NCBI RefSeq assembly: GCF_003150835.1
Contig: NZ_CP029479.1
Coordinates: 2,331,501-2,395,500, forward strand
DNA: 64,000 nt
Direction of reading: 5' to 3'
DNA from: Phenylobacterium parvum
GTDB taxonomy: Bacteria > Pseudomonadota > Alphaproteobacteria > Caulobacterales > Caulobacteraceae
Below the pieces are notes generated by a model that made no database searches, had not been told where the DNA came from, and was given only the letters and a program-made list of their open reading frames with translations. Below are positions 1-64,000 of the stretch, one piece after another. The translations under genes and the position numbers were made by a program. Every line of letters begins with the position of its first letter. Within the stretch, counting starts at the first letter, position 1.

Positions 1-521
1 TAGTCCAGGGCGACCTCGCGGCCCGCAGGGTCGGTGAAGCGGACCGGCAGGCGGGCGCCGGCGCGCTTCAGGACCGCCTCCGTGCCCTCGGCGTTCCAGA
101 CATAGGTCTGGGCCGTCCAGCCCGAGGCCTTGTGGACCAGCAGGCGGGTCTCGACCTTGCGCACCTCGCGGTCGGGGCGACGCAGGTCGGCGGGATAGGC
201 GAAGGTCTTCACCAGGACGGCGCCCACCGGGAAGTCCAGGATCCCTGTCGGCGTGTAGCCGATCCGCTGGCCCGGCGGGGTGAAGACGAAGCGGGCCTTC
301 TCGGCATGGTCGGTGAACAGAGGCGTGGCGAGGTCGTAGGGCGCCACCCGACCGTTAGGCCGGTCCGCGCCGGCGTCCAGGAAGAGGCGATAGTCGGACA
401 GGCGGGGGGCCGGCGCATCCGCGAGCACGACCTCCAGGTCGACCCCCGGCGCCGGCGCGGCCGCGCCCAGGCCCATCAGGGCCGAGAGCAGGACGGCCGG
501 CAGGAAAAGGCCGCGCCTCAC
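1..521 (-). CDS. SO_2930/HNE_0200-family secreted protein (partial, C-terminus beyond window)
   Basis: Reading from a GTG at 521 gives a signal peptide (MRRGLFLPAVLLSALMGLG) and then a recognisable pattern: LSDYRLF, VAPYDLATPLFTDHAEKARF, FPVGAVLVKTF, VETRLLVH and TYVWNAEGTEA. This matches the uncharacterised protein family typified by Shewanella SO_2930 and Hyphomonas HNE_0200, which is known to occur beside a parallel beta-helix protein. That partner is the gene immediately upstream here, and the GTG overlaps its TGA by four bases (GTGA), so the two are probably translationally coupled. The protein is probably exported; the family function is unknown, and the pair itself is the only real clue. 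About 173 codons lie inside the window. Family members often carry a haem-binding CxxCH motif further on, which cannot be checked here. Confidence 0.7.
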   Translation of the reverse strand, partial: MRRGLFLPAVLLSALMGLGAAAPAPGVDLEVVLADAPAPRLSDYRLFLDAGADRPNGRVAPYDLATPLFTDHAEKARFVFTPPGQRIGYTPTGILDFPVGAVLVKTFAYPADLRRPDREVRKVETRLLVHKASGWTAQTYVWNAEGTEAVLKRAGARLPVRFTDPAGREVALD

Positions 522-1719
522 GGGCGGGCGGCCTCCAGGCTCACCGCAGGGGGCTCGGCGAGGGCGGCGTCGACCACCGAGGCGCTGACGGTCGGGGCGG
601 CGGCGTCGACCCGGCCCGGCCCCGGAAGGTTGAGGTTGAGGACCGGGCCGTCGGCCAGGCGCACCTTGACCTCGGTGGGCTTGCCGGCGGCGGCGCGTAC
701 CCCGTCCCAGACGACGGGCGGCAGGGGCCCGCCCAGGGCCTTGGCGATCTCCGGGCCGCCGGGGAACCTGGGGTCCCAGCCGTTACGGCCAAACCGGTTG
801 TCGCGGACGACGATGTCTCGCGGCAGGGGTTGTAGGCCGGGTCGTTGAAGGCCTGGGTGTAGCTGACCAGCAGGACCCCGGCGCTCTGGTTGCCGGAAAC
901 CTCGTTCCCGAAGACGTGGATGTTGCGGTTGGCCATGACCATCACGCCCGTCCCGGTGGGCACGCTGGCGACGATGTTGCCCTTGGGGGCGAAGTTGGGG
1001 GTGTCGTTGTCCACCACCCGGTTGTTGAACACCCGGGTGGAGTGGCCGCCCATCTGGGGCAGGTTGGGCAGGTCGAAGACCAGGATTCCGCCGGCGTTGC
1101 GGGTGGCGACGTTGTCGTGGACGTCGGCGAACATGGAGTTCTCGATCTCGATCCCGGCGACGTTGAACTCGGCCCGGCTGTTGCGGACGACGATGTGCCT
1201 GGACTGGCCCACATAGATGCCGGCGTCCGAGGCCCCGCGCACGGTCACCCCGTCGATCAGCACCCTCTGGGAGGAGACCGGATAGACCCCGTAGGCGCCG
1301 TTGGTCTCCTTCGGCCCGCCGGTCCACTCCACGCGCAGGTTGAGGTAGCGGATGTCGTCGGCCCCCTTGGACTTGATCCCGTCGCCGCGGGTGTCCTCCA
1401 CCGCAAGGTCCTTCACCGTGACGCGGTCGGAGGTGATGAGGAGGCCCTCGCCCGACCCCTTCTGGCCCTTGAAGGACAGGATGGTGGCGCCGGGGCCGGC
1501 GCCGGCGACGGTGACCCCGTCGACATCCAGGGACAGGCCGTCGGTCAGGTCATAGCGACCGGCGGCGATCCGGACGGTGTCGCCGGGTTTCGCATCGAGG
1601 AGGGCGGTCTGCAGCCGCTCCTGGGCGTCGGGGCCGGGCGCCACGGCCAGGGTGGCGGCGTGGGCGAGGGCTGGCGCCGCCAGCAGGACGACGGCGAGCG
1701 CAAAGGTGGTCCTGGACAT
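518..1719 (-). CDS. Parallel beta-helix repeat protein (SO_2929 type), one-base frameshift
   Basis: The start at 1719 gives a clean signal peptide (MSRTTFALAVVLLAAPALAHA) followed by beta-helix repeats: GDTVRIAAGRYDL, DGVTVRGASDAGIYVGQ, HIVVRNSRAEFNVAGIEI and NIHVFGNEVSGNQSAGVLL. This is the parallel right-handed beta-helix family that pairs with SO_2930-type proteins. The frame breaks at the run gggg 826-829. Upstream of it the protein reads to AFNDPAYNP; downstream, the homologous continuation (DIVVRDNRFGRNGWDPRF and on to EAARP) is in another frame and stops at 518. Adding one C to the coding-strand CCCC run restores one open frame of about 400 codons. Either the gene is a recent pseudogene or the base is a homopolymer sequencing error; I favour error because both sides remain conserved in style. 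Confidence 0.75.
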
Positions 1720-1875
1720 GGCTTCCCCCGGGAAGGCCCTGGCGACACGGATGGCCGGGCTTTTGCGGGGGCATGTTACGGCCTGAAGGCGGCCTGTCCA
1801 GCGGCCGGGTCGGCCCGCTTGCCCGGCCCTGATGGCAGACTTACGGTCTTCGGACATCCTTGCCGGAGCGTCCCC

Positions 1876-2796
1876 ATGACCCGCAGGCCCCGCCTGGCCG
1901 CCCTCGCCACCCTGGCGGGCCTGACCACCCTCACCCTCGGCGCCAGGCGCGCCGCCGCAGCCCCGCAAGACCGCTACGCCGACAACGGCGGAGTCAGGAT
2001 CCACTATGTGGTCGCGGGCAAGGGGCCGCTGGTGGTGATGATCCACGGCTTCCCCGACTACTGGGCCACCTGGAAACCCCTTATGGCCGTCCTGCAGGCG
2101 GCGGGATACCGCACGGCGGCCCTCGACGGGCGGGGATACAACCTCTCGGACAAGCCGGAAGGTGTGGAGGCCTACGCCATGCCCAACCTGGTGAGAGACG
2201 TCGCGGCAGTCATCGCCGCGGAAGGCGCCACGGACGCCGTGGTGGTCGGCCACGACTGGGGCGCCGCCATCGCCTGGCAGGTGGCCATCACCCGGCCCGA
2301 CCTGGTCAACCGGCTGGTCATCCTGTCCGTCCCCCATCCCGCCGGCTTCGGCCGCGAGATGGCCGGCAACGCCGAGCAGCAGGAGAACAGCCAGTACGCA
2401 CGCAACTTCCAGACCCCGGGCTTCGAGAAGAACCTGATCGCCGAGGGCCTGGCCGGCTGGGTGAAGGACCCGGCGGAACGGGCCGGCTATGTCGAGGCCT
2501 TCCGGCGCTCGAGCCTGGCGGGCATGCTGAACTACTACCGGGCCAACTATCCCTCCGGCGCCGGCGCGGCGGCCCCCGTCGTCGACCGGGAACCGCCGCC
2601 CGTCCAGGCGCCGGTGCTGGTCATTCACGGAATGAAGGACAAGGCCCTGTCCGCCGCCGGCCACGCCGGGACCTGGGACCATGTGGCCCGGGACACCACC
2701 CTGCTCATGATCCCCGACGCCGACCACTTCGTGCAGCACGACGCCGAGGCCCTGGTGAACCGCACCGTCCTCAGCTGGCTGGCCGACCGCCGCTGA
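1876..2796 (+). CDS. Exported alpha/beta hydrolase, epoxide hydrolase type
   Basis: 306 residues with a signal peptide (about residues 1-29, ending GARRAAAA). The mature part has the epoxide hydrolase/haloalkane dehalogenase layout: oxyanion motif HGFPDYW at 57-63, nucleophile elbow GHDWGAA with Asp127 as the expected nucleophile, and a late catalytic histidine in DADHF (His284). The Asp nucleophile and the HGFPD signature separate it from serine esterases. It probably hydrolyses an epoxide or similar electrophile in the periplasm. A cap-domain Tyr pair cannot be assigned with certainty. It is divergent from the beta-helix gene (156 bp between starts) and convergent with the next gene, with only 7 bp between the two stops. 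Confidence 0.8.
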   Translation: MTRRPRLAALATLAGLTTLTLGARRAAAAPQDRYADNGGVRIHYVVAGKGPLVVMIHGFPDYWATWKPLMAVLQAAGYRTAALDGRGYNLSDKPEGVEAYAMPNLVRDVAAVIAAEGATDAVVVGHDWGAAIAWQVAITRPDLVNRLVILSVPHPAGFGREMAGNAEQQENSQYARNFQTPGFEKNLIAEGLAGWVKDPAERAGYVEAFRRSSLAGMLNYYRANYPSGAGAAAPVVDREPPPVQAPVLVIHGMKDKALSAAGHAGTWDHVARDTTLLMIPDADHFVQHDAEALVNRTVLSWLADRR

Positions 2797-2803
2797 AGCG
2801 GCG

Positions 2804-3214
2804 TCAGGCGGCGCCGGAGCGGCGCTGTTCCAGGTAGAGGCAGCGGGCCAGCATCAGGTAGAGGCCGATACACCCCGTGGCCGCCACCGCGAGGAGCCAG
2901 GGAAGGGGCCGCATGCCCGCGCGCTTGATGCGGGGCAGGAGCAGCACCCAGGCCAGCCCGACCGCCATGAGCAGGTCGAACCAGACCTGGTTGCCCCAGG
3001 CGTTCCGGACGTGCTCGGCCCAGACGCCCCCGAGGCCGCCCTCAGCGAGGGCGTGCAGGGACCACAGGAAGAACAGGACCGAGGCGACGAGCGGCAGGGG
3101 CCAGAGCCGGCCGGGCAGGTCGGCCAGGCGGGGCAGGAAGACCGGCGCCGCGATGGCGGCGAGGAAGAGGCAGAGGGCGACAACGGGCAGGACGGGATAA
3201 AGGTCGGAAATCAT
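2804..3214 (-). CDS. Small integral membrane protein, unknown function
   Basis: 136 residues, mostly hydrophobic, with about four membrane segments: near the N-terminus (VLPVVALCLFLAAIAAPVF), WPLPLVASVLFFLWSLHAL, a WFDLLMAVGLAWVLLL stretch and WLLAVAATGCIGLYLMLA. I do not recognise the family. The start at 3214 is chosen because the control region begins directly upstream: two near-identical palindromes lie 9 to 54 bp before the ATG, and longer in-frame readings would run through them. The gene is divergent from the XRE regulator at 3356. Confidence 0.65.
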   Translation of the reverse strand: MISDLYPVLPVVALCLFLAAIAAPVFLPRLADLPGRLWPLPLVASVLFFLWSLHALAEGGLGGVWAEHVRNAWGNQVWFDLLMAVGLAWVLLLPRIKRAGMRPLPWLLAVAATGCIGLYLMLARCLYLEQRRSGAA

Positions 3215-3222
3215 GCCTGGGC

Positions 3223-3268
3223 TCCTGTAGCGACTGCTACAGGATAGGCTTGTGTAGCGGTCGCTACA
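3223..3268. promoter_or_regulatory. Two tandem palindromic operators TGTAGC-N4-GCTACA
   Basis: The core TGTAGCGACTGCTACA lies at 3226-3241 (symmetry extends to nine bases per arm, 3223-3244) and TGTAGCGGTCGCTACA lies at 3253-3268. Identical arms and a 27-bp repeat distance are typical of a dimeric repressor binding two sites. They sit directly upstream of the membrane-protein gene starting at 3214 on the minus strand. The regulator is unknown; the sites differ from the TGTCA/TGACA motifs next to them. Confidence 0.6.
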
Positions 3269-3285
3269 AGCTCTTGGGAGCGTAA

Positions 3286-3343
3286 TGTCAGGTTGACTTG
3301 ACATGGTCAGGTCAGGCTGACATATTGTCAGGGCAACTTGACA
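3286..3343 (+). promoter_or_regulatory. Promoter and operator cluster of the XRE regulator gene
   Basis: TGTCAGGTTGACTTGACA (3286-3303) and TGTCAGGGCAACTTGACA (3326-3343) are 18-bp dyads repeated at exactly 40 bp. Another dyad, TGACA-TAT-TGTCA (3318-3330), overlaps the second. A sigma-70-like promoter is embedded: TTGACA at 3298-3303, 17 bp, then CATATT at 3321-3326. A repressor bound here would cover both elements. The small HTH protein encoded 13 bp downstream is the natural candidate, i.e. autorepression (inference). Confidence 0.55.
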
Positions 3344-3355
3344 CCACGGGACGCC

Positions 3356-3553
3356 ATGAACAATCGACTCAGACTTCTGAGGGCCGAGCGGGGCTGGAGC
3401 CAGGCCGAGCTCGCGGGACGCATCGATGTCTCGCGCCAGGCGGTCAACGCCATAGAGACCGGCAAGCACGACCCCTCCCTCAGCCTCGCCTTCCGCATCG
3501 CCCGCGAATTCAGCCTGCCCATCGAGCAGGTCTTCGACGGCGGCGAAGCCTGA
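3356..3553 (+). CDS. XRE-family helix-turn-helix regulator, YgzD/Cro type
   Basis: 65 residues, essentially only a Cro/C1-type HTH domain: NNRLRLLRAERGWSQAELAG, VSRQAVNAIETGKHDPS and LAFRIAREFSLPIEQVF. This is the short chromosomal type that usually precedes a membrane protein gene, as here. An in-frame TTG at 3338 is also open, but the ATG at 3356 starts the conserved N-terminus and lies just after the promoter's expected start point. It is followed after 6 bp by a small membrane protein gene, so the two probably form an operon. Likely binds the dyads at 3286-3343. Confidence 0.85.
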   Translation: MNNRLRLLRAERGWSQAELAGRIDVSRQAVNAIETGKHDPSLSLAFRIAREFSLPIEQVFDGGEA

Positions 3554-3559
3554 CCCCAG

Positions 3560-4018
3560 ATGACAGGACAAACGACCATGACCTCACCAGAAACCCCCTC
3601 CCCCAAGGTCCTGACCGGCGAGGCGCGACTGCGCCAGCGCAGCCGGCGAATCCGGAACATCTGGATCACGACCCTGGGGGCCGGCCTCCTCTTTGGCGTT
3701 GCGGTTGGCGTTGCAGACAAACGCTTTGGCGCCGAGCTTCCGCCTCTCGCCTTCTGGGCCATGATGGCCGCCCTTGTCGTCATGACCGTCGTGATCAACG
3801 TCTGGTACCTGCAGGGCGTCGACGAGGTCGAGGTTCAGGACAACCTCTGGGCCGCCTTTGCGGGGCTGAACGCCCACACTCTTATCGGTGTTGGCTGGTA
3901 CTCGGCGGCGGCTCGCGGCCTTGCCCCGACGCCCGACGTCCTGGCCGTCCTCCTTGCCACCTTCATCATCACCCTCCTGGCCTACGCCGGCCTCAAGCTG
4001 CGCCGGCGGCTGGGCTGA
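3560..4018 (+). CDS. Small membrane protein paired with XRE regulator
   Basis: 152 residues. The N-terminus is hydrophilic and charged (EARLRQRSRRIRNIW), then four membrane segments follow: TTLGAGLLFGVAVGVA, FWAMMAALVVMTVVINVWYL, a weaker central one (LNAHTLIGVGWYSAAA) and VLAVLLATFIITLLAYAGL, ending in KLRRRLG. I do not recognise a defined function. Regulator plus membrane-protein pairs of this type are widespread in bacteria. An alternative ATG at 3578 would remove six residues. Spacing of 6 bp from the regulator supports co-transcription. Confidence 0.7.
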   Translation: MTGQTTMTSPETPSPKVLTGEARLRQRSRRIRNIWITTLGAGLLFGVAVGVADKRFGAELPPLAFWAMMAALVVMTVVINVWYLQGVDEVEVQDNLWAAFAGLNAHTLIGVGWYSAAARGLAPTPDVLAVLLATFIITLLAYAGLKLRRRLG

Positions 4019-4046
4019 TCCCTCCCCTTCTTCCCGGAGATTCCTG

Positions 4047-4940
4047 ATGTTCCGCCGCCTCGCCGCCTCCGCGGCCGCCCTCTCCGCCGCCCTGGGCCTC
4101 GCCTGTACGCCGGCCCTCGCCGCTCCCCGCGACGCCGATCCCGCCCTCTGGGTGGTGCGCGACGCCGACACCACGATCTACCTCTTCGGGACCGTCCACT
4201 TCCTGCCCAAGGACCTGTCCTGGTTCGACGAGGCCGTGGCCGACGCCTTCAACGCGTCCGACGAGTTGAGGATGGAGCTCCTGCCCGTGGACGACCCGGC
4301 CAGCCTCGCCCCCCTCATCATGAAGCTGGCCGTCGACCCGCAGGGCCGGACCATGGCCCAGAAGCTCACGCCGGAGGACCACGCGGCCTACGTCAAGGCG
4401 ATGAACGAGGTTGGACTGCCCGCAGGACAGCTTGAGCCCCTCGAGCCCTGGTTCATCTCCGTCCAGGCGGCGGCGGTGATGTACATGAAGGCCGGCATGG
4501 ACCCGAAGAGCGGATCGGAGGAGGTGCTGACCCAGGCGGCCCGGAAGTCGGGCAAGCGGATCACGGCCTTCGAGACCCCCGAACAGCAGTTCTCCATGCT
4601 GGACTCAACGCCGGAGGCCGAGCAACTGCGGGGAATCCGCGACATCGCCTACCGGCGCGACGAGAGCCTTGCGATGATGACGCGGCTTATCGACCACTGG
4701 ACGCGCGGCGAGGCCGACGAGACCGGCCGCCTCATGAACGAGGAAATGAAGTCGACCCCCGAGACCGCCCGCATCCTGCTGACCGAGCGCAACGCCCGCT
4801 GGGCGAAGGACCTGAAGGCCCGCATGGACAGCCCGGGCGCGGTCTTCGTCGCCGTCGGCGCGGGCCACCTGACCGGCAAGGACAGCGTCCAGGACCTGCT
4901 GGCCCGCGACGGCCTGAAGGTCGAGCGCGTCCTGTACTGA
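4047..4940 (+). CDS. TraB/GumN family protein
   Basis: 297 residues with a signal peptide (residues 1-26, SAALGLACTPALAA). The GumN/TraB family hallmarks are present: ALWVVRDADTTIYLFGTVHF near the N-terminus with the first GxxH at His51, the long helical middle (EVLTQAARKSGKRITAFETP) and the second GxxH near the end (VAVGAGHLTGKDSVQDLL). Distant relatives are metal-dependent proteases (TIKI) and TraB; the bacterial role is not established. It follows the XRE cassette by 28 bp with a GGAGA ribosome site at 4036-4040, so it may be co-transcribed with it. Confidence 0.85.
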   Translation: MFRRLAASAAALSAALGLACTPALAAPRDADPALWVVRDADTTIYLFGTVHFLPKDLSWFDEAVADAFNASDELRMELLPVDDPASLAPLIMKLAVDPQGRTMAQKLTPEDHAAYVKAMNEVGLPAGQLEPLEPWFISVQAAAVMYMKAGMDPKSGSEEVLTQAARKSGKRITAFETPEQQFSMLDSTPEAEQLRGIRDIAYRRDESLAMMTRLIDHWTRGEADETGRLMNEEMKSTPETARILLTERNARWAKDLKARMDSPGAVFVAVGAGHLTGKDSVQDLLARDGLKVERVLY

Positions 4941-4954
4941 GCCCCGGAGGCCGT

Positions 4955-4982
4955 CCCGATCAGAAGGGCCCGATCAGAAGGG
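4955..4982. repeat. Perfect 14-bp tandem duplication at a gene end
   Basis: CCCGATCAGAAGGG occurs twice head to tail (4955-4968 and 4969-4982). The second copy contains the stop codon of the peroxidase gene (minus strand, 4974-4976). The duplication lies in 3' sequence and does not alter the protein. Confidence 0.9.
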
Positions 4983-6395
4983 GTTCGAGAACTTCGGATC
5001 CTGGATCAGGGCGGTGTCCGTCAGGGTCCCGAGGAAGGCGACCAGGGCCAGCTTGTCAGCCTCGCTCAGGTTGAGCCGCCTCGGGGCCCCGGCGTTGTCC
5101 CTCAGCTGGGGCGCCAGGTTGGGGCTGTCCTGGACCCCGTGGTCGTAATGCTCGACCACGTCCCGCAGGGTGGCGAAGCGTCCATCGTGCATGTAGGGGC
5201 CCCGCACGGCGACGTTCCGGAGAGAAGGCGACTTGAACCTCCCGCCGCCGGCGCCCGCGTCGGTGACCGTCGCATCCAGGCCGTTGTTGAAGATGTTGGG
5301 GCTGATGTGGGCGTCTGTCCCATGGCAGCCGTCGCACCGGCCCACGCCGGTGTAGACTTGGCGGCCCCGCTCCTCCTGGGCGGTGAGGACGGCGGGGAAG
5401 TTGGGGACGCCGTTGACGAAGGCCTGGTCGTACTTCGCCCGGTAGGAGGACATGGCCCTCACGAACTGGGACAGGGCCAGGGCGATACGCTGGCGGGTGA
5501 CCTCCGTGGTGCCGAAGGCGTCCCGGAACAGGGCGGGATAGAAGTCCGTCGCCGCCAGCTTGGCCTCGAGTTCCGCCAGGGTCATGCCCATCTCGGTCGT
5601 GTCCTGGATGGGCGTCAGCACCTGGTCTTCCAGGGTCGCGGCCCGTTCATCCCAGAAGAACCGCCCCCGGGCGTAGTAGCGCGCATTGCTGAGGCCCATG
5701 GAGTGGCGGGTGGTCGTCCCGCCCCGGAAGCCGACGCTCAGCCGTGCGGAGTCCGAGAAACCCTTGGCCTGCTGGTGGCAGCTGGCGCAGGCGACGGTGT
5801 CGTTCTGCGAGAGTCGGCGGTCGTAGAAGAGCACGCGCCCGAGGGTGGCGCCGGCGTTGGTCACCGGATTGTTCTGGGGCGTGTTGTCCGCTCCCGCTGG
5901 CGCTCCAGGACCCGTCCGGGTGTAGTGCGCCGGGAGGCCGATCCCGGCGTCCGAATAGGCCAGCAGGGCCACGGGCAGGGTCGGGCGGCCGAGGGCCGCC
6001 TGGGAGACGGGTGACACCACGATGTTGAAGGTCTGGGTGGCCGAGCCTCCGCGGCCGTCGCTCGCGGTGATGGTGACCGCGACAGTCCCGGCCGTGTGCG
6101 GGGTCCCGCTGACCGTGGTTCCAGAGACCGACAGGCCGACAGTCGTGACGCTCAGGTTGACCGCATAGGTCATTGGGTCGCCGTCGGCATCCGTGAAGGT
6201 CGTCCCGCCCTGGCTGGCGTCGTAGCTGAAGGCGGTCCCGACCGTCGCGGCCTGGGCCGAGTTGGGGCGTGCGACCACCGGCGCGCGGTTGGCGGTCACG
6301 GTAGGCGTACCGGATCCTCCGCCGCCGCCGCCACCACAGGCGGCGAGCAGGCAGGCGCTGAAGGCCAGGACAAGGACGGAGCGGATCTGGATCAT
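4974..6395 (-). CDS. Di-haem cytochrome c peroxidase (MauG/CcpA family) lipoprotein with Ig-like domain
   Basis: 473 residues. It opens with a lipoprotein signal (LLAAC, Cys20) and a Gly-rich linker. A putative-Ig/cadherin-like domain follows (about 38-128; AFSYDASQGGTTFTDADGDP, VTITASDGRGG). The enzyme part has two haem c sites, CASCH (Cys203-His207) and CDGCH (about residue 355), plus family motifs GRVLFYDRRLS, RHSMGLSNARYY, FFWDERA, QFVRAMSSY and FKSPSLRNVAVRGPYMHDGR. It probably works at the periplasmic face, reducing peroxide or oxidising a partner. The extra N-terminal Ig-like domain is not part of the standard enzyme and suggests display on a surface or on a protein partner. Divergent from the monooxygenase gene at 6541. 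Confidence 0.88.
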   Translation of the reverse strand: MIQIRSVLVLAFSACLLAACGGGGGGGSGTPTVTANRAPVVARPNSAQAATVGTAFSYDASQGGTTFTDADGDPMTYAVNLSVTTVGLSVSGTTVSGTPHTAGTVAVTITASDGRGGSATQTFNIVVSPVSQAALGRPTLPVALLAYSDAGIGLPAHYTRTGPGAPAGADNTPQNNPVTNAGATLGRVLFYDRRLSQNDTVACASCHQQAKGFSDSARLSVGFRGGTTTRHSMGLSNARYYARGRFFWDERAATLEDQVLTPIQDTTEMGMTLAELEAKLAATDFYPALFRDAFGTTEVTRQRIALALSQFVRAMSSYRAKYDQAFVNGVPNFPAVLTAQEERGRQVYTGVGRCDGCHGTDAHISPNIFNNGLDATVTDAGAGGGRFKSPSLRNVAVRGPYMHDGRFATLRDVVEHYDHGVQDSPNLAPQLRDNAGAPRRLNLSEADKLALVAFLGTLTDTALIQDPKFSNPF

Positions 6396-6540
6396 GGGTC
6401 GCCTCTGTCCTGTAAACGGCCGGGCGGGAGCGTTCCGTCGCCGGCGGGCGCCCCCCATTGCACTCCGCGGCGGGGCGCTTATTGAGGAGACGGGCCGACG
6501 GCGGGAAACGACCGGCGGGGACTTGGGGAGAATGGACGGG

Positions 6541-8055
6541 ATGTCAGACGGAAACCTTTCAGAGCGCACGCGCGACCCGTCCGGGCCCGGGGGTGAGGCG
6601 GGCCGTGTCGACGTCCTCATCGTCGGGGCGGGCATCTCCGGCATCGGCGCGGCCTACCACCTGCAGACCCAGTCGCCCGGCAAGACCTTCCGCATTGTCG
6701 AGACCCAGGCCGACTTCGGCGGCACCTGGCGGACCCACAAGTACCCGGGCGTGCGCTCCGACAGCGACCTCCACACCTTCGGCTACCGGTTCAAGGCCTG
6801 GCGCGGGCCGCCCATCGCCACGGCGGAAGAGATCCTGGCCTACATGGGCGAGGTGATCGACGAGAACGACATCGCCCGCCACATCCGGTACCGCACCCGG
6901 GTGCTGACCGCCGACTGGTCCGAGGCCGACTGCGCCTGGTCCGTCGAAATGGAGGACGTCGACACCGGCCAGCGCAGCCGCCTGACCGCCGGCTTCCTCT
7001 GGATGTGCCAGGGCTACTACCGCCACAGCGAGGGCTACACCCCCGAGTGGCCGGGCATGGACGATTACCGCGGCCGCCTGGTCCACCCCCAGACCTGGCC
7101 CGAGGACCTGGACTACGCCGGCAAGCGCATCGTCGTCATCGGCTCGGGCGCCACGGCGGCGACCCTGATCCCGGCCCTGGCGGAGGCGGCGGGGCATGTC
7201 ACCATGCTCCAGCGCTCGCCCACCTACTTCACCCCCGGGCGGAACCGGAACGAGCTGGCCGAGACCCTGCGCGAGCTGGAGATCGACCCGGCCTGGACCC
7301 ATGAGATCGTCCGCCGGGCGATGCTGAAGACCGGCGCCCAGATGACCAAGCGCGCCCTGGAACAGCCCGCCGAAGTGCGCGAGGAGCTGCTGGGCGTGCT
7401 GCGCGGCCTGCTGGGGGAGGACTATGTCGCCGAGCACTTCACCCCGCGCTACGACCCCTGGCGCCAGCGCATCGCCTTCGTGCCGAACGGCGACTTCTTC
7501 CAGGCCGTGAAGGCCGGAAAGGCCGGGGTCGTGACCGACGAGATCGACCGCTTCGTCCCCGAGGGAATCCGCCTGAAGTCCGGCAAGGTGCTGGAGGCCG
7601 ACATCATCATCACGGCCACGGGCTTCAACCTGAACGTCCTGGGCGACATCGCCTTCTCGGTGGAAGGCCGGCCCGTCGACCTGTCCCAGTCGGTCACCTA
7701 TCGCGGCATGATGTTCACCGGCCTGCCGAACCTGGCCTGGGTGTTCGGATACTTCCGCGCCAGCTGGACCCTGCGCGCCGACCTGATGGGCGACTTCGTC
7801 ACCCGCCTCCTGCACTACATGGACGAAAAGGGCCTGCGCCGCGTCGAGCCGGCCCTGCGGCCCGAGGATGCGGACATGAAGCTGGGCCCCTGGATCGACG
7901 AGACCGAGTTCAATCCCGGCTACCTGATGCGGGGCGTCCACCTCATGCCCAAGGCCGGGGACAAGCCGGAATGGCGGCACACCCAGGACTACTGGAGCGA
8001 GAAGGACCTGCTGCCGAACCTGGACCTCGACGACCCGATCTTCCGATACCGCTGA
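6541..8055 (+). CDS. Flavin-containing / Baeyer-Villiger-type monooxygenase
   Basis: 504 residues. FAD-binding Rossmann motif VLIVGAGISGIGAAYHL (GxGxxG at 29-34), FGGTWRTHKYPGVRSDSD, a variant Baeyer-Villiger fingerprint YRGRLVHPQTWPE near 176-188, and a second, NADPH-binding Rossmann (VVIGSGATAATL, about 198-209). The fingerprint has Tyr instead of the usual Phe and WP rather than WD, as in many flavoprotein monooxygenases of the YhhX/CzcO-like branch. The start at 6541 is preferred over ATG 6532 because GGGGAG (6525-6530) then has a 10-base spacing. Likely oxidises a ketone or a heteroatom with O2 and NADPH. Confidence 0.85.
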   Translation: MSDGNLSERTRDPSGPGGEAGRVDVLIVGAGISGIGAAYHLQTQSPGKTFRIVETQADFGGTWRTHKYPGVRSDSDLHTFGYRFKAWRGPPIATAEEILAYMGEVIDENDIARHIRYRTRVLTADWSEADCAWSVEMEDVDTGQRSRLTAGFLWMCQGYYRHSEGYTPEWPGMDDYRGRLVHPQTWPEDLDYAGKRIVVIGSGATAATLIPALAEAAGHVTMLQRSPTYFTPGRNRNELAETLRELEIDPAWTHEIVRRAMLKTGAQMTKRALEQPAEVREELLGVLRGLLGEDYVAEHFTPRYDPWRQRIAFVPNGDFFQAVKAGKAGVVTDEIDRFVPEGIRLKSGKVLEADIIITATGFNLNVLGDIAFSVEGRPVDLSQSVTYRGMMFTGLPNLAWVFGYFRASWTLRADLMGDFVTRLLHYMDEKGLRRVEPALRPEDADMKLGPWIDETEFNPGYLMRGVHLMPKAGDKPEWRHTQDYWSEKDLLPNLDLDDPIFRYR

Positions 8056-8135
8056 GGCCTGAAGCCCGGACGTCTTGCCCTCGGCGGCGCCACATGACAC
8101 TCCTTGTGCCAATAGTTTACGGGCGGAGACGGGAC

Positions 8136-9941
8136 ATGCCGGTCGGGAAAACTCCTCGGAAGCGACTTCTGGCGGCGGGCGCGGCGATCGGCGCCCTCGC
8201 CCTCGCCATGACCTCCCCGGCCTTCGCCCGGAGCGAGGCCCCGGCGCCCGGGCGGACGCGTCCCAACATCGTCGTGATCCTGTTTGACGACGTCGCCCTG
8301 ATGGACCTGGGCGCCTACGGCGGCGAGGCGCGCACCCCGAACATCGACCGGCTGGCCCGGCAGGGCGCCATGTTCACAGGCTACCGCACCTCGCCCCTCT
8401 GCACCCCCTCGCGGGCCATGCTGCTGACCGGCCTGGACAACCACCGGGCGGGGGCGGCGACCATCGAGGAGATCCTGCCGCCCGACATGCGGAACCGGCC
8501 GGGATACCGCCTGCGCATCGAGCCCGAGGTCCTGACCATCGCCGAGCGCCTGCGGGCCGAGGGCTACCGGACCCTGATGGCCGGCAAGTGGCACCTGGGT
8601 CACGGGCCCGGCGAACTGCCCGATGGCCAGGGCTTTGACCGCTCCCTCGCCCTCGACGCCTCCGGCGCGGACAACTGGGCGCCCAAGCCCTACATGCCCT
8701 ACTACACCGAGGCGCCCTGGTACGAGGATGGCCGGCCCGCACGGATGCCGGGCTCCTTCTATTCCTCGGACCTGCTGGTGGACCGGCTGACCCGCTACAT
8801 TGACGAGGCGCCCGCGGGCCGGGAGCCCTTCTTCGCCTACCTGGCCCTGCAGGCGGTCCACATCCCCGTCCAGGCGCCCGCCCGTTACACAGACGGCTAT
8901 CGCGGTCGGTTCGATGCGGGCTGGGCGGCCCTGCGCGAGGCCCGGTCCGGGCGGGCCCGCCAGCTGGGCCTCCTGCCCGAAGGGGCGGCGACCGATGGCT
9001 TCTCACCCGACGCCCGGGACTGGACCTCTCTGACGCCCGAGGAACGGCGCATCTCGGCCCGGTCCATGGAGGTCTACGCCGGCATGCTGGAGGCCGCCGA
9101 CGCGGCCGTTGGCCGGCTCATGTCCCGCCTGGAGGCCCGGGGCGAACTGGACAACACCCTGTTCGTCGTGACCTCCGACAACGGCCCCGAGCCCAGCGAC
9201 CCGGTCCACCAGACGGGCATGGGGCTGTGGATGCGGACCCACGGCTACAGCTGGAGGCTTGAAGGCCTGGGCGGTCCCGGCAGCCTGAACTACATCGGGC
9301 GGGAGTGGGCCGAGGCCCTGGCTGCGCCCGGGCGACGCTACAAGTTCTATGTGTCAGAGGGCGGGATCCGCGCACCCCTCATCGTCTCCGGACCTGGGGT
9401 GGCGCCCGGCAGGCGCATTGACGGCCTGACCTTCGTGACCGACGTCACCCCGACCCTGGCGGAGTTTGGGGGCGCCCGTGCGACTCCGGAGGCGCCGGCC
9501 ATGGACGGGGTCAGCCTGCGGGCGGTCCTGCAGGGCGAGCCGGGACCGGTCCGAGGTGCGGACAGCCCGCTGGGCGTCGAGGTGTCCGGCAACGCCGCCC
9601 TCTACCGGGGCGACTACAAGATCGTCCGCGACATGGCGCCACTGGGCGATGGTCGCTGGAGACTCTACGACGTGACCCGCGATCCGGGTGAGACCCGCGA
9701 CCTGTCGGCCGCCGAGCCCGAGAGGCTCAAGGCCATGCTGGCCGATTACGCCGCCTACGAGGCGCGGGTCGGGGTGGCGCCCCTGCCCCCGGGCTATTCG
9801 ACCCAGAAGCAATTGGCCGCCAACGCCATGGCCCGGCAGATGCCCGTCCTGGCTTCGGCGGCGGCGGTCCTGGCCCTTCTGCTCGGCGGTGGCGGATTCC
9901 TCGCCTGGCGCTGGAGCCGCCGGCGCGGCGGGCGGGTGTGA
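8136..9941 (+). CDS. Membrane-anchored arylsulfatase
   Basis: 601 residues with signal peptide (1-31). It has the type I sulfatase signature CTPSR (Cys89, to be converted to formylglycine) in the context SPLCTPSRAMLLTG, calcium-binding Asp51-Asp52 (LFDDVA), KWHLGH and TSDNGPEP. It should cleave sulfate esters in the periplasm and needs a formylglycine-generating enzyme, not in this window. The C-terminus carries a transmembrane helix (PVLASAAAVLALLLGGGGFL) followed by RRRGG, so it is probably anchored, which is not usual for the family. An upstream ATG at 8091 is possible but would spoil the signal peptide. The TGA overlaps the GTG of the GST gene (GTGA). Confidence 0.87.
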   Translation: MPVGKTPRKRLLAAGAAIGALALAMTSPAFARSEAPAPGRTRPNIVVILFDDVALMDLGAYGGEARTPNIDRLARQGAMFTGYRTSPLCTPSRAMLLTGLDNHRAGAATIEEILPPDMRNRPGYRLRIEPEVLTIAERLRAEGYRTLMAGKWHLGHGPGELPDGQGFDRSLALDASGADNWAPKPYMPYYTEAPWYEDGRPARMPGSFYSSDLLVDRLTRYIDEAPAGREPFFAYLALQAVHIPVQAPARYTDGYRGRFDAGWAALREARSGRARQLGLLPEGAATDGFSPDARDWTSLTPEERRISARSMEVYAGMLEAADAAVGRLMSRLEARGELDNTLFVVTSDNGPEPSDPVHQTGMGLWMRTHGYSWRLEGLGGPGSLNYIGREWAEALAAPGRRYKFYVSEGGIRAPLIVSGPGVAPGRRIDGLTFVTDVTPTLAEFGGARATPEAPAMDGVSLRAVLQGEPGPVRGADSPLGVEVSGNAALYRGDYKIVRDMAPLGDGRWRLYDVTRDPGETRDLSAAEPERLKAMLADYAAYEARVGVAPLPPGYSTQKQLAANAMARQMPVLASAAAVLALLLGGGGFLAWRWSRRRGGRV

Positions 9942-10999
9942 GTGGCGGGACCTGGGAGCTTCATGGCCTGAAGCTTTCCTACTTCACGGGCAAGCTCGAG
10001 GCCTGGCTCCGCGTCCGGGGGCTGCCCTTCCGGTTCGTCGAGATGGATATGGCCGGCTTCCGCGCCTGCGCACGGGCCACGGGTGTCGCGCAGATGCCGG
10101 CCCTGCGTTCGCCGGACGGGACCTGGCTGACCGACACCACCGCCATCCTGCGCCGGCTGGAGGCCGAGGCGGCCGGCCCGGCCCTGCAACCGGCGGACCC
10201 CCTCGCCGCCTTCCTCAGCCTTTTCCTGGAAGACGCCTTCGACGAATGGCTCTGGCGGCCGGCCCTCTACTATCGCTGGGCCTTCACCGATGACGCCCAG
10301 CTGATGGGCCGCCGCATCGCCGCCACCCTGATGCGGGACCTTCCTCTTCCCCTGGCCCTGAAGGCGGCCGTCGTGCGCCGCCGCCAGCAGACGGTCTACC
10401 TGCGCCAGGACGGGGTCACCCGGACGACGGCTCCCTCGGTGGCGGGGCTCTACCTCGAGATGCTGGACACCCTTGAGCCCCTCCTCGCCCGGCGGCCCTT
10501 CCTGTTCGGGAGCCGTCCGGTGGCGGCCGATTTCGGCCTCTTCGGGCCCATGTTCAGGCATTTCGCCAGCGATCCCACGCCTTCGGACCTCATGCGCGAG
10601 CGGGCGCCGTCGGTCCTGGCCTGGACCGCCCGGCTCTGGAACACCCGCCCGGAGGGGATCGCCGCAGCCCCCCTGCCGGAGACCGCGCCCGCCGACCTCG
10701 ATCCCCTGCTGCGGCTGGCGGTGCGCGATCACCTTGCGGAAATGGACGCCAACGCCCAGGCGGCGGCCCGGGGCCTGAAGCGCGTCCGCTTCCATCGCGG
10801 GGGCGTGGACTGGCGCCTGCCCGTCTCGCCCTACCGGGTGCAGTGCCTGGCGGACCTCCAGGCCGCCTTCGCCGCCCTCGGGACCACGGAGCGCGCAGGG
10901 GTGCTGGAGCGCCTGGGCCCCGGGGCGGAGGTCCTCGCGCGGCCTGTCCAGCCGGCCCTGCCGCCAGGCCGGCGGATCCGCAACCGCCTCTGGACCTGA
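9938..10999 (+). CDS. Glutathione S-transferase-like protein
   Basis: 353 residues. The N-terminal 80 residues fit a thioredoxin-fold GST domain (LHGLKLSYFTGKLEAWLRVR, then the cis-proline region VAQMPALRSPDG and TDTTAILRRLE). The rest is an enlarged all-helical domain with PVAADFGLFGPMFRHFASD, the typical GST C-domain N-capping motif. It is longer than a normal GST (about 210 residues). It starts with GTG in a four-base overlap with the sulfatase stop, so coupling is likely. The biochemical role is open. Confidence 0.7.
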   Translation: MSGGTWELHGLKLSYFTGKLEAWLRVRGLPFRFVEMDMAGFRACARATGVAQMPALRSPDGTWLTDTTAILRRLEAEAAGPALQPADPLAAFLSLFLEDAFDEWLWRPALYYRWAFTDDAQLMGRRIAATLMRDLPLPLALKAAVVRRRQQTVYLRQDGVTRTTAPSVAGLYLEMLDTLEPLLARRPFLFGSRPVAADFGLFGPMFRHFASDPTPSDLMRERAPSVLAWTARLWNTRPEGIAAAPLPETAPADLDPLLRLAVRDHLAEMDANAQAAARGLKRVRFHRGGVDWRLPVSPYRVQCLADLQAAFAALGTTERAGVLERLGPGAEVLARPVQPALPPGRRIRNRLWT

Positions 11000-11083
11000 T
11001 GCGGGCCAGATCCGGGACGGGCTTGCAACGAAGGCGATCCCGGGACAAGACCGGGCCCTGGACACGCGTCGGGAGGCGGCAGG

Positions 11084-11533
11084 ATGACCTCGGGCGATCC
11101 CTCGGGCGGGGCGAAACCCATCCCCCGCCCCGTTCTGGCCTGGGGCCTCGCCGGCCTCATCCCCTTCCTGGGCCTTCCCGGGCTGTCCCTGGCCGCACCC
11201 GAACTGTCGGCTGGTTGTGACCGGGCCCTCGGCCTCTATGCGGCGGTGATCCTTTCCTTCCTGGGCGGCGCGCGCTGGGGCCAGGAGGTCGCCTCGGCGG
11301 CCCCGGACCCGCGCCTCATCGCCCTGAGCATGGCGCCCAGCGTCGCCGCCTGGGCGCTGGCCCTGCTGCCGCCGGGACACGCCGGCCTCCAGCTGGCGGG
11401 CCTGGCGGGCGCCCTTGTCCTGCACCTTCTTTGGGACCTGCGCTCGCAAGGACTTCCCGGCTGGTATCCGCGCCTTCGCCTGATCCTGACCGCCGGGGCC
11501 GTCGCAGGCCTGGCGGCGGGCGCCCTCCTCTGA
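11084..11533 (+). CDS. DUF3429 family membrane protein
   Basis: 149 residues with four to five membrane segments. The motif YAAVILSFLGGARWGQEV is typical of DUF3429 proteins; the remainder (MAPSVAAWALALLPPG, AGALVLHLLWDL, YPRLRLILTAGAVAGLAAG) fits. Function unknown; the family is common in Alphaproteobacteria. GGAGGCGGCAGG precedes the ATG. It is 84 bp after the GST gene and 50 bp before the DoxX gene, all on the same strand. Confidence 0.75.
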   Translation: MTSGDPSGGAKPIPRPVLAWGLAGLIPFLGLPGLSLAAPELSAGCDRALGLYAAVILSFLGGARWGQEVASAAPDPRLIALSMAPSVAAWALALLPPGHAGLQLAGLAGALVLHLLWDLRSQGLPGWYPRLRLILTAGAVAGLAAGALL

Positions 11534-11583
11534 GTCCGGCAAGGCGCCCGGCCCCTGACCTTCACCCCCCACCCGGAGCTTCC

Positions 11584-11997
11584 ATGAAAAACCCGTTGGA
11601 CCCGCTGCTCGACAGGCTCAGCCTGCCCATGGACGTCGCCGGGCGCGTCCTCTTGGGGCTCTACTTCGTGGTTCCCGGCCTGATGAAGGTCGGCGGGTTC
11701 GCCGGAACGCTGGCCTACATGAAGCTCCACGGGGTGCCGTTCGCCCTGCCGCTGCTGCTGCTGACCATCCCCCTTCAGGTCGGCGGCGGACTGGCGCTGA
11801 TGGCGAACTGGAACACGCGCACCGCCGCCTTCCTGCTCGCCGGCCTGACCCTGGTGATCAACCTCTTCATGCACGACTTCTGGAACGACTACCCCGGCGG
11901 CGACCCGCAGCACGAGATGCAGAACTTCATCAAGAACCTGGGCATCTTCGCCGGCCTGCTGCTCCTCGCCGCACGGCGGCCAGGGCGGCAGCCTTAA
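11584..11997 (+). CDS. DoxX family membrane protein
   Basis: 137 residues with four membrane helices. Family pattern: LLGLYFVVPGLMKVGGF, LPLLLLTIPLQVGGGLALM, RTAAFLLAGLTLVINLFMHDFW and NFIKNLGIFAGLLLLA. DoxX/DoxD proteins are small quinone-associated or stress-linked membrane proteins; the exact activity is uncertain. GGAG at 11574-11577 serves as ribosome site. Convergent with the AcuI gene. Confidence 0.82.
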   Translation: MKNPLDPLLDRLSLPMDVAGRVLLGLYFVVPGLMKVGGFAGTLAYMKLHGVPFALPLLLLTIPLQVGGGLALMANWNTRTAAFLLAGLTLVINLFMHDFWNDYPGGDPQHEMQNFIKNLGIFAGLLLLAARRPGRQP

Positions 11998-12006
11998 GGC
12001 CATCCG

Positions 12007-13002
12007 CTAGGTCGAGGGATCGATCACCACGCGGCCGCGGACCTTGCCCTCAAGGATCTCGGCGGCGAGGCGGGGCAGGTCGGACAGGCCCGCCACCTCG
12101 GTCATGGCGTCCAAGCGGGCGAGGTCCAGGTCGGTTCCAAGCCGCCGCCAGGCCTCGATCCGGTCCGGCGTCGGCCGCATCACGCTGTCGACCCCCGCCA
12201 GGACCACGCTGCGCAGGATGAAGGGGGCCACCGAGCCGGGCAGGTCCAGGCCCTGGGCCATGCCGCAGGCGGCCACCGCGCCGCCGTAACGGGTCTGGGA
12301 GATGGCGGTCGCCAGGGTGTGGCTGCCCACAGAGTCCACCACGCCGGCCCAGCGCTCCTTGCCGATGGGGCGGGCGGGGCCGGAGAATTCGGCGGCGTCG
12401 ATCACCTCCGCCGCGCCGAGCCCGCGCAGGTAGGCGCCCTCGGCTTCCGCCCGGCGGGACGAGGCCACCACCCGGTGTCCCAGGCCCGACAGCAGGGTGA
12501 TGGCGACGCCGCCCACCCCGCCTGCGGCGCCGGTGACCAGGATGTCGCCGGACCCCGGCGCCACCCCCTGGCGCTCCAGGGCCATGACGCAGAGCATGGC
12601 GGTGTAGCCCGCCGTCCCGATGGCCATGGCCCGGGCGGTGGAAAGGCTGTCCGGCAGGCGGACCAGCCAGTCGCCCTTGACCCGCGCCCTCTGGGCGTAG
12701 CCGCCGTGCCAGGTCTCGCCCACGCCCCAGCCGTTCAGGACGACCCGGTCGCCCGGGGCGAACCCGGCGTGGCTCGAGGCCTCGACCACGCCGGCGAAGT
12801 CGATGCCGGGGATCAGGGGAAAGGTGCGCAGGATGGGCGAGCGGCCGGTCAGGGCCAGGCCGTCCTTGAAGTTGATTGTCGAGGCCTCGACCCGGACCGT
12901 CACGTCGCCGTCCATCAGGTCGGCGTCGGTCAGGGTCTCCAGCCGGGTCTCGATACCGGCGTCGGTCTTGTGGGCGCGCAGGGCGCGGAAGGTGTCGGAC
13001 AC
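12007..13002 (-). CDS. acuI: Acrylyl-CoA reductase-like quinone oxidoreductase (AcuI/YhdH family)
   Basis: 331 residues of the medium-chain dehydrogenase/reductase superfamily. Diagnostic of the YhdH/AcuI branch are STINFKDGLALTGRSPI, FPLIPGIDFAGVV, GVGETWHGGYAQRARVK, TAGYTAMLCVMALE and the NADPH-site VTGAAGGVGGVAI. AcuI reduces acrylyl-CoA to propionyl-CoA with NADPH and detoxifies acrylyl-CoA made during 3-hydroxypropionate or DMSP metabolism. It is last in a minus-strand run with an esterase 37 bp upstream. Confidence 0.85.
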   Translation of the reverse strand: MSDTFRALRAHKTDAGIETRLETLTDADLMDGDVTVRVEASTINFKDGLALTGRSPILRTFPLIPGIDFAGVVEASSHAGFAPGDRVVLNGWGVGETWHGGYAQRARVKGDWLVRLPDSLSTARAMAIGTAGYTAMLCVMALERQGVAPGSGDILVTGAAGGVGGVAITLLSGLGHRVVASSRRAEAEGAYLRGLGAAEVIDAAEFSGPARPIGKERWAGVVDSVGSHTLATAISQTRYGGAVAACGMAQGLDLPGSVAPFILRSVVLAGVDSVMRPTPDRIEAWRRLGTDLDLARLDAMTEVAGLSDLPRLAAEILEGKVRGRVVIDPST

Positions 13003-13039
13003 GGTGGGGGCTCCGTCGGGTTTGGGTTGCGGGGGCGCC

Positions 13040-13861
13040 TCAGGCGTCCTTGAGGGCGAAGTCGAGCAGGGGATTGATGGCCGGCCAGACGACGCCGGTA
13101 TGGGTCTCGCCGTCGAAGACCCGCGAGGCGAAGCGCCAGCCCGGCGGCCCCGACAGGGCGCTGAACCGGGCCGACAGCTCGACCGCGTTGTCGACCATTC
13201 GGGCGGGGGAGCCCTCGGGTTGCTCCAGGCCGCCGACCCCGACGAACAGCTTCGGCGGCCGGGCCAGGGCCGGCAGGGCGGCGGTGAACCCCGCCTCGCC
13301 CTTCAGGACCGTCCGGTTGTCCCACCAGATGGAGGGGCTGAGGGACAGCCAGGCCGAGAAGGCCTCGGGCCGGCGGAACAGGCTGTAGAGGACGAAGAGG
13401 CCGCCGAGGGAGTGGCCGAACACGGCCTCCCGCGCCGGGTCGACGGGCAGGACCCCGGCGACGCGGGGGCGCACCTCCCCGGTCAGGATCTCGAGGAAGT
13501 CGTCGGCCCCGGCATAGCGGAGCTCGCCCGAGGCGAAGCTGTGGTTGGCCTTCTCCGCCGCGTCCGGCTCGGTGGGGGTCAGGTCCAGGAAGCGCCGGCC
13601 AAGGGCGCCGGTAAAGTCCTCGGCGGGATAGCCCACGCCCACCACCACGGCGTGCGGGATCTCCATGCCGGCGGCGGCGCGCAGGCGGGCGGCGTCGGCG
13701 AAGGTCCCGAAATAGCCGTCGCCGTCCAGGACATAGACCACCGGATATCCTGACGCCGGCGGCGGCCCGAAGGGCGTGGCGATCCTCAGCCGGTAGGCCC
13801 TGCCATTGACCCGGGAGGTGAAGTCCTGCTGGCGGGCAAGCGGGTAGCTGGCGGCTTTCAT
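13040..13861 (-). CDS. Esterase D/enterochelin esterase-like alpha/beta hydrolase
   Basis: 273 residues. The fold and motifs fit the putative esterase family (esterase D, IroE and Fes type): YPVVYVLDGDGYF at the first strands, VVGVGYP, the nucleophile elbow FGHSLGGLFVLYSLF, and LSLSPSIWWDN after it. No signal peptide is apparent, so it is probably cytoplasmic. It lies 15 bp from the NTF2-like gene and downstream of a TonB-dependent receptor, a setting that resembles siderophore-hydrolase (IroE-type) loci; substrate is uncertain. The last part contains ETHTGVVWPAINPLLDFAL, where His is the probable catalytic histidine. Confidence 0.8.
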   Translation of the reverse strand: MKAASYPLARQQDFTSRVNGRAYRLRIATPFGPPPASGYPVVYVLDGDGYFGTFADAARLRAAAGMEIPHAVVVGVGYPAEDFTGALGRRFLDLTPTEPDAAEKANHSFASGELRYAGADDFLEILTGEVRPRVAGVLPVDPAREAVFGHSLGGLFVLYSLFRRPEAFSAWLSLSPSIWWDNRTVLKGEAGFTAALPALARPPKLFVGVGGLEQPEGSPARMVDNAVELSARFSALSGPPGWRFASRVFDGETHTGVVWPAINPLLDFALKDA

Positions 13862-13876
13862 GCGGACGCTCCAGGT

Positions 13877-14302
13877 TCAGGGCGCATAGCTGGACCGGCC
13901 CTGGACGCCCCAGCGGCCGTCCTGGAGGGTCACGATGTAGATGGAGTCAAAGGCGCTGATCTGGCTGCCGTCCGGCCGGAAACGGGCGAAGCGGGTGTCG
14001 AACTGGACCTTGTCGGCGCCGGCGTGGATCACCTCGCGCCGGAGCCAGGCCGACCGGCCCCATTCCGTTAGGGAACGACCTGCGTACATGCGGTCATTGA
14101 CGTCCTCGGGCGACATGACCCGGACCTTCCCCGAGGCGAAACGCACGTGCGGGAAGTTGAAGCTGGCCCGGACGCCGTCGGCGTCCCGGGCGTTCCAGGA
14201 CGTCATGAAGGCGTCGAGCACGTCCTGGGCGGCCAAGACCTGGGCGGCGAAGGCGGCGTGTTCGGCGCGCACGGGGGGGCGCGGGACCGATGGGTCTGTC
14301 AT
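13877..14302 (-). CDS. NTF2-like (SnoaL-type fold) protein
   Basis: 141 residues. The layout matches a cystatin-like NTF2/SnoaL barrel: a helical N-terminus (AAQDVLDAFMTSWNARDADG), then VRASFNFPHVRFASGKVRVM, a central helix and two final strands (DSIYIVTLQDGRWGVQGRSS). Such small proteins bind or isomerise small hydrophobic ligands; the sequence alone does not give a reaction. It lies between the TonB receptor and the esterase in the same minus-strand run. Confidence 0.7.
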   Translation of the reverse strand: MTDPSVPRPPVRAEHAAFAAQVLAAQDVLDAFMTSWNARDADGVRASFNFPHVRFASGKVRVMSPEDVNDRMYAGRSLTEWGRSAWLRREVIHAGADKVQFDTRFARFRPDGSQISAFDSIYIVTLQDGRWGVQGRSSYAP

Positions 14303-14364
14303 GGCGGCGTCCTCCCGGAGGCTTTGGGCCTAGGGAAGTCCAGCCCGTCGCCGGGCGCAACCCC

Positions 14365-17025
14365 TCAGAACACCTTGCGGAAGCTCACCTCGACCACGCG
14401 GCCCACGGGATCGAGGACATCCCGGGCGTACCCCGCCGGAACCAGGCCCTGTGCGTCGCGGACCTCAAGGCGGGCGTCGAAGACGTTGTCCACCGCCAGG
14501 GTCACCCGGGCGCCCTTCAGGAAGGGCCAGCGCCGCACCAGGTCCGGCGAGCCGGAAAAGGTGTCGAACAGGCGGATGTCCACCGTCGCCAGGTCTGAGA
14601 AGACGAGGTCCCCGCCGGGGGTCTCGCCCCGGACCGTCGAGCCGGATCTCCAGGACGCGGTCAGGCGGGCGCCGCGCCCCTGCCGGAAAATCCCCGACTG
14701 TAGCTCCACGGTGTGGGCCGGCGAGCCGCCCCGGGCGCCGGCGGCCGATCCGTCCAGGAGGTCAAAGACCGGCCCGCCCTGGCGCACCACGATCCGGTCG
14801 GTGAGGGCCGCCGTGTGATAGATCGACACCTGCCAGCCGTTCCGACCCGGCGGCCCGCCCATGCCGGGACCGCCCATCATGGCCATTGGCCGGCCGCCGC
14901 CGCCCGCCCCGGGAGGCGGTCCGCCCGGGCCGCGCGGCGGTCCCCCGCCGGGACGGCCCGAGGCGGGTCCCTGGGCGGGCCCCTGGCCGCCGAACCAGTT
15001 GAAGCCCCAGCGGATCTCCTCACGCTCGCTGCGCAGGAAGTTGACCGGCCGGACGTCGACCACCGCCAGGCGGCCGCTCGCGTCCCGCAGGAACTTCTCG
15101 GGAAAGGCCGCCTGCACCTCCGCCGTCGCCGCCGGCAGGGCGGAGGCCGGATCCTGCGCCTCATTCACGGTGTAGCTGACCGAGAGGTTGAGCTCGCGGG
15201 CCGCAAAGGGCTTCCAGTTGATCCCCAGGCGCGTGGAGTCCCGCTGGTCGCTGCTCAGGGTGGGATCGCCCCCGGAGACCTGGACCACCTCCACCGTCTC
15301 GCCGCGGACATAGTCAAAAACACGGACCCCGCTGGTCACGGTGCGGGGCGCCCCCAGCTGGACCAGGGTCGGCGGCGACTGGTCCCGGCTGAAGGAGGCC
15401 AGGAAGGTCAGGCGGTCCACGGGCGACCAGTTCACCCCGCCGCCCCATGCGCCCAGGTTGCCGGCGTCGGAGAGCGTCTCGCCCTGCAGGTTGAAGTTTA
15501 CGGACAGGTCGCCCAACCGGCCCCAGCCCTCCACGTCGCGTCGCAGCAGGGGGACATCCAGGCTGGCCTGGCCGCTGACGCCGGTCCGCGACAGGTCGAC
15601 CTCGCGCTCGACGCCGCGCCGCACCGAGCGCGACTTCAGCCAGGCGCCGGAGGCGCCGGCGCGCGCCGACAGGAAGAGCGGGCCGGCCGGCAGCTCCGCC
15701 AGGGCCCCGGCCGCCAGCCCCTGGACTTCGGCGCCCGCGTTGCGCGAGCGGGTTCGGTCGGCCTCGAAGACGGAGAGATCGCCGGGCCCCGGCGCATACG
15801 GATTGAAGGCCGGATCTCCGGCGGAGAGACGCGCCTGGGCCAGAGCCGCGTTCACGCCCCCGTCGGTGCGGCCCACGGCGTCCGAAAGGTCCAGGCCGCC
15901 GGTCAGGGAGGTGCGCCAGCCGCTTCGGGCGCCATTCAGGCCAAAGCCCAGGCGGGCGCTCCAGTCCTCCGAGGTCTGGCGGACGGCGCCGCGCGAAGCG
16001 TCCCGTCGCAGGAGGTCTGTCGTCCCGGAGAAGGGCGACCAGGGGCTCGTCGACGGTACGGCCAGGGCATAGGACGGGCGGCCTTGTAGGGACTCGGATC
16101 CGCCGAGATTGAGGACGGCGTTGACCGTCGCCGTCGTCCCAGAGGGCAGGCTGCGCGCCAGGACGCCGTTCACGCTCAGCTTCCGGGTCTCAGGCGTCAG
16201 GGTGCGGAAGGCGCCCTCGCCCTGCCCGGGGACCTGTCCGGCCAGGGCGGCGACCTCGGACAGGGTGGGTGGCCGGCTGGCGGCGACCGGGGGCAGGCCG
16301 GCGATCGTGACGAAGCTTCCGGCCTGGGCGCTGAGGGCCGGGTCGATCTCGCCGCCGGGTCCGCCTCCGCGGAACAGCCCCTCCGCAGTGAAGAGGGCGG
16401 CGGACCCATCCTGCGGGATATCCCGTTCATCCTCGGTGACGGCCGAGGTGTCGGTCCAGTCGACCCGGAGCTGGGTGCGGCGATCCCCGTCAATCCGGAA
16501 GACGCCCGCCTCGACCTCCCGGGTCACGGTCCCGCCGGCGGTGGCGGCCTCGATGTCGATCTCGGAGGTCACCGCCCTGAAGGTCTTGCGGGTCACGAAG
16601 TTCAGCACCCTCTGGTCGGCGGGATAGCCGTACTTGAGGGCCGCCTCCTCGGGCAGGACATCGACCCTGAGGATGGCCTCGGACGGGAGGTCGCGAAGCT
16701 CGGCAAAGCCCGAGATCCGCGCGCCATTGAGCAGGACCACCGGCATGCCGCCGCGGCTGCGGCCCCGGCCGGACTGGGTCTGGGGCGCCAGCTGGGCGAC
16801 CAGTTCGGCGACGTTGCTGACGCCGTAGGACTGGATTTCCGCCTCGTCGATCCTGAGCTCGGGCCGGATATCGCCCATCGCGGCTCCAGCCCGGTCCGCC
16901 GGAGCCTCGACCACGAGTTCATCGACCACGGCCTCTTCGGCCTTCGGCGGAGCCGCAAGGGCGGGGCCGGAGGCGACGACGGCGAAGGCGGGCGCCGCGA
17001 GGGCCGCGAGAAGTCGGTTTGGCAC
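14365..17025 (-). CDS. TonB-dependent outer membrane receptor with Gly/Pro-rich loop
   Basis: 886 residues from a GTG at 17025; signal peptide MPNRLLAALAAPAFAVVASG then GPALA. A plug domain follows (VSNVAELVAQLAPQTQSG, MPVVLLNGARISGF, LPSEAILRVDVLPEEAALKY, VLNFVTRKTF) and a long beta-barrel ending in VVEVSFRKVF (terminal Phe, as expected for outer membrane insertion). A Gly/Pro/Met-rich insertion at about residues 678-718 (GRPGGGPPRGPGG, MAMMGGPGMGGPPG) looks like an extracellular loop. Upstream on the same strand is a glyoxalase-like gene; downstream are an NTF2-like protein, an esterase and AcuI. Imports an unknown substrate using TonB energy. Confidence 0.88.
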   Translation of the reverse strand: MPNRLLAALAAPAFAVVASGPALAAPPKAEEAVVDELVVEAPADRAGAAMGDIRPELRIDEAEIQSYGVSNVAELVAQLAPQTQSGRGRSRGGMPVVLLNGARISGFAELRDLPSEAILRVDVLPEEAALKYGYPADQRVLNFVTRKTFRAVTSEIDIEAATAGGTVTREVEAGVFRIDGDRRTQLRVDWTDTSAVTEDERDIPQDGSAALFTAEGLFRGGGPGGEIDPALSAQAGSFVTIAGLPPVAASRPPTLSEVAALAGQVPGQGEGAFRTLTPETRKLSVNGVLARSLPSGTTATVNAVLNLGGSESLQGRPSYALAVPSTSPWSPFSGTTDLLRRDASRGAVRQTSEDWSARLGFGLNGARSGWRTSLTGGLDLSDAVGRTDGGVNAALAQARLSAGDPAFNPYAPGPGDLSVFEADRTRSRNAGAEVQGLAAGALAELPAGPLFLSARAGASGAWLKSRSVRRGVEREVDLSRTGVSGQASLDVPLLRRDVEGWGRLGDLSVNFNLQGETLSDAGNLGAWGGGVNWSPVDRLTFLASFSRDQSPPTLVQLGAPRTVTSGVRVFDYVRGETVEVVQVSGGDPTLSSDQRDSTRLGINWKPFAARELNLSVSYTVNEAQDPASALPAATAEVQAAFPEKFLRDASGRLAVVDVRPVNFLRSEREEIRWGFNWFGGQGPAQGPASGRPGGGPPRGPGGPPPGAGGGGRPMAMMGGPGMGGPPGRNGWQVSIYHTAALTDRIVVRQGGPVFDLLDGSAAGARGGSPAHTVELQSGIFRQGRGARLTASWRSGSTVRGETPGGDLVFSDLATVDIRLFDTFSGSPDLVRRWPFLKGARVTLAVDNVFDARLEVRDAQGLVPAGYARDVLDPVGRVVEVSFRKVF

Positions 17026-17126
17026 GTTGGGGAAGTCCCGGCTGTCCAGTCGCGGACCGGGCGGAGATAGGCGCGGTCGGACCCTGAGCCAACGCTTTCC
17101 GCAGGAAAATCCGTCGGGGACGGTGC

Positions 17127-17903
17127 TCAGGCCCTCGTGAGGTGGAAGCGCACGCCGCAGACTTCGACACGGTCCTCGATGGCGGGCAGGCCGCGCGCCC
17201 GGGCGCGGGCGACGATCTGTGCGGGATCGCGAACCTTCAGGTCCACCGCCGAAAGACCGGGGCCGCGACCGTCGGCGGCCGGGACGAAGCGCAGGCCTGC
17301 ATTGTTGAGCCGGACCCAGGGGACGCCCGCCTCGACCTGGACCGGAGCGCCCGTGACGGCGCTCCAGAGCCGCGCGGCGCCCGCCGGATCGTCGGCCTGG
17401 AGCTCGACCGCGGTGAAGTCGACGACCAGGTCCTGGCGCACGCTGGCCTCCCAGCCCGTTCCGCCCGCCGGCGGCCAGGGTCCGGCAAGGTCGCCCGCCG
17501 CGTCCCACTCGACGTCCAGGAAGGTGGTCCTGAGGTCGCCGGGGTGAAGCTGGATGAGGGTCCAGCCCGGCCGCGAGGACTCCCAGGCCACCCGCACCCC
17601 GGCCTCGCCCGCCTGGCGTCGGACATCCTCCAGTTCGGCAAGGGTCGCCGTCTGGGTGATGACCATGTAGCCACCGTCGCCCTTGCGGCGCTCCAGGTAC
17701 CGCCCGCCCGCTGTGCCGGGCTTCACGGGCGCCACCACCTCGAAGAAGTTGCGGCCCACAGGCATGAGGGTGTTCTCGAGCCCGAAGACGCCGACCCCCG
17801 GGTCAACGAAGCACCGGGCCAGGCCAAAGACAGCCTCGAAGTCCTGCAGGACGGGTTCGAGCCGCTCGGCGACAAGGGCGATCTGCCTGAGCTGGAGGGT
17901 CAT
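17127..17903 (-). CDS. Glyoxalase-like (VOC superfamily) protein
   Basis: 258 residues, two tandem vicinal-oxygen-chelate halves: LRQIALVAERLEPVLQDFEA with FGLENTLMPVGRNFFEVVAP in the first, and FTAVELQADDPAGAARLWSA with VDLKVRDPAQIVARARARG in the second. It resembles the glyoxalase-like domain family; the metal ligands are not certain, so dioxygenase, lyase or binding roles all remain possible. It starts the minus-strand run that continues with the TonB receptor 101 bp further on. Confidence 0.72.
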   Translation of the reverse strand: MTLQLRQIALVAERLEPVLQDFEAVFGLARCFVDPGVGVFGLENTLMPVGRNFFEVVAPVKPGTAGGRYLERRKGDGGYMVITQTATLAELEDVRRQAGEAGVRVAWESSRPGWTLIQLHPGDLRTTFLDVEWDAAGDLAGPWPPAGGTGWEASVRQDLVVDFTAVELQADDPAGAARLWSAVTGAPVQVEAGVPWVRLNNAGLRFVPAADGRGPGLSAVDLKVRDPAQIVARARARGLPAIEDRVEVCGVRFHLTRA

Positions 17904-18064
17904 GGTGCGGGTTCTCGGCTGCGGAGTCTTCGCGGCTCACCCTGGGGGCGACGGGGAAGCCTGGCAAGGCCCGGCCTGGGGCGCCCACGCCCCTGGCCGC
18001 CGCCTCGCCTCGCCCAAGAGGTCGGCATGGACAGGCGGGGCCCTGGCGTCGCATAGGAGGGTCC

Positions 18065-19186
18065 GTGACACCGGCCCCCTCACAGCGCCGCGCGGACATC
18101 GACTGGATCCGCATCGCCGCCTTTGGCGTGCTGATCCTGTATCATGTCGGCCTGGTCTATGCGCCGTGGGACTGGCACGTGCACAGTCCGCACACGATCG
18201 AGGCGCTGGGCCTGGCCGCCCTGGTCACCAATCCCTGGCGGCTCACCCTGCTGTTCATGGTCTCGGGAGTCGCCCTGCGGTTCATGGTCCGCAAGACGCC
18301 CCCGGCCCAGGCCTTCGGGCAGAGGCTCAGGCGGCTGGTCCCGCCCCTGCTGTTCGGCGTCCTGGTCCTGGTCCCGCCCCAGTCCTGGATCGAGGCGGTG
18401 GAGAAGGGCAGTTTCCAGGGCGGGCTCGGCGCCTGGTGGCTCTCGGAGTTCAGCCTCCCGGGGCTGAGGGACGGCATACCCCTGAACCACGTCTGGTTCG
18501 TCCTCTACATCACGGTCTACAGCCTGGCCGCCCTGGCCCTGGCGGCCTCGCCACGCCGGTTCGCCTGGCTTGAGGGCGCGCTGGGACGGCTGCTGGCCGG
18601 CGGCCGCCTGCTCGTGGTTCCCATGGTCTACCTGGCGCTGCTCCGGCTCCTGGTCTTTCCCTGGGCAGGCCTGACAAACCACATCGCCGACGATCCCTAC
18701 AACCACGCCATGTCCCTGGGCGTCTTCCTCACGGGCTTCCTCCTGGCCCTTCGCGATGACGTCTGGACACGGTTCGAGCGGATGCGGTGGACGTCCCTGG
18801 CGGTGGCCGCGGCCAGCCTGCCGGCCCTGATCGTCCTGTCCCAGCCGATAGACCAGCCGCCCTCGGCGCCGGCCAACCTGATGTTCGCCGTCTACCAGTG
18901 GGCCACCATCTGCGCCGTCCTCGGCTTTGGCAGCCGTCACCTGCGGAGCGCGGACGGACCGGCCCTGCGCTACCTGACCGACGCCGTCTTCCCCTGTTAT
19001 CTCGCCCACCAGACCCTGCTGGTGATCGCCGCCCATCTCCTGAAACCCCATGGCCTGCCGGTCGGCGCCGAGGCGGGGCTGCTGGTCCTCATCACCCTGG
19101 GCGGCAGCTTCGCCGTTTACGAGATCGTGCGGCGCATCGACCTCCTGCGCCCCCTCTGGGGCCTGCGCCCGAGAGCGAAGACCTGA
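18065..19186 (+). CDS. Acyltransferase family 3 membrane protein (OpgC-like)
   Basis: 373 residues with about ten membrane segments. The start is typical of acyltransferase-3 proteins (RADIDWIRIAAFGVLILYHV, with the conserved D-W-R and H), followed by WRLTLLFMVSGVALRFM, FGQRLRRLVPPLLFG, DGIPLNHVWFVLYI and FPCYLAHQTLLVIAAHL. Family members transfer acyl or succinyl groups to extracellular sugars, and OpgC does so to periplasmic glucans. GGAGGG at 18056-18061 precedes the GTG start. It shares one base with the next gene (TGATG) and lies 0.8 kb upstream of opgH, which favours an OPG-modifying role (inference). Confidence 0.82.
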   Translation: MTPAPSQRRADIDWIRIAAFGVLILYHVGLVYAPWDWHVHSPHTIEALGLAALVTNPWRLTLLFMVSGVALRFMVRKTPPAQAFGQRLRRLVPPLLFGVLVLVPPQSWIEAVEKGSFQGGLGAWWLSEFSLPGLRDGIPLNHVWFVLYITVYSLAALALAASPRRFAWLEGALGRLLAGGRLLVVPMVYLALLRLLVFPWAGLTNHIADDPYNHAMSLGVFLTGFLLALRDDVWTRFERMRWTSLAVAAASLPALIVLSQPIDQPPSAPANLMFAVYQWATICAVLGFGSRHLRSADGPALRYLTDAVFPCYLAHQTLLVIAAHLLKPHGLPVGAEAGLLVLITLGGSFAVYEIVRRIDLLRPLWGLRPRAKT

Positions 19187-19833
19187 TGCGCCAGTTCCGC
19201 CGCCGCCGCTTCCTGCTGCATATCGGGATCGCCGCCCCGATCCTGGCCTATGTCAGCGTGGGGATCGCGGCCCTGACCTGGCCGGGGTTCGACCACGCCA
19301 CCCAGTACATCAGCGAACTGGGAGGCGAAGCGGCGCCCCATCCGGCCATCTTCAACATCGGCGTCCTGGTCTCGGGCGTCGGGGCCGGGATCGCCGGGAT
19401 CGGCTTCGCCCTGTCGGTCCTGGCCCTGGGCGGCGCGCGGGTCTCGGCCGCCGTCATCGCCCTCTGCTTCGCCCTCGCCGGTGTGGGGCTGGTGGTCTCC
19501 AGCATCTACCCCTGGCCGGATCCCCGGCACCTGGCGATCAACCTCGGACTCGGCATCCAGATCGCACCCCTCGCCCTGGTCTGGGCGCTGAGGAAGATCG
19601 AGGGCATGGGACGGCTGCGAGTGTTCCTGCTCGCCGTCTTCGTCGTCATGGCCATCCTGACGGTCCTGACCAAGCACCTGATCTTCAAGGGCCTGGTGAA
19701 CGACGACAATGTCGGCTGGTGGGAGAGGGGCTTCGCCATCGTCCTGGTGGGGTGGACCGGGGTGGCCGCCTACGTCCTCGAGCGCCGACTCCTGGCCCTC
19801 GCCAAGGCCGATTCCGCTGTCGAGCCCGCCTAG
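19186..19833 (+). CDS. DUF998 family membrane protein
   Basis: 215 residues with six membrane segments. The motifs GFDHATQYISELGGEAAPHP and FNIGVLVSGVGAGIAGIGF, with VVSSIYPWPDPRHL between later helices, are characteristic of DUF998. No enzymatic function is established for this family. It is translationally coupled to the acyltransferase (ATG at 19186 within TGATG) and followed 153 bp on by opgH, so a link to envelope glucan is possible. Confidence 0.78.
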   Translation: MRQFRRRRFLLHIGIAAPILAYVSVGIAALTWPGFDHATQYISELGGEAAPHPAIFNIGVLVSGVGAGIAGIGFALSVLALGGARVSAAVIALCFALAGVGLVVSSIYPWPDPRHLAINLGLGIQIAPLALVWALRKIEGMGRLRVFLLAVFVVMAILTVLTKHLIFKGLVNDDNVGWWERGFAIVLVGWTGVAAYVLERRLLALAKADSAVEPA

Positions 19834-19855
19834 GGCGCCCGGAATTCCGGCGCCC
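19833..19855 (+). other. GC-rich hairpin after the DUF998 gene
   Basis: GGGCG, one C, the perfect 12-bp palindrome CCGGAATTCCGG, then CGCCC. It starts in the TAG stop codon. It could stabilise the mRNA end or pause RNA polymerase, but there is no T-run behind it, so I do not call it an intrinsic terminator. Confidence 0.4.
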
Positions 19856-19986
19856 GGCGTGCTGGAACGCCTGCGGAGTGTACAGGCTTGCGTTCACGTT
19901 TCCGTTATTGCATATGCGGCGCTGCAACATAACGCGTTCGTGATCCACTACCGACAGTGGGTCGAACGAGGGAGCGGCACGGGACT

Positions 19987-21930
19987 ATGGACGGTCTTCG
20001 CAACAGGGAGTTCGGCGCGTCCGCAGACGCCGCCTGGACCGGCGAAGCCCCCGTGCGCGCATGGCTCCCCGAGGAAGCCCCCCTGGACATGCCCCGCCAG
20101 GGTCTTGCCGAGGAGGGCGCGCCGCCTCCGGTTCCCGGCCCCAGCGGTCTCGTCCCTCGCCGGGTGGTCATGCTGGCGGCCACCCTGGCCCTGGCCCTCT
20201 TTGCCTTCCTGACCCCCGCGCGCATTTATGCCGAGGACGGCTTCACGGCCCTTGAGATCATCGCGCTTTGCCTGTTCTCGGCCCTGATCATCCCGCTTTC
20301 GGGCTGGTTCTGCAGCGCCTTCTCCGGCCTGGTGCTCCAGTTGGTCCGCGGCGACCGGGACGTCTTCGACTTCCCCGACCGCCCCCGCCGGCCGCAGGTC
20401 CGCACCGCCCTTCTCATGCCGCTGTACAATGAGGACGCCGGCGCCGCCTTCGCCCGCCTGGCCCGGATGGACCGGGGCCTGGCCGAACTCGACGCCGCGG
20501 GCGCCTTTGACCTCTTCGTCCTGTCCGACTCGACCTGCCCCGAGGCCGCCGAGGCCGAATGGTCCGCCTTCCAGCGGTTCCGCCTGACCTCGGCCTGCCG
20601 GACCTATTACCGCCGGCGGGAGTCCAACACCGAGCGCAAGGCCGGCAACATCGCCGACTGGGTCAAGCGGTTCGGCGGCGCCTATCCGCACATGGTCATC
20701 CTCGATGCCGACAGCCTGATGTCGGGCGAGACCCTGCTGCACCTAGTCGACGCCATGGAGCGGACGCCCCGGGCCGGCCTGATCCAGACCACCCCGGCCA
20801 TCATCAACGCCGAGACCCTCTACCAGCGCGTCCAGCAGTTCGGCGTGCGCCTGTACGGCCGCGTCGCCGCCACCGGCCTCGCCTGGTGGACCGGGCCGGA
20901 GTCGGCCTACTTCGGGCACAACGCCATCGTCCGGGTCCGCGCCTTCGCCGAGTCCTGCGGCCTGCCGGTCCTGCCGGGCCGCAAGCCCCTGGGCGGGCAT
21001 GTCATGAGCCATGACTCCGTCGAGGCCGCCTACCTCCGCCGCCAGGGCTGGTCCGTGCACATGACCGGCGCCCTGTCCGGCAGCTACGAGGAAGCCCCGC
21101 CCGGCCTGCAGGCCTTCCTGGCGCGCGACCGTCGCTGGTGCCAGGGCAACATGCAGCACCTGAGGTTTCTCACCGCGCCGGGCCTGCACCCCATGAGCCG
21201 GCTGCAGATGCTGATCGGGGTCATGGCCTACCTGGCCTCGCCCCTCTGGTTCCTGGCCCTGCTGACGGGGCTGGTCATCCAGTTCCAGACCCAGCCGCGC
21301 CTGCTGGAGGTGTCCACCCTTCATGGCTGGCGCACCCTGGTCGAGCCCCGCAACGACGGCCTGATCGTGATGTGGATGGCGGCGCTGTCCTGGTTCCTGC
21401 TGTTCGGGCCCAAGCTGTTCGGCAGCCTCCTGGTTCTGGCGCGCCGGCGCGACCGCGAGGCCTTTGGCGGCGCCGGCTTCATCCTGCCCGGCGTGGCCCT
21501 CGAGATGGTCATGTCCATGGTCATGGCGCCCATCATGATGGTCAGCCACACGCGGATGCTGATCGAGATCTTCTCCGGACGGGACTCCGGCTGGCGGCCC
21601 CAGCAGCGCGAGGCCGGGCGCATGACCTGGTCAGAGGCCTTCGCCGCCCACGCCTGGGAGGTCCGCGCCGGGGTGGTCTTCGCCGCCGCCCTCCTGGCGC
21701 GCCCGGACCTGACCCTGGTCTTCCTGCCGATCGTGCTGCCCCTGCTGGCGGCGCCGGCCATCTCGCTCCTCGGCTCGCGGGTCGAGGTGGGGGCCGCCGC
21801 CCGACGCTTCGGCTTCCTGCTGACGCCGGAAGAGCTGGACCTGCCGCCGCGCCCCGTGCGCGAGCGCCGCCAGACGCAGGCCGTCCCGGCCCCCGCAAAC
21901 CTCGCCGGCGCCCTGCCGAAAGCGGCCTGA
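19987..21930 (+). CDS. opgH: Glucans biosynthesis glucosyltransferase H
   Basis: 647 residues. The protein has membrane segments near 61-78 and 86-118, a GT2 glycosyltransferase domain and C-terminal membrane segments. Catalytic pattern: RTALLMPLYNEDA, LSDST (Asp181), LDADS (Asp240 and Asp242), SHDS (Asp343) and RDRRWCQGN (R/QxxRW motif, 380-384). This is the MdoH/OpgH profile: polymerisation of beta-1,2-linked glucose from UDP-glucose across the inner membrane into osmoregulated periplasmic glucans. The usual partner opgG is not in the window. An upstream ATG at 19957 is possible, but 19987 starts the conserved N-terminus better. The 153-bp leader contains a 30-bp imperfect dyad (GTTATTGCA at 19904 to TGCAACATAAC ending 19933). 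Confidence 0.93.
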   Translation: MDGLRNREFGASADAAWTGEAPVRAWLPEEAPLDMPRQGLAEEGAPPPVPGPSGLVPRRVVMLAATLALALFAFLTPARIYAEDGFTALEIIALCLFSALIIPLSGWFCSAFSGLVLQLVRGDRDVFDFPDRPRRPQVRTALLMPLYNEDAGAAFARLARMDRGLAELDAAGAFDLFVLSDSTCPEAAEAEWSAFQRFRLTSACRTYYRRRESNTERKAGNIADWVKRFGGAYPHMVILDADSLMSGETLLHLVDAMERTPRAGLIQTTPAIINAETLYQRVQQFGVRLYGRVAATGLAWWTGPESAYFGHNAIVRVRAFAESCGLPVLPGRKPLGGHVMSHDSVEAAYLRRQGWSVHMTGALSGSYEEAPPGLQAFLARDRRWCQGNMQHLRFLTAPGLHPMSRLQMLIGVMAYLASPLWFLALLTGLVIQFQTQPRLLEVSTLHGWRTLVEPRNDGLIVMWMAALSWFLLFGPKLFGSLLVLARRRDREAFGGAGFILPGVALEMVMSMVMAPIMMVSHTRMLIEIFSGRDSGWRPQQREAGRMTWSEAFAAHAWEVRAGVVFAAALLARPDLTLVFLPIVLPLLAAPAISLLGSRVEVGAAARRFGFLLTPEELDLPPRPVRERRQTQAVPAPANLAGALPKAA

Positions 21931-21937
21931 GCCGACC

Positions 21938-22420
21938 TCAGGCGCCGGGATAGGTCTCGTCGACCAGGGCCAGGGGCTCGCCATCCGGCGTGACCAGCAC
22001 AGCACGGCAATGAAGGGCCGAAGGCCGCCCGTCCGTCTCGAGGATCCGCGTCTCCAGCCGGACCCGGCGATAGTCGAGCGGGCGCGCGACAACCCCGAAG
22101 GGCTCGTCGGTCTCGTCCAGGCGCCGGCGCATTTCGGGGGTCAGGCGGGCCGGCCTGTACCAGTTGACGGCGCGGGAGAGGAGGCGCTCACCCCAGACCA
22201 GCCGCACATGGCGGCAGGCCAGGACCTCGTCCTCGGGCGCCCCCAGCCGGCGTCGCACCTCGGCGTCCGGCGACAGGTCGGCGGCCTCGATCCGGGCCAG
22301 GACCCTCGGCCCGCCCGGCAGGCCGAGGGCCTCACACCGGGCCTGCAGGACCGCAGTGGCGCTGTCGGCGGCGTCGAGGTCCCGTCGGAGGGACTCCAGA
22401 TCGTCGGTGAGGAGGAACAT
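21938..22420 (-). CDS. Chorismate lyase-like fold protein (UbiC/UTRA-like), hypothetical
   Basis: 160 residues. The pattern VLACRHVRLVWGERLLSRAV, LTPEMRRRLDETDEPFGVVA and YRRVRLETRILE resembles the chorismate pyruvate-lyase fold. A UTRA-like ligand-binding reading is also possible, since UTRA shares this fold, but there is no HTH. The key UbiC residues cannot be assigned with certainty. ATG 22420 (MFLLTDD) is chosen because TAAGG lies about 10 bases before it; an earlier ATG at 22438 has no ribosome site. Convergent with opgH, with 7 bp between stops; divergent from thiE. Confidence 0.5.
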   Translation of the reverse strand: MFLLTDDLESLRRDLDAADSATAVLQARCEALGLPGGPRVLARIEAADLSPDAEVRRRLGAPEDEVLACRHVRLVWGERLLSRAVNWYRPARLTPEMRRRLDETDEPFGVVARPLDYRRVRLETRILETDGRPSALHCRAVLVTPDGEPLALVDETYPGA

Positions 22421-22511
22421 CGTGCGGGGCCTTAGCATTGCCGGCGGCCCGGCCCAACCCATTCCCGACAGGGGCCTTGGGCGCCCGGCGACGGCGCGCT
22501 AAGAGGGACCC

Positions 22512-23177
22512 ATGCCTCCGCCCGCCTGCCGCCTCTATCTCATCACACCGCCCCGGCTGGAGGATCCCGCCGCTTTTGCTGTCCGCCTCGAGGCGGCCCT
22601 TTCGGCAGGCGACGTCGCCGCCGTCCAGGTCCGGCTCAAGGACGCTTCAGAGGCCGAGATCACCGAGGCGATCCGGGTGCTCGGCCCTGTCGTCCGCGCC
22701 CACGACGCGGCCCTGATCCTGAACGACGATCCCGCCCTGGCCGCCCGGCTGGACTGTGACGGCGTTCATGTGGGCCAGTCCGACGCGCCCTACGCCCAGG
22801 CCCGTCGCCTGATGGGCCGGGACCGGATCGTCGGGGTCACCTGCCACGACAGCCGGCACCTGGCCATGGAGGCCGCAGAGCAGGGCGCAGACTACGTGGC
22901 CTTCGGCGCCTTCTTCCCCACCACGACCAAGGACGCCCCGACCCGGGCGGAGCCCGAGATCCTGTCGGTCTGGCAGGAGACCATGGAGACCCCCTGCGTC
23001 GCCATTGGCGGGATCACGCCGGAGAACGCCCGGGGCCTGGCCGCGGCGGGGGCGGACTTCCTGGCGGTCTCGGCGGGGGTGTGGAGCCATCCCGCCGGCG
23101 AGGCCGCGGCCGTGAAGGCCCTGAACGCGGCCATCGCCGCTGGCCTGGCGGACCGGGCCGGCGCCGCCTTGCCTTGA
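22512..23177 (+). CDS. thiE: Thiamine-phosphate synthase
   Basis: 221 residues, TIM-barrel. Family motifs: CRLYLITPP at the start, [12 protein letters not shown] (diphosphate/thiazole side), [53 protein letters not shown] (phosphate loop) and [11 protein letters not shown]. It couples hydroxymethylpyrimidine diphosphate and thiazole phosphate into thiamine phosphate. GAGGG at about 22503 precedes the ATG. The inositol monophosphatase-like gene follows after 29 bp; no TPP riboswitch is seen in the 91-bp upstream gap. Confidence 0.85.
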
Positions 23178-23206
23178 GGGGCCCGGACCACTAGGGTCCG
23201 CGCCCC

Positions 23207-24001
23207 ATGTCGACCCCTTCCGCACTCCTCAAGGTCATGTCCGACGCCGCCCGCAAGGCGGCCCGGGGCCTCAACCGCGACTTCGGCGAGCTCGCCGAAC
23301 TCCAGGTCTCCCGCAAGGGCGCCGCGGACTTTGTCTCCGCCGCCGACATCAAGGCCGAGCAGTCCCTGTTCGAGAGCCTGACCAAGGCCCGGCCCGGATA
23401 CGGCTTCCTGGGCGAGGAGCGGGGCATGGTCGAGGGCACCGACAAGACCCACACCTGGATCGTCGATCCGCTGGACGGCACGACCAACTTCCTGCACGCC
23501 ATCCCGCACTTCGCCATCAACATCGCCCTCCAGCGCGAGGGGGCGGTCGTGGCGGCCGTCACCTACAACCCCGTGAGCAACGAGCTTTTCTGGGCCGAGA
23601 AGGGCAAGGGCGCCTTCGTCAATGACCGCCGCCTGCGGGTCGCCGTGCGCCAGCGCCTCGACGAGTCCGTCCTGGCGACGGGCATCCCCTTCCTGGGCCA
23701 TGGCCAGCACGCCCGGTTCCTGAAGGAGCTGCACCAGGTCAGCCAGCGCGTCGCCGGGGTCCGCCGTTTCGGCGCCGCGGCCCTCGACCTGGCCTGGGTG
23801 GCCGCCGGCCGGATGGACGGATTCTGGGAACGCGACCTGAGCCCCTGGGACCTGGCGGCGGGCCTGCTCCTCGTCACCGAGGCGGGCGGAAAGGTCACCA
23901 CCGCCGAGGGGGGCGACGATATCCTGGCCGCCGGCAGCGTCTGCGCGGCCAACCTGGACCTGCATCCGCTGATCCTCGAGCGCCTGCGCGCCGCGGCCTG
24001 A
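23207..24001 (+). CDS. suhB: Inositol-1-monophosphatase family protein
   Basis: 264 residues. It has the lithium-sensitive phosphatase motifs: GFLGEERG (Glu metal ligand), WIVDPLDGTTNFLHAIPHFA (core metal motif DPLDGTTN), and late FWERDLSPWDLAAGLLLVTEAGGKV (motif WDLAAG). It should hydrolyse myo-inositol 1-phosphate or a related sugar phosphate using Mg2+. The E. coli homologue SuhB also acts in rRNA antitermination. It lies 29 bp downstream of thiE on the same strand, so co-transcription is likely. Confidence 0.9.
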   Translation: MSTPSALLKVMSDAARKAARGLNRDFGELAELQVSRKGAADFVSAADIKAEQSLFESLTKARPGYGFLGEERGMVEGTDKTHTWIVDPLDGTTNFLHAIPHFAINIALQREGAVVAAVTYNPVSNELFWAEKGKGAFVNDRRLRVAVRQRLDESVLATGIPFLGHGQHARFLKELHQVSQRVAGVRRFGAAALDLAWVAAGRMDGFWERDLSPWDLAAGLLLVTEAGGKVTTAEGGDDILAAGSVCAANLDLHPLILERLRAAA

Positions 24002-24030
24002 GCCGACCTGGGCCGGGCCTGGCGGCCAGC

Positions 24031-24060
24031 TTGACGAAACCGTCACGCCCCTGCGTTAGT
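24031..24060 (+). promoter_or_regulatory. Possible promoter of the glycerophosphodiesterase gene
   Basis: TTGACG at 24031-24036 with GTTAGTTC-like sequence from 24055 resembles the Caulobacter sigma-73 pattern, although the spacing and -10 match are imperfect. Transcription would start only a few bases before the ATG at 24069, giving a nearly leaderless message. Confidence 0.3.
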
Positions 24061-24068
24061 TCCGGGAC

Positions 24069-25142
24069 ATGCGCCCCCTCGCCCCCTCCCGCCGCGCCTT
24101 CGGCGTCGGCCTCGCCGCCGCAGGAGCCGTCATGGCCTCCGCCCGCCCCTCCTCCGCCGCGCCCCGCCCGCAGGTGGTCGCCCATCGCGGCGCCAGCGGC
24201 TACCGGCCGGAGCACACCGCCTCCGCCTACCTCCTGGCCATCGCCCAGGGCGCCGACGTCATCGAGCCGGACCTGGTCCTGACGAAGGACGGGGCCCTGG
24301 TGGCCCGCCACGAGAACGAGATCGGCGGCGCCACCGACGTGGCCTCCCGTCCTGAGTTCGCGGCCCGCAAGACGGTCCGGGACGTCGACGGCGAGCGCGT
24401 CGAGGGCTGGTTCACCGAGGACTTCACCCTGGCCGAGCTGAAGACCCTGCGCGCCCGCGAGCGCCTGCCGCAGTTACGCCCCGACAGCGCCCGCCACGAT
24501 GGCGAGGACGGCGTGCTGACCTTCGCCGAGGTGGCGGCCCTCGCCCGGCGGGAATCGGCGCGCCTCGGGCGGACCATCGGCCTCTGCCCCGAGATGAAGC
24601 ACCCGGCCCACTTCCGCAGGCTGGGCATGGCCTTCGAACTGATCATGGCCGCCGCCCTGAAGGCCGAAGGCCTGGATGACGCGGCTGCGCCGGTCCTGGT
24701 CCAGTGCTTCGAGGTCGGTCCCCTGAAGACCCTGGCGACCCTGTCCCGGGCGACCCGCGTCCAGCTGGTCTCGGCCGAGGGCGGCCCCGCCGACCTGCCC
24801 GGCGTGCGCTACGCCGACATGGTGACCGCGGCGGGCCTGAAGTCCATCGCCGGCTACGCCCAGGCCGTGGGGCCGGAATGGCGCCAGGTCCTGAAGGTGG
24901 ACGCCGTCGGCGCCCTGGCCGGGCCGACCGCCCTGGTGACCGACGCCCATGCGGCTGGCCTGAAGGTCTTTCCCTGGACTGTGCGGGCCGAGAACGCCTT
25001 CCTGCCGCAGGCCCTGCAGCGGGGGGCCGCGCCTGGCGACCGGGGCGACGTCGCCGCCCTCCTGAAGGCCCTCTACGCCGCCGGGGTCGACGGCCTGTTC
25101 AGCGATTTCCCCGACCTGGCCGTGGCGGCGCGCGGGGGCTGA
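24069..25142 (+). CDS. glpQ: Glycerophosphodiester phosphodiesterase (exported)
   Basis: 357 residues. A Tat-like signal leads (SRRAFGVGLAAAGAV), then the GDPD TIM-barrel with VAHRGASGYRPEHT (His39-Arg40 and Glu48), ADVIEPDLVLTKDGALVARH (Glu66, Asp68 and His81), CPEMKHP and a C-terminal GVDGLFSDFPD. It hydrolyses glycerophosphodiesters to glycerol 3-phosphate and an alcohol in the periplasm. The SRRAFG motif is compatible with Tat export but carries only two consecutive arginines. The stop is 4 bp from the stop of the convergent ABC transporter gene. Confidence 0.88.
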   Translation: MRPLAPSRRAFGVGLAAAGAVMASARPSSAAPRPQVVAHRGASGYRPEHTASAYLLAIAQGADVIEPDLVLTKDGALVARHENEIGGATDVASRPEFAARKTVRDVDGERVEGWFTEDFTLAELKTLRARERLPQLRPDSARHDGEDGVLTFAEVAALARRESARLGRTIGLCPEMKHPAHFRRLGMAFELIMAAALKAEGLDDAAAPVLVQCFEVGPLKTLATLSRATRVQLVSAEGGPADLPGVRYADMVTAAGLKSIAGYAQAVGPEWRQVLKVDAVGALAGPTALVTDAHAAGLKVFPWTVRAENAFLPQALQRGAAPGDRGDVAALLKALYAAGVDGLFSDFPDLAVAARGG

Positions 25143-25146
25143 GGCC

Positions 25147-26988
25147 TCAGTCGGCGCCGTCTGTGAACTGCAGGGCCGCCAGCCGGGCGTAAAGACCGCC
25201 CCGAGCCGTCAGTTCAGCGTGGGAGCCGGTCTCCACGACCCGGCCCTCATCCATCACGACGATGCGGTCGGCCTTGAGCACCGTGGCCAGCCGGTGGGCG
25301 ATCACCAGGGTGGTCCGGCCGCGCATGGCCTCGTCCAGGGCCTCCTGGACCAGCTTCTCGTTCTCGGCGTCCAGGGCGCTGGTCGCTTCGTCCAGCAGAA
25401 GGATAGGCGCCTGGCGCACCAGGGCGCGGGCGATGGCAAGGCGCTGCCTCTGGCCGCCTGAAAGTCCCCTCGCCCGTTCGCCGAGGGCAGAGCCGAATCC
25501 TTCGGGAAGGGCCTCGATGAAGGTTTCCGCCTGGGCGGCGCGGGCCGCGGCGCGCACGTCCGCCTCGCTGGCCCCGTCCCGACCGAAGGCGATGTTCTCG
25601 GCAGCCGAGCCGGAGAAGAGCGGGCTGTCCTGGGCCACCAGGGCGGCCTGGGCGCGGATGTCCCGGGGGTCGGCCTGGCGCAGGTCCACCCCGTCGATCC
25701 GAACGACGCCGGAAGACGGATCGTAGAACCGCAGGAGCAGGCGGAAGACGGTGCTTTTCCCCGCGCCTGAGGGGCCCACGAGGGCGACGCGCTCACCGGG
25801 GGCCACGGTGAGGGTCAGGCCCTTCAGGGCCGGGTTCGCCTCACGGCCGGGATAGGCGAAGACCACCTCCTCGAAGCGGATCTCGCCCCGGCCGGGCAGC
25901 TTCTGGGGATCGGCCGGCGGGGCGATCCCGGGCCGGGCGGACAGGAGCTCGGCGATCCGCTCCATGGCCCCGGCCGCCTTCTGGACATCGCCCCACATCT
26001 CGCCGAGGGCGCCGACGGAGCTGGCGGCGAAAACCGAGAGGAAGGCGAACTGGAACAGGGCGCCCCAGGTCAGTTCCCCCCTCTGGCCGGCGTGGACGCC
26101 CAGCCAGAAGACCGCCACGACCCCGCCGAAGACCAGCACGATGGCCGCCGCCGTCATCACCGCCCGGGCGGACATCCGGCGAAGCGAGGTGCGGAATGAA
26201 CGCTCCACCGCCGCGCCGAAGCGCTCGGAAGCGGCCTGCTCGCGACCGAAGGCCTGGACCGTCTCCAGGGCGTCCAGCGTCTCGCCCGCGTGGCCCACGG
26301 CCCGGGCGAACTCGTCCTGGGTGGCCGTGGTCAGGTTTCGGAGCGGGCGGGCGAAGAGGAAGAGGGGCACGACCACGACCGGGATGATCAGCAGCACGAG
26401 CAAGGTCAGCTTGGGGCTGACCAGCAGCATGAGGGCCAGGGCGCCGATCAGGATCAGGATGTTGCGCAGGAAGATCGAGGCCGAGGTCGCCAGCAGGTTC
26501 TCGATGATCTGGATGTCGGTGGTCAGGCGCGACAGGACCTCGCCGGTCCGGGTGGCCATGAAGAAGGCGGGGTCGAGGGTCAGGATGTGGCCGTAGACGT
26601 TTTTGCGGAGGTCCGCGACGATCCGCTCGCCCAGGCGCGTCACCCAGTAATAGCGAAGGGCCGTGAACAGGCCGAGGGCGACGGCCACCCCGCCCAGGAG
26701 CCAGAACCAGGGGTCCACCGAGGCCGAGCTGCGTTGCGAGGTCAGGTGCTCCACCAGCAGGCGGATGGCGCCGCTCATGCCCAGGGTGGTCGCCGAGGTC
26801 GCCACCATGAGCAGGCAGGCGATGAAGGTCTCGAACCCGTGGGCTTTCAGGATGGGCCAGAGGGTCGAAAGGGCCTTGAGGTTACGGGTCGAGCTCCGGC
26901 GCTCGGCCGCCGCCTCCATGTCCTGGGCCAGGGCGCCGCCCGCGCTGGGGCGGCCATCCACCGGAGATTCTACGGAACTGTCGGACAT
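25147..26988 (-). CDS. ABC transporter, fused permease and ATPase (exporter type)
   Basis: 613 residues: a six-helix exporter membrane domain (LSTLWPILKAHGFETF, TLDPAFFMATRTGEVLSRLT with the intracellular coupling loop, and GVVAVFWLGVHAGQRGELTWG) and a complete nucleotide-binding domain with Walker A GPSGAGKST, Q-loop VAQDSPLF, signature LSGGQRQRLA, Walker B ILLLDEATSALD and switch AHRLAT. All catalytic elements are canonical, so it should function as a homodimer. It resembles lipid A/multidrug (MsbA-like) half-transporters. The start at 26988 is chosen over an in-frame GTG at 26997. Confidence 0.9.
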   Translation of the reverse strand: MSDSSVESPVDGRPSAGGALAQDMEAAAERRSSTRNLKALSTLWPILKAHGFETFIACLLMVATSATTLGMSGAIRLLVEHLTSQRSSASVDPWFWLLGGVAVALGLFTALRYYWVTRLGERIVADLRKNVYGHILTLDPAFFMATRTGEVLSRLTTDIQIIENLLATSASIFLRNILILIGALALMLLVSPKLTLLVLLIIPVVVVPLFLFARPLRNLTTATQDEFARAVGHAGETLDALETVQAFGREQAASERFGAAVERSFRTSLRRMSARAVMTAAAIVLVFGGVVAVFWLGVHAGQRGELTWGALFQFAFLSVFAASSVGALGEMWGDVQKAAGAMERIAELLSARPGIAPPADPQKLPGRGEIRFEEVVFAYPGREANPALKGLTLTVAPGERVALVGPSGAGKSTVFRLLLRFYDPSSGVVRIDGVDLRQADPRDIRAQAALVAQDSPLFSGSAAENIAFGRDGASEADVRAAARAAQAETFIEALPEGFGSALGERARGLSGGQRQRLAIARALVRQAPILLLDEATSALDAENEKLVQEALDEAMRGRTTLVIAHRLATVLKADRIVVMDEGRVVETGSHAELTARGGLYARLAALQFTDGAD

Positions 26989-27109
26989 CAGGACCACGCC
27001 CTTGCTCTACCGGCGCCCTTTGCTGTAGAAGGCGCGCTTTCCGCTCCCCGGCTGGCCGGCGGGCGGCGGACTCAAAACTGGCCGCTCCTTTACGTCGGAT
27101 GCTCCCGAG

Positions 27110-27334
27110 ATGAAACAAGACACCCATCCCGACTATCACTTCATCACCGTGGTGATGACCGACGGCTCCAGCTACCAGACGCGCTCGACCTACGGGAAGG
27201 AGGGCGCGACCCTCAACCTGGACATCGATCCCAAGACCCATCCGGCCTGGACGGGCGGAAACCAGCAGCTGCTGGACCGCGGCGGTCGCGTGTCGCGGTT
27301 CAACGCCAAGTTCGGCGGCTTCACCCGCAAGTAG
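27110..27334 (+). CDS. rpmE: 50S ribosomal protein L31
   Basis: 74 residues, starting [19 protein letters not shown] and ending [13 protein letters not shown], a clear L31 match. It lacks the four-cysteine zinc motif, as is usual in alphaproteobacterial L31. It is divergent from the ABC exporter (121 bp between the starts) and convergent with the RcdA-like gene, with 3 bp between stops. Confidence 0.97.
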
Positions 27335-27337
27335 GCT

Positions 27338-27832
27338 TCAGCCTGCGAAGGCGGACCTCAGCCGGTCCAGCTGGGAGGCCACCGGGTTGGCCGGGGCCTC
27401 CACCTCCACGTACATCTGCCGGTCCATCCGGCTGACCCTCTCGAAGAGGCGGTCGACCCTGCGCGAGAGGTTGGCCAGGGCCTCGGGCAGGCGAGGCGAC
27501 AGGCGCACCGGCGTGTGGGCGCCCAGCCGGTATCGGGGCTCGGCGGCGATCTCCGCCGGGGTCTCGCCATCCCGGACCGATTTCTGGACCAGCAGCCAGG
27601 AGGCGACCTGCATCAGGCGGGTCGTCAGGCGCATGCTTTCGGCGGCGTAATCCGAGGCCGCCTCGCGGCTCAGGCGGCGGGCCTCGAGGCGGCCGGCGCC
27701 GTCAAGATAGGCGGACGCCTCGCCCACCAGGTCCATGCCCTCGCGGTAGGTGCGCTCGAACAGCTCGGCGGCGGCCTGGTCAAGGACGACCCCGGCCCTG
27801 GGGGCGAGCGCCGGTCGTGCTCCCGAGTTCAT
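27338..27832 (-). CDS. rcdA: DUF1465 family protein, RcdA-like (regulator of CtrA degradation)
   Basis: 164 residues, helical bundle. DUF1465 hallmarks are LDQAAAELFERTYREGMDLV, DYAAESMRLTTRLMQVASWL, VQKSVRDGETPAEIAAEPRY and LPEALANLSRRVDRLFERVS. The founding member, Caulobacter RcdA, is an adaptor that brings substrates such as the cell-cycle regulator CtrA to the ClpXP protease at the pole. Known RcdA has a longer C-terminal tail; this protein ends shortly after the last helix. The assignment to RcdA rests on family, not on strict orthology. Confidence 0.75.
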   Translation of the reverse strand: MNSGARPALAPRAGVVLDQAAAELFERTYREGMDLVGEASAYLDGAGRLEARRLSREAASDYAAESMRLTTRLMQVASWLLVQKSVRDGETPAEIAAEPRYRLGAHTPVRLSPRLPEALANLSRRVDRLFERVSRMDRQMYVEVEAPANPVASQLDRLRSAFAG

Positions 27833-27925
27833 CCCTGGCTCCTTCCCGGGACTCCCCGGGGCCTGACGATTCGCGTTCTCGCCAGTCCTGCCTGACGGCT
27901 TTCCGCCGGGTCGGCAAGGGGGGCT

Positions 27926-28132
27926 TTAGCCGCCGGGCTTCCGGAACAGGGCGTCCGCCGCCTCGCGACCGGCGGCCTTGCGCCCGATCTGGGCCCTGCA
28001 GCGGTCGATCTCACCCTCCAGAAGGGCGATGCGTTCCTCAAGGTCGCCCACCGAGAAGAGCTCGAGATCCTCCTTCAGCGCCGGCTCAAGGGCGGCGCCC
28101 CGGCCGCGCCGGACCTCCTCGGCTTCATCCAT
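27926..28132 (-). CDS. DUF1192 small protein
   Basis: 68 residues. DUF1192 pattern: acidic start MDEAEEVRRGRGAALEP, then the heptad-like helix LFSVGDLEERIALLEGEI and a lysine/arginine-rich end. A short coiled coil is likely. The family is almost limited to Alphaproteobacteria and has no assigned function. It sits 93 bp upstream of the RcdA-like gene on the same strand. The ATG at 28132 begins the conserved pattern. Confidence 0.85.
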   Translation of the reverse strand: MDEAEEVRRGRGAALEPALKEDLELFSVGDLEERIALLEGEIDRCRAQIGRKAAGREAADALFRKPGG

Positions 28133-28227
28133 GACGGCCCCCTGATCTCCACGCGCCCCTTGGCGGCTTCCCGAACTTGGTTCTATCTGGCGCCACAGCC
28201 CGGAAGGGCGCAAGCGGGGGTGGACGG

Positions 28228-29208
28228 ATGGACCAGGCGATGATGACGGCGATCGCCGTCGAGGGCGGACGCGGGGGTCCCGAGGCCCTGAAGCCCATCC
28301 AGCTCGCGGCGCCGACGCCCCAGGCCGGCGAGATCCTCATCCGCGTGGCGGCGGCCGGCGTGAACCGGCCGGACCTGCTCCAGCGCATGGGCGGATATCC
28401 CCCACCCCCCGGCGCCCCCGACACCCTTGGCCTGGAGGTCGCCGGCGAGGTCGTGACCGGCGCCGGGCGCTGGCGGCCCGGGGACCGGGTCTGCGCCCTG
28501 CTGGGTGGCGGCGGCTATGCCGGGTACGCGGTGGTCGACGCCCGCCACGCCCTGCCCGTCCCGGACGGCCTGAGCCTCGTGGAGGCCGCGAGCCTGCCCG
28601 AGACGGTCTTCACGGTCTGGGCCAACGTCTTCGAGCACGGGGCGCTTCAGGCGGGTGAGACCCTGCTGGTCCATGGGGCGACCTCGGGGATCGGCGTCAC
28701 CGCGATCCAGATGGCCAAGGCGGCCGGCGCCCGGGTCATCGCCACCGCCCGGGGCGCGGCCAAGGCCGCAAGGGCGCTTGAACTGGGCGCCGACATCGCC
28801 ATCGACGCCACCGCCGAGGACTTCGGAGCCCGCGTGAAGGCCGAAGGTGGGGCGGACGTGGTCCTCGACATGGTGGGCGGCGACTATTTCGGCCGCGAGC
28901 TGGACGCCCTCAAGACCGGCGGCCGGATCGTCTTCATCGCCTCCCTGGGCGGCGGTGAAGTCGCCCTGCCCATCTTCCGGGTGATGCAGAAGCGGGCGGT
29001 GGTCACCGGCTCGACCCTGCGGCCCCGTTCCGCCGACGAGAAGGCGCGACTGGCGGCCGCCATCGAAGCCCGTGTCTGGCCCTGGATCCTCTCGGGCCTG
29101 GTGCGGCCGGTGGTCGACCAGACCTTCCCGCTCGAGAAGGCCGGCGACGCCCACGCCGCCCTGGAGGCCGGGGATCACGTGGGCAAGATTGTCCTGACCT
29201 GTGGCTGA
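28228..29208 (+). CDS. NAD(P)H quinone oxidoreductase, PIG3 family
   Basis: 326 residues, medium-chain dehydrogenase/reductase superfamily. Motifs: AAGVNRPDLLQRMGGYPPPP (the PIG3/TP53I3 start), LGLEVAGEV, VFTVWANVF, nucleotide site LLVHGATSGIGVTAIQMAK and FIASLGGGEV. It reduces quinones with NADPH. No structural zinc-binding cysteines are seen, as expected. A GGGGG ribosome site precedes the ATG at 28228. Confidence 0.9.
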   Translation: MDQAMMTAIAVEGGRGGPEALKPIQLAAPTPQAGEILIRVAAAGVNRPDLLQRMGGYPPPPGAPDTLGLEVAGEVVTGAGRWRPGDRVCALLGGGGYAGYAVVDARHALPVPDGLSLVEAASLPETVFTVWANVFEHGALQAGETLLVHGATSGIGVTAIQMAKAAGARVIATARGAAKAARALELGADIAIDATAEDFGARVKAEGGADVVLDMVGGDYFGRELDALKTGGRIVFIASLGGGEVALPIFRVMQKRAVVTGSTLRPRSADEKARLAAAIEARVWPWILSGLVRPVVDQTFPLEKAGDAHAALEAGDHVGKIVLTCG

Positions 29209-29293
29209 AGCCCGGGATCGTCCGGGCGGGGGCGCGGGCGGATAGCCTTGAAACCGGATTGAGTATCGGCCCGCGTCAGGCGCCGGTACCAGC

Positions 29294-29361
29294 TTGACAA
29301 AGTCCCGACGCCGTCATGCTCTGGCCTCCGGGGGGAAGGAACGGCCGGACATCAGTCCGGC
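29294..29361 (+). promoter_or_regulatory. Possible promoter and dyad before the GPH transporter gene
   Basis: TTGACA at 29294-29299 is a good -35 element, but no strong -10 follows at normal spacing. Downstream lies a perfect 7-bp inverted repeat GCCGGAC-ATCA-GTCCGGC at 29344-29361, 27 bp before the ATG at 29389. It could be an operator or an mRNA hairpin near the ribosome site (GGGAGGCGG). Confidence 0.35.
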
Positions 29362-29388
29362 TGCAAACCCGTAGTAGCGGGAGGCGGC

Positions 29389-30846
29389 ATGACCGTTCAG
29401 GACGTTGGGGAAGACCAGGAGCCTTTGGGGTCCTATCGCCGGGGACTGCCTTTCCAGACCAAGGCCTTTTTCGGGATTGGCTCGGTGGCCAACGGCGCCT
29501 ACGGAGCCCTCGCCGGCCTGACCATGTTCTTCTACAGCCAGGTGGTCGGCGTGCCTCCGCACATCGCCAGCCTGGCCATCTCGGCCGTCATCTTCATCGA
29601 TGGTTTCTGGGACCCCCTGATCGGGCATGGCTCCGACCAGTTCCGCTCGCGAATCGGCCGGCGGCACCCCTTCATCTACCTGGCCCTCCTGCTGATTCCC
29701 GTGGCCCTCTTCCTGAGGTGGCACCCGCCCGGCTGGGAGGCGTCGGCCATGTTCTGGTACATCCTCGGCACGGGGCTTTTCCTGAACCTCGCCTGGAGTC
29801 TCTACGAGGTCCCCTCGGGGGCCCTGGCGCCTGAACTGGCGCCCGACTACCACGACCGGACCGTCCTGCTGGGCTATCGCTGGATGCTCGGCTCCCTCGG
29901 CACCGCCCTTGCGACCGTGCTGATCTACGGCATCTTCCTCAAGAAGACCCCTGAACACCCCGTGGGCCAGCTCAACGCCGACGGCTACGGGCCCCTGTCC
30001 CTCGCCATCACCCTGATCTTCCTGGCTGCGGGCCTGACCATGGCCCTGGGCACGCAGAAGAAGGCGGCGGGCTTCCACCAGCGCGCCCACGAGCCCGGCA
30101 GGACCTTCAAGGACGACTGGCGCGACGCCCTTGTCACCCTGACCAACCGCAACTTCCTCGTCGCCCTGATGGCCCAGGTGATCGCGGGCCTGGCCTTTGG
30201 CATCGCCGCGGGACTGACCCTCTATTTCCAGACCTACCTCTGGGAACTGAAGGCGCAGGACATCCTGGTCCTGACCCTGCTGGGCATTCCCGGGCCCATT
30301 TTCGGCGGCATCATCGCGCCGCGCCTGGCCCGGCGTTTCGGCAAGAAGAAGGCGGCCATGGGCCTCTTCCTCACCAGCGTGATCTTCGGCCACACGCCCA
30401 TGTTCCTGAAGCTGATCGGCGTGCTGCAGCTCAACGGGACCCCGGCCCTGCTCTGGGTCCTGGCCGCCTTCACCTTCGTACAGACCGTCAGCGCCATCGC
30501 CGGCTACATCCTGGCCTCGTCGATGATCGGCGACATCGTCGAGGAGGTACAGGTCCGCACCGGGCGCCGGGCCGAGGGCCTCCTGACCACGGCCGACAGC
30601 CTGCCCAGCAAGATCGTCAACGCCATCGCCGCACTGATCCCGGGCCTGATCCTCACCGCCGTGGCCTTCCCCACCAAGGCCCAGCCCAGTGAAAAGACCA
30701 TGGAGCTGATCACCCAGGTGGCCTGGCTCTACCTCCCCACGGTGATCATCCTTTTCCTGGCCTCCATCGCGAGCTGGAGCTTCTACCGCCTGGATGAGGA
30801 AAGCCACGCGCGGAACCTCGAGACCATTGCAGGCGATCGGTCTTGA
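29389..30846 (+). CDS. MFS transporter, GPH (MelB-like) family
   Basis: 485 residues with about 12 membrane segments. The opening (TKAFFGIGSVANGAYGALAG, FYSQVVGVPPHIASLAISAV, DPLIGHGSDQFRSRIGRRHP) carries the D-x-x-x-G-x-x-S/D motif and RxGRRxP loop of the glycoside-pentoside-hexuronide:cation symporters. A central VGQLNADGYGPLSLAITL loop and the repeat-like QVIAGLAFGIAAGLTLYFQ follow. The family brings sugars or related solutes in with a cation; in catabolic clusters of this kind it may carry other organic solutes. The stop overlaps the TTG start of the crotonase gene. Confidence 0.85.
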   Translation: MTVQDVGEDQEPLGSYRRGLPFQTKAFFGIGSVANGAYGALAGLTMFFYSQVVGVPPHIASLAISAVIFIDGFWDPLIGHGSDQFRSRIGRRHPFIYLALLLIPVALFLRWHPPGWEASAMFWYILGTGLFLNLAWSLYEVPSGALAPELAPDYHDRTVLLGYRWMLGSLGTALATVLIYGIFLKKTPEHPVGQLNADGYGPLSLAITLIFLAAGLTMALGTQKKAAGFHQRAHEPGRTFKDDWRDALVTLTNRNFLVALMAQVIAGLAFGIAAGLTLYFQTYLWELKAQDILVLTLLGIPGPIFGGIIAPRLARRFGKKKAAMGLFLTSVIFGHTPMFLKLIGVLQLNGTPALLWVLAAFTFVQTVSAIAGYILASSMIGDIVEEVQVRTGRRAEGLLTTADSLPSKIVNAIAALIPGLILTAVAFPTKAQPSEKTMELITQVAWLYLPTVIILFLASIASWSFYRLDEESHARNLETIAGDRS

Positions 30847-31571
30847 GCGACGCGCCAGTTCTGGCGATCCCGCATGAAGGCTGGGGCGAACTGGTCCTGA
30901 ACCGGCCCGGCCGCCGCAACGCCCTCGCCCCGGACTCCGCCGCCGCCCTCCGTGAGGGACTTTCCACCCTGCTCGCAGGCGGGGCGCGCGTCGTCCTGCT
31001 GAGGGGCGAAGGCGGGACCTTCTGCTCGGGCCTCGACGTCGACCTCTTCCAGGGCGGAGCGGGCGCGGCCTGGGCCTCCGACTGGACGGGCTTCCACCGG
31101 GACCTCCACGCCTGCCCCGCCGTGGTGATCTGCGCCCTCGAGCGCTACGCCATCAACGCCGGCGCGGCCCTGGCCCTGGGCTCGGACCTGATGGTGGCGG
31201 GCGAGGACGCGATCCTGACCGTGGGCGAGGCGGCGATCGGCATGCACGCCCCGATGAACCTGGCCTGGCTGAGGCTGAAGGCCCCCGAGTCCGTGGCCGC
31301 CCAACTGGCCCTTGGCGCCGGCCGGATGGGCGGGGCGGACCTGCACCGCCTGGGCCTGGCCTGGGCCCTCGTCCCCGACGGGGAGGTACACGACCACGCC
31401 CGGGCGGCGGCCGTCCGGATGGCGGGGTGGCATGCGGGAACCCTGGCGGGGATCAAGGCCGCCCTGCGCCGTCCCATACCCGAAGGCGGCGATGTCTTCG
31501 GCGCCGTCCAGGCCCGTCCCGGACAGGGCGGCGCGGCGCCCACGCGGATCGCGGCCGACCGCCGACCTTGA
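30843..31571 (+). CDS. Enoyl-CoA hydratase/isomerase family (crotonase)
   Basis: 242 residues. The fold signature is present (LVLNRPGRRNALAP, VVLLRGEGGTFCSGLDVDLF, ALERYAINAGAALALGSDL, GEAAIGMHAPMNLAWLRL). The first oxyanion-hole peptide (CSGLD) is normal; the second region (ERYAINAGAALA) replaces the usual GxxxGGG by NAGA, so specificity may differ. It begins with TTG in a four-base overlap with the transporter stop (TTGA), so coupling to the transporter is likely. No other start suits the conserved N-terminus. Confidence 0.75.
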   Translation: MSDAPVLAIPHEGWGELVLNRPGRRNALAPDSAAALREGLSTLLAGGARVVLLRGEGGTFCSGLDVDLFQGGAGAAWASDWTGFHRDLHACPAVVICALERYAINAGAALALGSDLMVAGEDAILTVGEAAIGMHAPMNLAWLRLKAPESVAAQLALGAGRMGGADLHRLGLAWALVPDGEVHDHARAAAVRMAGWHAGTLAGIKAALRRPIPEGGDVFGAVQARPGQGGAAPTRIAADRRP

Positions 31572-31598
31572 CATACCCCCCGCTCAAATGAGCGTATC
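31568..31598 (+). promoter_or_regulatory. Promoter with palindromic operator before the dehydrogenase gene
   Basis: TTGACA (31568-31573) partly overlaps the end of the crotonase gene. Between it and the presumed -10 (GCGTATC, 31592-31598) lies the palindrome CGCTCAAATGAGCG (31581-31594). A repressor there would block RNA polymerase. Its core CTCA-N2-TGAG recurs at 42076-42085. Confidence 0.45.
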
Positions 31599-31625
31599 GC
31601 CGCCCAGACGCAGAGAGGCGCCCCC

Positions 31626-32765
31626 ATGACCACGACCGTTCCCGACACCTTCCTCCAGCTGCGCTCGGAGGTCACCGCCGACGGCTCCGAGCTGCGCCTG
31701 TCCCTGGCGCGGGTCCCGACGCCGAAGCCAGGCGATGGCGAGGTCCTGGTGCGGGTGCGCGCCACGCCGATCAACCCCTCGGACCTCGGGCTCCTGGTGG
31801 GTCCCGCCGACCTGGAGGCGGCGAAGGTCTCCGGATCGGGCGAGGCCGCCGTCCTGTCCGCACCCATCCCGCCGTCCCTGCGCCGGGCCGTGGCCGCCCG
31901 CGCCGGCGCCGCCCTGCCCGTCGGCAACGAGGGCGCTGGCGAGGTCGTGGCGGCCGGCGCCTCCGCCGCGGCCCAGGCCCTGCTGGGCCGCACCGTGGCC
32001 ATCCTGGGCGGCGAGATGTACGCCGAGTACCGCTGCGTCCGGGCCGCCGACGCCCTGCTGCTGCCGGAAGGTACCGATCCCCGCGACGGCGCCTCCTGCT
32101 TCGTCAATCCGCTGACCGCCCTGGGCATGGTCGAGACCATGAAGCTCGAAGGACATTCCGGCCTCGTCCACACGGCGGCGGCCTCCAACCTCGGCCAGAT
32201 GCTGAACCGCATCTGCCTGGAGGACGGCGTACCCCTGGTGAACATCGTGCGCAGCCCCGCCCAGGCGAAGATCCTGAAGGACCAGGGCGCCAAGATCGTC
32301 TGCGACTCCTCGCAGCCGGACTTCATGGAGAGCCTGGTGGCGGCCCTGACCGAGACCGGCGCCACCCTGGGCTTTGACGCCACAGGCGGCGGCAAGCTGG
32401 CCGGCCAGATCCTCACCGGCATGGAAGTCGCCGCCAACGCCCGCAGCCCGGGCGGCTTCTCGCGCTATGGCTCGACCACGCACAAGCAGGTCTACATCTA
32501 CGGCGGCCTTGACACCGGCCCCACCGAGCTGAACCGCGCCTTCGGGATGGCCTGGGGCCTGGGCGGCTGGCTCCTGACGCCCTTCCTGATCCGCATCGGC
32601 AAGGAGGCCGCCGACCGCCTGCGGGCCCGGGTCGTGGCGGGGCTGAAGACCACCTTCGCCTCGGGCTACACCACCGAGGTCTCGCTCACCGACCTGCTTA
32701 CCCCCGAGGCGGTCCGGGCCTGCAACCGCAAGGCCACCGGAGAGAAGTTCCTCGTCCGTCCGTGA
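31626..32765 (+). CDS. Zinc-binding-type alcohol dehydrogenase/quinone oxidoreductase (MDR)
   Basis: 379 residues. MDR features: VRVRATPINPSDLGLLVG, LPVGNEGAGEVVAAGASAAA, YAEYRCVRAADALLLPEG, FVNPLTALGMVETMKLEGHS, and the nucleotide region TAAASNLGQMLNRICLEDGV. This branch (TAAASNLGQ rather than GGVG) appears beside acyl-CoA catabolic genes; the Zn-ligand cysteines are not seen. Substrate unknown. Promoter with palindrome directly upstream. Confidence 0.75.
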   Translation: MTTTVPDTFLQLRSEVTADGSELRLSLARVPTPKPGDGEVLVRVRATPINPSDLGLLVGPADLEAAKVSGSGEAAVLSAPIPPSLRRAVAARAGAALPVGNEGAGEVVAAGASAAAQALLGRTVAILGGEMYAEYRCVRAADALLLPEGTDPRDGASCFVNPLTALGMVETMKLEGHSGLVHTAAASNLGQMLNRICLEDGVPLVNIVRSPAQAKILKDQGAKIVCDSSQPDFMESLVAALTETGATLGFDATGGGKLAGQILTGMEVAANARSPGGFSRYGSTTHKQVYIYGGLDTGPTELNRAFGMAWGLGGWLLTPFLIRIGKEAADRLRARVVAGLKTTFASGYTTEVSLTDLLTPEAVRACNRKATGEKFLVRP

Positions 32766-32811
32766 CCCCGAAAAGGCCCCGGCGGGACGGGTTTCCGTCG
32801 GGGGATTCACA

Positions 32812-32840
32812 TTGCCAAGGCCGACATGCGCGGCCATAAC
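32812..32840 (+). promoter_or_regulatory. Promoter of the thiolase gene
   Basis: TTGCCA at 32812-32817, exactly 17 bp, then CATAAC at 32835-32840. The start point would fall at about 32847, giving a 20-base leader that contains the strong ribosome site AAGGGAGG (32851-32858). Confidence 0.5.
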
Positions 32841-32866
32841 CGAAGAGATAAAGGGAGGTTCTTCTC

Positions 32867-34039
32867 ATGCGTGAAGCCGTAATCGTTTCCTATGCCCGCA
32901 CGGGCCTGGCCAAGTCCGGCCGGGGCGGGTTCAACATGACGCCGCCGATGTCCATGGCGGCCCACGCGATCAAGCACGCCGTGGAAAAGTCGGGCGTCGA
33001 GAAGGACTTCGTCGAGGACTGCTTCCTCGGCAACAACGCCCACGGCGCCCCGAACATCGGCCGCCAGGCCGCCCTGCTCGCCGGCATGCCCGTGACCACC
33101 GCCGGCGTATCCGTGAACCGCTTCTGCTCGTCCGGCCTGCAGACCATCGCCATGGCCGCCAACCACATCCGTGGCGACGGCGCGGACTGCGTCGTGGCCG
33201 GCGGCGTGGAGAGCATCTCGGTCGGCGGCGGGCGCCTGCCCGCCGAGGCCATGGACCCTGAACTCGCCAAGATCGCCCCGGCCATCTACATGGCCATGAT
33301 CGACACCGCCGACATCGTGGCCAAGCGCTACAAGGTCAGCCGCGAGGCCCAGGACGAGTTCTCCCTGCGCTCGCAGGTCCGGATGGCCGCCGCCCAGCAG
33401 GCCAACCTCTTCGCCGACGAAATCGTCCCGATGAAGACCAAGATGAAGCAGGTCAACAAGGAGACGAAGGAAGAGACCATCGTCGACTACGTGGTGAACC
33501 GTGACGAGTGCAACCGTCCCGACACCACCCTCGAGGGCCTCTCCAAGCTCCAGCCCGTCATGGGCGAGGGCAACTTCATCACCGCCGGCAACGCCTCCCA
33601 GCTGTCCGACGGCGCCGCCGCGGTCCTGCTGATGGAAGGCAAGGAAGCCGAGCGCCGGGGCCTCAAGCCCCTCGGCCGTTTCGTTTCCTGGGCCGTCGCC
33701 GGCTGCGAGCCCGACGAGATGGGCATCGGCCCGGTCTTCGCCATTCCGAAGCTCCTGAAGCGGAACGGCCTGAAGGTCGACGACATCGACCTGTGGGAAC
33801 TGAACGAGGCCTTCGCCAGCCAGTGCCTCTACTGCCGCGACCACCTCGGCATCGATCCCGAGAAGTACAATGTGAACGGCGGCTCCATCGCCATCGGCCA
33901 CCCCTTCGGCATGACCGGCGCCCGCCTGACGGGCCACGTCCTGCAGGAAGGCCAGCGCCGCAAGGCCAAGTGGGCCGTGGTGACCATGTGCATCGGCGGC
34001 GGCCAGGGCGGCGCCGGCCTGTTCGAAGTCTACAACTGA
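32867..34039 (+). CDS. Acetyl-CoA acyltransferase (thiolase)
   Basis: 390 residues. Catalytic residues are all in place: acyl-accepting Cys87 (VNRFCSSGLQ), NEAFAS, GHPFG with His345, and the second cysteine in CIGGGQGGA (Cys375). Long substrate-loop region (MKTKMKQVNKETKEET) as in degradative 3-ketoacyl-CoA thiolases. It cleaves 3-ketoacyl-CoA with CoA at the end of a beta-oxidation round. Well-formed promoter and AAGGGAGG ribosome site imply high expression. Convergent with the CoA-transferase gene. Confidence 0.93.
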   Translation: MREAVIVSYARTGLAKSGRGGFNMTPPMSMAAHAIKHAVEKSGVEKDFVEDCFLGNNAHGAPNIGRQAALLAGMPVTTAGVSVNRFCSSGLQTIAMAANHIRGDGADCVVAGGVESISVGGGRLPAEAMDPELAKIAPAIYMAMIDTADIVAKRYKVSREAQDEFSLRSQVRMAAAQQANLFADEIVPMKTKMKQVNKETKEETIVDYVVNRDECNRPDTTLEGLSKLQPVMGEGNFITAGNASQLSDGAAAVLLMEGKEAERRGLKPLGRFVSWAVAGCEPDEMGIGPVFAIPKLLKRNGLKVDDIDLWELNEAFASQCLYCRDHLGIDPEKYNVNGGSIAIGHPFGMTGARLTGHVLQEGQRRKAKWAVVTMCIGGGQGGAGLFEVYN

Positions 34040-34047
34040 TCGGCAAG

Positions 34048-34069
34048 GCCCCCGCCTCCGGGCGGGGGC
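34048..34069. terminator. Hairpin between convergent genes (possible bidirectional terminator)
   Basis: A perfect 9-bp stem, GCCCCCGCC and GGCGGGGGC, with a TCCG loop, 8 bp after the thiolase stop and 31 bp from the end of the CoA-transferase gene. TCCG belongs to the stable UNCG loop family. There is no clear T-run on either side, so termination is probable but not typical. Confidence 0.5.
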
Positions 34070-34099
34070 TGACGCCTCAGCGCCTGTCGTGGCCCGTGC

Positions 34100-35287
34100 T
34101 CACCCGAGCCGGGCCATGACTTTTTGGATCACCTCTTCCGCGACCCCGGCCTCGGCGAGGACCTCGCGCGTGTGCTCGCCCAGCTTCGGCGCGCCGCGGG
34201 TGACCTCCGGCGCGCCTTCGGGGAAGCGGCCCGGCGCCGCCGGCGAGGCCATGCGCCCGCCCCAGCCGTCAGACACCTCCACCGCGCAGCCGGTGGCCAG
34301 GTACTGCTCGCTGCCCACCACCTCCGAGAGGCTCTGCAGGGGCGCCCAGGCCAGGTCCGCCTCGGTCAGGATCACCGCCGCCTCGGCCAGGGTCATTCGC
34401 GCGAAGGCCGCGTCCGCCCGGGCCCGGATCTCGCGGACGATGTCGAGGTCCGTGGTCGGCAGGGCGTAACGGGGATCGTCGATGACCTCAGGATGCCCAA
34501 GCACCTTCATCAGGGTTGGATAGCAGGTGGGCCCCTTGAGCACGAAGGTGATCCAGCGGTCGTCCAGGGTCCGGAAATAGATCCCTGAGATCGGATGCGG
34601 CCGCAGGTTCCGGGGCTGGGTGGTCGGCGCCTCGCCAAAGCGCAGCTGGGTGGCCATGTCCCAGCCCAGGGCGTAGGAGGCCGTGCGCAGGAGGGAGCAT
34701 TCCACCAGCCGTCCGCGCCCGGTCGCGTGGCGCTCGTGCAGGGCCGCCAGGATCGAGGACAGGGTGGCCAGGGCCGTGGTGTGGTCGCCAAAGCCCGGGC
34801 GGCAGGCGAAGGGCTCCTGGTCCGGCGGGATATGCGAGCGGCCGACGCCGCTCTTGGTCCAGAAGACGGTGATGTCGAAGGCCGGCAGGTCCACGTCCGG
34901 CCCCTCCAGGCCCACCCCCGAGACGCTGGCGTAGATCAGCCGCGGGAAGGCCGCCTTCAGGGTCTCGTAGTCGAGCCGGGCCCGCTTCAGGGCGCCGGGC
35001 CGGACATTGGTGATGAAGACATCCGCCCCGCTGAGGATGCCCAGCATGGCCTCGCGGCCCTCGGGGGAGGCGATGTCCAGGGCCACCCCGCGCTTGCCGC
35101 GGTTCTCCATGGTGAAGATGGGATTGCCAGGGGTCTCGGGGCTCTCCGGAAAGAAGGTGCGGGTGGCGTCGCCCCCCAGGGACTCCACCTTGATCACGTC
35201 GGCGCCCCAGTCGGCCATGATGGCCGCGCATCCGGGCGCGGCGATCCAGGTGGCGAGCTCGACGACCTTCAGTCCCTGAAGCAGCAT
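34100..35287 (-). CDS. CaiB/BaiF CoA-transferase family III
   Basis: 395 residues. Family pattern: LKVVELATWIAAPGCAAIMADWGADVIKVE (start), NRGKRGVALDI, ADVFITNVRPGALKRARL, the catalytic Asp168 in PGFGDHTTA, and LLRTASYALGW. Members transfer CoA between carboxylic acids, for example from succinyl- or acetyl-CoA. It probably activates an acid for the CoA-dependent pathway around it. Divergent from the tandem TetR gene, 132 bp apart, so that regulator is the most likely controller. Confidence 0.9.
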   Translation of the reverse strand: MLLQGLKVVELATWIAAPGCAAIMADWGADVIKVESLGGDATRTFFPESPETPGNPIFTMENRGKRGVALDIASPEGREAMLGILSGADVFITNVRPGALKRARLDYETLKAAFPRLIYASVSGVGLEGPDVDLPAFDITVFWTKSGVGRSHIPPDQEPFACRPGFGDHTTALATLSSILAALHERHATGRGRLVECSLLRTASYALGWDMATQLRFGEAPTTQPRNLRPHPISGIYFRTLDDRWITFVLKGPTCYPTLMKVLGHPEVIDDPRYALPTTDLDIVREIRARADAAFARMTLAEAAVILTEADLAWAPLQSLSEVVGSEQYLATGCAVEVSDGWGGRMASPAAPGRFPEGAPEVTRGAPKLGEHTREVLAEAGVAEEVIQKVMARLG

Positions 35288-35340
35288 GGCGTTTCCCCCG
35301 ACGGCGTCTGCGCGCCCTCTGGCGGCAAGATTGGCCCTGA

Positions 35341-35369
35341 TTGACCGGCCTCACAAGCCACACTATCCC
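35341..35369 (+). promoter_or_regulatory. Likely promoter of the tandem TetR gene
   Basis: TTGACC at 35341-35346, 17 bp, TATCCC at 35364-35369. CAAGC and GCTTG flank the -10 region in inverted orientation (about 20 bp apart) and may be part of an operator. Confidence 0.4.
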
Positions 35370-35419
35370 CAAGGGAAAGCTTGTCGGCGCCGGTCCGGCG
35401 CCCGGCGCGGAGCCGTCCC

Positions 35420-36661
35420 ATGTCCACCCCCGACACCGCTTCCGAAACCGCCCCGGGCGCTCCGGCGGTGCGGACACCCAGCCGGCGCTACATGGCCCGC
35501 CGTGACGCCATCATCGCCTCGGCCATCCGCGAGATGAACCGCCACGGCGTGCGCGGCATGACCCTGGGCGACGTCGCCGCCCGCCTGGACCTCGTGCCCA
35601 CCGGGGTCATCTACTATTTCCGCAACAAGGAAGACCTGGCCGCCGCCGCCTTCGAGCGCAGCATCGGCCGCATCCAGGAACTGGCCGAGGTCGCCCGCGA
35701 GCACCCCACGGAGCGCGAACGCGTCAAGGTCTTCATCGACCTCTTCATCCTGCTCCAACAGAGGATCGAGCTGGGCGAGGCTGAGCCCCTGACGGTCTTC
35801 AACGACGTCCGCGCCCTGAACAGCGAAAGCGTCAACCAGGCCTTCGTCGCCCTGTTCCGGACGGTCCGCTCGCTCCTGGACCGCCGCGAGACCCGGACCC
35901 GGGCCGACCTGAACGGCCGCACCCACCTGCTGATCAACGCCCTGACCTTCGTCAGCGCCTGGATCTACACCTGGCGGGTCGAGGACTATCCGCGCATCGG
36001 CCAGCGCATCGCCTCCATCCTGCTGGACGGGATCCCGCGGGGCGGAAACGTGCCCGGCGTCCGGTTCCTGGACCTTCAGCCTGCGGGTGACGAGATCGAC
36101 GAGGGCTCGGCCGAGCACTTCCTGCGGGCCGCCACCCAGCTGATCAACGACGAGGGTTACCACGGCGCGTCGGTGGACCGGATCTCCTCCAAGCTCAACG
36201 TCACCAAGGGCGCCTTCTACCACTACAACGCCACCAAGGATGACCTGGTGGTGGCCTGCTTCCAGCGGACCTTCGACGTCCTCTGGCGGGCCATCGATGC
36301 GGCGGAAGCCGGCGGCGACGACGGCCTGGAGATCATGCACTCCCTGCTCCAGGCCGTGGTTCAGCTTCAGGTGGGCCCCGCGCCCCTGCTTCGGACCAGC
36401 GCCCTGACCACGGTGCCCGAGGAAATCCGTGCAGACCTGATGTTCCGGCTGCGGCAGATCTCGATCCGCCTGGGCTCAATGCTTTGCGACGGCATTGCCG
36501 ACGGATCCGTCCGGCCGCTGGACACCAGCATCACCGCCCAGATCCTGACCGCCGGGATCAATGCGGCCTCCGAGCTGAACTGGTGGCAGCCCGGCGAGGA
36601 CCCGGAGGCGGGCGCCCGCCTCTTCGTCGAAGCCATGGTGCGCGGGCTGCTCTGGAGATGA
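35420..36661 (+). CDS. TetR-family regulator with two HTH domains in one chain
   Basis: 413 residues, about twice the usual TetR length. The first DNA-binding domain is at about 24-70 (RRDAIIASAIREMNRHG, MTLGDVAARLDLVPTGVIYY, FRNKEDLAAAAF) with a ligand-binding domain behind. A second complete HTH begins at about 230 (HFLRAATQLINDEGYHGASV, DRISSKLNVTKGAFYHY, NATKDDLVVACF), again followed by a TetR C-domain. It looks like a covalent head-to-tail TetR dimer. The two halves are clearly diverged, so this is not a recent duplication. Divergent from the CoA-transferase gene. Confidence 0.88.
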   Translation: MSTPDTASETAPGAPAVRTPSRRYMARRDAIIASAIREMNRHGVRGMTLGDVAARLDLVPTGVIYYFRNKEDLAAAAFERSIGRIQELAEVAREHPTERERVKVFIDLFILLQQRIELGEAEPLTVFNDVRALNSESVNQAFVALFRTVRSLLDRRETRTRADLNGRTHLLINALTFVSAWIYTWRVEDYPRIGQRIASILLDGIPRGGNVPGVRFLDLQPAGDEIDEGSAEHFLRAATQLINDEGYHGASVDRISSKLNVTKGAFYHYNATKDDLVVACFQRTFDVLWRAIDAAEAGGDDGLEIMHSLLQAVVQLQVGPAPLLRTSALTTVPEEIRADLMFRLRQISIRLGSMLCDGIADGSVRPLDTSITAQILTAGINAASELNWWQPGEDPEAGARLFVEAMVRGLLWR

Positions 36662-36737
36662 GTTCCGCCCGCCACCCCCCGGGTGGGGAGGTGCGGCGGA
36701 CGGGCGCCCGGGTCGGAGACCGGACGCCCGGGGCGCT

Positions 36738-38618
36738 TCAGTCCTGCGCGCCCGCCTCGACAAGGGCGGCCAGGGTCCGGCGGTCCCGCTCGGACAGCTC
36801 ACGCTCGGGCCCCGCAGGCGGATGGGCGTCCTCTCCATGGACGGAGGCTGGAATCTGCGCAGTCTTCACCGGCGCGCTGGCCGGACGGGCATAGACGACC
36901 CGGCCCTCCTTGAGGGTTTGCAGCACCTGGATGTCCTTGATGGCTGCGGGGTCCACCTTCACGGGGTTGGCGCTGAGGATCACAAGGTCAGCGAGCTTGC
37001 CGGCCTCAAGGGTGCCCTTGGTCTTTTCCTCACGGTACTGGTAGGCGCCGTTGATCGTGATGGCGCGCATGGCGGCGTAGGCGCTCACCCTCTCTTCAGG
37101 GACCAACACCGCCCCTGAGCGGGTCTGGCGGTTGACCACGTTCCAGGCGGCGTAGAGGAGGCTGGGGCTGACCCCGGCGGGCCAGTCGGTATTGATCGTC
37201 CAGTTCACCCCAAGCCGCTCCGCGGAGTTCGCCGGCCCGACCCAGCTCACGCGCTCGGGGCCGATCAGGTCGCGGATGTAGTCTCCCATCGGGTAGATGC
37301 CGGCCGCGGTGAAGCTCACCGTCCCGTTCAGGGCCTTGACCCGCTGCAGCTGGTCCGGGCGCAGGAACTGCGCATGCTGGACGATCGGCCGGTCGTCGCC
37401 CATGCCCTTGTCCCGGGCCGTCGCCTCCGCCGCGACCAGGAGCTGTTCAATGGCCTCGTCGCCGATGGCGTGGGCGGCGATCTGGCGGTTGCTCTTCCAG
37501 TACTTGTCAAGGGCGGCCACCAGTTGATCCTGGGGATCGACCCGCATGCCGCGGTAGTCCGGAGTGGTGACCCCCGGCGGGTTCTTGGCGAAGGGCCGGG
37601 ACAGGAAGGCCGTGTCGACGCTGCCGTCCATCCAGAACTTGATGCCCGCCAGTCGCACACGGTTGATGTAGCGCTTGTCGAGGTCTGGCCGGACGGCCAA
37701 GAGGTCGGCGCTCGTCTCCCCGTTGGGGTTCGTGTGGCTCTTCTGGATCTGGTAGGCGGAATCGATGATCCGCTCCGAGGCCGACGCCTTGGCGAAGATG
37801 ACCAGGTCGATGGGAAGGAGCTTCTCGTTGATGATGGTGGTGACGATCGGGATGTCGTCGCCGCTCAGTCCAAGTCCCAGCTCACTGGCGGTGGTCATCC
37901 CGTTCTCGACCCAGAGCTGGGAAGCCCGCTGGACACCCTTGCGGGTCTGGGCGTCCGTCAGGGGCTTGCGGGTCGCCAGGATCGCCATCCACGCCGTCTC
38001 CGCGGCATGTCCCTCGAGCTCGCGGCTTCCCTGGATGCGGTCGAAGAATCCACCTTCCGGGTCTGGCGTGCCGGCCCCGAGCTTGAGCTCCTTCATGAGT
38101 GCGGTGTTGAAGACGCCATGGTGGCCCGAACCATCCGAAATCGTGATGGGGCGTGTGGCGCTGACGGTATCCAGCTCCGCGCGGGTCGGGTGCCTCTTCT
38201 CGGCCATCTGCTCGGCGCGGTAGCCCATGCCGACAATGCGTTCTCCCTCAGGCGTCTCGGCGGCGTGCGCCTTCAGCCGGGCCAGGAGCTCTGGGATGTC
38301 CTTCACCCCCGCCAGGTCGGCGTCGAGCATGGTGTGGGTGGCGTAGACGAGATGCCCGTGGGCGTCGATGAAGCCCGGCAGCAGGGCGGCGCCCGCAAGG
38401 TCGACCTTACGGGCGTCCTTGCCTGCGGCGCGCAGGGCGCCCGACTTCTTGCCGACGAAAAGGATCCTGCCGTCCTTCTCGACCAGGGCTTCGACATACC
38501 TGGGCGTGGGCCCCTGCATGGTCAGGATGTCCCCGCCGCTGTAGACCGTGGCGGGCGCCGCGAAGGCCGAGGCGCCCAGCATCAGGCTGGCGAGGAATCC
38601 TGAGGTAACGGCTTTCAT
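36738..38618 (-). CDS. Exported amidohydrolase, YtcJ type
   Basis: 626 residues with signal peptide (MKAVTSGFLASLMLGASAFA). Amidohydrolase family 3 metal motifs are present: FIDAHGHLVYATH (His87 and His89), AGIKFWMDGSVDTAFLS, AAHAIGDEAIEQLL, IVQHAQFLRPD and NTDWPAGVSPSL. YtcJ-like enzymes hydrolyse amides or related bonds; the substrate is unknown, but periplasmic action is indicated. GGAGAA precedes the ATG. It is 49 bp downstream of the porin gene, on the same strand. The C-terminal tail of about 45 residues (from VKTAQIPASVHGED) is unlike the family and charged. Confidence 0.87.
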   Translation of the reverse strand: MKAVTSGFLASLMLGASAFAAPATVYSGGDILTMQGPTPRYVEALVEKDGRILFVGKKSGALRAAGKDARKVDLAGAALLPGFIDAHGHLVYATHTMLDADLAGVKDIPELLARLKAHAAETPEGERIVGMGYRAEQMAEKRHPTRAELDTVSATRPITISDGSGHHGVFNTALMKELKLGAGTPDPEGGFFDRIQGSRELEGHAAETAWMAILATRKPLTDAQTRKGVQRASQLWVENGMTTASELGLGLSGDDIPIVTTIINEKLLPIDLVIFAKASASERIIDSAYQIQKSHTNPNGETSADLLAVRPDLDKRYINRVRLAGIKFWMDGSVDTAFLSRPFAKNPPGVTTPDYRGMRVDPQDQLVAALDKYWKSNRQIAAHAIGDEAIEQLLVAAEATARDKGMGDDRPIVQHAQFLRPDQLQRVKALNGTVSFTAAGIYPMGDYIRDLIGPERVSWVGPANSAERLGVNWTINTDWPAGVSPSLLYAAWNVVNRQTRSGAVLVPEERVSAYAAMRAITINGAYQYREEKTKGTLEAGKLADLVILSANPVKVDPAAIKDIQVLQTLKEGRVVYARPASAPVKTAQIPASVHGEDAHPPAGPERELSERDRRTLAALVEAGAQD

Positions 38619-38667
38619 GGTCGTTCTCCGGTTGTCTTGGCGCCCCTCTCGAGCGGGGCTGGCGAAC

Positions 38668-40185
38668 TCAGAAGCGAAGTTCCGACGACAGCATGAAGGC
38701 GAAGCCGTCATTGTCGACGTAGACGGGGCGGCCCAGGGGGTCGAAGCCGGCGAGAAGGGCCGTCTGGCGCCAGGTGGCTTCGAAGCCCAAGGTCGTCATC
38801 GGGCTGGGGTCCCAGAAGAGATTGAGGAAGGCGGTCTCATTGTCGCCGATCCCCGGGCCATCGCCCCGGTCGGGGCGATCGATGCCGTAGCCCAGGTGGG
38901 AATGCAGCTTGGGGGTCCAGTAGTACGCCGCCTCGCCCCAGTACCCGTCACTGGAGATCGGCTTTCGCTCAGTGCTGTTCACGGTCTGGAAGGCCGTGGC
39001 GAGATAGGCCCCCAGCGCCTTTCCGGAATAGTACTCGCCCTGTACGCCGAACCGGTCGGTGACCCTCCAGGCCCCCTCGACGGCGACCCCGTTGAGGGTG
39101 GTGGTGTAGGAGCTGATCTCGGAGATCGCCGGATCGGGATTCCGGTCGTACAGGGTCCGGAAGCGCCCCGTGGCGCCGGAGACGCCCAGGACGTACTTGG
39201 GCCAGGGCAGGGTGGCCTCCTGGTCGTTGCCCCGGGTCCAGGCGATCCGTCCCTCGAAGTTGGGAACGCCCGTGTTCTCGGTGGAATCGACGAAGCCGGG
39301 CTTGATGTTGCTGGGCAGGGCGTCCGCCACTGCGCCCTGGAGCACAAGCCGGTCCGGTCCGTTCACGAAGAAGCGCTCGACCCTCAGCTGCGGCTTGAAG
39401 GAGTTGCCGGCGTTGCCGGAGCCCGCGAAGGCCGACATGCGGTCGACCATGGTGGGGATCATCGGGCTGAAGACGTCCTGCTGCAGGCCTGCGGCGAACC
39501 GCCACTTGTCGCTGGTCGCATCGATATAGGCCATGCCGGGATAGACGCCGTACTTCCCCGACAGGAGGTCGCCATCGAACAGGTAGGCGTAGATCGTGCC
39601 GCCCAGCTGGAAGTCCCCCAGCTGGGCGCCCCTGATCTTGAAGAACAGGGACGACAGGCGGGCATCGATCTTGGTGGTCCCTTCCGGGACCCCGGGGATC
39701 TTGGGAAGCACGAAGAAGGGGGCGGCGTCCGGCTGCATCCGGGCCGTCGTCGTGGTGACCGTGGTGCGAAGCGCTCCGCCCAGGATCACGTCCAGCCCTG
39801 CGAAACGGGTTCCGACCGGCCCGGGGCGGGCCTGTTCCTCGCGGGTCTCCGCACCCGGCTCCGGGAGGGCCAGCTGGGCGACGGCGTCGACCCCGGCCGC
39901 AGGCGGCGTCTCCGTCCGGGCTACGGCCGCTGCAGGGACGAGGTTGGCTGGCGCAGGCGCGGCCGGCCCGATCCGCGCCGCCAGATCCCGGAGCAGGCGT
40001 TCCTGCTGCTGCAGGCGCGCCTCCTGGCTTTCGATGATCGCCTGCTGGCGCTCGAGTTGTTCCCGGAGCTTCTGGACCTGTGGGTCTTCCGCCGCGAGGG
40101 CTCCCGAGGCGCCCAGCAGGATCAGGCCGGCCAGGCTTCCGGCAAGGGCCTGGACGTGGCTCGGGGTACGACGAGGGTGGATCAC
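38668..40185 (-). CDS. Outer membrane porin, DcaP-like, with N-terminal coiled coil
   Basis: 505 residues from a GTG at 40185 (GGGAG six bases before). After a signal sequence (SLAGLILLGASGALA) comes a heptad-rich coiled coil (VQKLREQLERQQAIIESQEA and on to RLLRDLAARI), a Pro/Ala linker, and a beta-barrel that ends in FMLSSELRF with terminal Phe. This resembles trimeric DcaP-type porins used for negatively charged or dicarboxylic substrates. It is probably co-transcribed with the exported amidohydrolase. A longer start at 40248 would spoil the signal sequence. Confidence 0.78.
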   Translation of the reverse strand: MIHPRRTPSHVQALAGSLAGLILLGASGALAAEDPQVQKLREQLERQQAIIESQEARLQQQERLLRDLAARIGPAAPAPANLVPAAAVARTETPPAAGVDAVAQLALPEPGAETREEQARPGPVGTRFAGLDVILGGALRTTVTTTTARMQPDAAPFFVLPKIPGVPEGTTKIDARLSSLFFKIRGAQLGDFQLGGTIYAYLFDGDLLSGKYGVYPGMAYIDATSDKWRFAAGLQQDVFSPMIPTMVDRMSAFAGSGNAGNSFKPQLRVERFFVNGPDRLVLQGAVADALPSNIKPGFVDSTENTGVPNFEGRIAWTRGNDQEATLPWPKYVLGVSGATGRFRTLYDRNPDPAISEISSYTTTLNGVAVEGAWRVTDRFGVQGEYYSGKALGAYLATAFQTVNSTERKPISSDGYWGEAAYYWTPKLHSHLGYGIDRPDRGDGPGIGDNETAFLNLFWDPSPMTTLGFEATWRQTALLAGFDPLGRPVYVDNDGFAFMLSSELRF

Positions 40186-40278
40186 AGCGGCTCCCAAGGC
40201 TTCCAACACGGAAAAGTCTAGGAAGGCGCGCCCTCTAAGCGCAAGCAATTATTTACCTTCTGGGCCGCCGGGAGGCCC

Positions 40279-40314
40279 AAAAGAAGCGCCGGAAGCGGTT
40301 GCCCGCTCCGGCGC
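40279..40314 (-). terminator. Rho-independent terminator after the D-aminoacylase-like gene
   Basis: On the minus strand, a stem made of GCGCCGGA-GCGG and CCGC-TCCGGCGC (12 bp, one unpaired base, TTGC-type loop) at 40286-40314 is followed by TTCTTTT (complement of 40279-40285). It lies 51 bp after the stop at 40366. Confidence 0.75.
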
Positions 40315-40365
40315 AGTTTCAGCTTCAAGAGGAGTTGCGGTGAAGCTGGGTCGGTGTGGTCCGGC

Positions 40366-42003
40366 TCAGTGGAGGCGACGCAGGACCTGGCCAGCGCGGC
40401 CGCCGGTGTGCCGGTCATTCTCGATGTTGACGGCCCCGTTGACGATGGTGGCGCGATAGCCGCTGGCGCGCTGGATGTAGCGCGGCGCCCCGCCGGGGAA
40501 ATCGTTGACGATCTGCGGCTGGAGGGACTTCAGGCCCGCGAGGTCAATGACGTTGATGTCCGCCCGGCGGCCCGCCTCCAGCACGCCCCGGTCCGAAAGA
40601 CCCAGCACCCGGGCCGGTCCCGAGGTCAGGCGGCGGACGCCCTCTTCCACCGAGTAGATCCCGCGGTCGCGGACCCAGTGGGACAGGACAAAGGTGGACC
40701 AGTCGGCGTCCATGATCTGCGAGACATGCGCGCCGGCGTCGCCAAGGCTGGGGAAGATGCGGGGGCTTGCCAGAAGGTCGCCCAGCTCGTCCAGGTTCTG
40801 GCAGAACATGCGCAGGTTGAAGAGACCCCGTCCGTCCGTCGCCAGGGCCTGGTCGAGGAAGATCTCCACGAAGCTTCGGCCCGTGGCCTCCATGGCCTGG
40901 CGGACATTCTGGTCCGGGGCGTGGCCATGGTCAGGGCTCTCGCCCGCGCCGAGGTCGAAGACGGTCTTCAGGTCTTCCCACCTGTCAGTTCGCCGGCCTT
41001 CGGCGATCAGCTTCTCCCGGGTTTCAGGATCCCGGATGGCCTCAAGCCGGCCGGCCAGGTCCAGCCTCTTGACCTGTTCCCAGGTCTCGCCGCGGAAAGG
41101 CAGGTGAGACTGCAGGCCGAACATGAAGCCGGTGCCGCGCACCTGAATAATGGCGGTCATGTCCCGCTCGCCGATCATCTGGTCGAGGAAGGCGGCGCCG
41201 CCGCGACCCGCACCCTTCTGGGCGCCGACCCCCCAGCTGAACAGGACCCGGGCGCCGGTGTCGGCCATGGCCTGGAGCACGTCCGGCGAGGCCCCCACGG
41301 CCTGCATCAGCCCGCCCCGGGCGCCGACCGTGCGGGCGATCGCGACCAGTTCCGAGACATCCGCGAAGGTGCCGGGGATGGAGCGGCCGTCCGGCGCCTT
41401 GTGCGGCTCGTAGCGGTTGGTCGAGAACCCGAGGGCGCCGCGATCCATGGCCTCGGCCACGATGGCGCAGATCTGCGCCAGCTCTTCAGGCGTCGCCTGG
41501 TCGGTGAAGGACCGGTCGCCCATCACGGCGTAGCGGACGGCGCAGTGCCCCACCAGGCCCGCCACGTTGATCCCCGGGCGGATGCCGTCGAGGGCGTCGA
41601 GATAGCCGCCATAGTCTTCCCAGGTCCAGGGCAGGCCGGAGAGGATGGCCTCGCGGGGGATGTCCTCCACCGTCTCCATCATGGCCGCCAGAAGGGGGCG
41701 GTCGGCCGGCTTGCAGGGGGCGAAGGTCAGGCCGCAGTTGCCGAGCAGGGCGGTGGTCACGCCATGCCAGCTGACCGGCGTCAGCTCCGGGTCCCAGCCG
41801 ATCTGGGCGTCGAGGTGGGTGTGCAGGTCGACGAAGCCCGGGGTGACCAGCAGGCCCTCCGCGTCAATCTCGCGGCGGCCACGGGCCTCGACCTTCCCGA
41901 TGGCCGTAATCAGGCCCCCGTCGATGGCGATGTCCGCCGTCCGCGCCGCTGCGCCCGTCCCGTCCACGACGGAACCGCCCCGGATGACCAGGTCATGACC
42001 CAT
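40366..42003 (-). CDS. D-aminoacylase/dihydroorotase-like amidohydrolase
   Basis: 545 residues. Pattern of the N-acyl-D-amino-acid deacylase group: DLVIRGGSVVDGTG, VTPGFVDLHTHLDAQIGWDP (His61 and His63), GVTTALLGNCGLTFAPCKPA (Cys of the deacylase metal site), MDRGALGFSTNRY, SLGDAGAHVSQIMD and EAGRRADINVIDL. Related entries hydrolyse acylated D-amino acids or other amide-bearing catabolites. No signal peptide. Own control region with a palindrome (42071-42090) and a terminator behind (40279-40314), so it appears to be a separate transcript from the SDR gene 135 bp upstream. Confidence 0.85.
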   Translation of the reverse strand: MGHDLVIRGGSVVDGTGAAARTADIAIDGGLITAIGKVEARGRREIDAEGLLVTPGFVDLHTHLDAQIGWDPELTPVSWHGVTTALLGNCGLTFAPCKPADRPLLAAMMETVEDIPREAILSGLPWTWEDYGGYLDALDGIRPGINVAGLVGHCAVRYAVMGDRSFTDQATPEELAQICAIVAEAMDRGALGFSTNRYEPHKAPDGRSIPGTFADVSELVAIARTVGARGGLMQAVGASPDVLQAMADTGARVLFSWGVGAQKGAGRGGAAFLDQMIGERDMTAIIQVRGTGFMFGLQSHLPFRGETWEQVKRLDLAGRLEAIRDPETREKLIAEGRRTDRWEDLKTVFDLGAGESPDHGHAPDQNVRQAMEATGRSFVEIFLDQALATDGRGLFNLRMFCQNLDELGDLLASPRIFPSLGDAGAHVSQIMDADWSTFVLSHWVRDRGIYSVEEGVRRLTSGPARVLGLSDRGVLEAGRRADINVIDLAGLKSLQPQIVNDFPGGAPRYIQRASGYRATIVNGAVNIENDRHTGGRAGQVLRRLH

Positions 42004-42070
42004 GACTACCCCCCAAACGTGCTTTGGTTGCAGTGCGGGCCCTGAAAACGGCAGGCGAACCCGCACAAGC

Positions 42071-42090
42071 GCTATCTCACTTGAGATACC
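42071..42090 (-). promoter_or_regulatory. Palindromic operator TATCTCACTTGAGATA with overlapping promoter
   Basis: TATCTCA, two bases, TGAGATA at 42073-42088. On the minus strand, a TTGAGC -35-like hexamer 17 bp before AGATAG places the palindrome over the -10 region of the amidohydrolase promoter. The core CTCA-N2-TGAG is shared with 31584-31591. Confidence 0.45.
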
Positions 42091-42138
42091 ACTTGCTCAA
42101 AGTTCCATGGAATCCGGGGGCCGTCAACCGGGGGGCGC

Positions 42139-43008
42139 CTAGCCTGCGGCGCGGGCCTGGGCCACGAGGTCCGCCATGCCGTGCTCGTAGGCCTGCTCGG
42201 GGTGGGCGCGGACCGCCTGGTCCAGGGCGACAGCGTCGGGACCGACCAGGATCCGCCAGCGCTCCTCGCGCACGCCGTCCAGGATGATCTTCGCCGCCTC
42301 GGGCGGGGGCAGGCCATTGTCCCGGAAGGCCTCGCCCATGGCCTTGGCCTCGGCGGTCGCGCCGTCGGGCGGGGCGAACTCGGCCATGGAATTGATGGCG
42401 ATATTGGTGCCGATGTGGCCGGGCATGACCACGCTGGCCTTCACGTGGGGGGCGTTATTGCGGAAGTCGTTGATGAGAGCCTCGGTAAAGCCCTTCACGG
42501 CGAACTTGGCCGCCGAGTAGGCGGTGTGCGAGGTCTGCGGCCCGAGGGAAGCCCAGAAGCCGTTCACTGACGAAACATTGATCATGTGCGCCTCGGGCGC
42601 CTTCAGCAGCATCGGCAGGAAGGCCCGGGCGTTGTAGTAGACCCCGTACCAGCAGACGGCGAAGGTCCGCTCCCACTGGTCGCGCGGCGTGTTGACGAAG
42701 CTGCCGCCCCCGCCGATCCCCGCATTGTTGAACAGCAGGTGGACGTGGTCGGTCTCATGCTGCTCCCCTGTGTGGTCGCGGAAGGACAGGGTCTCCTTCT
42801 CCTGGGCCACATCGGCCACGAAGGTGGTGATCTTCACCCCCTGGACGGCGGTCTTCTCGGCCAGGCGCACCGTCTCCAGCATGTCGGCCTCGCGGATGTC
42901 GCACATGGCCACGCTGCAGCCTTCCGAGGTCAGGGCCTGCACCAGGGCCCGGCCGATGCCGCTGCCGCCGCCGGTCACCACCGCGATCTTGCCGCTGAAG
43001 TCCTTCAT
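42139..43008 (-). CDS. Short-chain dehydrogenase/reductase
   Basis: 289 residues. Classical SDR: VVTGGGSGIGRALV (cofactor site, 10-23), LLFNNAGIGGGGSF, INVSSVNGFW (catalytic Ser), and YSAAKFAVKGFTEAL (catalytic Tyr and Lys). NAD(P)H-dependent oxidation or reduction of a hydroxy/keto substrate; the tail after about residue 200 is longer than usual (PDAVALDQAVRAHPEQAYE). It follows the crotonase gene by 45 bp and the monooxygenase, so it may supply or process the ketone. Confidence 0.92.
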   Translation of the reverse strand: MKDFSGKIAVVTGGGSGIGRALVQALTSEGCSVAMCDIREADMLETVRLAEKTAVQGVKITTFVADVAQEKETLSFRDHTGEQHETDHVHLLFNNAGIGGGGSFVNTPRDQWERTFAVCWYGVYYNARAFLPMLLKAPEAHMINVSSVNGFWASLGPQTSHTAYSAAKFAVKGFTEALINDFRNNAPHVKASVVMPGHIGTNIAINSMAEFAPPDGATAEAKAMGEAFRDNGLPPPEAAKIILDGVREERWRILVGPDAVALDQAVRAHPEQAYEHGMADLVAQARAAG

Positions 43009-43053
43009 GCCCGTCCTCCTCTGGATCCCGGTCTGCGCCGGGCCGTGTTGATG

Positions 43054-43833
43054 TCAGCCGCCGCGCTCGGCCCGGTGCTGGTCGGCCACCCCCTTGAGGA
43101 GGGCCTGGGTCTCGGGCTGCTGCATGAGGTCGGCGAAGAGCCGGCCCTCGAGTTTCAGCATGTCCATGGTCACCGGCGAGACCGCCTCGCGCACCAGGCG
43201 CTTGATGTGGGCCACCGCCCGCGCCGGCCGGCCGGCGATCTCCCGGGCGATGACGAGGGCCCGGTCGAGGGCCGTCTCGGGGCTGTCCGCGGGGACCACC
43301 TCCTGGAAGACCCCCAGCTGCAGCATCTCCTGGGCCGAGACCAGGCGCGGCCGCAGCATCATCTCCAGGGCGCGGCCCCGGCCGACGATGGCGGTCAGCC
43401 TCTGGGTGCCGCCGCCGCCGGGGAGGATGCCCACCGACACCTCCGGCAGTCCAAAGCGGAAGGGGCCGTCCTTGGCCACCCGGATGTCCGCCGCCAGGGC
43501 GAACTCCAGCCCGCCGCCGGCCGCCGAGCCGTTGAGGGCGCAGATGAAGGGCTTGGGCAGGTGCTCCAGCTCATACAGGATCTCGGCCATGGGCCGGTCC
43601 CAGCCGCCGCCCCCACCCCGGGTGTTCTCGTCCAGTTCCTCCACCGAGAAGTGGCGGATGAAATAGGTCGCATCCGAGCCTGTGAAGACGATGGCCCGAA
43701 CCTCGTCGGAGCGCAGCTGCGGCAGCATCCGGTTCAGCTCGTTCATCGTCGACGGGGTCATCACCTGCAGCGGCGGGTTGCTGAAGGTGATGACGGCGAC
43801 GCCGTCGCGCAGGTCGAGGGAAAGCTGGCCCAT
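43054..43833 (-). CDS. Enoyl-CoA hydratase/isomerase family, variant active site
   Basis: 259 residues. The C-terminal half is canonical (GSAAGGGLEFALAADIRVAK and LPEVSVGILPGGGGTQRL with the catalytic Glu). The first oxyanion region is not: instead of A/C-G-x-D-L it reads TYFIRHFSVEELDEN. Such a variant still folds as a crotonase, but its reaction may be different. The start lies 7 bp after the monooxygenase stop, so the three-gene unit monooxygenase-crotonase-SDR is well supported. Confidence 0.8.
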   Translation of the reverse strand: MGQLSLDLRDGVAVITFSNPPLQVMTPSTMNELNRMLPQLRSDEVRAIVFTGSDATYFIRHFSVEELDENTRGGGGGWDRPMAEILYELEHLPKPFICALNGSAAGGGLEFALAADIRVAKDGPFRFGLPEVSVGILPGGGGTQRLTAIVGRGRALEMMLRPRLVSAQEMLQLGVFQEVVPADSPETALDRALVIAREIAGRPARAVAHIKRLVREAVSPVTMDMLKLEGRLFADLMQQPETQALLKGVADQHRAERGG

Positions 43834-43840
43834 GGCCGCC

Positions 43841-45664
<1,824 letters not shown>

Positions 45665-45711
45665 GTCTGGTCTCCCTGTCGCAGGCATTGCCCCTGCGTA
45701 AGTCTGTTTTG

Positions 45712-45723
45712 ATACTGCGGTAT
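45712..45723. promoter_or_regulatory. Candidate operator ATACTGCGGTAT between divergent genes
   Basis: A near-perfect dyad (ATAC-TGCG-GTAT) 48 bp before the monooxygenase start and 173 bp before the crotonase start at 45896. Short ATAC-N4-GTAT-like dyads are frequent TetR-family sites. No other strong motif was found in the 231-bp gap. Confidence 0.35.
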
Positions 45724-45895
45724 GAAGCGTCTCACCGCCTCCGGCGGGGGTCAAGCATCACGCTTCCGACAGTCTGCGGAGGATACGGCGTTGACGCCAG
45801 CCCGCCGCGGGCCTGAAACTGAACGCAGGGTATCTGCATCGACCGTCGCGCGCGGACCGCCGCCCGATACCCGTCATTCACTGAGAGGATTTCCC

Positions 45896-46714
45896 ATGGC
45901 CGCCATCGACACCGGAACCCAGGACCTGCTCGCCGACCTCGACGCGGGCGTCCTGACCCTGACCCTCAACCGCCCCGAGGCGCGCAACGCCATGAGCGGG
46001 GACATGACGGCGGCCCTCGCCGACCAGCTGGCCAAGGCCGAGCTGGACAGCGAGGTGAAGGTCGTGGTGCTGACCGGGGCCGGCAAGGGCTTCTGCGCCG
46101 GCGGCGACGTGAAGGGCATGGATGAGTCCAACCAGGGCGGGGGCGGCAGCTCCATCGACGCCGCCATCCACCGCCAGAGGGTGAACCAGAGGGCCACCGC
46201 GGGTCGCCTGTTCAAGATGCCCAAGCCCACCCTGGCCGCCCTGCCCGGTCCCGCCGCCGGGGCGGGCCTGTCCCTGGCCCTGGCCTGCGACATGCGCATC
46301 ATGGCCTCCAGCGCCATCCTGACCACGGCCTTCGCCCGGGTCGGCTTCTCGGGCGACTATGGCGGCACCTACTTCCTCACCCAGCTGGTGGGCTCGGCCA
46401 AGGCGAGGGAGCTCTACTACCTGTCCGAGCGGGTCAGCGCCGACGAGGCCCTGCGCCTGGGCCTGGCCAACTGGGTGGTCGCGCCCGAGGAGCTGGCGGC
46501 GAAGGCCCGCGAGGTGGCCCTGCGCCTGGCCGGCGGACCCACCGTGGCCTACCGCTACATGAAGGAAAACCTCAACCGGGCCATGTCCGGCGAGGTGGAC
46601 GACTGCCTGGACCTGGAGGCCACCCACCACGTCCACTGCGGCCAGACGACCGACCACAAGGAAGCGGCCCGCGCCTTCGTGGAAAAGCGCGAGCCGGTCT
46701 TCATCGGCCGCTGA
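45896..46714 (+). CDS. Enoyl-CoA hydratase
   Basis: 272 residues. Crotonase motifs: LTLNRPEARNAMSGDM, VVVLTGAGKGFCAGGDVKGM (first oxyanion peptide intact), ALPGPAAGAGLSLALACDMR (second), then AFARVGFSGDYGGTYFLTQL. The usual catalytic Glu of the second half is Phe/Ser (ARVGFSGDYG), so the Asp may serve instead, as in some carnitinyl- or crotonobetainyl-type members. Ribosome site GAGAGGAT lies just before ATG 45896. It is divergent from the Baeyer-Villiger gene. Confidence 0.85.
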   Translation: MAAIDTGTQDLLADLDAGVLTLTLNRPEARNAMSGDMTAALADQLAKAELDSEVKVVVLTGAGKGFCAGGDVKGMDESNQGGGGSSIDAAIHRQRVNQRATAGRLFKMPKPTLAALPGPAAGAGLSLALACDMRIMASSAILTTAFARVGFSGDYGGTYFLTQLVGSAKARELYYLSERVSADEALRLGLANWVVAPEELAAKAREVALRLAGGPTVAYRYMKENLNRAMSGEVDDCLDLEATHHVHCGQTTDHKEAARAFVEKREPVFIGR

Positions 46715-46723
46715 GCCGGCGGC

Positions 46724-47059
46724 TCAGCGGCCCGAGACGCAGAAGTCGCCCTCGTTGGCGTAGCCGAAGGGGCAGCTTCCGCCCTGCCGCGGAATGGCCA
46801 GCCGGGCGGAGGCCTCCGCCACGCAATAGGCCCCCTCGCTGCGATAGTTGGAGGGACAGGAGCCCGACGGGCCCTTGAGCAGGGCGAAGCGCGCGCCGGA
46901 TCCCGGGGTGCAGTACCGGGAATCGCTGGCGTAGCCGAAGGGGCAGCTCCCCTTCTGCGGCAGGGGTCCCGGCGCCGGGACGGGCGCGGCGACGGCCGCA
47001 GCCGCCGCCAGGACCAGCCCCAGGGCCGCGCCCGAGAGGAGGGCCGCCGGCCGCCTCAC
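46724..47059 (-). CDS. Small exported protein with three Cys-pair repeats
   Basis: 111 residues: signal peptide (about 1-25), a Pro-rich linker, then three repeats of one unit: GSCPFGYASDSRYC, GSCPSNYRSEGAYC and GSCPFGYANEGDFC. Each has two cysteines eleven residues apart (39/50, 68/79, 96/107) and the units follow each other every 28-29 residues, which suggests one disulfide per unit in the periplasm. I do not recognise the family. The GTG start overlaps the SDR stop by four bases (GTGA), so they are co-translated. Confidence 0.75.
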   Translation of the reverse strand: MRRPAALLSGAALGLVLAAAAAVAAPVPAPGPLPQKGSCPFGYASDSRYCTPGSGARFALLKGPSGSCPSNYRSEGAYCVAEASARLAIPRQGGSCPFGYANEGDFCVSGR

Positions 47060-47865
47060 GACGTTCCCACGGCGCCGCCGTCGCTGGCGATGACCTGGCC
47101 GACCACATACTCCCCCGCCCGCGAGGACAGGAAGATGGCCAGGCCCGCAATGTCCTGGGCCGTCCCGACCCGGCCCGAGGGATTGCCCCGGCCCACCTGG
47201 TCCCAGTCGGCGTTCTCGGTCTCGCCGCCGAAGCCCACGCCGGTGGACAGCATCCAGGTCGGATAGGGACCGGGCGCAATGGCGTTGCAGAGGATCTTCT
47301 CCTTGGTCAGGTGCGCAGCCAGGAAGCGCGTCAGGTGGTGCACGGCCGCCTTGGAGGCGCCGTAGGAGAAGGTGTCGAAGGCCGCCGACTTCAGGCCGTC
47401 GATGGAGCCGATGTTGATCACCCGGGCCGGGGCGCCCTCGGCCGCCGCCTTGCGCAGCAGGGGCAGGAGCTTCTGGGTCAGGAAGAAGACGCCCTTGACG
47501 TTGGTGTCCATCACCTTGTCCCAGCCCACCTCGGGGAAGGACTCGATGGGCGCGCCCCAGGCGGCGCCGGCGTTGTTCACCAGGATGTCGAGCCTGGTTT
47601 CCTTCTCCGCGAGGCGGGCCGCGAGGGACTCGATCCCGCTCATCTGCGACAGGTCGGCGGGCAGGGAGATGCAGGTCCCGCCGTAGGTCTTCGCGAGCCG
47701 CTCCGCGGTGGCGTCGCAGACATCGGCCTTGCGCGAGGAGATGTAGACCTTGGCCCCCGCGGCCAGGAAGCCGGCGGCGATCATCTCGCCGATGCCGCGC
47801 GAGCCGCCGGTGACCAGGGCGACCTTGCCCCGGATGGAAAAGATGTCGTCGAAGCCCGTGGTCAT
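47056..47865 (-). CDS. Short-chain dehydrogenase/reductase
   Basis: 269 residues. VALVTGGSRGIGEMIAAGFL (cofactor site), DILVNNAGAAWGAPIESFP, INIGSIDGLKS (Ser), YGASKAAVHHLTRFLA (Tyr and Lys) and the end GEYVVGQVIASDGGAVG, as in FabG/3-oxoacyl reductase-type enzymes. It likely oxidises a hydroxyacyl or alcohol intermediate. GGGAGAGAG stands before ATG 47865. Coupled downstream to the small Cys-repeat protein; divergent from the MaoC-like gene. Confidence 0.93.
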   Translation of the reverse strand: MTTGFDDIFSIRGKVALVTGGSRGIGEMIAAGFLAAGAKVYISSRKADVCDATAERLAKTYGGTCISLPADLSQMSGIESLAARLAEKETRLDILVNNAGAAWGAPIESFPEVGWDKVMDTNVKGVFFLTQKLLPLLRKAAAEGAPARVINIGSIDGLKSAAFDTFSYGASKAAVHHLTRFLAAHLTKEKILCNAIAPGPYPTWMLSTGVGFGGETENADWDQVGRGNPSGRVGTAQDIAGLAIFLSSRAGEYVVGQVIASDGGAVGTS

Positions 47866-47913
47866 GTCTCTCTCCCTGGAGTGCGCCCAGGGTGGATACC
47901 CCCGGGTGAAATG

Positions 47914-47944
47914 ACATCCCTCCGTCCGTTTGGATCGGGGATGT
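47914..47944. promoter_or_regulatory. Long dyad ACATCCC-N17-GGGATGT between divergent genes
   Basis: ACATCCC (47914-47920) and GGGATGT (47938-47944) form a 7-bp inverted repeat with 17-bp spacing, between the SDR start (47865) and the MaoC-like start (48057). It may be a two-half-site operator shared by both genes. Confidence 0.35.
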
Positions 47945-48056
47945 TGGTGCGTGGCGAAAGCCGTATAGGATCGGACCCGGGCGGACAATCCGGTCTGCAG
48001 GGCATACCGGAAGCAGAAATCCGCCGGAAACCATCCGGGACAGGAGGCCCGCCGGC

Positions 48057-48977
48057 ATGAGCTTTGACACCCCCCTCGTCCTGACCGGACCCCTGCGTGC
48101 GCCGCGCCAGATGCTGGCCGACCAGGAGTATGGCGGCCACAGCTCCATCCATGACGACGCCATGGCCGAGAAGCTGGGCTTCCGGGCGGGTCCCATCGAG
48201 GGACCGACCCACTTCAGCCTTTTCCCGCCCCTCCTTCAGCAGGTCTGGGGCCAGGCCTGGTTCGAGCGGGGCTGCATCTCGTCGCACTACCTGAACATGG
48301 TGGTGGAGGGAGAGGAGGTCCGGGCCTTCGTCGAGGTTCCCAACCCGGGCGCGACCTCCACCCGGATCTGGGCCGAGAAGGCCGACGGCACGCCGGTGCT
48401 GGAGGCCTCGGCCAGCCTGGGCCCAGACCACGGCCAGACCCTGCTGGAGGGCCGCATGGCCGCCCTGCGCCCACCCGGCCGGCTGGTCATCCTGGAGGAC
48501 CTGCACGTGGGCCTGAAGGGCGCCGCCGAGGAGCGGGTCCGGATGGACCCGGACCAGCACATGGGCGCCCTCTATCCCTTCAGCCTGAACGACAAGCTCA
48601 AGGTCATCACCGAGACCTCGCCCTGGTATTCCGACGCCGCCGCCTCGCCCTGGGGCCGGCCCATCATCCCCTTCGAGATGATCAGCGTCCTGGCGGAATA
48701 CTCGTCGCACTCGGCGCGTTTCCCGGTGAAGGGCCCGGCTGTCGGCCTGTTCGCCGACCAGGAAATCCGGCTGATCAAGGGCCCTCTCTTCGTCGGCGAG
48801 GACTATGTCATCCGCCGCGAGATCGCCGCCCTGGCCCAGAGCAAGCGCACGGAATCCTACTGGGTGCGGACCCGCATCTACGATTCCACCGGGACCGAGC
48901 AGGTGGCCGAGATGCTGCTGAACCACGCCACCCTGAAGCACTCCTACGCGGATTATCCGCCGGAACTGCTGGCATGA
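48057..48977 (+). CDS. MaoC-like double-hotdog protein
   Basis: 306 residues with two hotdog halves (about 15-140 and 165-300). The first half has the hydratase-like stretch HSSIHDDAMAEKLGFRAGPI followed by EGPTHFSLF where MaoC hydratases carry the D-x-N-P-x-H active site; the catalytic dyad is not clearly intact. The second half (YVIRREIAALAQSKRTESYW) resembles an acyl-binding hotdog. It may hydrate or bind an enoyl-CoA. AGGAGG lies before ATG 48057. The stop overlaps the next ATG (ATGA). Confidence 0.7.
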   Translation: MSFDTPLVLTGPLRAPRQMLADQEYGGHSSIHDDAMAEKLGFRAGPIEGPTHFSLFPPLLQQVWGQAWFERGCISSHYLNMVVEGEEVRAFVEVPNPGATSTRIWAEKADGTPVLEASASLGPDHGQTLLEGRMAALRPPGRLVILEDLHVGLKGAAEERVRMDPDQHMGALYPFSLNDKLKVITETSPWYSDAAASPWGRPIIPFEMISVLAEYSSHSARFPVKGPAVGLFADQEIRLIKGPLFVGEDYVIRREIAALAQSKRTESYWVRTRIYDSTGTEQVAEMLLNHATLKHSYADYPPELLA

Positions 48978-50113
48978 GGGACGCCCTGGACGCCTGGCTT
49001 GACCGGGCGGTCCTGGAACCCGGCGATCTTGACCCCGGCGAGGCCGAGGTCCTGGTGCTGGGCGAGTTCAACCACTTCATCCACGAGAAGAGCGACTTCC
49101 GGATCGTGATGGCCGGGGAGGCGCGGCGGCTGGGCTTCCAGGTCTGGGCCGAGGAACTGGGCTGGTCCGACGGGCGCCGGCTCGCCCGCTATTTCGCGAC
49201 CCGCGACGAGGCCGTCTTCGATCGCCTGTCCCTGTTCGGCTGGCGCGGCGAGGCGCGGGCCGACCGGGATGACCGTCCGACAGGGATCTTCCGGGCGTCC
49301 TGGGAAACCTACCCCTTCGACCTCATGCGCGCGGAACAGGCCCGTTTCTACCGGGCCCTTTCCCCCCGGGCCCTTTACGGATTCGACGTCGCGGCGGGAC
49401 ATGACGGCGGCTACGCCGACCTGTTCGCTCGCCTGGAGGCCACGGGCGCGCCCCGGGCCTGGACAGAAGCCCTCGCCCGGCGCCCCGGCGAAAGCCTGGC
49501 CGAGGAGGTGCAACGCCTGACGCGACTGGCGGTGGAAGCGCCCGCCGGGTCCGACCGCCTCGCCCGCGCCGACCTGTCGGCCCTCATCGACGGCCTGACC
49601 TATACCGGCCTCGTGAAGACTGCGGCGACCTACGCCGAGACCGCCCCGGCCATGGCCTTCCGGGAGGACGCCATGAAGCGGCGCCTGGCGTCCATCCGGG
49701 CCCTCAGCCCCGGCCGGCTGGTGCTGATGGGCCACGCCCTGCACCTGGTCCGGGATGATGCGGCCATCTCCGCACCGGGCATCGTCGGCCCCGGCGGCCA
49801 GAGGACGTCCTCCCTCGGACACCATGTGGGCCGTGAACTGGGCCTGCCCATGTTCATCGTCTGGATGATCTATGGCGGCGGCGAGGACTCCCAGCCCCTG
49901 CCCGACCTGCCCCGCACGGCGGCCTTCGGGCCGGAGACCCTCAACGCCCGCCTTCGCCGGCGGTTCGACCGTCCCGTCCTGCTTGATGCCCGCCGGGCGC
50001 CTGAGACCCCGGTCGAGATCGCCCACATGTACAACTCGGTCATTGAGACCCGGCTGCCCGGCGTCGTCGACGCCCTGTGGTTTGTCCCGGAGGCGGGCCC
50101 CCTTCGTCCCTGA
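48974..50113 (+). CDS. Erythromycin esterase-like protein
   Basis: 379 residues. The architecture follows the EreA/EreB superfamily: VLVLGEFNHFIHEKSDFRIV (the GExxH...E start), GFQVWAEELGWSDG, FREDAMKRRLASI (the RDxxMAxN-like helix), LVLMGHALHLVRDD (the AHNxH-like strand) and SSLGHHVGRELG. The motif GEFNH replaces the usual GExTH. Ere enzymes hydrolyse macrolide lactones by an activated water; relatives have unknown roles. Coupled by ATGA to the MaoC-like gene, it more likely cleaves an ester or lactone in the catabolic route than confers macrolide resistance (inference). Confidence 0.6.
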   Translation: MRDALDAWLDRAVLEPGDLDPGEAEVLVLGEFNHFIHEKSDFRIVMAGEARRLGFQVWAEELGWSDGRRLARYFATRDEAVFDRLSLFGWRGEARADRDDRPTGIFRASWETYPFDLMRAEQARFYRALSPRALYGFDVAAGHDGGYADLFARLEATGAPRAWTEALARRPGESLAEEVQRLTRLAVEAPAGSDRLARADLSALIDGLTYTGLVKTAATYAETAPAMAFREDAMKRRLASIRALSPGRLVLMGHALHLVRDDAAISAPGIVGPGGQRTSSLGHHVGRELGLPMFIVWMIYGGGEDSQPLPDLPRTAAFGPETLNARLRRRFDRPVLLDARRAPETPVEIAHMYNSVIETRLPGVVDALWFVPEAGPLRP

Positions 50114-50264
50114 GGGTCAGGCTTGTTTGGACGAAAAGACTTGCTCCGTCCCGAATTGTGGCAAAAATGTAATAGCGGTATCGCTCCGGACGGGGCAATC
50201 TGCATCCAGAATGGCGCCGAACAGTTCAGGCAATCAGGCCGCCGGCGAAGGGAGAGGAACCAGC

Positions 50265-53213
50265 ATGAAGGGTCGTTATCTTTATGGTGCGTCGGCGGTT
50301 GCAGTCGCAGCCGGGCTGATGGTCGCGGGCGCCGCCCAGGCGCAGGACGCCAAGCCGACCACGGTCGAGGAAGTCGTCGTCACCGGCTCCTTCATCCAGG
50401 GCACGCCCAAGGACACCGCCATCCCGGTGGCGGTGCTGAACCAGGAAGACCTGGAAAAGCGCGGCTCGCCCTCCATCCTCGACATCATCAAGACCCTTCC
50501 GATCTCTGGTCCGGTCCTCGGCGACTCCAACCAGTTCTCGCCGAACGCCCAGGGTCGCGCCGGCGGCGGCACCATCAACATCCGCGGCCTCGGCGCCCAG
50601 CGGACCCTGGTGCTCCTGAACGGCAAGCGCTTCGCCGGCTACCAGGCCGACACCAACCTGCTCCCCGAGTCGGCCATCGGCCGGGTCGAGGTGCTGAAGG
50701 ACGGCGCTGCGGCGACCTACGGCTCCGACGCCATCGGCGGCGTGGCCAACTTCATCACCCGCAAGAACCTCAACGGCTTCGAGGTCGGCGGCGACTATCG
50801 CTATGTCCCCGGCTCGGACGGCGGCGACTACAACTTCAACGTCCTCTACGGCTGGGTCGGCGACACCTCCAACCTGCTGCTCAGCTTCGGCTACAAGCAT
50901 CGCGGCGAGCTCTCCAACACCGAGCGTGACTGGGTTCTGGCGCCCTACACCACCAACCCCTCGGGCTGGTCGGTCCTGGGCCAGCCGGGCGCCTACACGC
51001 TCCGCTCCGGCGCTTCGGGCGGCGGCTCGACCGTCGGCTTCGCGGTGGACGCCAACTGCGCCGCAGTGGGCGGCCATCCCGGCTTCACCGGCGCGACCCC
51101 GGCCTGCTATTTCAGCTACCTGCCCTTCGACAACATCGTCGAAGAGACCGACCAGTACCAGCTCTACGGCGAATTCAACGCCGACGTGGGCGACTCCTCC
51201 AAGTTCCATGTCGAGGCCCTGTACAGCCAGACCTCGCTGCCGGATTATCGCTTCTCGCCGGGCTATCCGCCGACCTCCGGCCCCAATGGTCCCGGCTCGG
51301 TGAACGTCTACACCATCCCGGCCTCGAACCCCGGCTTCAACACCTTCCTGACCCAGACGGGCAACAGCGCCCTGATCGGCACGGCCCAGAGCGCTTTTGC
51401 GACCCTGTGGCGTCCTCTGGGTGGTGGCGGCAACAACACCACCGGCGGCAAGGGCGGCCAGAGCGGCAGCCGGAAGTTCGAGCATGTCCGGATCTCGGCC
51501 GACCTGTCGGGCGACACCTTCATCGACGGCATCGGCTATGACGTCGGCGTCACCTACATCCGCGAGATGCAGGACCAGCAGACGACCGACATCCTGATCG
51601 ACCGCCTGCAGAAGGCCATGAACGGCTTCGGCGGCCCGGCCTGCACCGGCACTGTGGCCGGCGCCAATGGCTGCCAGTACTTCAACCCCTTCTCCAACGC
51701 CTATCCGGGCAACCCGGCCCTGGGCCTCACCAACCCCGGCTTCGTGTCGACCAACGCCAACCCCAAGTCCGTGGTGGCCTGGCTGTTCGACCGCCAGAAG
51801 TTCCGGGCGCAGCAGGACACCTTCGTCGTCGACGCGGTCCTGAACGGCCAACTGCCTCTGACCCTGCCGGGCGGCGACATCGGTTGGGCCGCGGGCGCCC
51901 AGTACCGGAAGGTGACCTACCTCCAGCAGATCGACAGCCCCTTCTACAACGCCGAGATCACCCCCTGCCCGGTGGTGGGCGTCACCAACTGCGCCTTCCC
52001 CACCGGTCCCTACATCTTCCTGGGGCAGAACAAGAACCTGCGCCTCGAGCAGAGCGTCTACGCGGTCTTCGGTGAAGTTAACCTGCCGATCACCGACACC
52101 CTGAACGCCCAGGTCGCCCTGCGCTTCGAGGACTATGGCGGCCAGACCGGCTCGACCACCAACCCGCAGATCCGGGTGAAGTGGCAGGCCATGGAGATGC
52201 TGGCCCTGCGCGGCTCCTTCGGCACCTCCTTCCGGGGTCCGACCTCCGGCAACGTGGCGCCCACGGGCACCACCTCGCTGGCCGGCATCGCCGCCTCGGG
52301 CAACAACTTCAAGTCGGTGGACAACTTCGGCAACCCGGCCACCCAGGCCGAGACGGCCACCACCTACTCGGTGGGCGCCATCCTGCAGACCGACGCCCTG
52401 ACCGCGACCCTGGACTACTGGTCCTACGACCTGAAGGACCAGATCACCCAGGTCCCGGCCAACGTGGTCGCCACGGCCGTGGCCGGCATCGGGAACGGCA
52501 GCCAGTTCGTCAACTGCGCGAGCCCCGTCCGGTACCTGATCACGTTCAACAACGGCAACGCCTGCACCCAGGGCGTGACCGTCGGCAACGACATCGCCCG
52601 GGTCCGTTCGGACACCACCAACGGTCCGCAGATCAAGACCACCGGCATCGACGCCGATGTCGACTATCGCTTCGACGACCTGTTCGGCGGCGAGGTGCAC
52701 GTGGGCGGTAACGTCAGCTACGTGCTCAGCTTCGAGCAGGAGGCGTTCAAGTTCGCCGGCGTGACCGTCTCCGGCGCCTACGACGCCGTCGGCCTGGCCA
52801 ACTACAACCGCCTGCCCGGGACCATCCCGGACTGGCGCGGCCAGTTCTACGCCGACTACAACCGCGACATGCACAATGTCCGGTGGACCATGAACTATGT
52901 CGACGGCGTCAAGGACGACCGCGGCCCGACCACGGTGCAGACCGGGGCGTCCACGAACTGCAACGTGGCCAACGCCCAGGCTGGCACTGCGACCAACTGC
53001 AAGCTGATCACCTTCGGCCTGGAGCAGGACGCCTTCATCAGCCACGACCTGACCTACCGGCTGCAGCTGCCGAACGACCTGACGGTGACCGCCTCGGTGT
53101 TCAACGTCCTCGACACCGAGCCCGCCCAGGCCCGGATCGAGATGAGCTACGATCCCTTCATCGGGAACCCGCTGGGCCGGACCTTCAAGGTCGGCGTCCG
53201 CAAGAAGTTCTGA
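50265..53213 (+). CDS. TonB-dependent receptor
   Basis: 982 residues. Signal peptide (MKGRYLYGASAVAVAAG and onward to AQA), then a TonB-box-like VEEVVVTGS, the plug (DLEKRGSPSILDIIKTLP, GGTINIRGLGAQRTLVLLNG, GRVEVLKDGAAATYGSDAIG) and a large barrel ending FKVGVRKKF (terminal Phe). The GAQRTLVLLNGKR/DGAAATYGSDAIGG plug type is common in Caulobacterales and Sphingomonadales. RBS GGGAGAGGAAC precedes the ATG. Followed by a strong terminator. Substrate unknown; it lies next to the MaoC-like and esterase-like genes. Confidence 0.93.
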   Translation: MKGRYLYGASAVAVAAGLMVAGAAQAQDAKPTTVEEVVVTGSFIQGTPKDTAIPVAVLNQEDLEKRGSPSILDIIKTLPISGPVLGDSNQFSPNAQGRAGGGTINIRGLGAQRTLVLLNGKRFAGYQADTNLLPESAIGRVEVLKDGAAATYGSDAIGGVANFITRKNLNGFEVGGDYRYVPGSDGGDYNFNVLYGWVGDTSNLLLSFGYKHRGELSNTERDWVLAPYTTNPSGWSVLGQPGAYTLRSGASGGGSTVGFAVDANCAAVGGHPGFTGATPACYFSYLPFDNIVEETDQYQLYGEFNADVGDSSKFHVEALYSQTSLPDYRFSPGYPPTSGPNGPGSVNVYTIPASNPGFNTFLTQTGNSALIGTAQSAFATLWRPLGGGGNNTTGGKGGQSGSRKFEHVRISADLSGDTFIDGIGYDVGVTYIREMQDQQTTDILIDRLQKAMNGFGGPACTGTVAGANGCQYFNPFSNAYPGNPALGLTNPGFVSTNANPKSVVAWLFDRQKFRAQQDTFVVDAVLNGQLPLTLPGGDIGWAAGAQYRKVTYLQQIDSPFYNAEITPCPVVGVTNCAFPTGPYIFLGQNKNLRLEQSVYAVFGEVNLPITDTLNAQVALRFEDYGGQTGSTTNPQIRVKWQAMEMLALRGSFGTSFRGPTSGNVAPTGTTSLAGIAASGNNFKSVDNFGNPATQAETATTYSVGAILQTDALTATLDYWSYDLKDQITQVPANVVATAVAGIGNGSQFVNCASPVRYLITFNNGNACTQGVTVGNDIARVRSDTTNGPQIKTTGIDADVDYRFDDLFGGEVHVGGNVSYVLSFEQEAFKFAGVTVSGAYDAVGLANYNRLPGTIPDWRGQFYADYNRDMHNVRWTMNYVDGVKDDRGPTTVQTGASTNCNVANAQAGTATNCKLITFGLEQDAFISHDLTYRLQLPNDLTVTASVFNVLDTEPAQARIEMSYDPFIGNPLGRTFKVGVRKKF

Positions 53214-53237
53214 TCCCCTCACCCGAGGCTTCAGGCG

Positions 53238-53270
53238 CGCCGCCCCCCGGAAACGGGGGGCGGCGTTTCT
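53238..53270 (+). terminator. Rho-independent terminator of the first TonB receptor
   Basis: An 11-bp stem CGCCGCCCCCC / GGGGGGCGGCG with a GGAAAC loop (53249-53254), followed by TTTCT. It lies 25 bp after the stop at 53213 and insulates the second receptor operon. Confidence 0.85.
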
Positions 53271-53347
53271 GTTCCTGGTGGCGGACACTGGTTTGAGTCG
53301 GGGCCCGATCCTGGCCCCAGAAACCCCTTCCCCGCCCGGGGTTTTTG

Positions 53348-53362
53348 AGCATACCGGATGCT
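53348..53362. promoter_or_regulatory. Dyad AGCAT-ACCGG-ATGCT flanked by T5 and A5 runs
   Basis: The 15-bp dyad lies inside TTTTTG...AAAAA, 93 bp upstream of the receptor start at 53455, between the terminator and the gene. It is the best operator candidate for the receptor operon. GCATACCGGATGC differs in one base from a site at 48002-48014. Confidence 0.4.
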
Positions 53363-53454
53363 AAAAACGTTGACGCGCAGGCAGTATGTCGTCAGCCTTT
53401 CCCAGGACGTCAGGGGGCCTCGAAAGCGCCCGCCGGCGAAACGGGGGGGAAGAC

Positions 53455-56166
53455 ATGTTCAGGAAAACCGCCTGGGTGGCCGGAGCCGCCCTGTCCGTTC
53501 TGGCCGCCAGCAGCGCCATGGCCCAGCAGGCCGGCCGCAGGGATGCCGAGACCGAGGCCACCACCATTGGCGAGTTGATCGTCACGGCGGAGAAGCGCGA
53601 GCAGAAGCTGCAGGATGTTCCCATCGCCATCACGGCGTTCACGGCCAAGCAGAGGGAGACGACCGGGATCGTCACGATCCAGGACATAACCAACTTTACG
53701 CCCGGCCTGACCTACAATTCCGGATTGGACCGCGCCGCCATCCGGGGTGTCGGACGCCTGACCAACCGCCTGTCCTCGGATGCGGCGGTGGCCACCTATT
53801 CCGACGGCTTCTACACCACCTCGGTGGCAGAGGCGGGCAAGTCGACCCTGATCGTCGACCGCGTGGAAGTGCTGCGCGGGCCGCAGGGCACCCTGTACGG
53901 CCGAAACGCCATCGGCGGCGCGATCAACGTGATCTCCAAGCGACCGACGGACACGAAGGTTGGCGAAGCCCGTGTAACCCTCGGCAACTACGGCCTGCAC
54001 AACTACGAGCTGCTCGTCTCCGGCCCGCTGACGGACTTCGCGCGGGTTCAGTTCTACGGCCAGTTCGTCGAGCAGACGGAGAGCTACTTCCGCAATGTCG
54101 CGACGGGCAACCGCATCAAGGACGCCCTGAACCGCAACTACCTGGAAGTCCAGGCCGACATTGACGTCGGCGAACGGGGCCACCTCTGGGTGAAGTACGC
54201 CAAGCCCAAGTGGTTCAACGAGTCCGGAAACAGCGGCGGCACCCTGAGCAACAGGGAGTACTCGTACAACTACTCGGGCGTGGACGCCCTTACGATCAAT
54301 CCCGCCTTCGGCCTGACCCTGGCCAACAGGGTGCAGGTCGGGAACGTCACCTCGAACCCGCAGCTCAAGGATCCCCGGACCGTCAACACGGACTTCCCCA
54401 CACGGATCAAGAACGGCGGGATCAACATCCTGACCGCCGAATACACCCAGGAATTCGACGCCTTCGACCTGAAGTATGTAGGGGGCTTCGACTCCTACAA
54501 GTACGACCAGCTCTCAGACAGCGACGGGCTTCCGATCCTGAGCTTCCAGGTGCCTCTCAACGTCTCGCCCCTGCCATCGCAGAATACCTGCCAGTATGTT
54601 CCGGGCTGCAGGCCGCTGACCATCGACGCCAGCGGCAACCGCTTCAGCTATATCGAGGACAAGTCCTGGATCAGCCACGAGATCAACATCTCATCCAACC
54701 AGGAGGGACCGCTTCAGTGGATCCTCGGGCTCTATTACTTCAAGGACACCTACCACAATCCACAGATCTCCTATTCGTCACAGCCCGGAGCGCTGACGCC
54801 TTCGGGGGCCGGGGTTGGCAATCCGCTTGGGAACGCGATCAATCCGCGCGGTGAGTTCTATTACTTCGACTACGACATGACGACAGAGAGCCGGGCCGTG
54901 TTCGGCCAGCTCGACTGGAAGTTCCGCGACGTCTGGCAGTTCACCGCGGGCCTTCGCTACACCGCCGACCACAAGGATGGCTTTGAGTCCTTCCGCTCCC
55001 TGTGCATGACCAACTCCTGCATCGGCGACCCGCGGGTGTTCGGCACCCTGGTGGGCGGCGCAGCCCTGGACATCACCACCCTGCTGGCCGCCGGCTATCC
55101 CTCCCAGGCCGCAGCCAGGGTGGAAGGCGTCAAGACCGCCCCGACCCAGCAGGCCGCCAACAAGTGGGTCAACTACGTGATCGATCCCGCCACCGGCCGC
55201 GCCAACCGGCAGCTCGAGAACGACTGGTCGGGCGTGACCGGCACCCTCGGCATCGAATGGAACCCCGACACAAGCACCAACGCCTACTTCCGCTATGGCC
55301 GGGGCTACAAGTCCGGCGGCTTCAACGCCGCGGAGATCGTTCCTTCGCCCTCGACGGACGCGGAAACGGTCGACGCCTACGAGATCGGCCTGAAGAAGGA
55401 TTTCGGCTCCACGCTGCGGGTCAACACGGCGGTCTTCCTCTACAACTACAAGGACCTCCAGATCCCCATCCGGGTCCTCGTCCAGACCGAGCTTGGCAAT
55501 ACGGTCCAGACCCGGTTCCTGAACGTCCCGGAATCGGAGTCCAAGGGCGTCGAGATCGAGGCCAACTGGAAGCCTGTCCGCGGCCTCGATTTCCTGGCGA
55601 GCTATTCCTACAACCCGACCCAGGTGAAGAGCACCTGCACCACCGCGGACACCCGCGCCTGCGTGCTCGACGTGGCGGACCCCCTGGCCCAGGCGCCCGG
55701 CGCCCAGCCCGCCATCACCGTCAGCACGCCGACGACCACGCCGAACGACACCCAGACCAAGGTGCTGCAGAGCCTGAAGGGCAACAGCCTGCCGTATGCG
55801 CCCGAGAGCAAGTTCGCCCTCAGCGCCACCTACACCTGGCTCCTCGAGAACAGCAGCCTGACCGTGGGCGCCAACTATGTCTGGCGCGACGCCTCCTACG
55901 CCAACCTCTTCACCCGGGACTACAACCGGGCCCCGGCCTGGGACTCCAAGGACTTCCGGGTCATCTGGCGGACCTATTCCGGCAAGTACACGGTCACCGC
56001 CTACATGCGGAACGCCTTCGACGACCTGACCTTCAACTCGGCGAACGGCGGCACTCGCCTGGCGCCGGACCCGTCGAACCCCACGAACTTCAACAATGTC
56101 GTCCAGTCCCTGGCGATGAACCCGCCCAAGACCTACGGCGTGGCGGTCTACTACAAGTTCTGGTGA
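53455..56166 (+). CDS. TonB-dependent receptor leading the oxygenase operon
   Basis: 903 residues. Signal peptide (MFRKTAWVAGAALSVLAASS, then AMAQ), TonB-box-like IGELIVTAEKRE, plug (QKLQDVPIAITAFTAKQRE, VDRVEVLRGPQGTLYGRNAI) and a barrel ending GVAVYYKFW (terminal Trp). The RGPQGTLYGRNAIGG type is usual in receptors for siderophores and for bulky organic compounds. GGGGGGAAGAC precedes the ATG. The next gene starts 10 bp after the stop, so this receptor probably serves the enzymes downstream. Confidence 0.93.
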   Translation: MFRKTAWVAGAALSVLAASSAMAQQAGRRDAETEATTIGELIVTAEKREQKLQDVPIAITAFTAKQRETTGIVTIQDITNFTPGLTYNSGLDRAAIRGVGRLTNRLSSDAAVATYSDGFYTTSVAEAGKSTLIVDRVEVLRGPQGTLYGRNAIGGAINVISKRPTDTKVGEARVTLGNYGLHNYELLVSGPLTDFARVQFYGQFVEQTESYFRNVATGNRIKDALNRNYLEVQADIDVGERGHLWVKYAKPKWFNESGNSGGTLSNREYSYNYSGVDALTINPAFGLTLANRVQVGNVTSNPQLKDPRTVNTDFPTRIKNGGINILTAEYTQEFDAFDLKYVGGFDSYKYDQLSDSDGLPILSFQVPLNVSPLPSQNTCQYVPGCRPLTIDASGNRFSYIEDKSWISHEINISSNQEGPLQWILGLYYFKDTYHNPQISYSSQPGALTPSGAGVGNPLGNAINPRGEFYYFDYDMTTESRAVFGQLDWKFRDVWQFTAGLRYTADHKDGFESFRSLCMTNSCIGDPRVFGTLVGGAALDITTLLAAGYPSQAAARVEGVKTAPTQQAANKWVNYVIDPATGRANRQLENDWSGVTGTLGIEWNPDTSTNAYFRYGRGYKSGGFNAAEIVPSPSTDAETVDAYEIGLKKDFGSTLRVNTAVFLYNYKDLQIPIRVLVQTELGNTVQTRFLNVPESESKGVEIEANWKPVRGLDFLASYSYNPTQVKSTCTTADTRACVLDVADPLAQAPGAQPAITVSTPTTTPNDTQTKVLQSLKGNSLPYAPESKFALSATYTWLLENSSLTVGANYVWRDASYANLFTRDYNRAPAWDSKDFRVIWRTYSGKYTVTAYMRNAFDDLTFNSANGGTRLAPDPSNPTNFNNVVQSLAMNPPKTYGVAVYYKFW

Positions 56167-56176
56167 CGGAGAGGGG

Positions 56177-57082
56177 ATGATGGCGGAGGGCGCAGGAACC
56201 GGTCGAACGGAGCTGATCCGCCGCCTGGGCCTTGAGCCCTACGTCCTGGAGCTGGAGATCGATGGCCTGACCGTCGTGCCGCCGGAGGTGCACGGGGTTC
56301 CCCTCGCGGCCTTCGACGCCATGGCGGACTGGCTGCTCGAGGCCAGCGAGCGGATCGTCGGCTGCCGCTTCACCCTGGAGGACGGCCCCGAGGCCGAGGT
56401 CGAGGTTCCCGACGGGGCGACCCGGCTGGGCGAGCGCGGCGGGGAGAACACCCAGTTCCTCCTGCCGCAGCTGGCGCGCGGCCACCGCCTGTTCCGGGAC
56501 CTGGCGGTGAACCCCGTCGCCGTGGCCCTGGCGCGCTACATGATCGGCCTGCGCGAGACCCGGTTCTCGAGCCACAACGCTTTCATCAAGTGGCGGGGCG
56601 GCTATGGCTACGGCCCGAACCTCGGGCTGCACGCCGACCAGGGCGCCTCGCCCCAGCCCTGGGGCCGTACGGCCCTGGCGGCGAACAGCAACTGGACCCT
56701 GACCGACTACACCCTCGAGGCGGGGCCCCTCGCCTTCGTGCGGGGCTCCCACCGCTCGGTCTCCCAGCCCCTGCAGCCGGGAGCGACCCGCCGGGCCGAG
56801 CCGGTGATCTGCCCCAGGGGATCGCTGATCATGTTCCACGGCGCAACCTGGCACGGGGCCTTCCCGCGGACGGCGCCGGGCATGCGGCTGATGGTGGCCA
56901 ACTATTACCGCCACATGATGACCCTGCCGCAGGAGGAGTTCCGCAACGGCTTCCCCCGGGACCTGGCGGGGGACTGCGCAGACCCGGCGACCTTCGCGAC
57001 CCTCTGCGGGTTTGCCGACGAGTTCCCCTATGTCAGGGCCGAGCGCCCCTTCCCGCGGGTCCGAGGGGCGGCGGCGCGTTGA
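56177..57082 (+). CDS. Phytanoyl-CoA dioxygenase (PhyH) family Fe(II)/2-oxoglutarate oxygenase
   Basis: 301 residues. Iron-binding facial triad: His152 and Asp154 (LGLHADQG) and distal His226 (MFHGATWHGAF); Arg237 (APGMRLMV) fits the 2-oxoglutarate-binding position. The N-terminal half (EIDGLTVVPPEV) follows the family. It would hydroxylate an unactivated carbon next to a carboxyl, phosphonate or ammonium group. GGAGAGGGG precedes the ATG, 10 bp after the receptor. The HD-domain gene comes 83 bp later; PhyH-type oxygenase plus HD protein resembles the PhnY-PhnZ pair of phosphonate degradation. Confidence 0.85.
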   Translation: MMAEGAGTGRTELIRRLGLEPYVLELEIDGLTVVPPEVHGVPLAAFDAMADWLLEASERIVGCRFTLEDGPEAEVEVPDGATRLGERGGENTQFLLPQLARGHRLFRDLAVNPVAVALARYMIGLRETRFSSHNAFIKWRGGYGYGPNLGLHADQGASPQPWGRTALAANSNWTLTDYTLEAGPLAFVRGSHRSVSQPLQPGATRRAEPVICPRGSLIMFHGATWHGAFPRTAPGMRLMVANYYRHMMTLPQEEFRNGFPRDLAGDCADPATFATLCGFADEFPYVRAERPFPRVRGAAAR

Positions 57083-57165
57083 CACCTCCCCGGGCCGGGC
57101 TCAGGATACCGGCTCATCAAAAATCGGCCGGACGCAGCTCCGGCGACCAGGGCAGGGAGGCCGAC

Positions 57166-57756
57166 ATGGCGGACGGTGAGATGCAGATGAAGGCGAATTT
57201 CCACGCCATGACCGAGAGCACCGCCGAGGACTGGGCCGCCATCGGCCGCGCCGGCGCGCCCTTCCACCGCGAGTTCCCGAACCGGCTGATCGCCCACCTG
57301 AACATGCTTGGCGAGGACAGCGGCGGCTTCGCCGTGACCCGCCTGGAGCACTCCCTGCAGACCGCCACCCGCGCCCACCGCGACGGCCGGGACGAGGAGT
57401 ACGTGGTCTGCGCCCTGCTGCACGACGTGGGCGACATCCTGGCGCCGTCCAACCACGCCGAGCTGGGAGCCATGATCCTGAAGCCCTACATCTCCGAGCA
57501 GAACTACTGGATGATGGACAAGCACGGGATCTTCCAGGGTTACTACTTCTTCCACCACCTGGGCCTGGACCGCGACATGCGCGACGAGTTCCGGGGCCAT
57601 CCCTGGTTCGAGTACACGGCCCAGTTCTGCCACCTCTACGACCAGAACAGCTTTGACCCGGCCTACGAGTCCATGCCCCTGTCGGCCTTCGAGCCCATGA
57701 TCCACCGCGTGACGGCCCAGCCCAAGCGCTCGATCTACCGCCGCAAGGACGCCTGA
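57166..57756 (+). CDS. HD-domain protein of the mixed-valent diiron oxygenase type (PhnZ/TmpB/MIOX-like)
   Basis: 196 residues, the length of PhnZ and TmpB. Six candidate metal ligands are in order: His62 (LEHSLQ), His86-Asp87 (ALLHDVGD), His97 (SNHAELG), His120 (MDKHGIF) and Asp159 (CHLYDQ). In the HD oxygenases the same order holds, with the 24-residue gap between the first two histidines identical to PhnZ and the His97-His120 gap similar. Simple HD phosphohydrolases lack the two extra histidines at these positions. The Lys that marks phosphonate-binding PhnZ (four after the fourth His) is Gln124 here, so the substrate may not be a phosphonate. Encoded between PhyH and a crotonase. The annotation 'phosphohydrolase' remains the alternative. 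Confidence 0.7.
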   Translation: MADGEMQMKANFHAMTESTAEDWAAIGRAGAPFHREFPNRLIAHLNMLGEDSGGFAVTRLEHSLQTATRAHRDGRDEEYVVCALLHDVGDILAPSNHAELGAMILKPYISEQNYWMMDKHGIFQGYYFFHHLGLDRDMRDEFRGHPWFEYTAQFCHLYDQNSFDPAYESMPLSAFEPMIHRVTAQPKRSIYRRKDA

Positions 57757-57790
57757 GGGAGCGGGGCCGCCCGGCCCCGGACTGGCCCGC

Positions 57791-58603
57791 ATGGCCTTTG
57801 AAGACATCCTCTACGAGGTGGAGGCGGGGGTGGCGACGGTCACCCTCAACCGCCCCGACCGGCTGAACGCCTGGCGGGGCGTGATGGAGGCCGAGCTTCG
57901 CCAGGCCATGCGCCTGGCGGCGGACGACGCCGAGGTGAAGGTCATTGTCCTGACCGGCGCCGGGCGCGGCTTCTGCGCGGGCGCGGACATGGACGTCCTG
58001 CAGGGCGCCGTTTCCGCCGGAGGAACGGGCGGTGGCGCGCCTGACGCCTTCGACCCGGCCTCGCGCCCGGACTTCCGCCTGCAGTACCCCTACTTCCCGG
58101 CCGTCCCGAAGCCGATCCTTGGGGCGATCAACGGCGCCTGCGCCGGCCTGGGCATGGTGATGGCCCTCTACACCGACATCCGGTTCGCCTCGGAGGCGAC
58201 GGTCTTCACCACCGCCTTCTCGCGCCGCGGCCTGATCGCCGAGCACGGGATGTCCTGGCTCCTGCCGCGGATCGTCGGCATGGCCAACGCCGCCGACCTG
58301 CTCTACTCGGCCCGACGGGTCGACGCCGCCGAGGCCCTCCGGATCGGGCTGGTCAACCGGGTCTTCCCGGCCGCCACCTTCCGGGACGAGGTCATGGCCT
58401 ACGCACGGATGCTGGCCAGCGAGGTCTCGCCCCGGTCCCTCGCCGTGATGAAGCGCGAGCTCTGGAACAGCCCGTTCCAGTCGCTCTCCGAAGCGATCGT
58501 CGACGCCAACGCCGACATGGCCCTCAGCCTGAAGTCCGAGGACTTCAAGGAGGGCGTCGCCCACTTCCTCGAGAAGCGACCGGCGAGGTTCACGGGGCGT
58601 TGA
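57791..58603 (+). CDS. Enoyl-CoA hydratase/isomerase
   Basis: 270 residues. VTLNRPDRLNAWRGVME, VIVLTGAGRGFCAGADMDVL and AINGACAGLGMVMALYTDIR (both oxyanion peptides intact), RRGLIAEHGMSWLLPRIVG (catalytic Glu region) and ending FLEKRPARFTGR. It begins 34 bp after the HD gene and ends 33 bp before the ABC transporter pair, so it belongs to the same run. Probably hydrates an unsaturated CoA ester produced after the oxygenase steps (inference). Confidence 0.9.
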   Translation: MAFEDILYEVEAGVATVTLNRPDRLNAWRGVMEAELRQAMRLAADDAEVKVIVLTGAGRGFCAGADMDVLQGAVSAGGTGGGAPDAFDPASRPDFRLQYPYFPAVPKPILGAINGACAGLGMVMALYTDIRFASEATVFTTAFSRRGLIAEHGMSWLLPRIVGMANAADLLYSARRVDAAEALRIGLVNRVFPAATFRDEVMAYARMLASEVSPRSLAVMKRELWNSPFQSLSEAIVDANADMALSLKSEDFKEGVAHFLEKRPARFTGR

Positions 58604-58636
58604 CGTCGGAAGGTTCCAGTCGGGGAGTGCGTTCAG

Positions 58637-60424
58637 GTGGGGCGTGAGGCGGCCAAGCCGGCGGACGGCGCCGCCGTGCTTGCCGTCTACCTGCGGCCGG
58701 AGGGCCGGCGGCTGGCCGCCCTCGCCGTCTTCCTGCTCGCCGGTACGGCCGTGCAGCTGGCTTCGCCCCAGATCATCCGGACCTTCATCGATACGGCCGC
58801 CACCGGCGGCGCCGACGCGCCCCTTGAACGGCTCTGGATGCTGGCGGGCCTGTTCATCGCCGTCACCATCCTGGCCCAGCTCCTGCAGATCGGCTCCACC
58901 TATTTCAGCGAGCAGCTGGGCTGGTCGGCCACGAACCGGATGCGCCAGGACCTGGCGACCCACGCCCTGCACCTGGACATGGCCTTCCACACCGCCAAGT
59001 CGCCGGGTGAACTGATCGAGAGGGTGGACGGCGACGTCGCCGCCCTGGCGGCTTTCTTCTCCCAGTTCATCCTGCAGATCATCGGCGGCGCCCTGCTGCT
59101 GGCCGGCATCCTCATCGTCCTCTACCTGCAGGACTGGCGGATCGGCGTCCTCCTGACCGGCTTCGCCGTTGTCGCCGGCCTGGTCCTGCACGCCATCCGC
59201 CGGATCGCAGGCGGCCGGTGGGAGCGCCTGCGCGAGGCCTGGTCGGCCTTCTCGGGCTTCCTGGAGGAGAGGCTGGCGGGCCTGGACGACGTCCGGGCCA
59301 ATGGCGGCGGGCCCCATGTCATGCGGCGAATGGGCGAGGTGAACGCAGAGCTCCTCGACGCCAACGTCGCCGCCGCCCGGCGCGGGCACTGGATCTTCCT
59401 GACCGCCAGCGCCCTCTTCTCCATCGGCTTCGGCATGGCCCTGGCCCTGGGGGTCTGGCTGTTCCAGCGGGGCGAGGCCAGCATCGGCACGGTCTTCATG
59501 TTCATGCAGTACGCCGGGATGATGTCCCTGCCGATCATGCTGATCGGCCAGCAGCTGCAGCAGTTCCAGGCGGCCTCGGCCAGCCTCAACCGGATCCGCG
59601 ACCTGCGCGCCATCCAGGCGGAGCTGACCGACGGGCCGGGCGTCGGCTGGGAGGGTCGGCGCACCGACGCGCCCGCCGTCGGCTTCGAGGCGCTGACCTT
59701 CGCCTACCGGGCGGACACCCCGGTGATCCGCGGCCTCGACCTGCAGGTTCCGGCCGGCGAGGTGATGGGCCTGCTGGGCCGGACCGGCAGCGGCAAGACG
59801 ACCCTGACCCGCCTGCTCTTCCGGCTCTATGACCCGCAGGGCGGGGCCGTGACCCTGGACGGGGTGGACATCCGCGGGGCCCGGCTGGCGGAGCTGCGCG
59901 GCCGGATCGGCCTGGTCACCCAGGAGGTCCAGCTCTTCGACGCCAGCATTCGCGACAACGCCACCCTGTTCGATCCCGCCATCCCCGACGCCCGCATCAC
60001 CGAGGTCCTGGAAGACCTGGGCCTGGGCGACTGGCTGTCGCGCCAGTCTTCGGGCCTGGCCACAGTGCTTCGGGCCGGCGGGGGGCTGTCGGCGGGCGAG
60101 GCCCAGCTCCTGGCCTTCGCCCGGGTCTTCCTCAAGGACCCGGGGCTCGTGGTGCTGGACGAGGCGTCCTCGCGCCTCGACCCGGCCACCGACCAGCTGA
60201 TCGAGCGGGCCCTTGACCGCCTCCTCGGCGCGGACGGGACCGGGCGGCGGCGGACCGCCATCATCATCGCCCACAAGCTCTCGACCGTTCAGAGGGCCGA
60301 CCGGATCGCCATCCTCGACCAGGGCCGCCTGATGGAGACCGGGCGGCGGGCCGAGCTCGAGGCCGACCCGGAGTCGGCCTACGCCCGCCTGCTGCGCACC
60401 GGCCTTGAGGAGGTCATGGCGTGA
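58637..60424 (+). CDS. ABC exporter subunit A of a heterodimer
   Basis: 595 residues from GTG 58637: six-helix membrane domain (LAVFLLAGTAVQLASPQIIR, TKAFHTAKSPGELIERVD-like coupling loop, and a permease end with GVWLFQRGEASIGTVF) and ATPase with Walker A GRTGSGKTT, Walker B LVVLDEASSRLD with catalytic Glu, and switch AHKLST. The signature is LSAGEAQ, a degenerate form of LSGGQ. The next gene supplies the canonical signature. The stop overlaps the next GTG by four bases. Confidence 0.9.
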   Translation: MGREAAKPADGAAVLAVYLRPEGRRLAALAVFLLAGTAVQLASPQIIRTFIDTAATGGADAPLERLWMLAGLFIAVTILAQLLQIGSTYFSEQLGWSATNRMRQDLATHALHLDMAFHTAKSPGELIERVDGDVAALAAFFSQFILQIIGGALLLAGILIVLYLQDWRIGVLLTGFAVVAGLVLHAIRRIAGGRWERLREAWSAFSGFLEERLAGLDDVRANGGGPHVMRRMGEVNAELLDANVAAARRGHWIFLTASALFSIGFGMALALGVWLFQRGEASIGTVFMFMQYAGMMSLPIMLIGQQLQQFQAASASLNRIRDLRAIQAELTDGPGVGWEGRRTDAPAVGFEALTFAYRADTPVIRGLDLQVPAGEVMGLLGRTGSGKTTLTRLLFRLYDPQGGAVTLDGVDIRGARLAELRGRIGLVTQEVQLFDASIRDNATLFDPAIPDARITEVLEDLGLGDWLSRQSSGLATVLRAGGGLSAGEAQLLAFARVFLKDPGLVVLDEASSRLDPATDQLIERALDRLLGADGTGRRRTAIIIAHKLSTVQRADRIAILDQGRLMETGRRAELEADPESAYARLLRTGLEEVMA

Positions 60425-62268
60425 GCGAGATCGAACGCCCCTCCGCGAACCCCGAGGCCGGCGAGATCCCGCCGCCCCTGCCGGCGCCGGACCAGACCGC
60501 CTTCCGCCAGGCCGTGCGGATCGCGGCGGCCCGGCCCTGGCTGTTCGGCGTCAGCATGGCGCTCTACGCCGCCTTCTACGCCCTGCCCCTCCTGTCCGGC
60601 CTCGTCCAGCGGGCGATCTTCGACAACCTGTCGGGCCACGCCCAGGCCGGGTTCAACGTCTGGACCCTGGTGGGGTTCTGGTTCGCCGCCCAGCTGTCGC
60701 CCCTGTTCGTCTCCTACTTCACGCCCTGGGCCTTCGTGACCTTCACCTCGGCGTCGCGGCTGATGATCCGCTCGAACATGATGGGCTGGATCATGTTCGC
60801 GAAGGGCCCGCGGGTCTCTCCCGGCACCTCGGGCGAGGCGCTCAGCCGCTTCCGCGACGACGTCGCCGAGGTCATCGCCTTCATGGAGGGCTGGGCCGAG
60901 ACCTTCGGCCAGGCGGTGTTCGCGGTGCTGGCCCTGATCATCATGTGGCGGATCAACACCCCCGTGACCCTGGCCATCATCGCCCCGATGATCCTGATGG
61001 TCTTCATCACCCAGAAGATCACCGCCGGCATCCACCGGTACTCCCGGGTGGCCAGGGAGGCGGAGGCGCGCGTCACCTCCTTCGTGGGCGAGGCCTTCAC
61101 AGCCGTCCAGGCCGTGCGGGTGGCCGGCGCCGAGGACCGGGTCCTGGGCCGGCTGTCGGACCTCAACGAGACCCGCAGGACGACGGCCGTCCGTCACCGC
61201 ATCTACGTCACCCTCCTGGACACCTTCGGGGCGGGAACCTCCAGCCTGGCCCTCGGCCTGATCCTGCTGCTGGCGGCGGGCGCCATGAAGGCGGGCGAGT
61301 TCTCGGTGGGCGACTTCACCCTCTTCGCCGCCTATGTCGGCGCCGCGACCTCGGCGCCCCGCTGGCTGGGCCGGCTGCTGGCGCGCAAGCGCACCGCCGA
61401 TGTCGCCCTGATGCGCATCGAGACCCTTCTGGGCGACGCCCCGCGCGAGCGGATCACCGAGGCCCGGCCCCAGGGCCCGGAGCCCACCGGTCGCCACGAG
61501 CCCCTGCGCACCCTGGAGGTCCGCGGCCTGACCTGTCGCCATGGCGGGACCGGCAACGGGGTGGAGGACGTCAGCTTCACCCTGGAGAGGGGCACTGTGA
61601 CCATCGTCACGGGACGGGTGGGGGCAGGCAAGACCACCTTGCTCCGCGGCCTCCTGGGCCTGCTTCCCGCCCAGGCCGGAGAGGTGTTCTGGAACGGCGA
61701 GCGCGTCGAGGACCCCGCCACCTTCCTGACCCCGCCACGCTGCGCCTACACGGGCCAGACCCCGCGCCTGTTCACCGAGACCCTGCGCGACAACATCGCC
61801 ATGGGCCTGGACCTGACGCCGGCGGACCTGGACCGCGCGGTCCACCTGGCGGTGATGGAGGAGGACGTGGCGCGCCTCGCCGAGGGCCTGGACACCCGGG
61901 TCGGCACCCGGGGCGTGACCCTCTCGGGTGGCCAGGTCCAGCGCTCGGCCGCAGCCCGCATGTTCGCCCGCCGGCCGGACCTCCTGGTCTTCGACGACGC
62001 CTCCAGCGCCCTGGACGTGCGCACCGAGCACGCCTTCTGGACCCGCCTGTTCGAGCAGGAGGACGACCGACCCACCTGCCTCGCCGTCTCGCACCGGCTG
62101 GAGGCCTATCGCCGGGCGGACCAGATCCTGGTGATCGAGGGCGGGCGGATCGCGGCGCGGGGCGACCTTCGCACCCTCCTGAAGGACAGCCCCCTGTTCC
62201 ACGAGATCTGGACCGAGACCCTCAAGGCCCACGCCCACGGCGAGGAGGCCGTTGCGCTCCCAACCTGA
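60421..62268 (+). CDS. ABC exporter subunit B of a heterodimer
   Basis: 615 residues from GTG 60421 (overlaps the previous TGA). Membrane domain (FGVSMALYAAFYALPLLSGL, GTSGEALSRFRDDVAEVIA, IIMWRINTPVTLAIIAPMIL) and ATPase with Walker A GRVGAGKTT, canonical signature LSGGQVQRS and Walker B LLVFDDASSALD, where the catalytic Glu is Asp. Together with subunit A this gives one functional and one degenerate ATP site, as in heterodimeric exporters such as TM287/288 or BmrCD. Confidence 0.9.
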   Translation: MSEIERPSANPEAGEIPPPLPAPDQTAFRQAVRIAAARPWLFGVSMALYAAFYALPLLSGLVQRAIFDNLSGHAQAGFNVWTLVGFWFAAQLSPLFVSYFTPWAFVTFTSASRLMIRSNMMGWIMFAKGPRVSPGTSGEALSRFRDDVAEVIAFMEGWAETFGQAVFAVLALIIMWRINTPVTLAIIAPMILMVFITQKITAGIHRYSRVAREAEARVTSFVGEAFTAVQAVRVAGAEDRVLGRLSDLNETRRTTAVRHRIYVTLLDTFGAGTSSLALGLILLLAAGAMKAGEFSVGDFTLFAAYVGAATSAPRWLGRLLARKRTADVALMRIETLLGDAPRERITEARPQGPEPTGRHEPLRTLEVRGLTCRHGGTGNGVEDVSFTLERGTVTIVTGRVGAGKTTLLRGLLGLLPAQAGEVFWNGERVEDPATFLTPPRCAYTGQTPRLFTETLRDNIAMGLDLTPADLDRAVHLAVMEEDVARLAEGLDTRVGTRGVTLSGGQVQRSAAARMFARRPDLLVFDDASSALDVRTEHAFWTRLFEQEDDRPTCLAVSHRLEAYRRADQILVIEGGRIAARGDLRTLLKDSPLFHEIWTETLKAHAHGEEAVALPT

Positions 62269-62318
62269 GGCGGACGCCTGCGCCCTTGCCCTGCCGGTCC
62301 CGGCGCCGCAAAGTTTCC

Positions 62319-62326
62319 ATACGTAT
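62319..62326. promoter_or_regulatory. Palindrome ATACGTAT upstream of the nitronate monooxygenase gene
   Basis: An 8-bp perfect palindrome in the 83-bp gap before the GTG at 62352, in a locally AT-rich stretch (AAAGTTTCCATACGTATCG). It could be part of an internal promoter or operator; support is weak. Confidence 0.25.
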
Positions 62327-62351
62327 CGTTCAAAACCCCGGAGAGCCTCCC

Positions 62352-63323
62352 GTGAAGACCCGCATTACTGAACTGTTCGGCATCGAGCACCCCATCGTCC
62401 AGGGGGGCATGCACTTCGTGGGCCTGGCGGAAATGGCCGCCGCCGTCTCCAACGCCGGGGGCCTGGGCATCATCACCGGCCTGACCCAGCGCACGCCGGA
62501 CGACCTGGCCAAGGAAATCCGCCGCTGCCGGGAAATGACCGACAAGCCCTTCGGCGTGAACCTGACCTTCCTGCCCTCGATCAACCCGCCGGACTATCCG
62601 GGCTACATCCGGGCGATCATCGACAACGGCGTGAAGATCGTCGAGACCGCCGGCAACAACCCCCAGAAGTACATGGCCGACCTGAAGGCGGCGGGGGTCA
62701 AGGTGATCCACAAGTGCACCTCGGTCCGCCACTCCCTGAAGGCCGAGGCCGTGGGCTGCGACGCCATCAGCGTCGACGGCTTCGAGTGCGGCGGCCATCC
62801 CGGCGAGGATGACGTGCCCAACTTCATCCTCCTGCCCCGGGCGGCCGAGGAGCTGAAGATCCCCTTCGTCGCCTCCGGCGGCGTAGCCAACGGCAAGCAG
62901 CTGGCGGCGGCCCTGGCCCTCGGCGCCGAGGGCATCAACATGGGCACCCGCTTCATCGCCACGAAGGAGGCCCCGGTCCACGACAACGTCAAGCAGGCCA
63001 TCGTGGACGCCTCCGAGCTGGACACCCGCCTGGTCATGCGCCCCCTGCGCAACACCGAGCGCGTGCTGAACAACGCCGCCGTCCAGCGCCTTCTGGAAAA
63101 GGAAAAGGCCCTGGGCCCGAACCTGAAGTTCGAGGACATCATCCATGAGGTGGGCGGGGTCTATCCGCGCATCATGCAGGATGGCGAGATGGACGCCGGC
63201 GCCTGGTCCTGCGGCATGGTGGTGGGCCTGATCCACGACGTCCCCACCTGCAAGGAGCTGATCGAGGGCATCGTCGCCGAGGCCGAGGAGATCATCCGCG
63301 GCCGCCTCGCGCGCTTCGCCTGA
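62352..63323 (+). CDS. Nitronate monooxygenase/2-nitropropane dioxygenase-type FMN enzyme
   Basis: 323 residues. TIM-barrel pattern of the NMO family: IEHPIVQGGMHFVGLAEMAA, VSNAGGLGIITGLTQRTPDD, PFGVNLTFLPSINPPDY, DGFECGGHPGEDD (FMN-phosphate/active-site region) and GGVANGKQLAAALALGAEGI with GTRF. It oxidises nitronates or functions as an enoyl reductase-like FMN enzyme; family annotation is often loose. GGAG lies before the GTG. It is 83 bp after the ABC pair and 37 bp before the amidase. Confidence 0.85.
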   Translation: MKTRITELFGIEHPIVQGGMHFVGLAEMAAAVSNAGGLGIITGLTQRTPDDLAKEIRRCREMTDKPFGVNLTFLPSINPPDYPGYIRAIIDNGVKIVETAGNNPQKYMADLKAAGVKVIHKCTSVRHSLKAEAVGCDAISVDGFECGGHPGEDDVPNFILLPRAAEELKIPFVASGGVANGKQLAAALALGAEGINMGTRFIATKEAPVHDNVKQAIVDASELDTRLVMRPLRNTERVLNNAAVQRLLEKEKALGPNLKFEDIIHEVGGVYPRIMQDGEMDAGAWSCGMVVGLIHDVPTCKELIEGIVAEAEEIIRGRLARFA

Positions 63324-63360
63324 CCTGACCAGAGCACACCGGAACCCAGGAGCCCCCGCC

Positions 63361-64000
63361 ATGACCCAGGACCTGACCCGCGCCTCCGCCGCCGAGCTTT
63401 CGGGCCTCTACGCCGCCCGAAAGGCCTCGCCCGTCGAGGTCCTGGAAGCGGTCCTGGACAAGGCGGCCCGGCTCAATCCGGTGCTCAACGCCCTGCCCCT
63501 GATCGACGCCGACGGCGCCCGGGCCCAGGCCAGGGCGTCCGAGGCCCGCTGGGCCAAGGGCGAGCCCCTGTCGCCCCTCGACGGGGTCCCGGTCTCGATC
63601 AAGGAGCTGATCAAGGTGAAGGGCTGGCCCCTCACCATGGCCAGCCAGCTGACCGACAAGACCCCGCAGACGGAGGACGCCACCACCGTCTCCCGCCTGC
63701 GGGAAGCCGGGACCGTGATCTTCGCCTCCAACTCCAGCCCCGAATACGGGTTCAAGGGGGTGACGGACTCGCCGCTGAACGGGATCACCCGCAACCCCTG
63801 GAACACCGAGCGGACGCCGGGCGGCTCCTCCGGCGGCGCGGGGGCTGCGGTGGCGGCGGGGATCGGGCCCCTGTCCATCGGCACGGACGGCGGCGGCTCG
63901 GTGCGGATCCCGGCGGCCTGCACGGGCCTGGTGGGGCTGAAGGCCACCTACGGCCGCATCCCGGCCTGGCCGGCCTCCATGCACGGGGACCTGGCCAACA
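63361..64000 (+). CDS. Amidase signature family enzyme (partial, runs past the window)
   Basis: 213 codons are visible. The catalytic triad is present: Lys81 (VSIKELIKVKG), cis-Ser156 (TPGGSSGGAG) and nucleophile Ser180 (GTDGGGSVRIPAA). The Lys-Ser and Ser-Ser distances of 75 and 24 equal those of FAAH. It hydrolyses amides to carboxylic acid and ammonia. Last visible gene of the run that starts with the receptor at 53455. Confidence 0.92.
   Translation, partial: MTQDLTRASAAELSGLYAARKASPVEVLEAVLDKAARLNPVLNALPLIDADGARAQARASEARWAKGEPLSPLDGVPVSIKELIKVKGWPLTMASQLTDKTPQTEDATTVSRLREAGTVIFASNSSPEYGFKGVTDSPLNGITRNPWNTERTPGGSSGGAGAAVAAGIGPLSIGTDGGGSVRIPAACTGLVGLKATYGRIPAWPASMHGDLAN

Follow-up and report, generated by a model that had tools for sequence, protein, structure and literature searches.

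In the 64,000-nucleotide stretch of the Phenylobacterium parvum genome analysed here (hereafter, the window), a gene for an HD-domain protein appears to be the stable point of its locus, and our best explanation is that its product may be an oxygenase-like protein acting alone rather than the second half of a fixed pair with the PhyH-family dioxygenase encoded just upstream. In a small-genome Phenylobacterium clade, this HD gene is followed by a CoA-type catabolic cluster (an enoyl-CoA hydratase [ECH], two ABC half-transporters, a PA1024-like quinone reductase, an amidase, and MaoC), whose transcription probably starts at a promoter immediately preceding HD, and a cassette made of a TonB receptor and PhyH lies upstream in a few members only and seems to be in the course of being lost. 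As for its chemistry, the HD protein most likely carries a mixed-valent diiron centre, uses O2 without external reductant, and may cleave a C–C or C–X bond beside a hydroxylated carbon in a substrate that would not be a phosphonate, and PhyH, where present, would hydroxylate a compound imported by its own receptor. Taken as a whole, we give this view an even chance of being right.

The genome (2.83 Mb) carries the HD gene within a run of eight genes on one strand (table 1), separated, in order, by 10, 83, 34, 33, −4, 83, and 37 bp. The preliminary description had reported such a run, with gaps of at most 83 bp and a strong terminator before it; the re-derived coordinates and Pfam families match what it gave, and the hairpin does set the run apart from the preceding TonB receptor. 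Eight same-direction genes with short gaps are commonplace in bacteria. The amidase, last of the eight genes, is confirmed by its Pfam match, but both the gene and the run extend beyond the window: the amidase ends at position 11456 of locus L009, and after it come MaoC, a ComB-like 2-phosphosulpholactate phosphatase, an OYE/FadH-like reductase, and an MFS-like transporter gene, the similarity of the last being judged from a reading of its ORF, and then acyl-CoA dehydrogenase genes on the opposite strand. The ComB-like gene, between MaoC and the OYE-like gene, was located at 12382–13119 of locus L009, or approximately 65681–66418 in window numbering. Upstream of the run, an island at 28–50 kb holds a thiolase, a CoA transferase, crotonases, SDRs, a flavin monooxygenase-like protein, and amidohydrolases. 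We also considered reading an upstream CaiB gene as an alpha-methylacyl racemase, which would have hinted at branched-acid alpha-oxidation, and this was not supported: among solved chains, a CaiB/BaiF protein and formyl-CoA transferases come nearest to its product (136–138 bits), when racemases reach about 70. A PHROGs search returned no match.

Table 1. Features of the gene run and its flanks in the window (forward-strand positions)
Feature	Position	Strand	Basis or remark
Terminator-like hairpin (intrinsic type), 13 pairs, 12 GC	53237-53266	+	3' of preceding TonB receptor
TonB-dependent receptor, 903 aa	53455-56166	+	Pfam PF00593 and PF07715
PhyH-family Fe(II)/2-oxoglutarate dioxygenase, 301 aa	56177-57082	+	PF05721, 51.4 bits
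Conserved leader, TTGACA at 57079-57084	57079-57165	+	Leader alignment and motif position; putative promoter role
HD-domain protein, predicted PhnZ/TmpB fold, without YxxE loop, Arg at -3 of first His	57166-57756	+	
Crotonase, i.e. enoyl-CoA hydratase/isomerase (PRK06210 type)	57791-58603	+	NCBIfam NF004857, 383.2 bits (cut-off 341)
ABC exporter half-transporter 1	58637-60424	+	PF00664 and PF00005
ABC exporter half-transporter 2	60421-62268	+	PF00664 and PF00005
NMO-family flavoprotein, PA1024-like (probable NADH:quinone oxidoreductase)	62352-63323	+	390 bits to PA1024 structures
Amidase, cut at window end (64000); true end about 64755	from 63361	+	PF01425

From the perspective of locus evolution, it is the part of the run from HD onward that is retained. 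The nearest HD-bearing relatives are mostly named Phenylobacterium, and nine close ones (G081, G046, G007, G005, G044, G047, G045, G088, and G092) all carry HD followed by the ECH and ABC genes, to the extent of each contig, the order continuing through the NMO-family gene, the amidase, and MaoC in seven of them. Across these relatives, HD remains 91–99% identical while the TonB–PhyH cassette varies: the receptor is swapped for other TonB receptors in most of them, and PhyH is missing or decayed in eight of the nine. At the DNA level, five loci (L011, L012, L110, L112, and L115) pass from the terminator region closely to the equivalent of window position 57070–57074 and onward, without the TonB–PhyH block, the contig of L115 ending about 0.3 kb upstream of HD, so that its receptor region lies outside the contig. 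Two others (L013 and L113) still have the TonB gene and, of PhyH, a short terminal stretch, and another (L116) retains PhyH fragments without the window's TonB gene. The cassette thus seems, from these breakpoints, to be older than the species and to have been repeatedly lost. Further out, a tenth relative (L120, HD 87% identical) presents a TonB gene, HD, and the two ABC genes, after which the order differs in part, and it too lacks PhyH. In L117 and L118 (HD 88–90%), an orthologue (88%) of the SDR gene found at 47056 in the window lies directly upstream of HD and divergent from it, and HD is followed by one unlabelled gene and acyl-CoA dehydrogenases 33–38% identical to those past the window; no operon genes occur between the upstream SDR and these downstream dehydrogenases. 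This layout suggests that the cluster was built up around HD.

The region just upstream of HD is also conserved. In the leader alignment, GCGTTGACA occupies one position in nine of ten close-clade sequences, whether PhyH is present or absent, and in the window its TTGACA overlaps the PhyH stop codon. As only about 120 bp separate the hairpin region from HD in the five cassette-free relatives, a promoter upstream of HD is likely, on the ground of this conservation. On the other side of the balance, L115 reads TGGACA at that position, TTGACA is not found at the same leader position in L117, L118, and L120, and a promoter consensus scan of the window reported none. Be that as it may, a promoter-like element between PhyH and HD means that the "receptor-led operon" initially proposed is not established.

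Regarding the HD protein itself, all 134 unique sequences compared, among them that of the window, have the six diiron ligands (H62, H86, D87, H97, H120, and D159) unchanged, which bears out the earlier observation of a full diiron-oxygenase ligand set, here H..HD..H..H..D, in the protein right after PhyH. By its confidently predicted fold, the protein is closest to PhnZ and TmpB, then to MIOX, and all the hydrolases listed rank lower; this supports its structural grouping with diiron HD oxygenases, even if a shared fold alone is no proof of function. As a separate observation, dS against four relatives is 0.07–0.21 for HD and the NMO-family gene but 0.22–0.55 for the other genes of the run, once two comparisons in which the TonB gene is not an orthologue are set aside; these low values could stem from codon bias, high expression, or recombination.

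On a wider scale, 90 of 289 genomes sampled from the class and 72 of 397 from the phylum (the window's genome included) contain homologs of HD at E ≤ 1e-12. We kept 190 loci after removal of the close clade, hand-named duplicates, and identical HD stretches, some kept loci being closely related to each other; a same-direction gene lies within 150 bp upstream in 77 of these and downstream in 53, and the Pfam tallies of neighbours give class II aldolase (six upstream, four downstream), TauD (five upstream), PhyH (two upstream), and Mpo1-like proteins (three upstream). Where HD is at least 60% identical, no same-strand 2OG dioxygenase was found directly upstream at any of 105 other loci (at 35 of these, some gene of the same direction does lie close upstream); a 2OG neighbour occurs in 1 of 37 loci at 50–60% identity, 6 of 42 at 40–50%, and none of 6 below. 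We did not count as pairs three loci with the dioxygenase on the opposite strand (L023, PhyH-like, E 4.8e-6; L152; and L223, TauD) nor four with PhyH-like genes some genes off (L069, L189, L226, and L227), and a figure of PhyH in 27 of 1,268 genes was discarded as an unfair background, since that set includes loci picked by PhyH. A tandem 2OG hydroxylase is hence not a conserved trait of HD loci at this level of identity. Against the stand-alone view, though, stand the relatives at 40–60% identity with TauD (five) or PhyH (two) directly upstream of HD, on account of which a 2OG–HD partnership recurs in the wider family.

In a midpoint-rooted FastTree phylogeny of 120 sequences (printed without support values), the two PhyH cases (L190 and L222) fall apart from each other, four of the TauD cases cluster with one apart, and the aldolase cases appear in several places. 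Overall, 2OG hydroxylases are one of several kinds of partner that the HD family meets, and these cases are remote from the window's branch. The TauD/TfdA genes lie directly upstream of HD relatives at 43–48% identity (L181, L215, L229, L234, and L235). In L181, on Pseudomonas aeruginosa plasmid pF045_1, the TauD–HD pair sits beside genes annotated as a choline dehydrogenase and a choline ABC transporter substrate-binding protein, and loci of this type look similar to TmpA/TmpB in arrangement, as if serving quaternary amines, but have no YxxE loop. The three Mpo1-like (2-hydroxy-palmitate dioxygenase) neighbours, taken by sequence as those of L170, L172, and L174, fall in one clade and therefore amount to one event, which makes them only a lead. 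Separately, a recurrent partner is a class II aldolase/adducin-family gene, which adjoins HD on the same strand, on either side, in 11 loci of several lineages (L137, L140, L145, L151, L153, L173, L175, L179, L182, L236, and L244). Among these, a mobilizable 13-kb MobQ plasmid of Sphingobium baderi (L179) carries a class II aldolase, HD, and an alpha/beta hydrolase in succession, downstream of an IS1380-like element.

A reading of the family as a whole, which we regard as possible but doubtful, is that it forms a further widespread branch of HD oxygenases acting on substrates other than phosphonates, which would cleave a C–C bond beside a hydroxylated carbon (e.g., in the alpha-oxidation of 2-hydroxy acids). 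Such enzymes would be fed by TauD/PhyH dioxygenases, sterol-desaturase-like hydroxylases, or class II aldolases according to the lineage, and in most Caulobacteraceae they would act on a common metabolite without a local partner.

Somewhat less probable, and in our opinion unlikely, is that HD, with its PhnZ-like scaffold, works as a metal-dependent phosphohydrolase and that its operon context is incidental. Arg59, at −3 from the first His, is present in all 134 sequences, and a 2020 review (PMC8177086) describes an Arg at about this distance as common to all HD phosphohydrolases. This Arg and the missing YxxE loop both weigh against the oxygenase reading. The wide, mostly solo distribution would also fit a housekeeping role, and the Sphingobium plasmid copy is annotated as a phosphohydrolase. 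The latter is offset by a Phaeobacter copy annotated as belonging to the inositol oxygenase family, and the fold ranking and the complete ligand set both speak against a hydrolase, as does the adjacency of family members to 2OG dioxygenases. In this regard, L190, a PhyH-paired HD relative, combines the YxxE motif with the same Arg, so that the Arg by itself leaves room for oxygenase chemistry. Among the more distant relatives (33–35% identity) shown, three (L224, L226, and L237) have Gln instead of Arg59.

Less probable again, and rather improbable to our eyes, is that the two enzymes of this lineage act in turn on an imported compound other than a phosphonate, with hydroxylation by PhyH and then cleavage by HD. 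The two genes are adjacent with a gap of 83 bp; PhyH has a dN/dS of 0.09 between the window's genome (G000) and G081, within the 0.03–0.13 of the other genes compared, and this purifying selection indicates that PhyH is a working gene in this lineage. PhyH is also directly upstream of HD in the distant loci L190 and L222, at separate places in the tree. Yet, of 101 genus genomes, 73 have an HD match (68 at ≥60% identity and five only at 34–38%), and an intact PhyH (≥94%) adjoins it in just two, the window's and G081; the 66 others with HD at ≥60% include drafts with HD near a contig end. G044 has a PhyH remnant with an internal stop, and the other PhyH matches listed in the genus are 28–41% identical, none of them sharing a contig with HD at a distance of less than 60 kb. 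Reciprocally, 12 loci of PhyH relatives (35–41% identical, in the genus, over stretches of 7.5–13 kb) include none with an HD-like gene, and TonB receptors make up 7 of the 46 complete neighbours scanned there; PhyH resembles a partner of receptors more than one of HD. Six PhyH-family matches are gathered within about 18 kb of another genus genome (G004, contig C45, 8156–26184).

The preliminary description had read the locus as the uptake and two-step oxidative cleavage of a perhaps nitrogen-bearing compound, by analogy with PhnY–PhnZ. Its diiron-oxygenase-like HD protein is supported by predicted fold and ligand conservation, and PhyH is a working gene in this lineage, but the obligate pair is not supported, the PhyH–HD order not being conserved when HD and its downstream genes are kept in nine close relatives; adjacency of genes by itself can be a misleading guide to pairing, as this locus shows. 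The nitrogen hint falls as well, since the protein labelled, misleadingly, a nitronate monooxygenase matches PA1024 over nearly its full length (the next kind scores 207 bits), and the amidase alone is weak evidence. According to PMC10033279, PA1024 is an NADH:quinone oxidoreductase earlier presumed to be a nitronate monooxygenase, so that the nearest solved relative is not a working enzyme of the latter kind. As for a phosphonate pathway of the PhnY–PhnZ or TmpA–TmpB type, it is very improbable and was rejected on scores, loop, and context: PhnZ and TmpB are the nearest solved structures and two PhnD-like binding proteins, not decisive, exist elsewhere in the genome, but the three NCBIfam phosphonate HD-oxygenase models, with cut-offs of 214.6, 300, and 300, give HD 38.9, 31.2, and 27.9 bits, respectively, a stretch S52-G-G-F55 (residue 55 being F or Y in 134 of 134) stands in place of YxxE, the substrate loop of PhnZ/TmpB phosphonate oxygenases (PMC8177086), the neighbours are CoA and flavin enzymes, and PhnJ was not found in the genome.

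The lasting interest of the locus is this widespread, uncharacterised HD branch, for which we recognised no study and found no function in the titles and abstract openings surveyed. The HD-domain oxygenases named in the above review are three, MIOX, PhnZ, and TmpB (PMC8177086), and NCBIfam models a fourth, a hydroxymethylphosphonate dioxygenase of the PhnZ1 type. If HD is an oxygenase, a common enzyme would be absent from metabolic maps; if it is a hydrolase, the PhnZ fold would not imply oxygenase chemistry.

Among known systems, the NMO-family protein of the run is nearest to PA1024, and a quinone reductase role is predicted for it here on this similarity. PhyH shares a PF05721 match with the nearest solved PhyH-family 2OG dioxygenases (DhiD, EasH, and SptF), although these structure matches are weak (best E 0.0028), and it finds no NCBIfam model at E ≤ 0.001. 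For HD, MIOX (myo-inositol oxygenase) comes third in the predicted fold ranking, behind the HD-domain mixed-valent diiron oxygenases PhnZ (4MLM and 4N6W) and TmpB (6NPA). With only 20–25% identity to the latter two, HD lacks their YxxE loop, carries an Arg three positions ahead of its first His, most often has no 2OG dioxygenase gene next to it, and scores under all three family cut-offs, but it has in common with them the six ligands and, as predicted, the fold.
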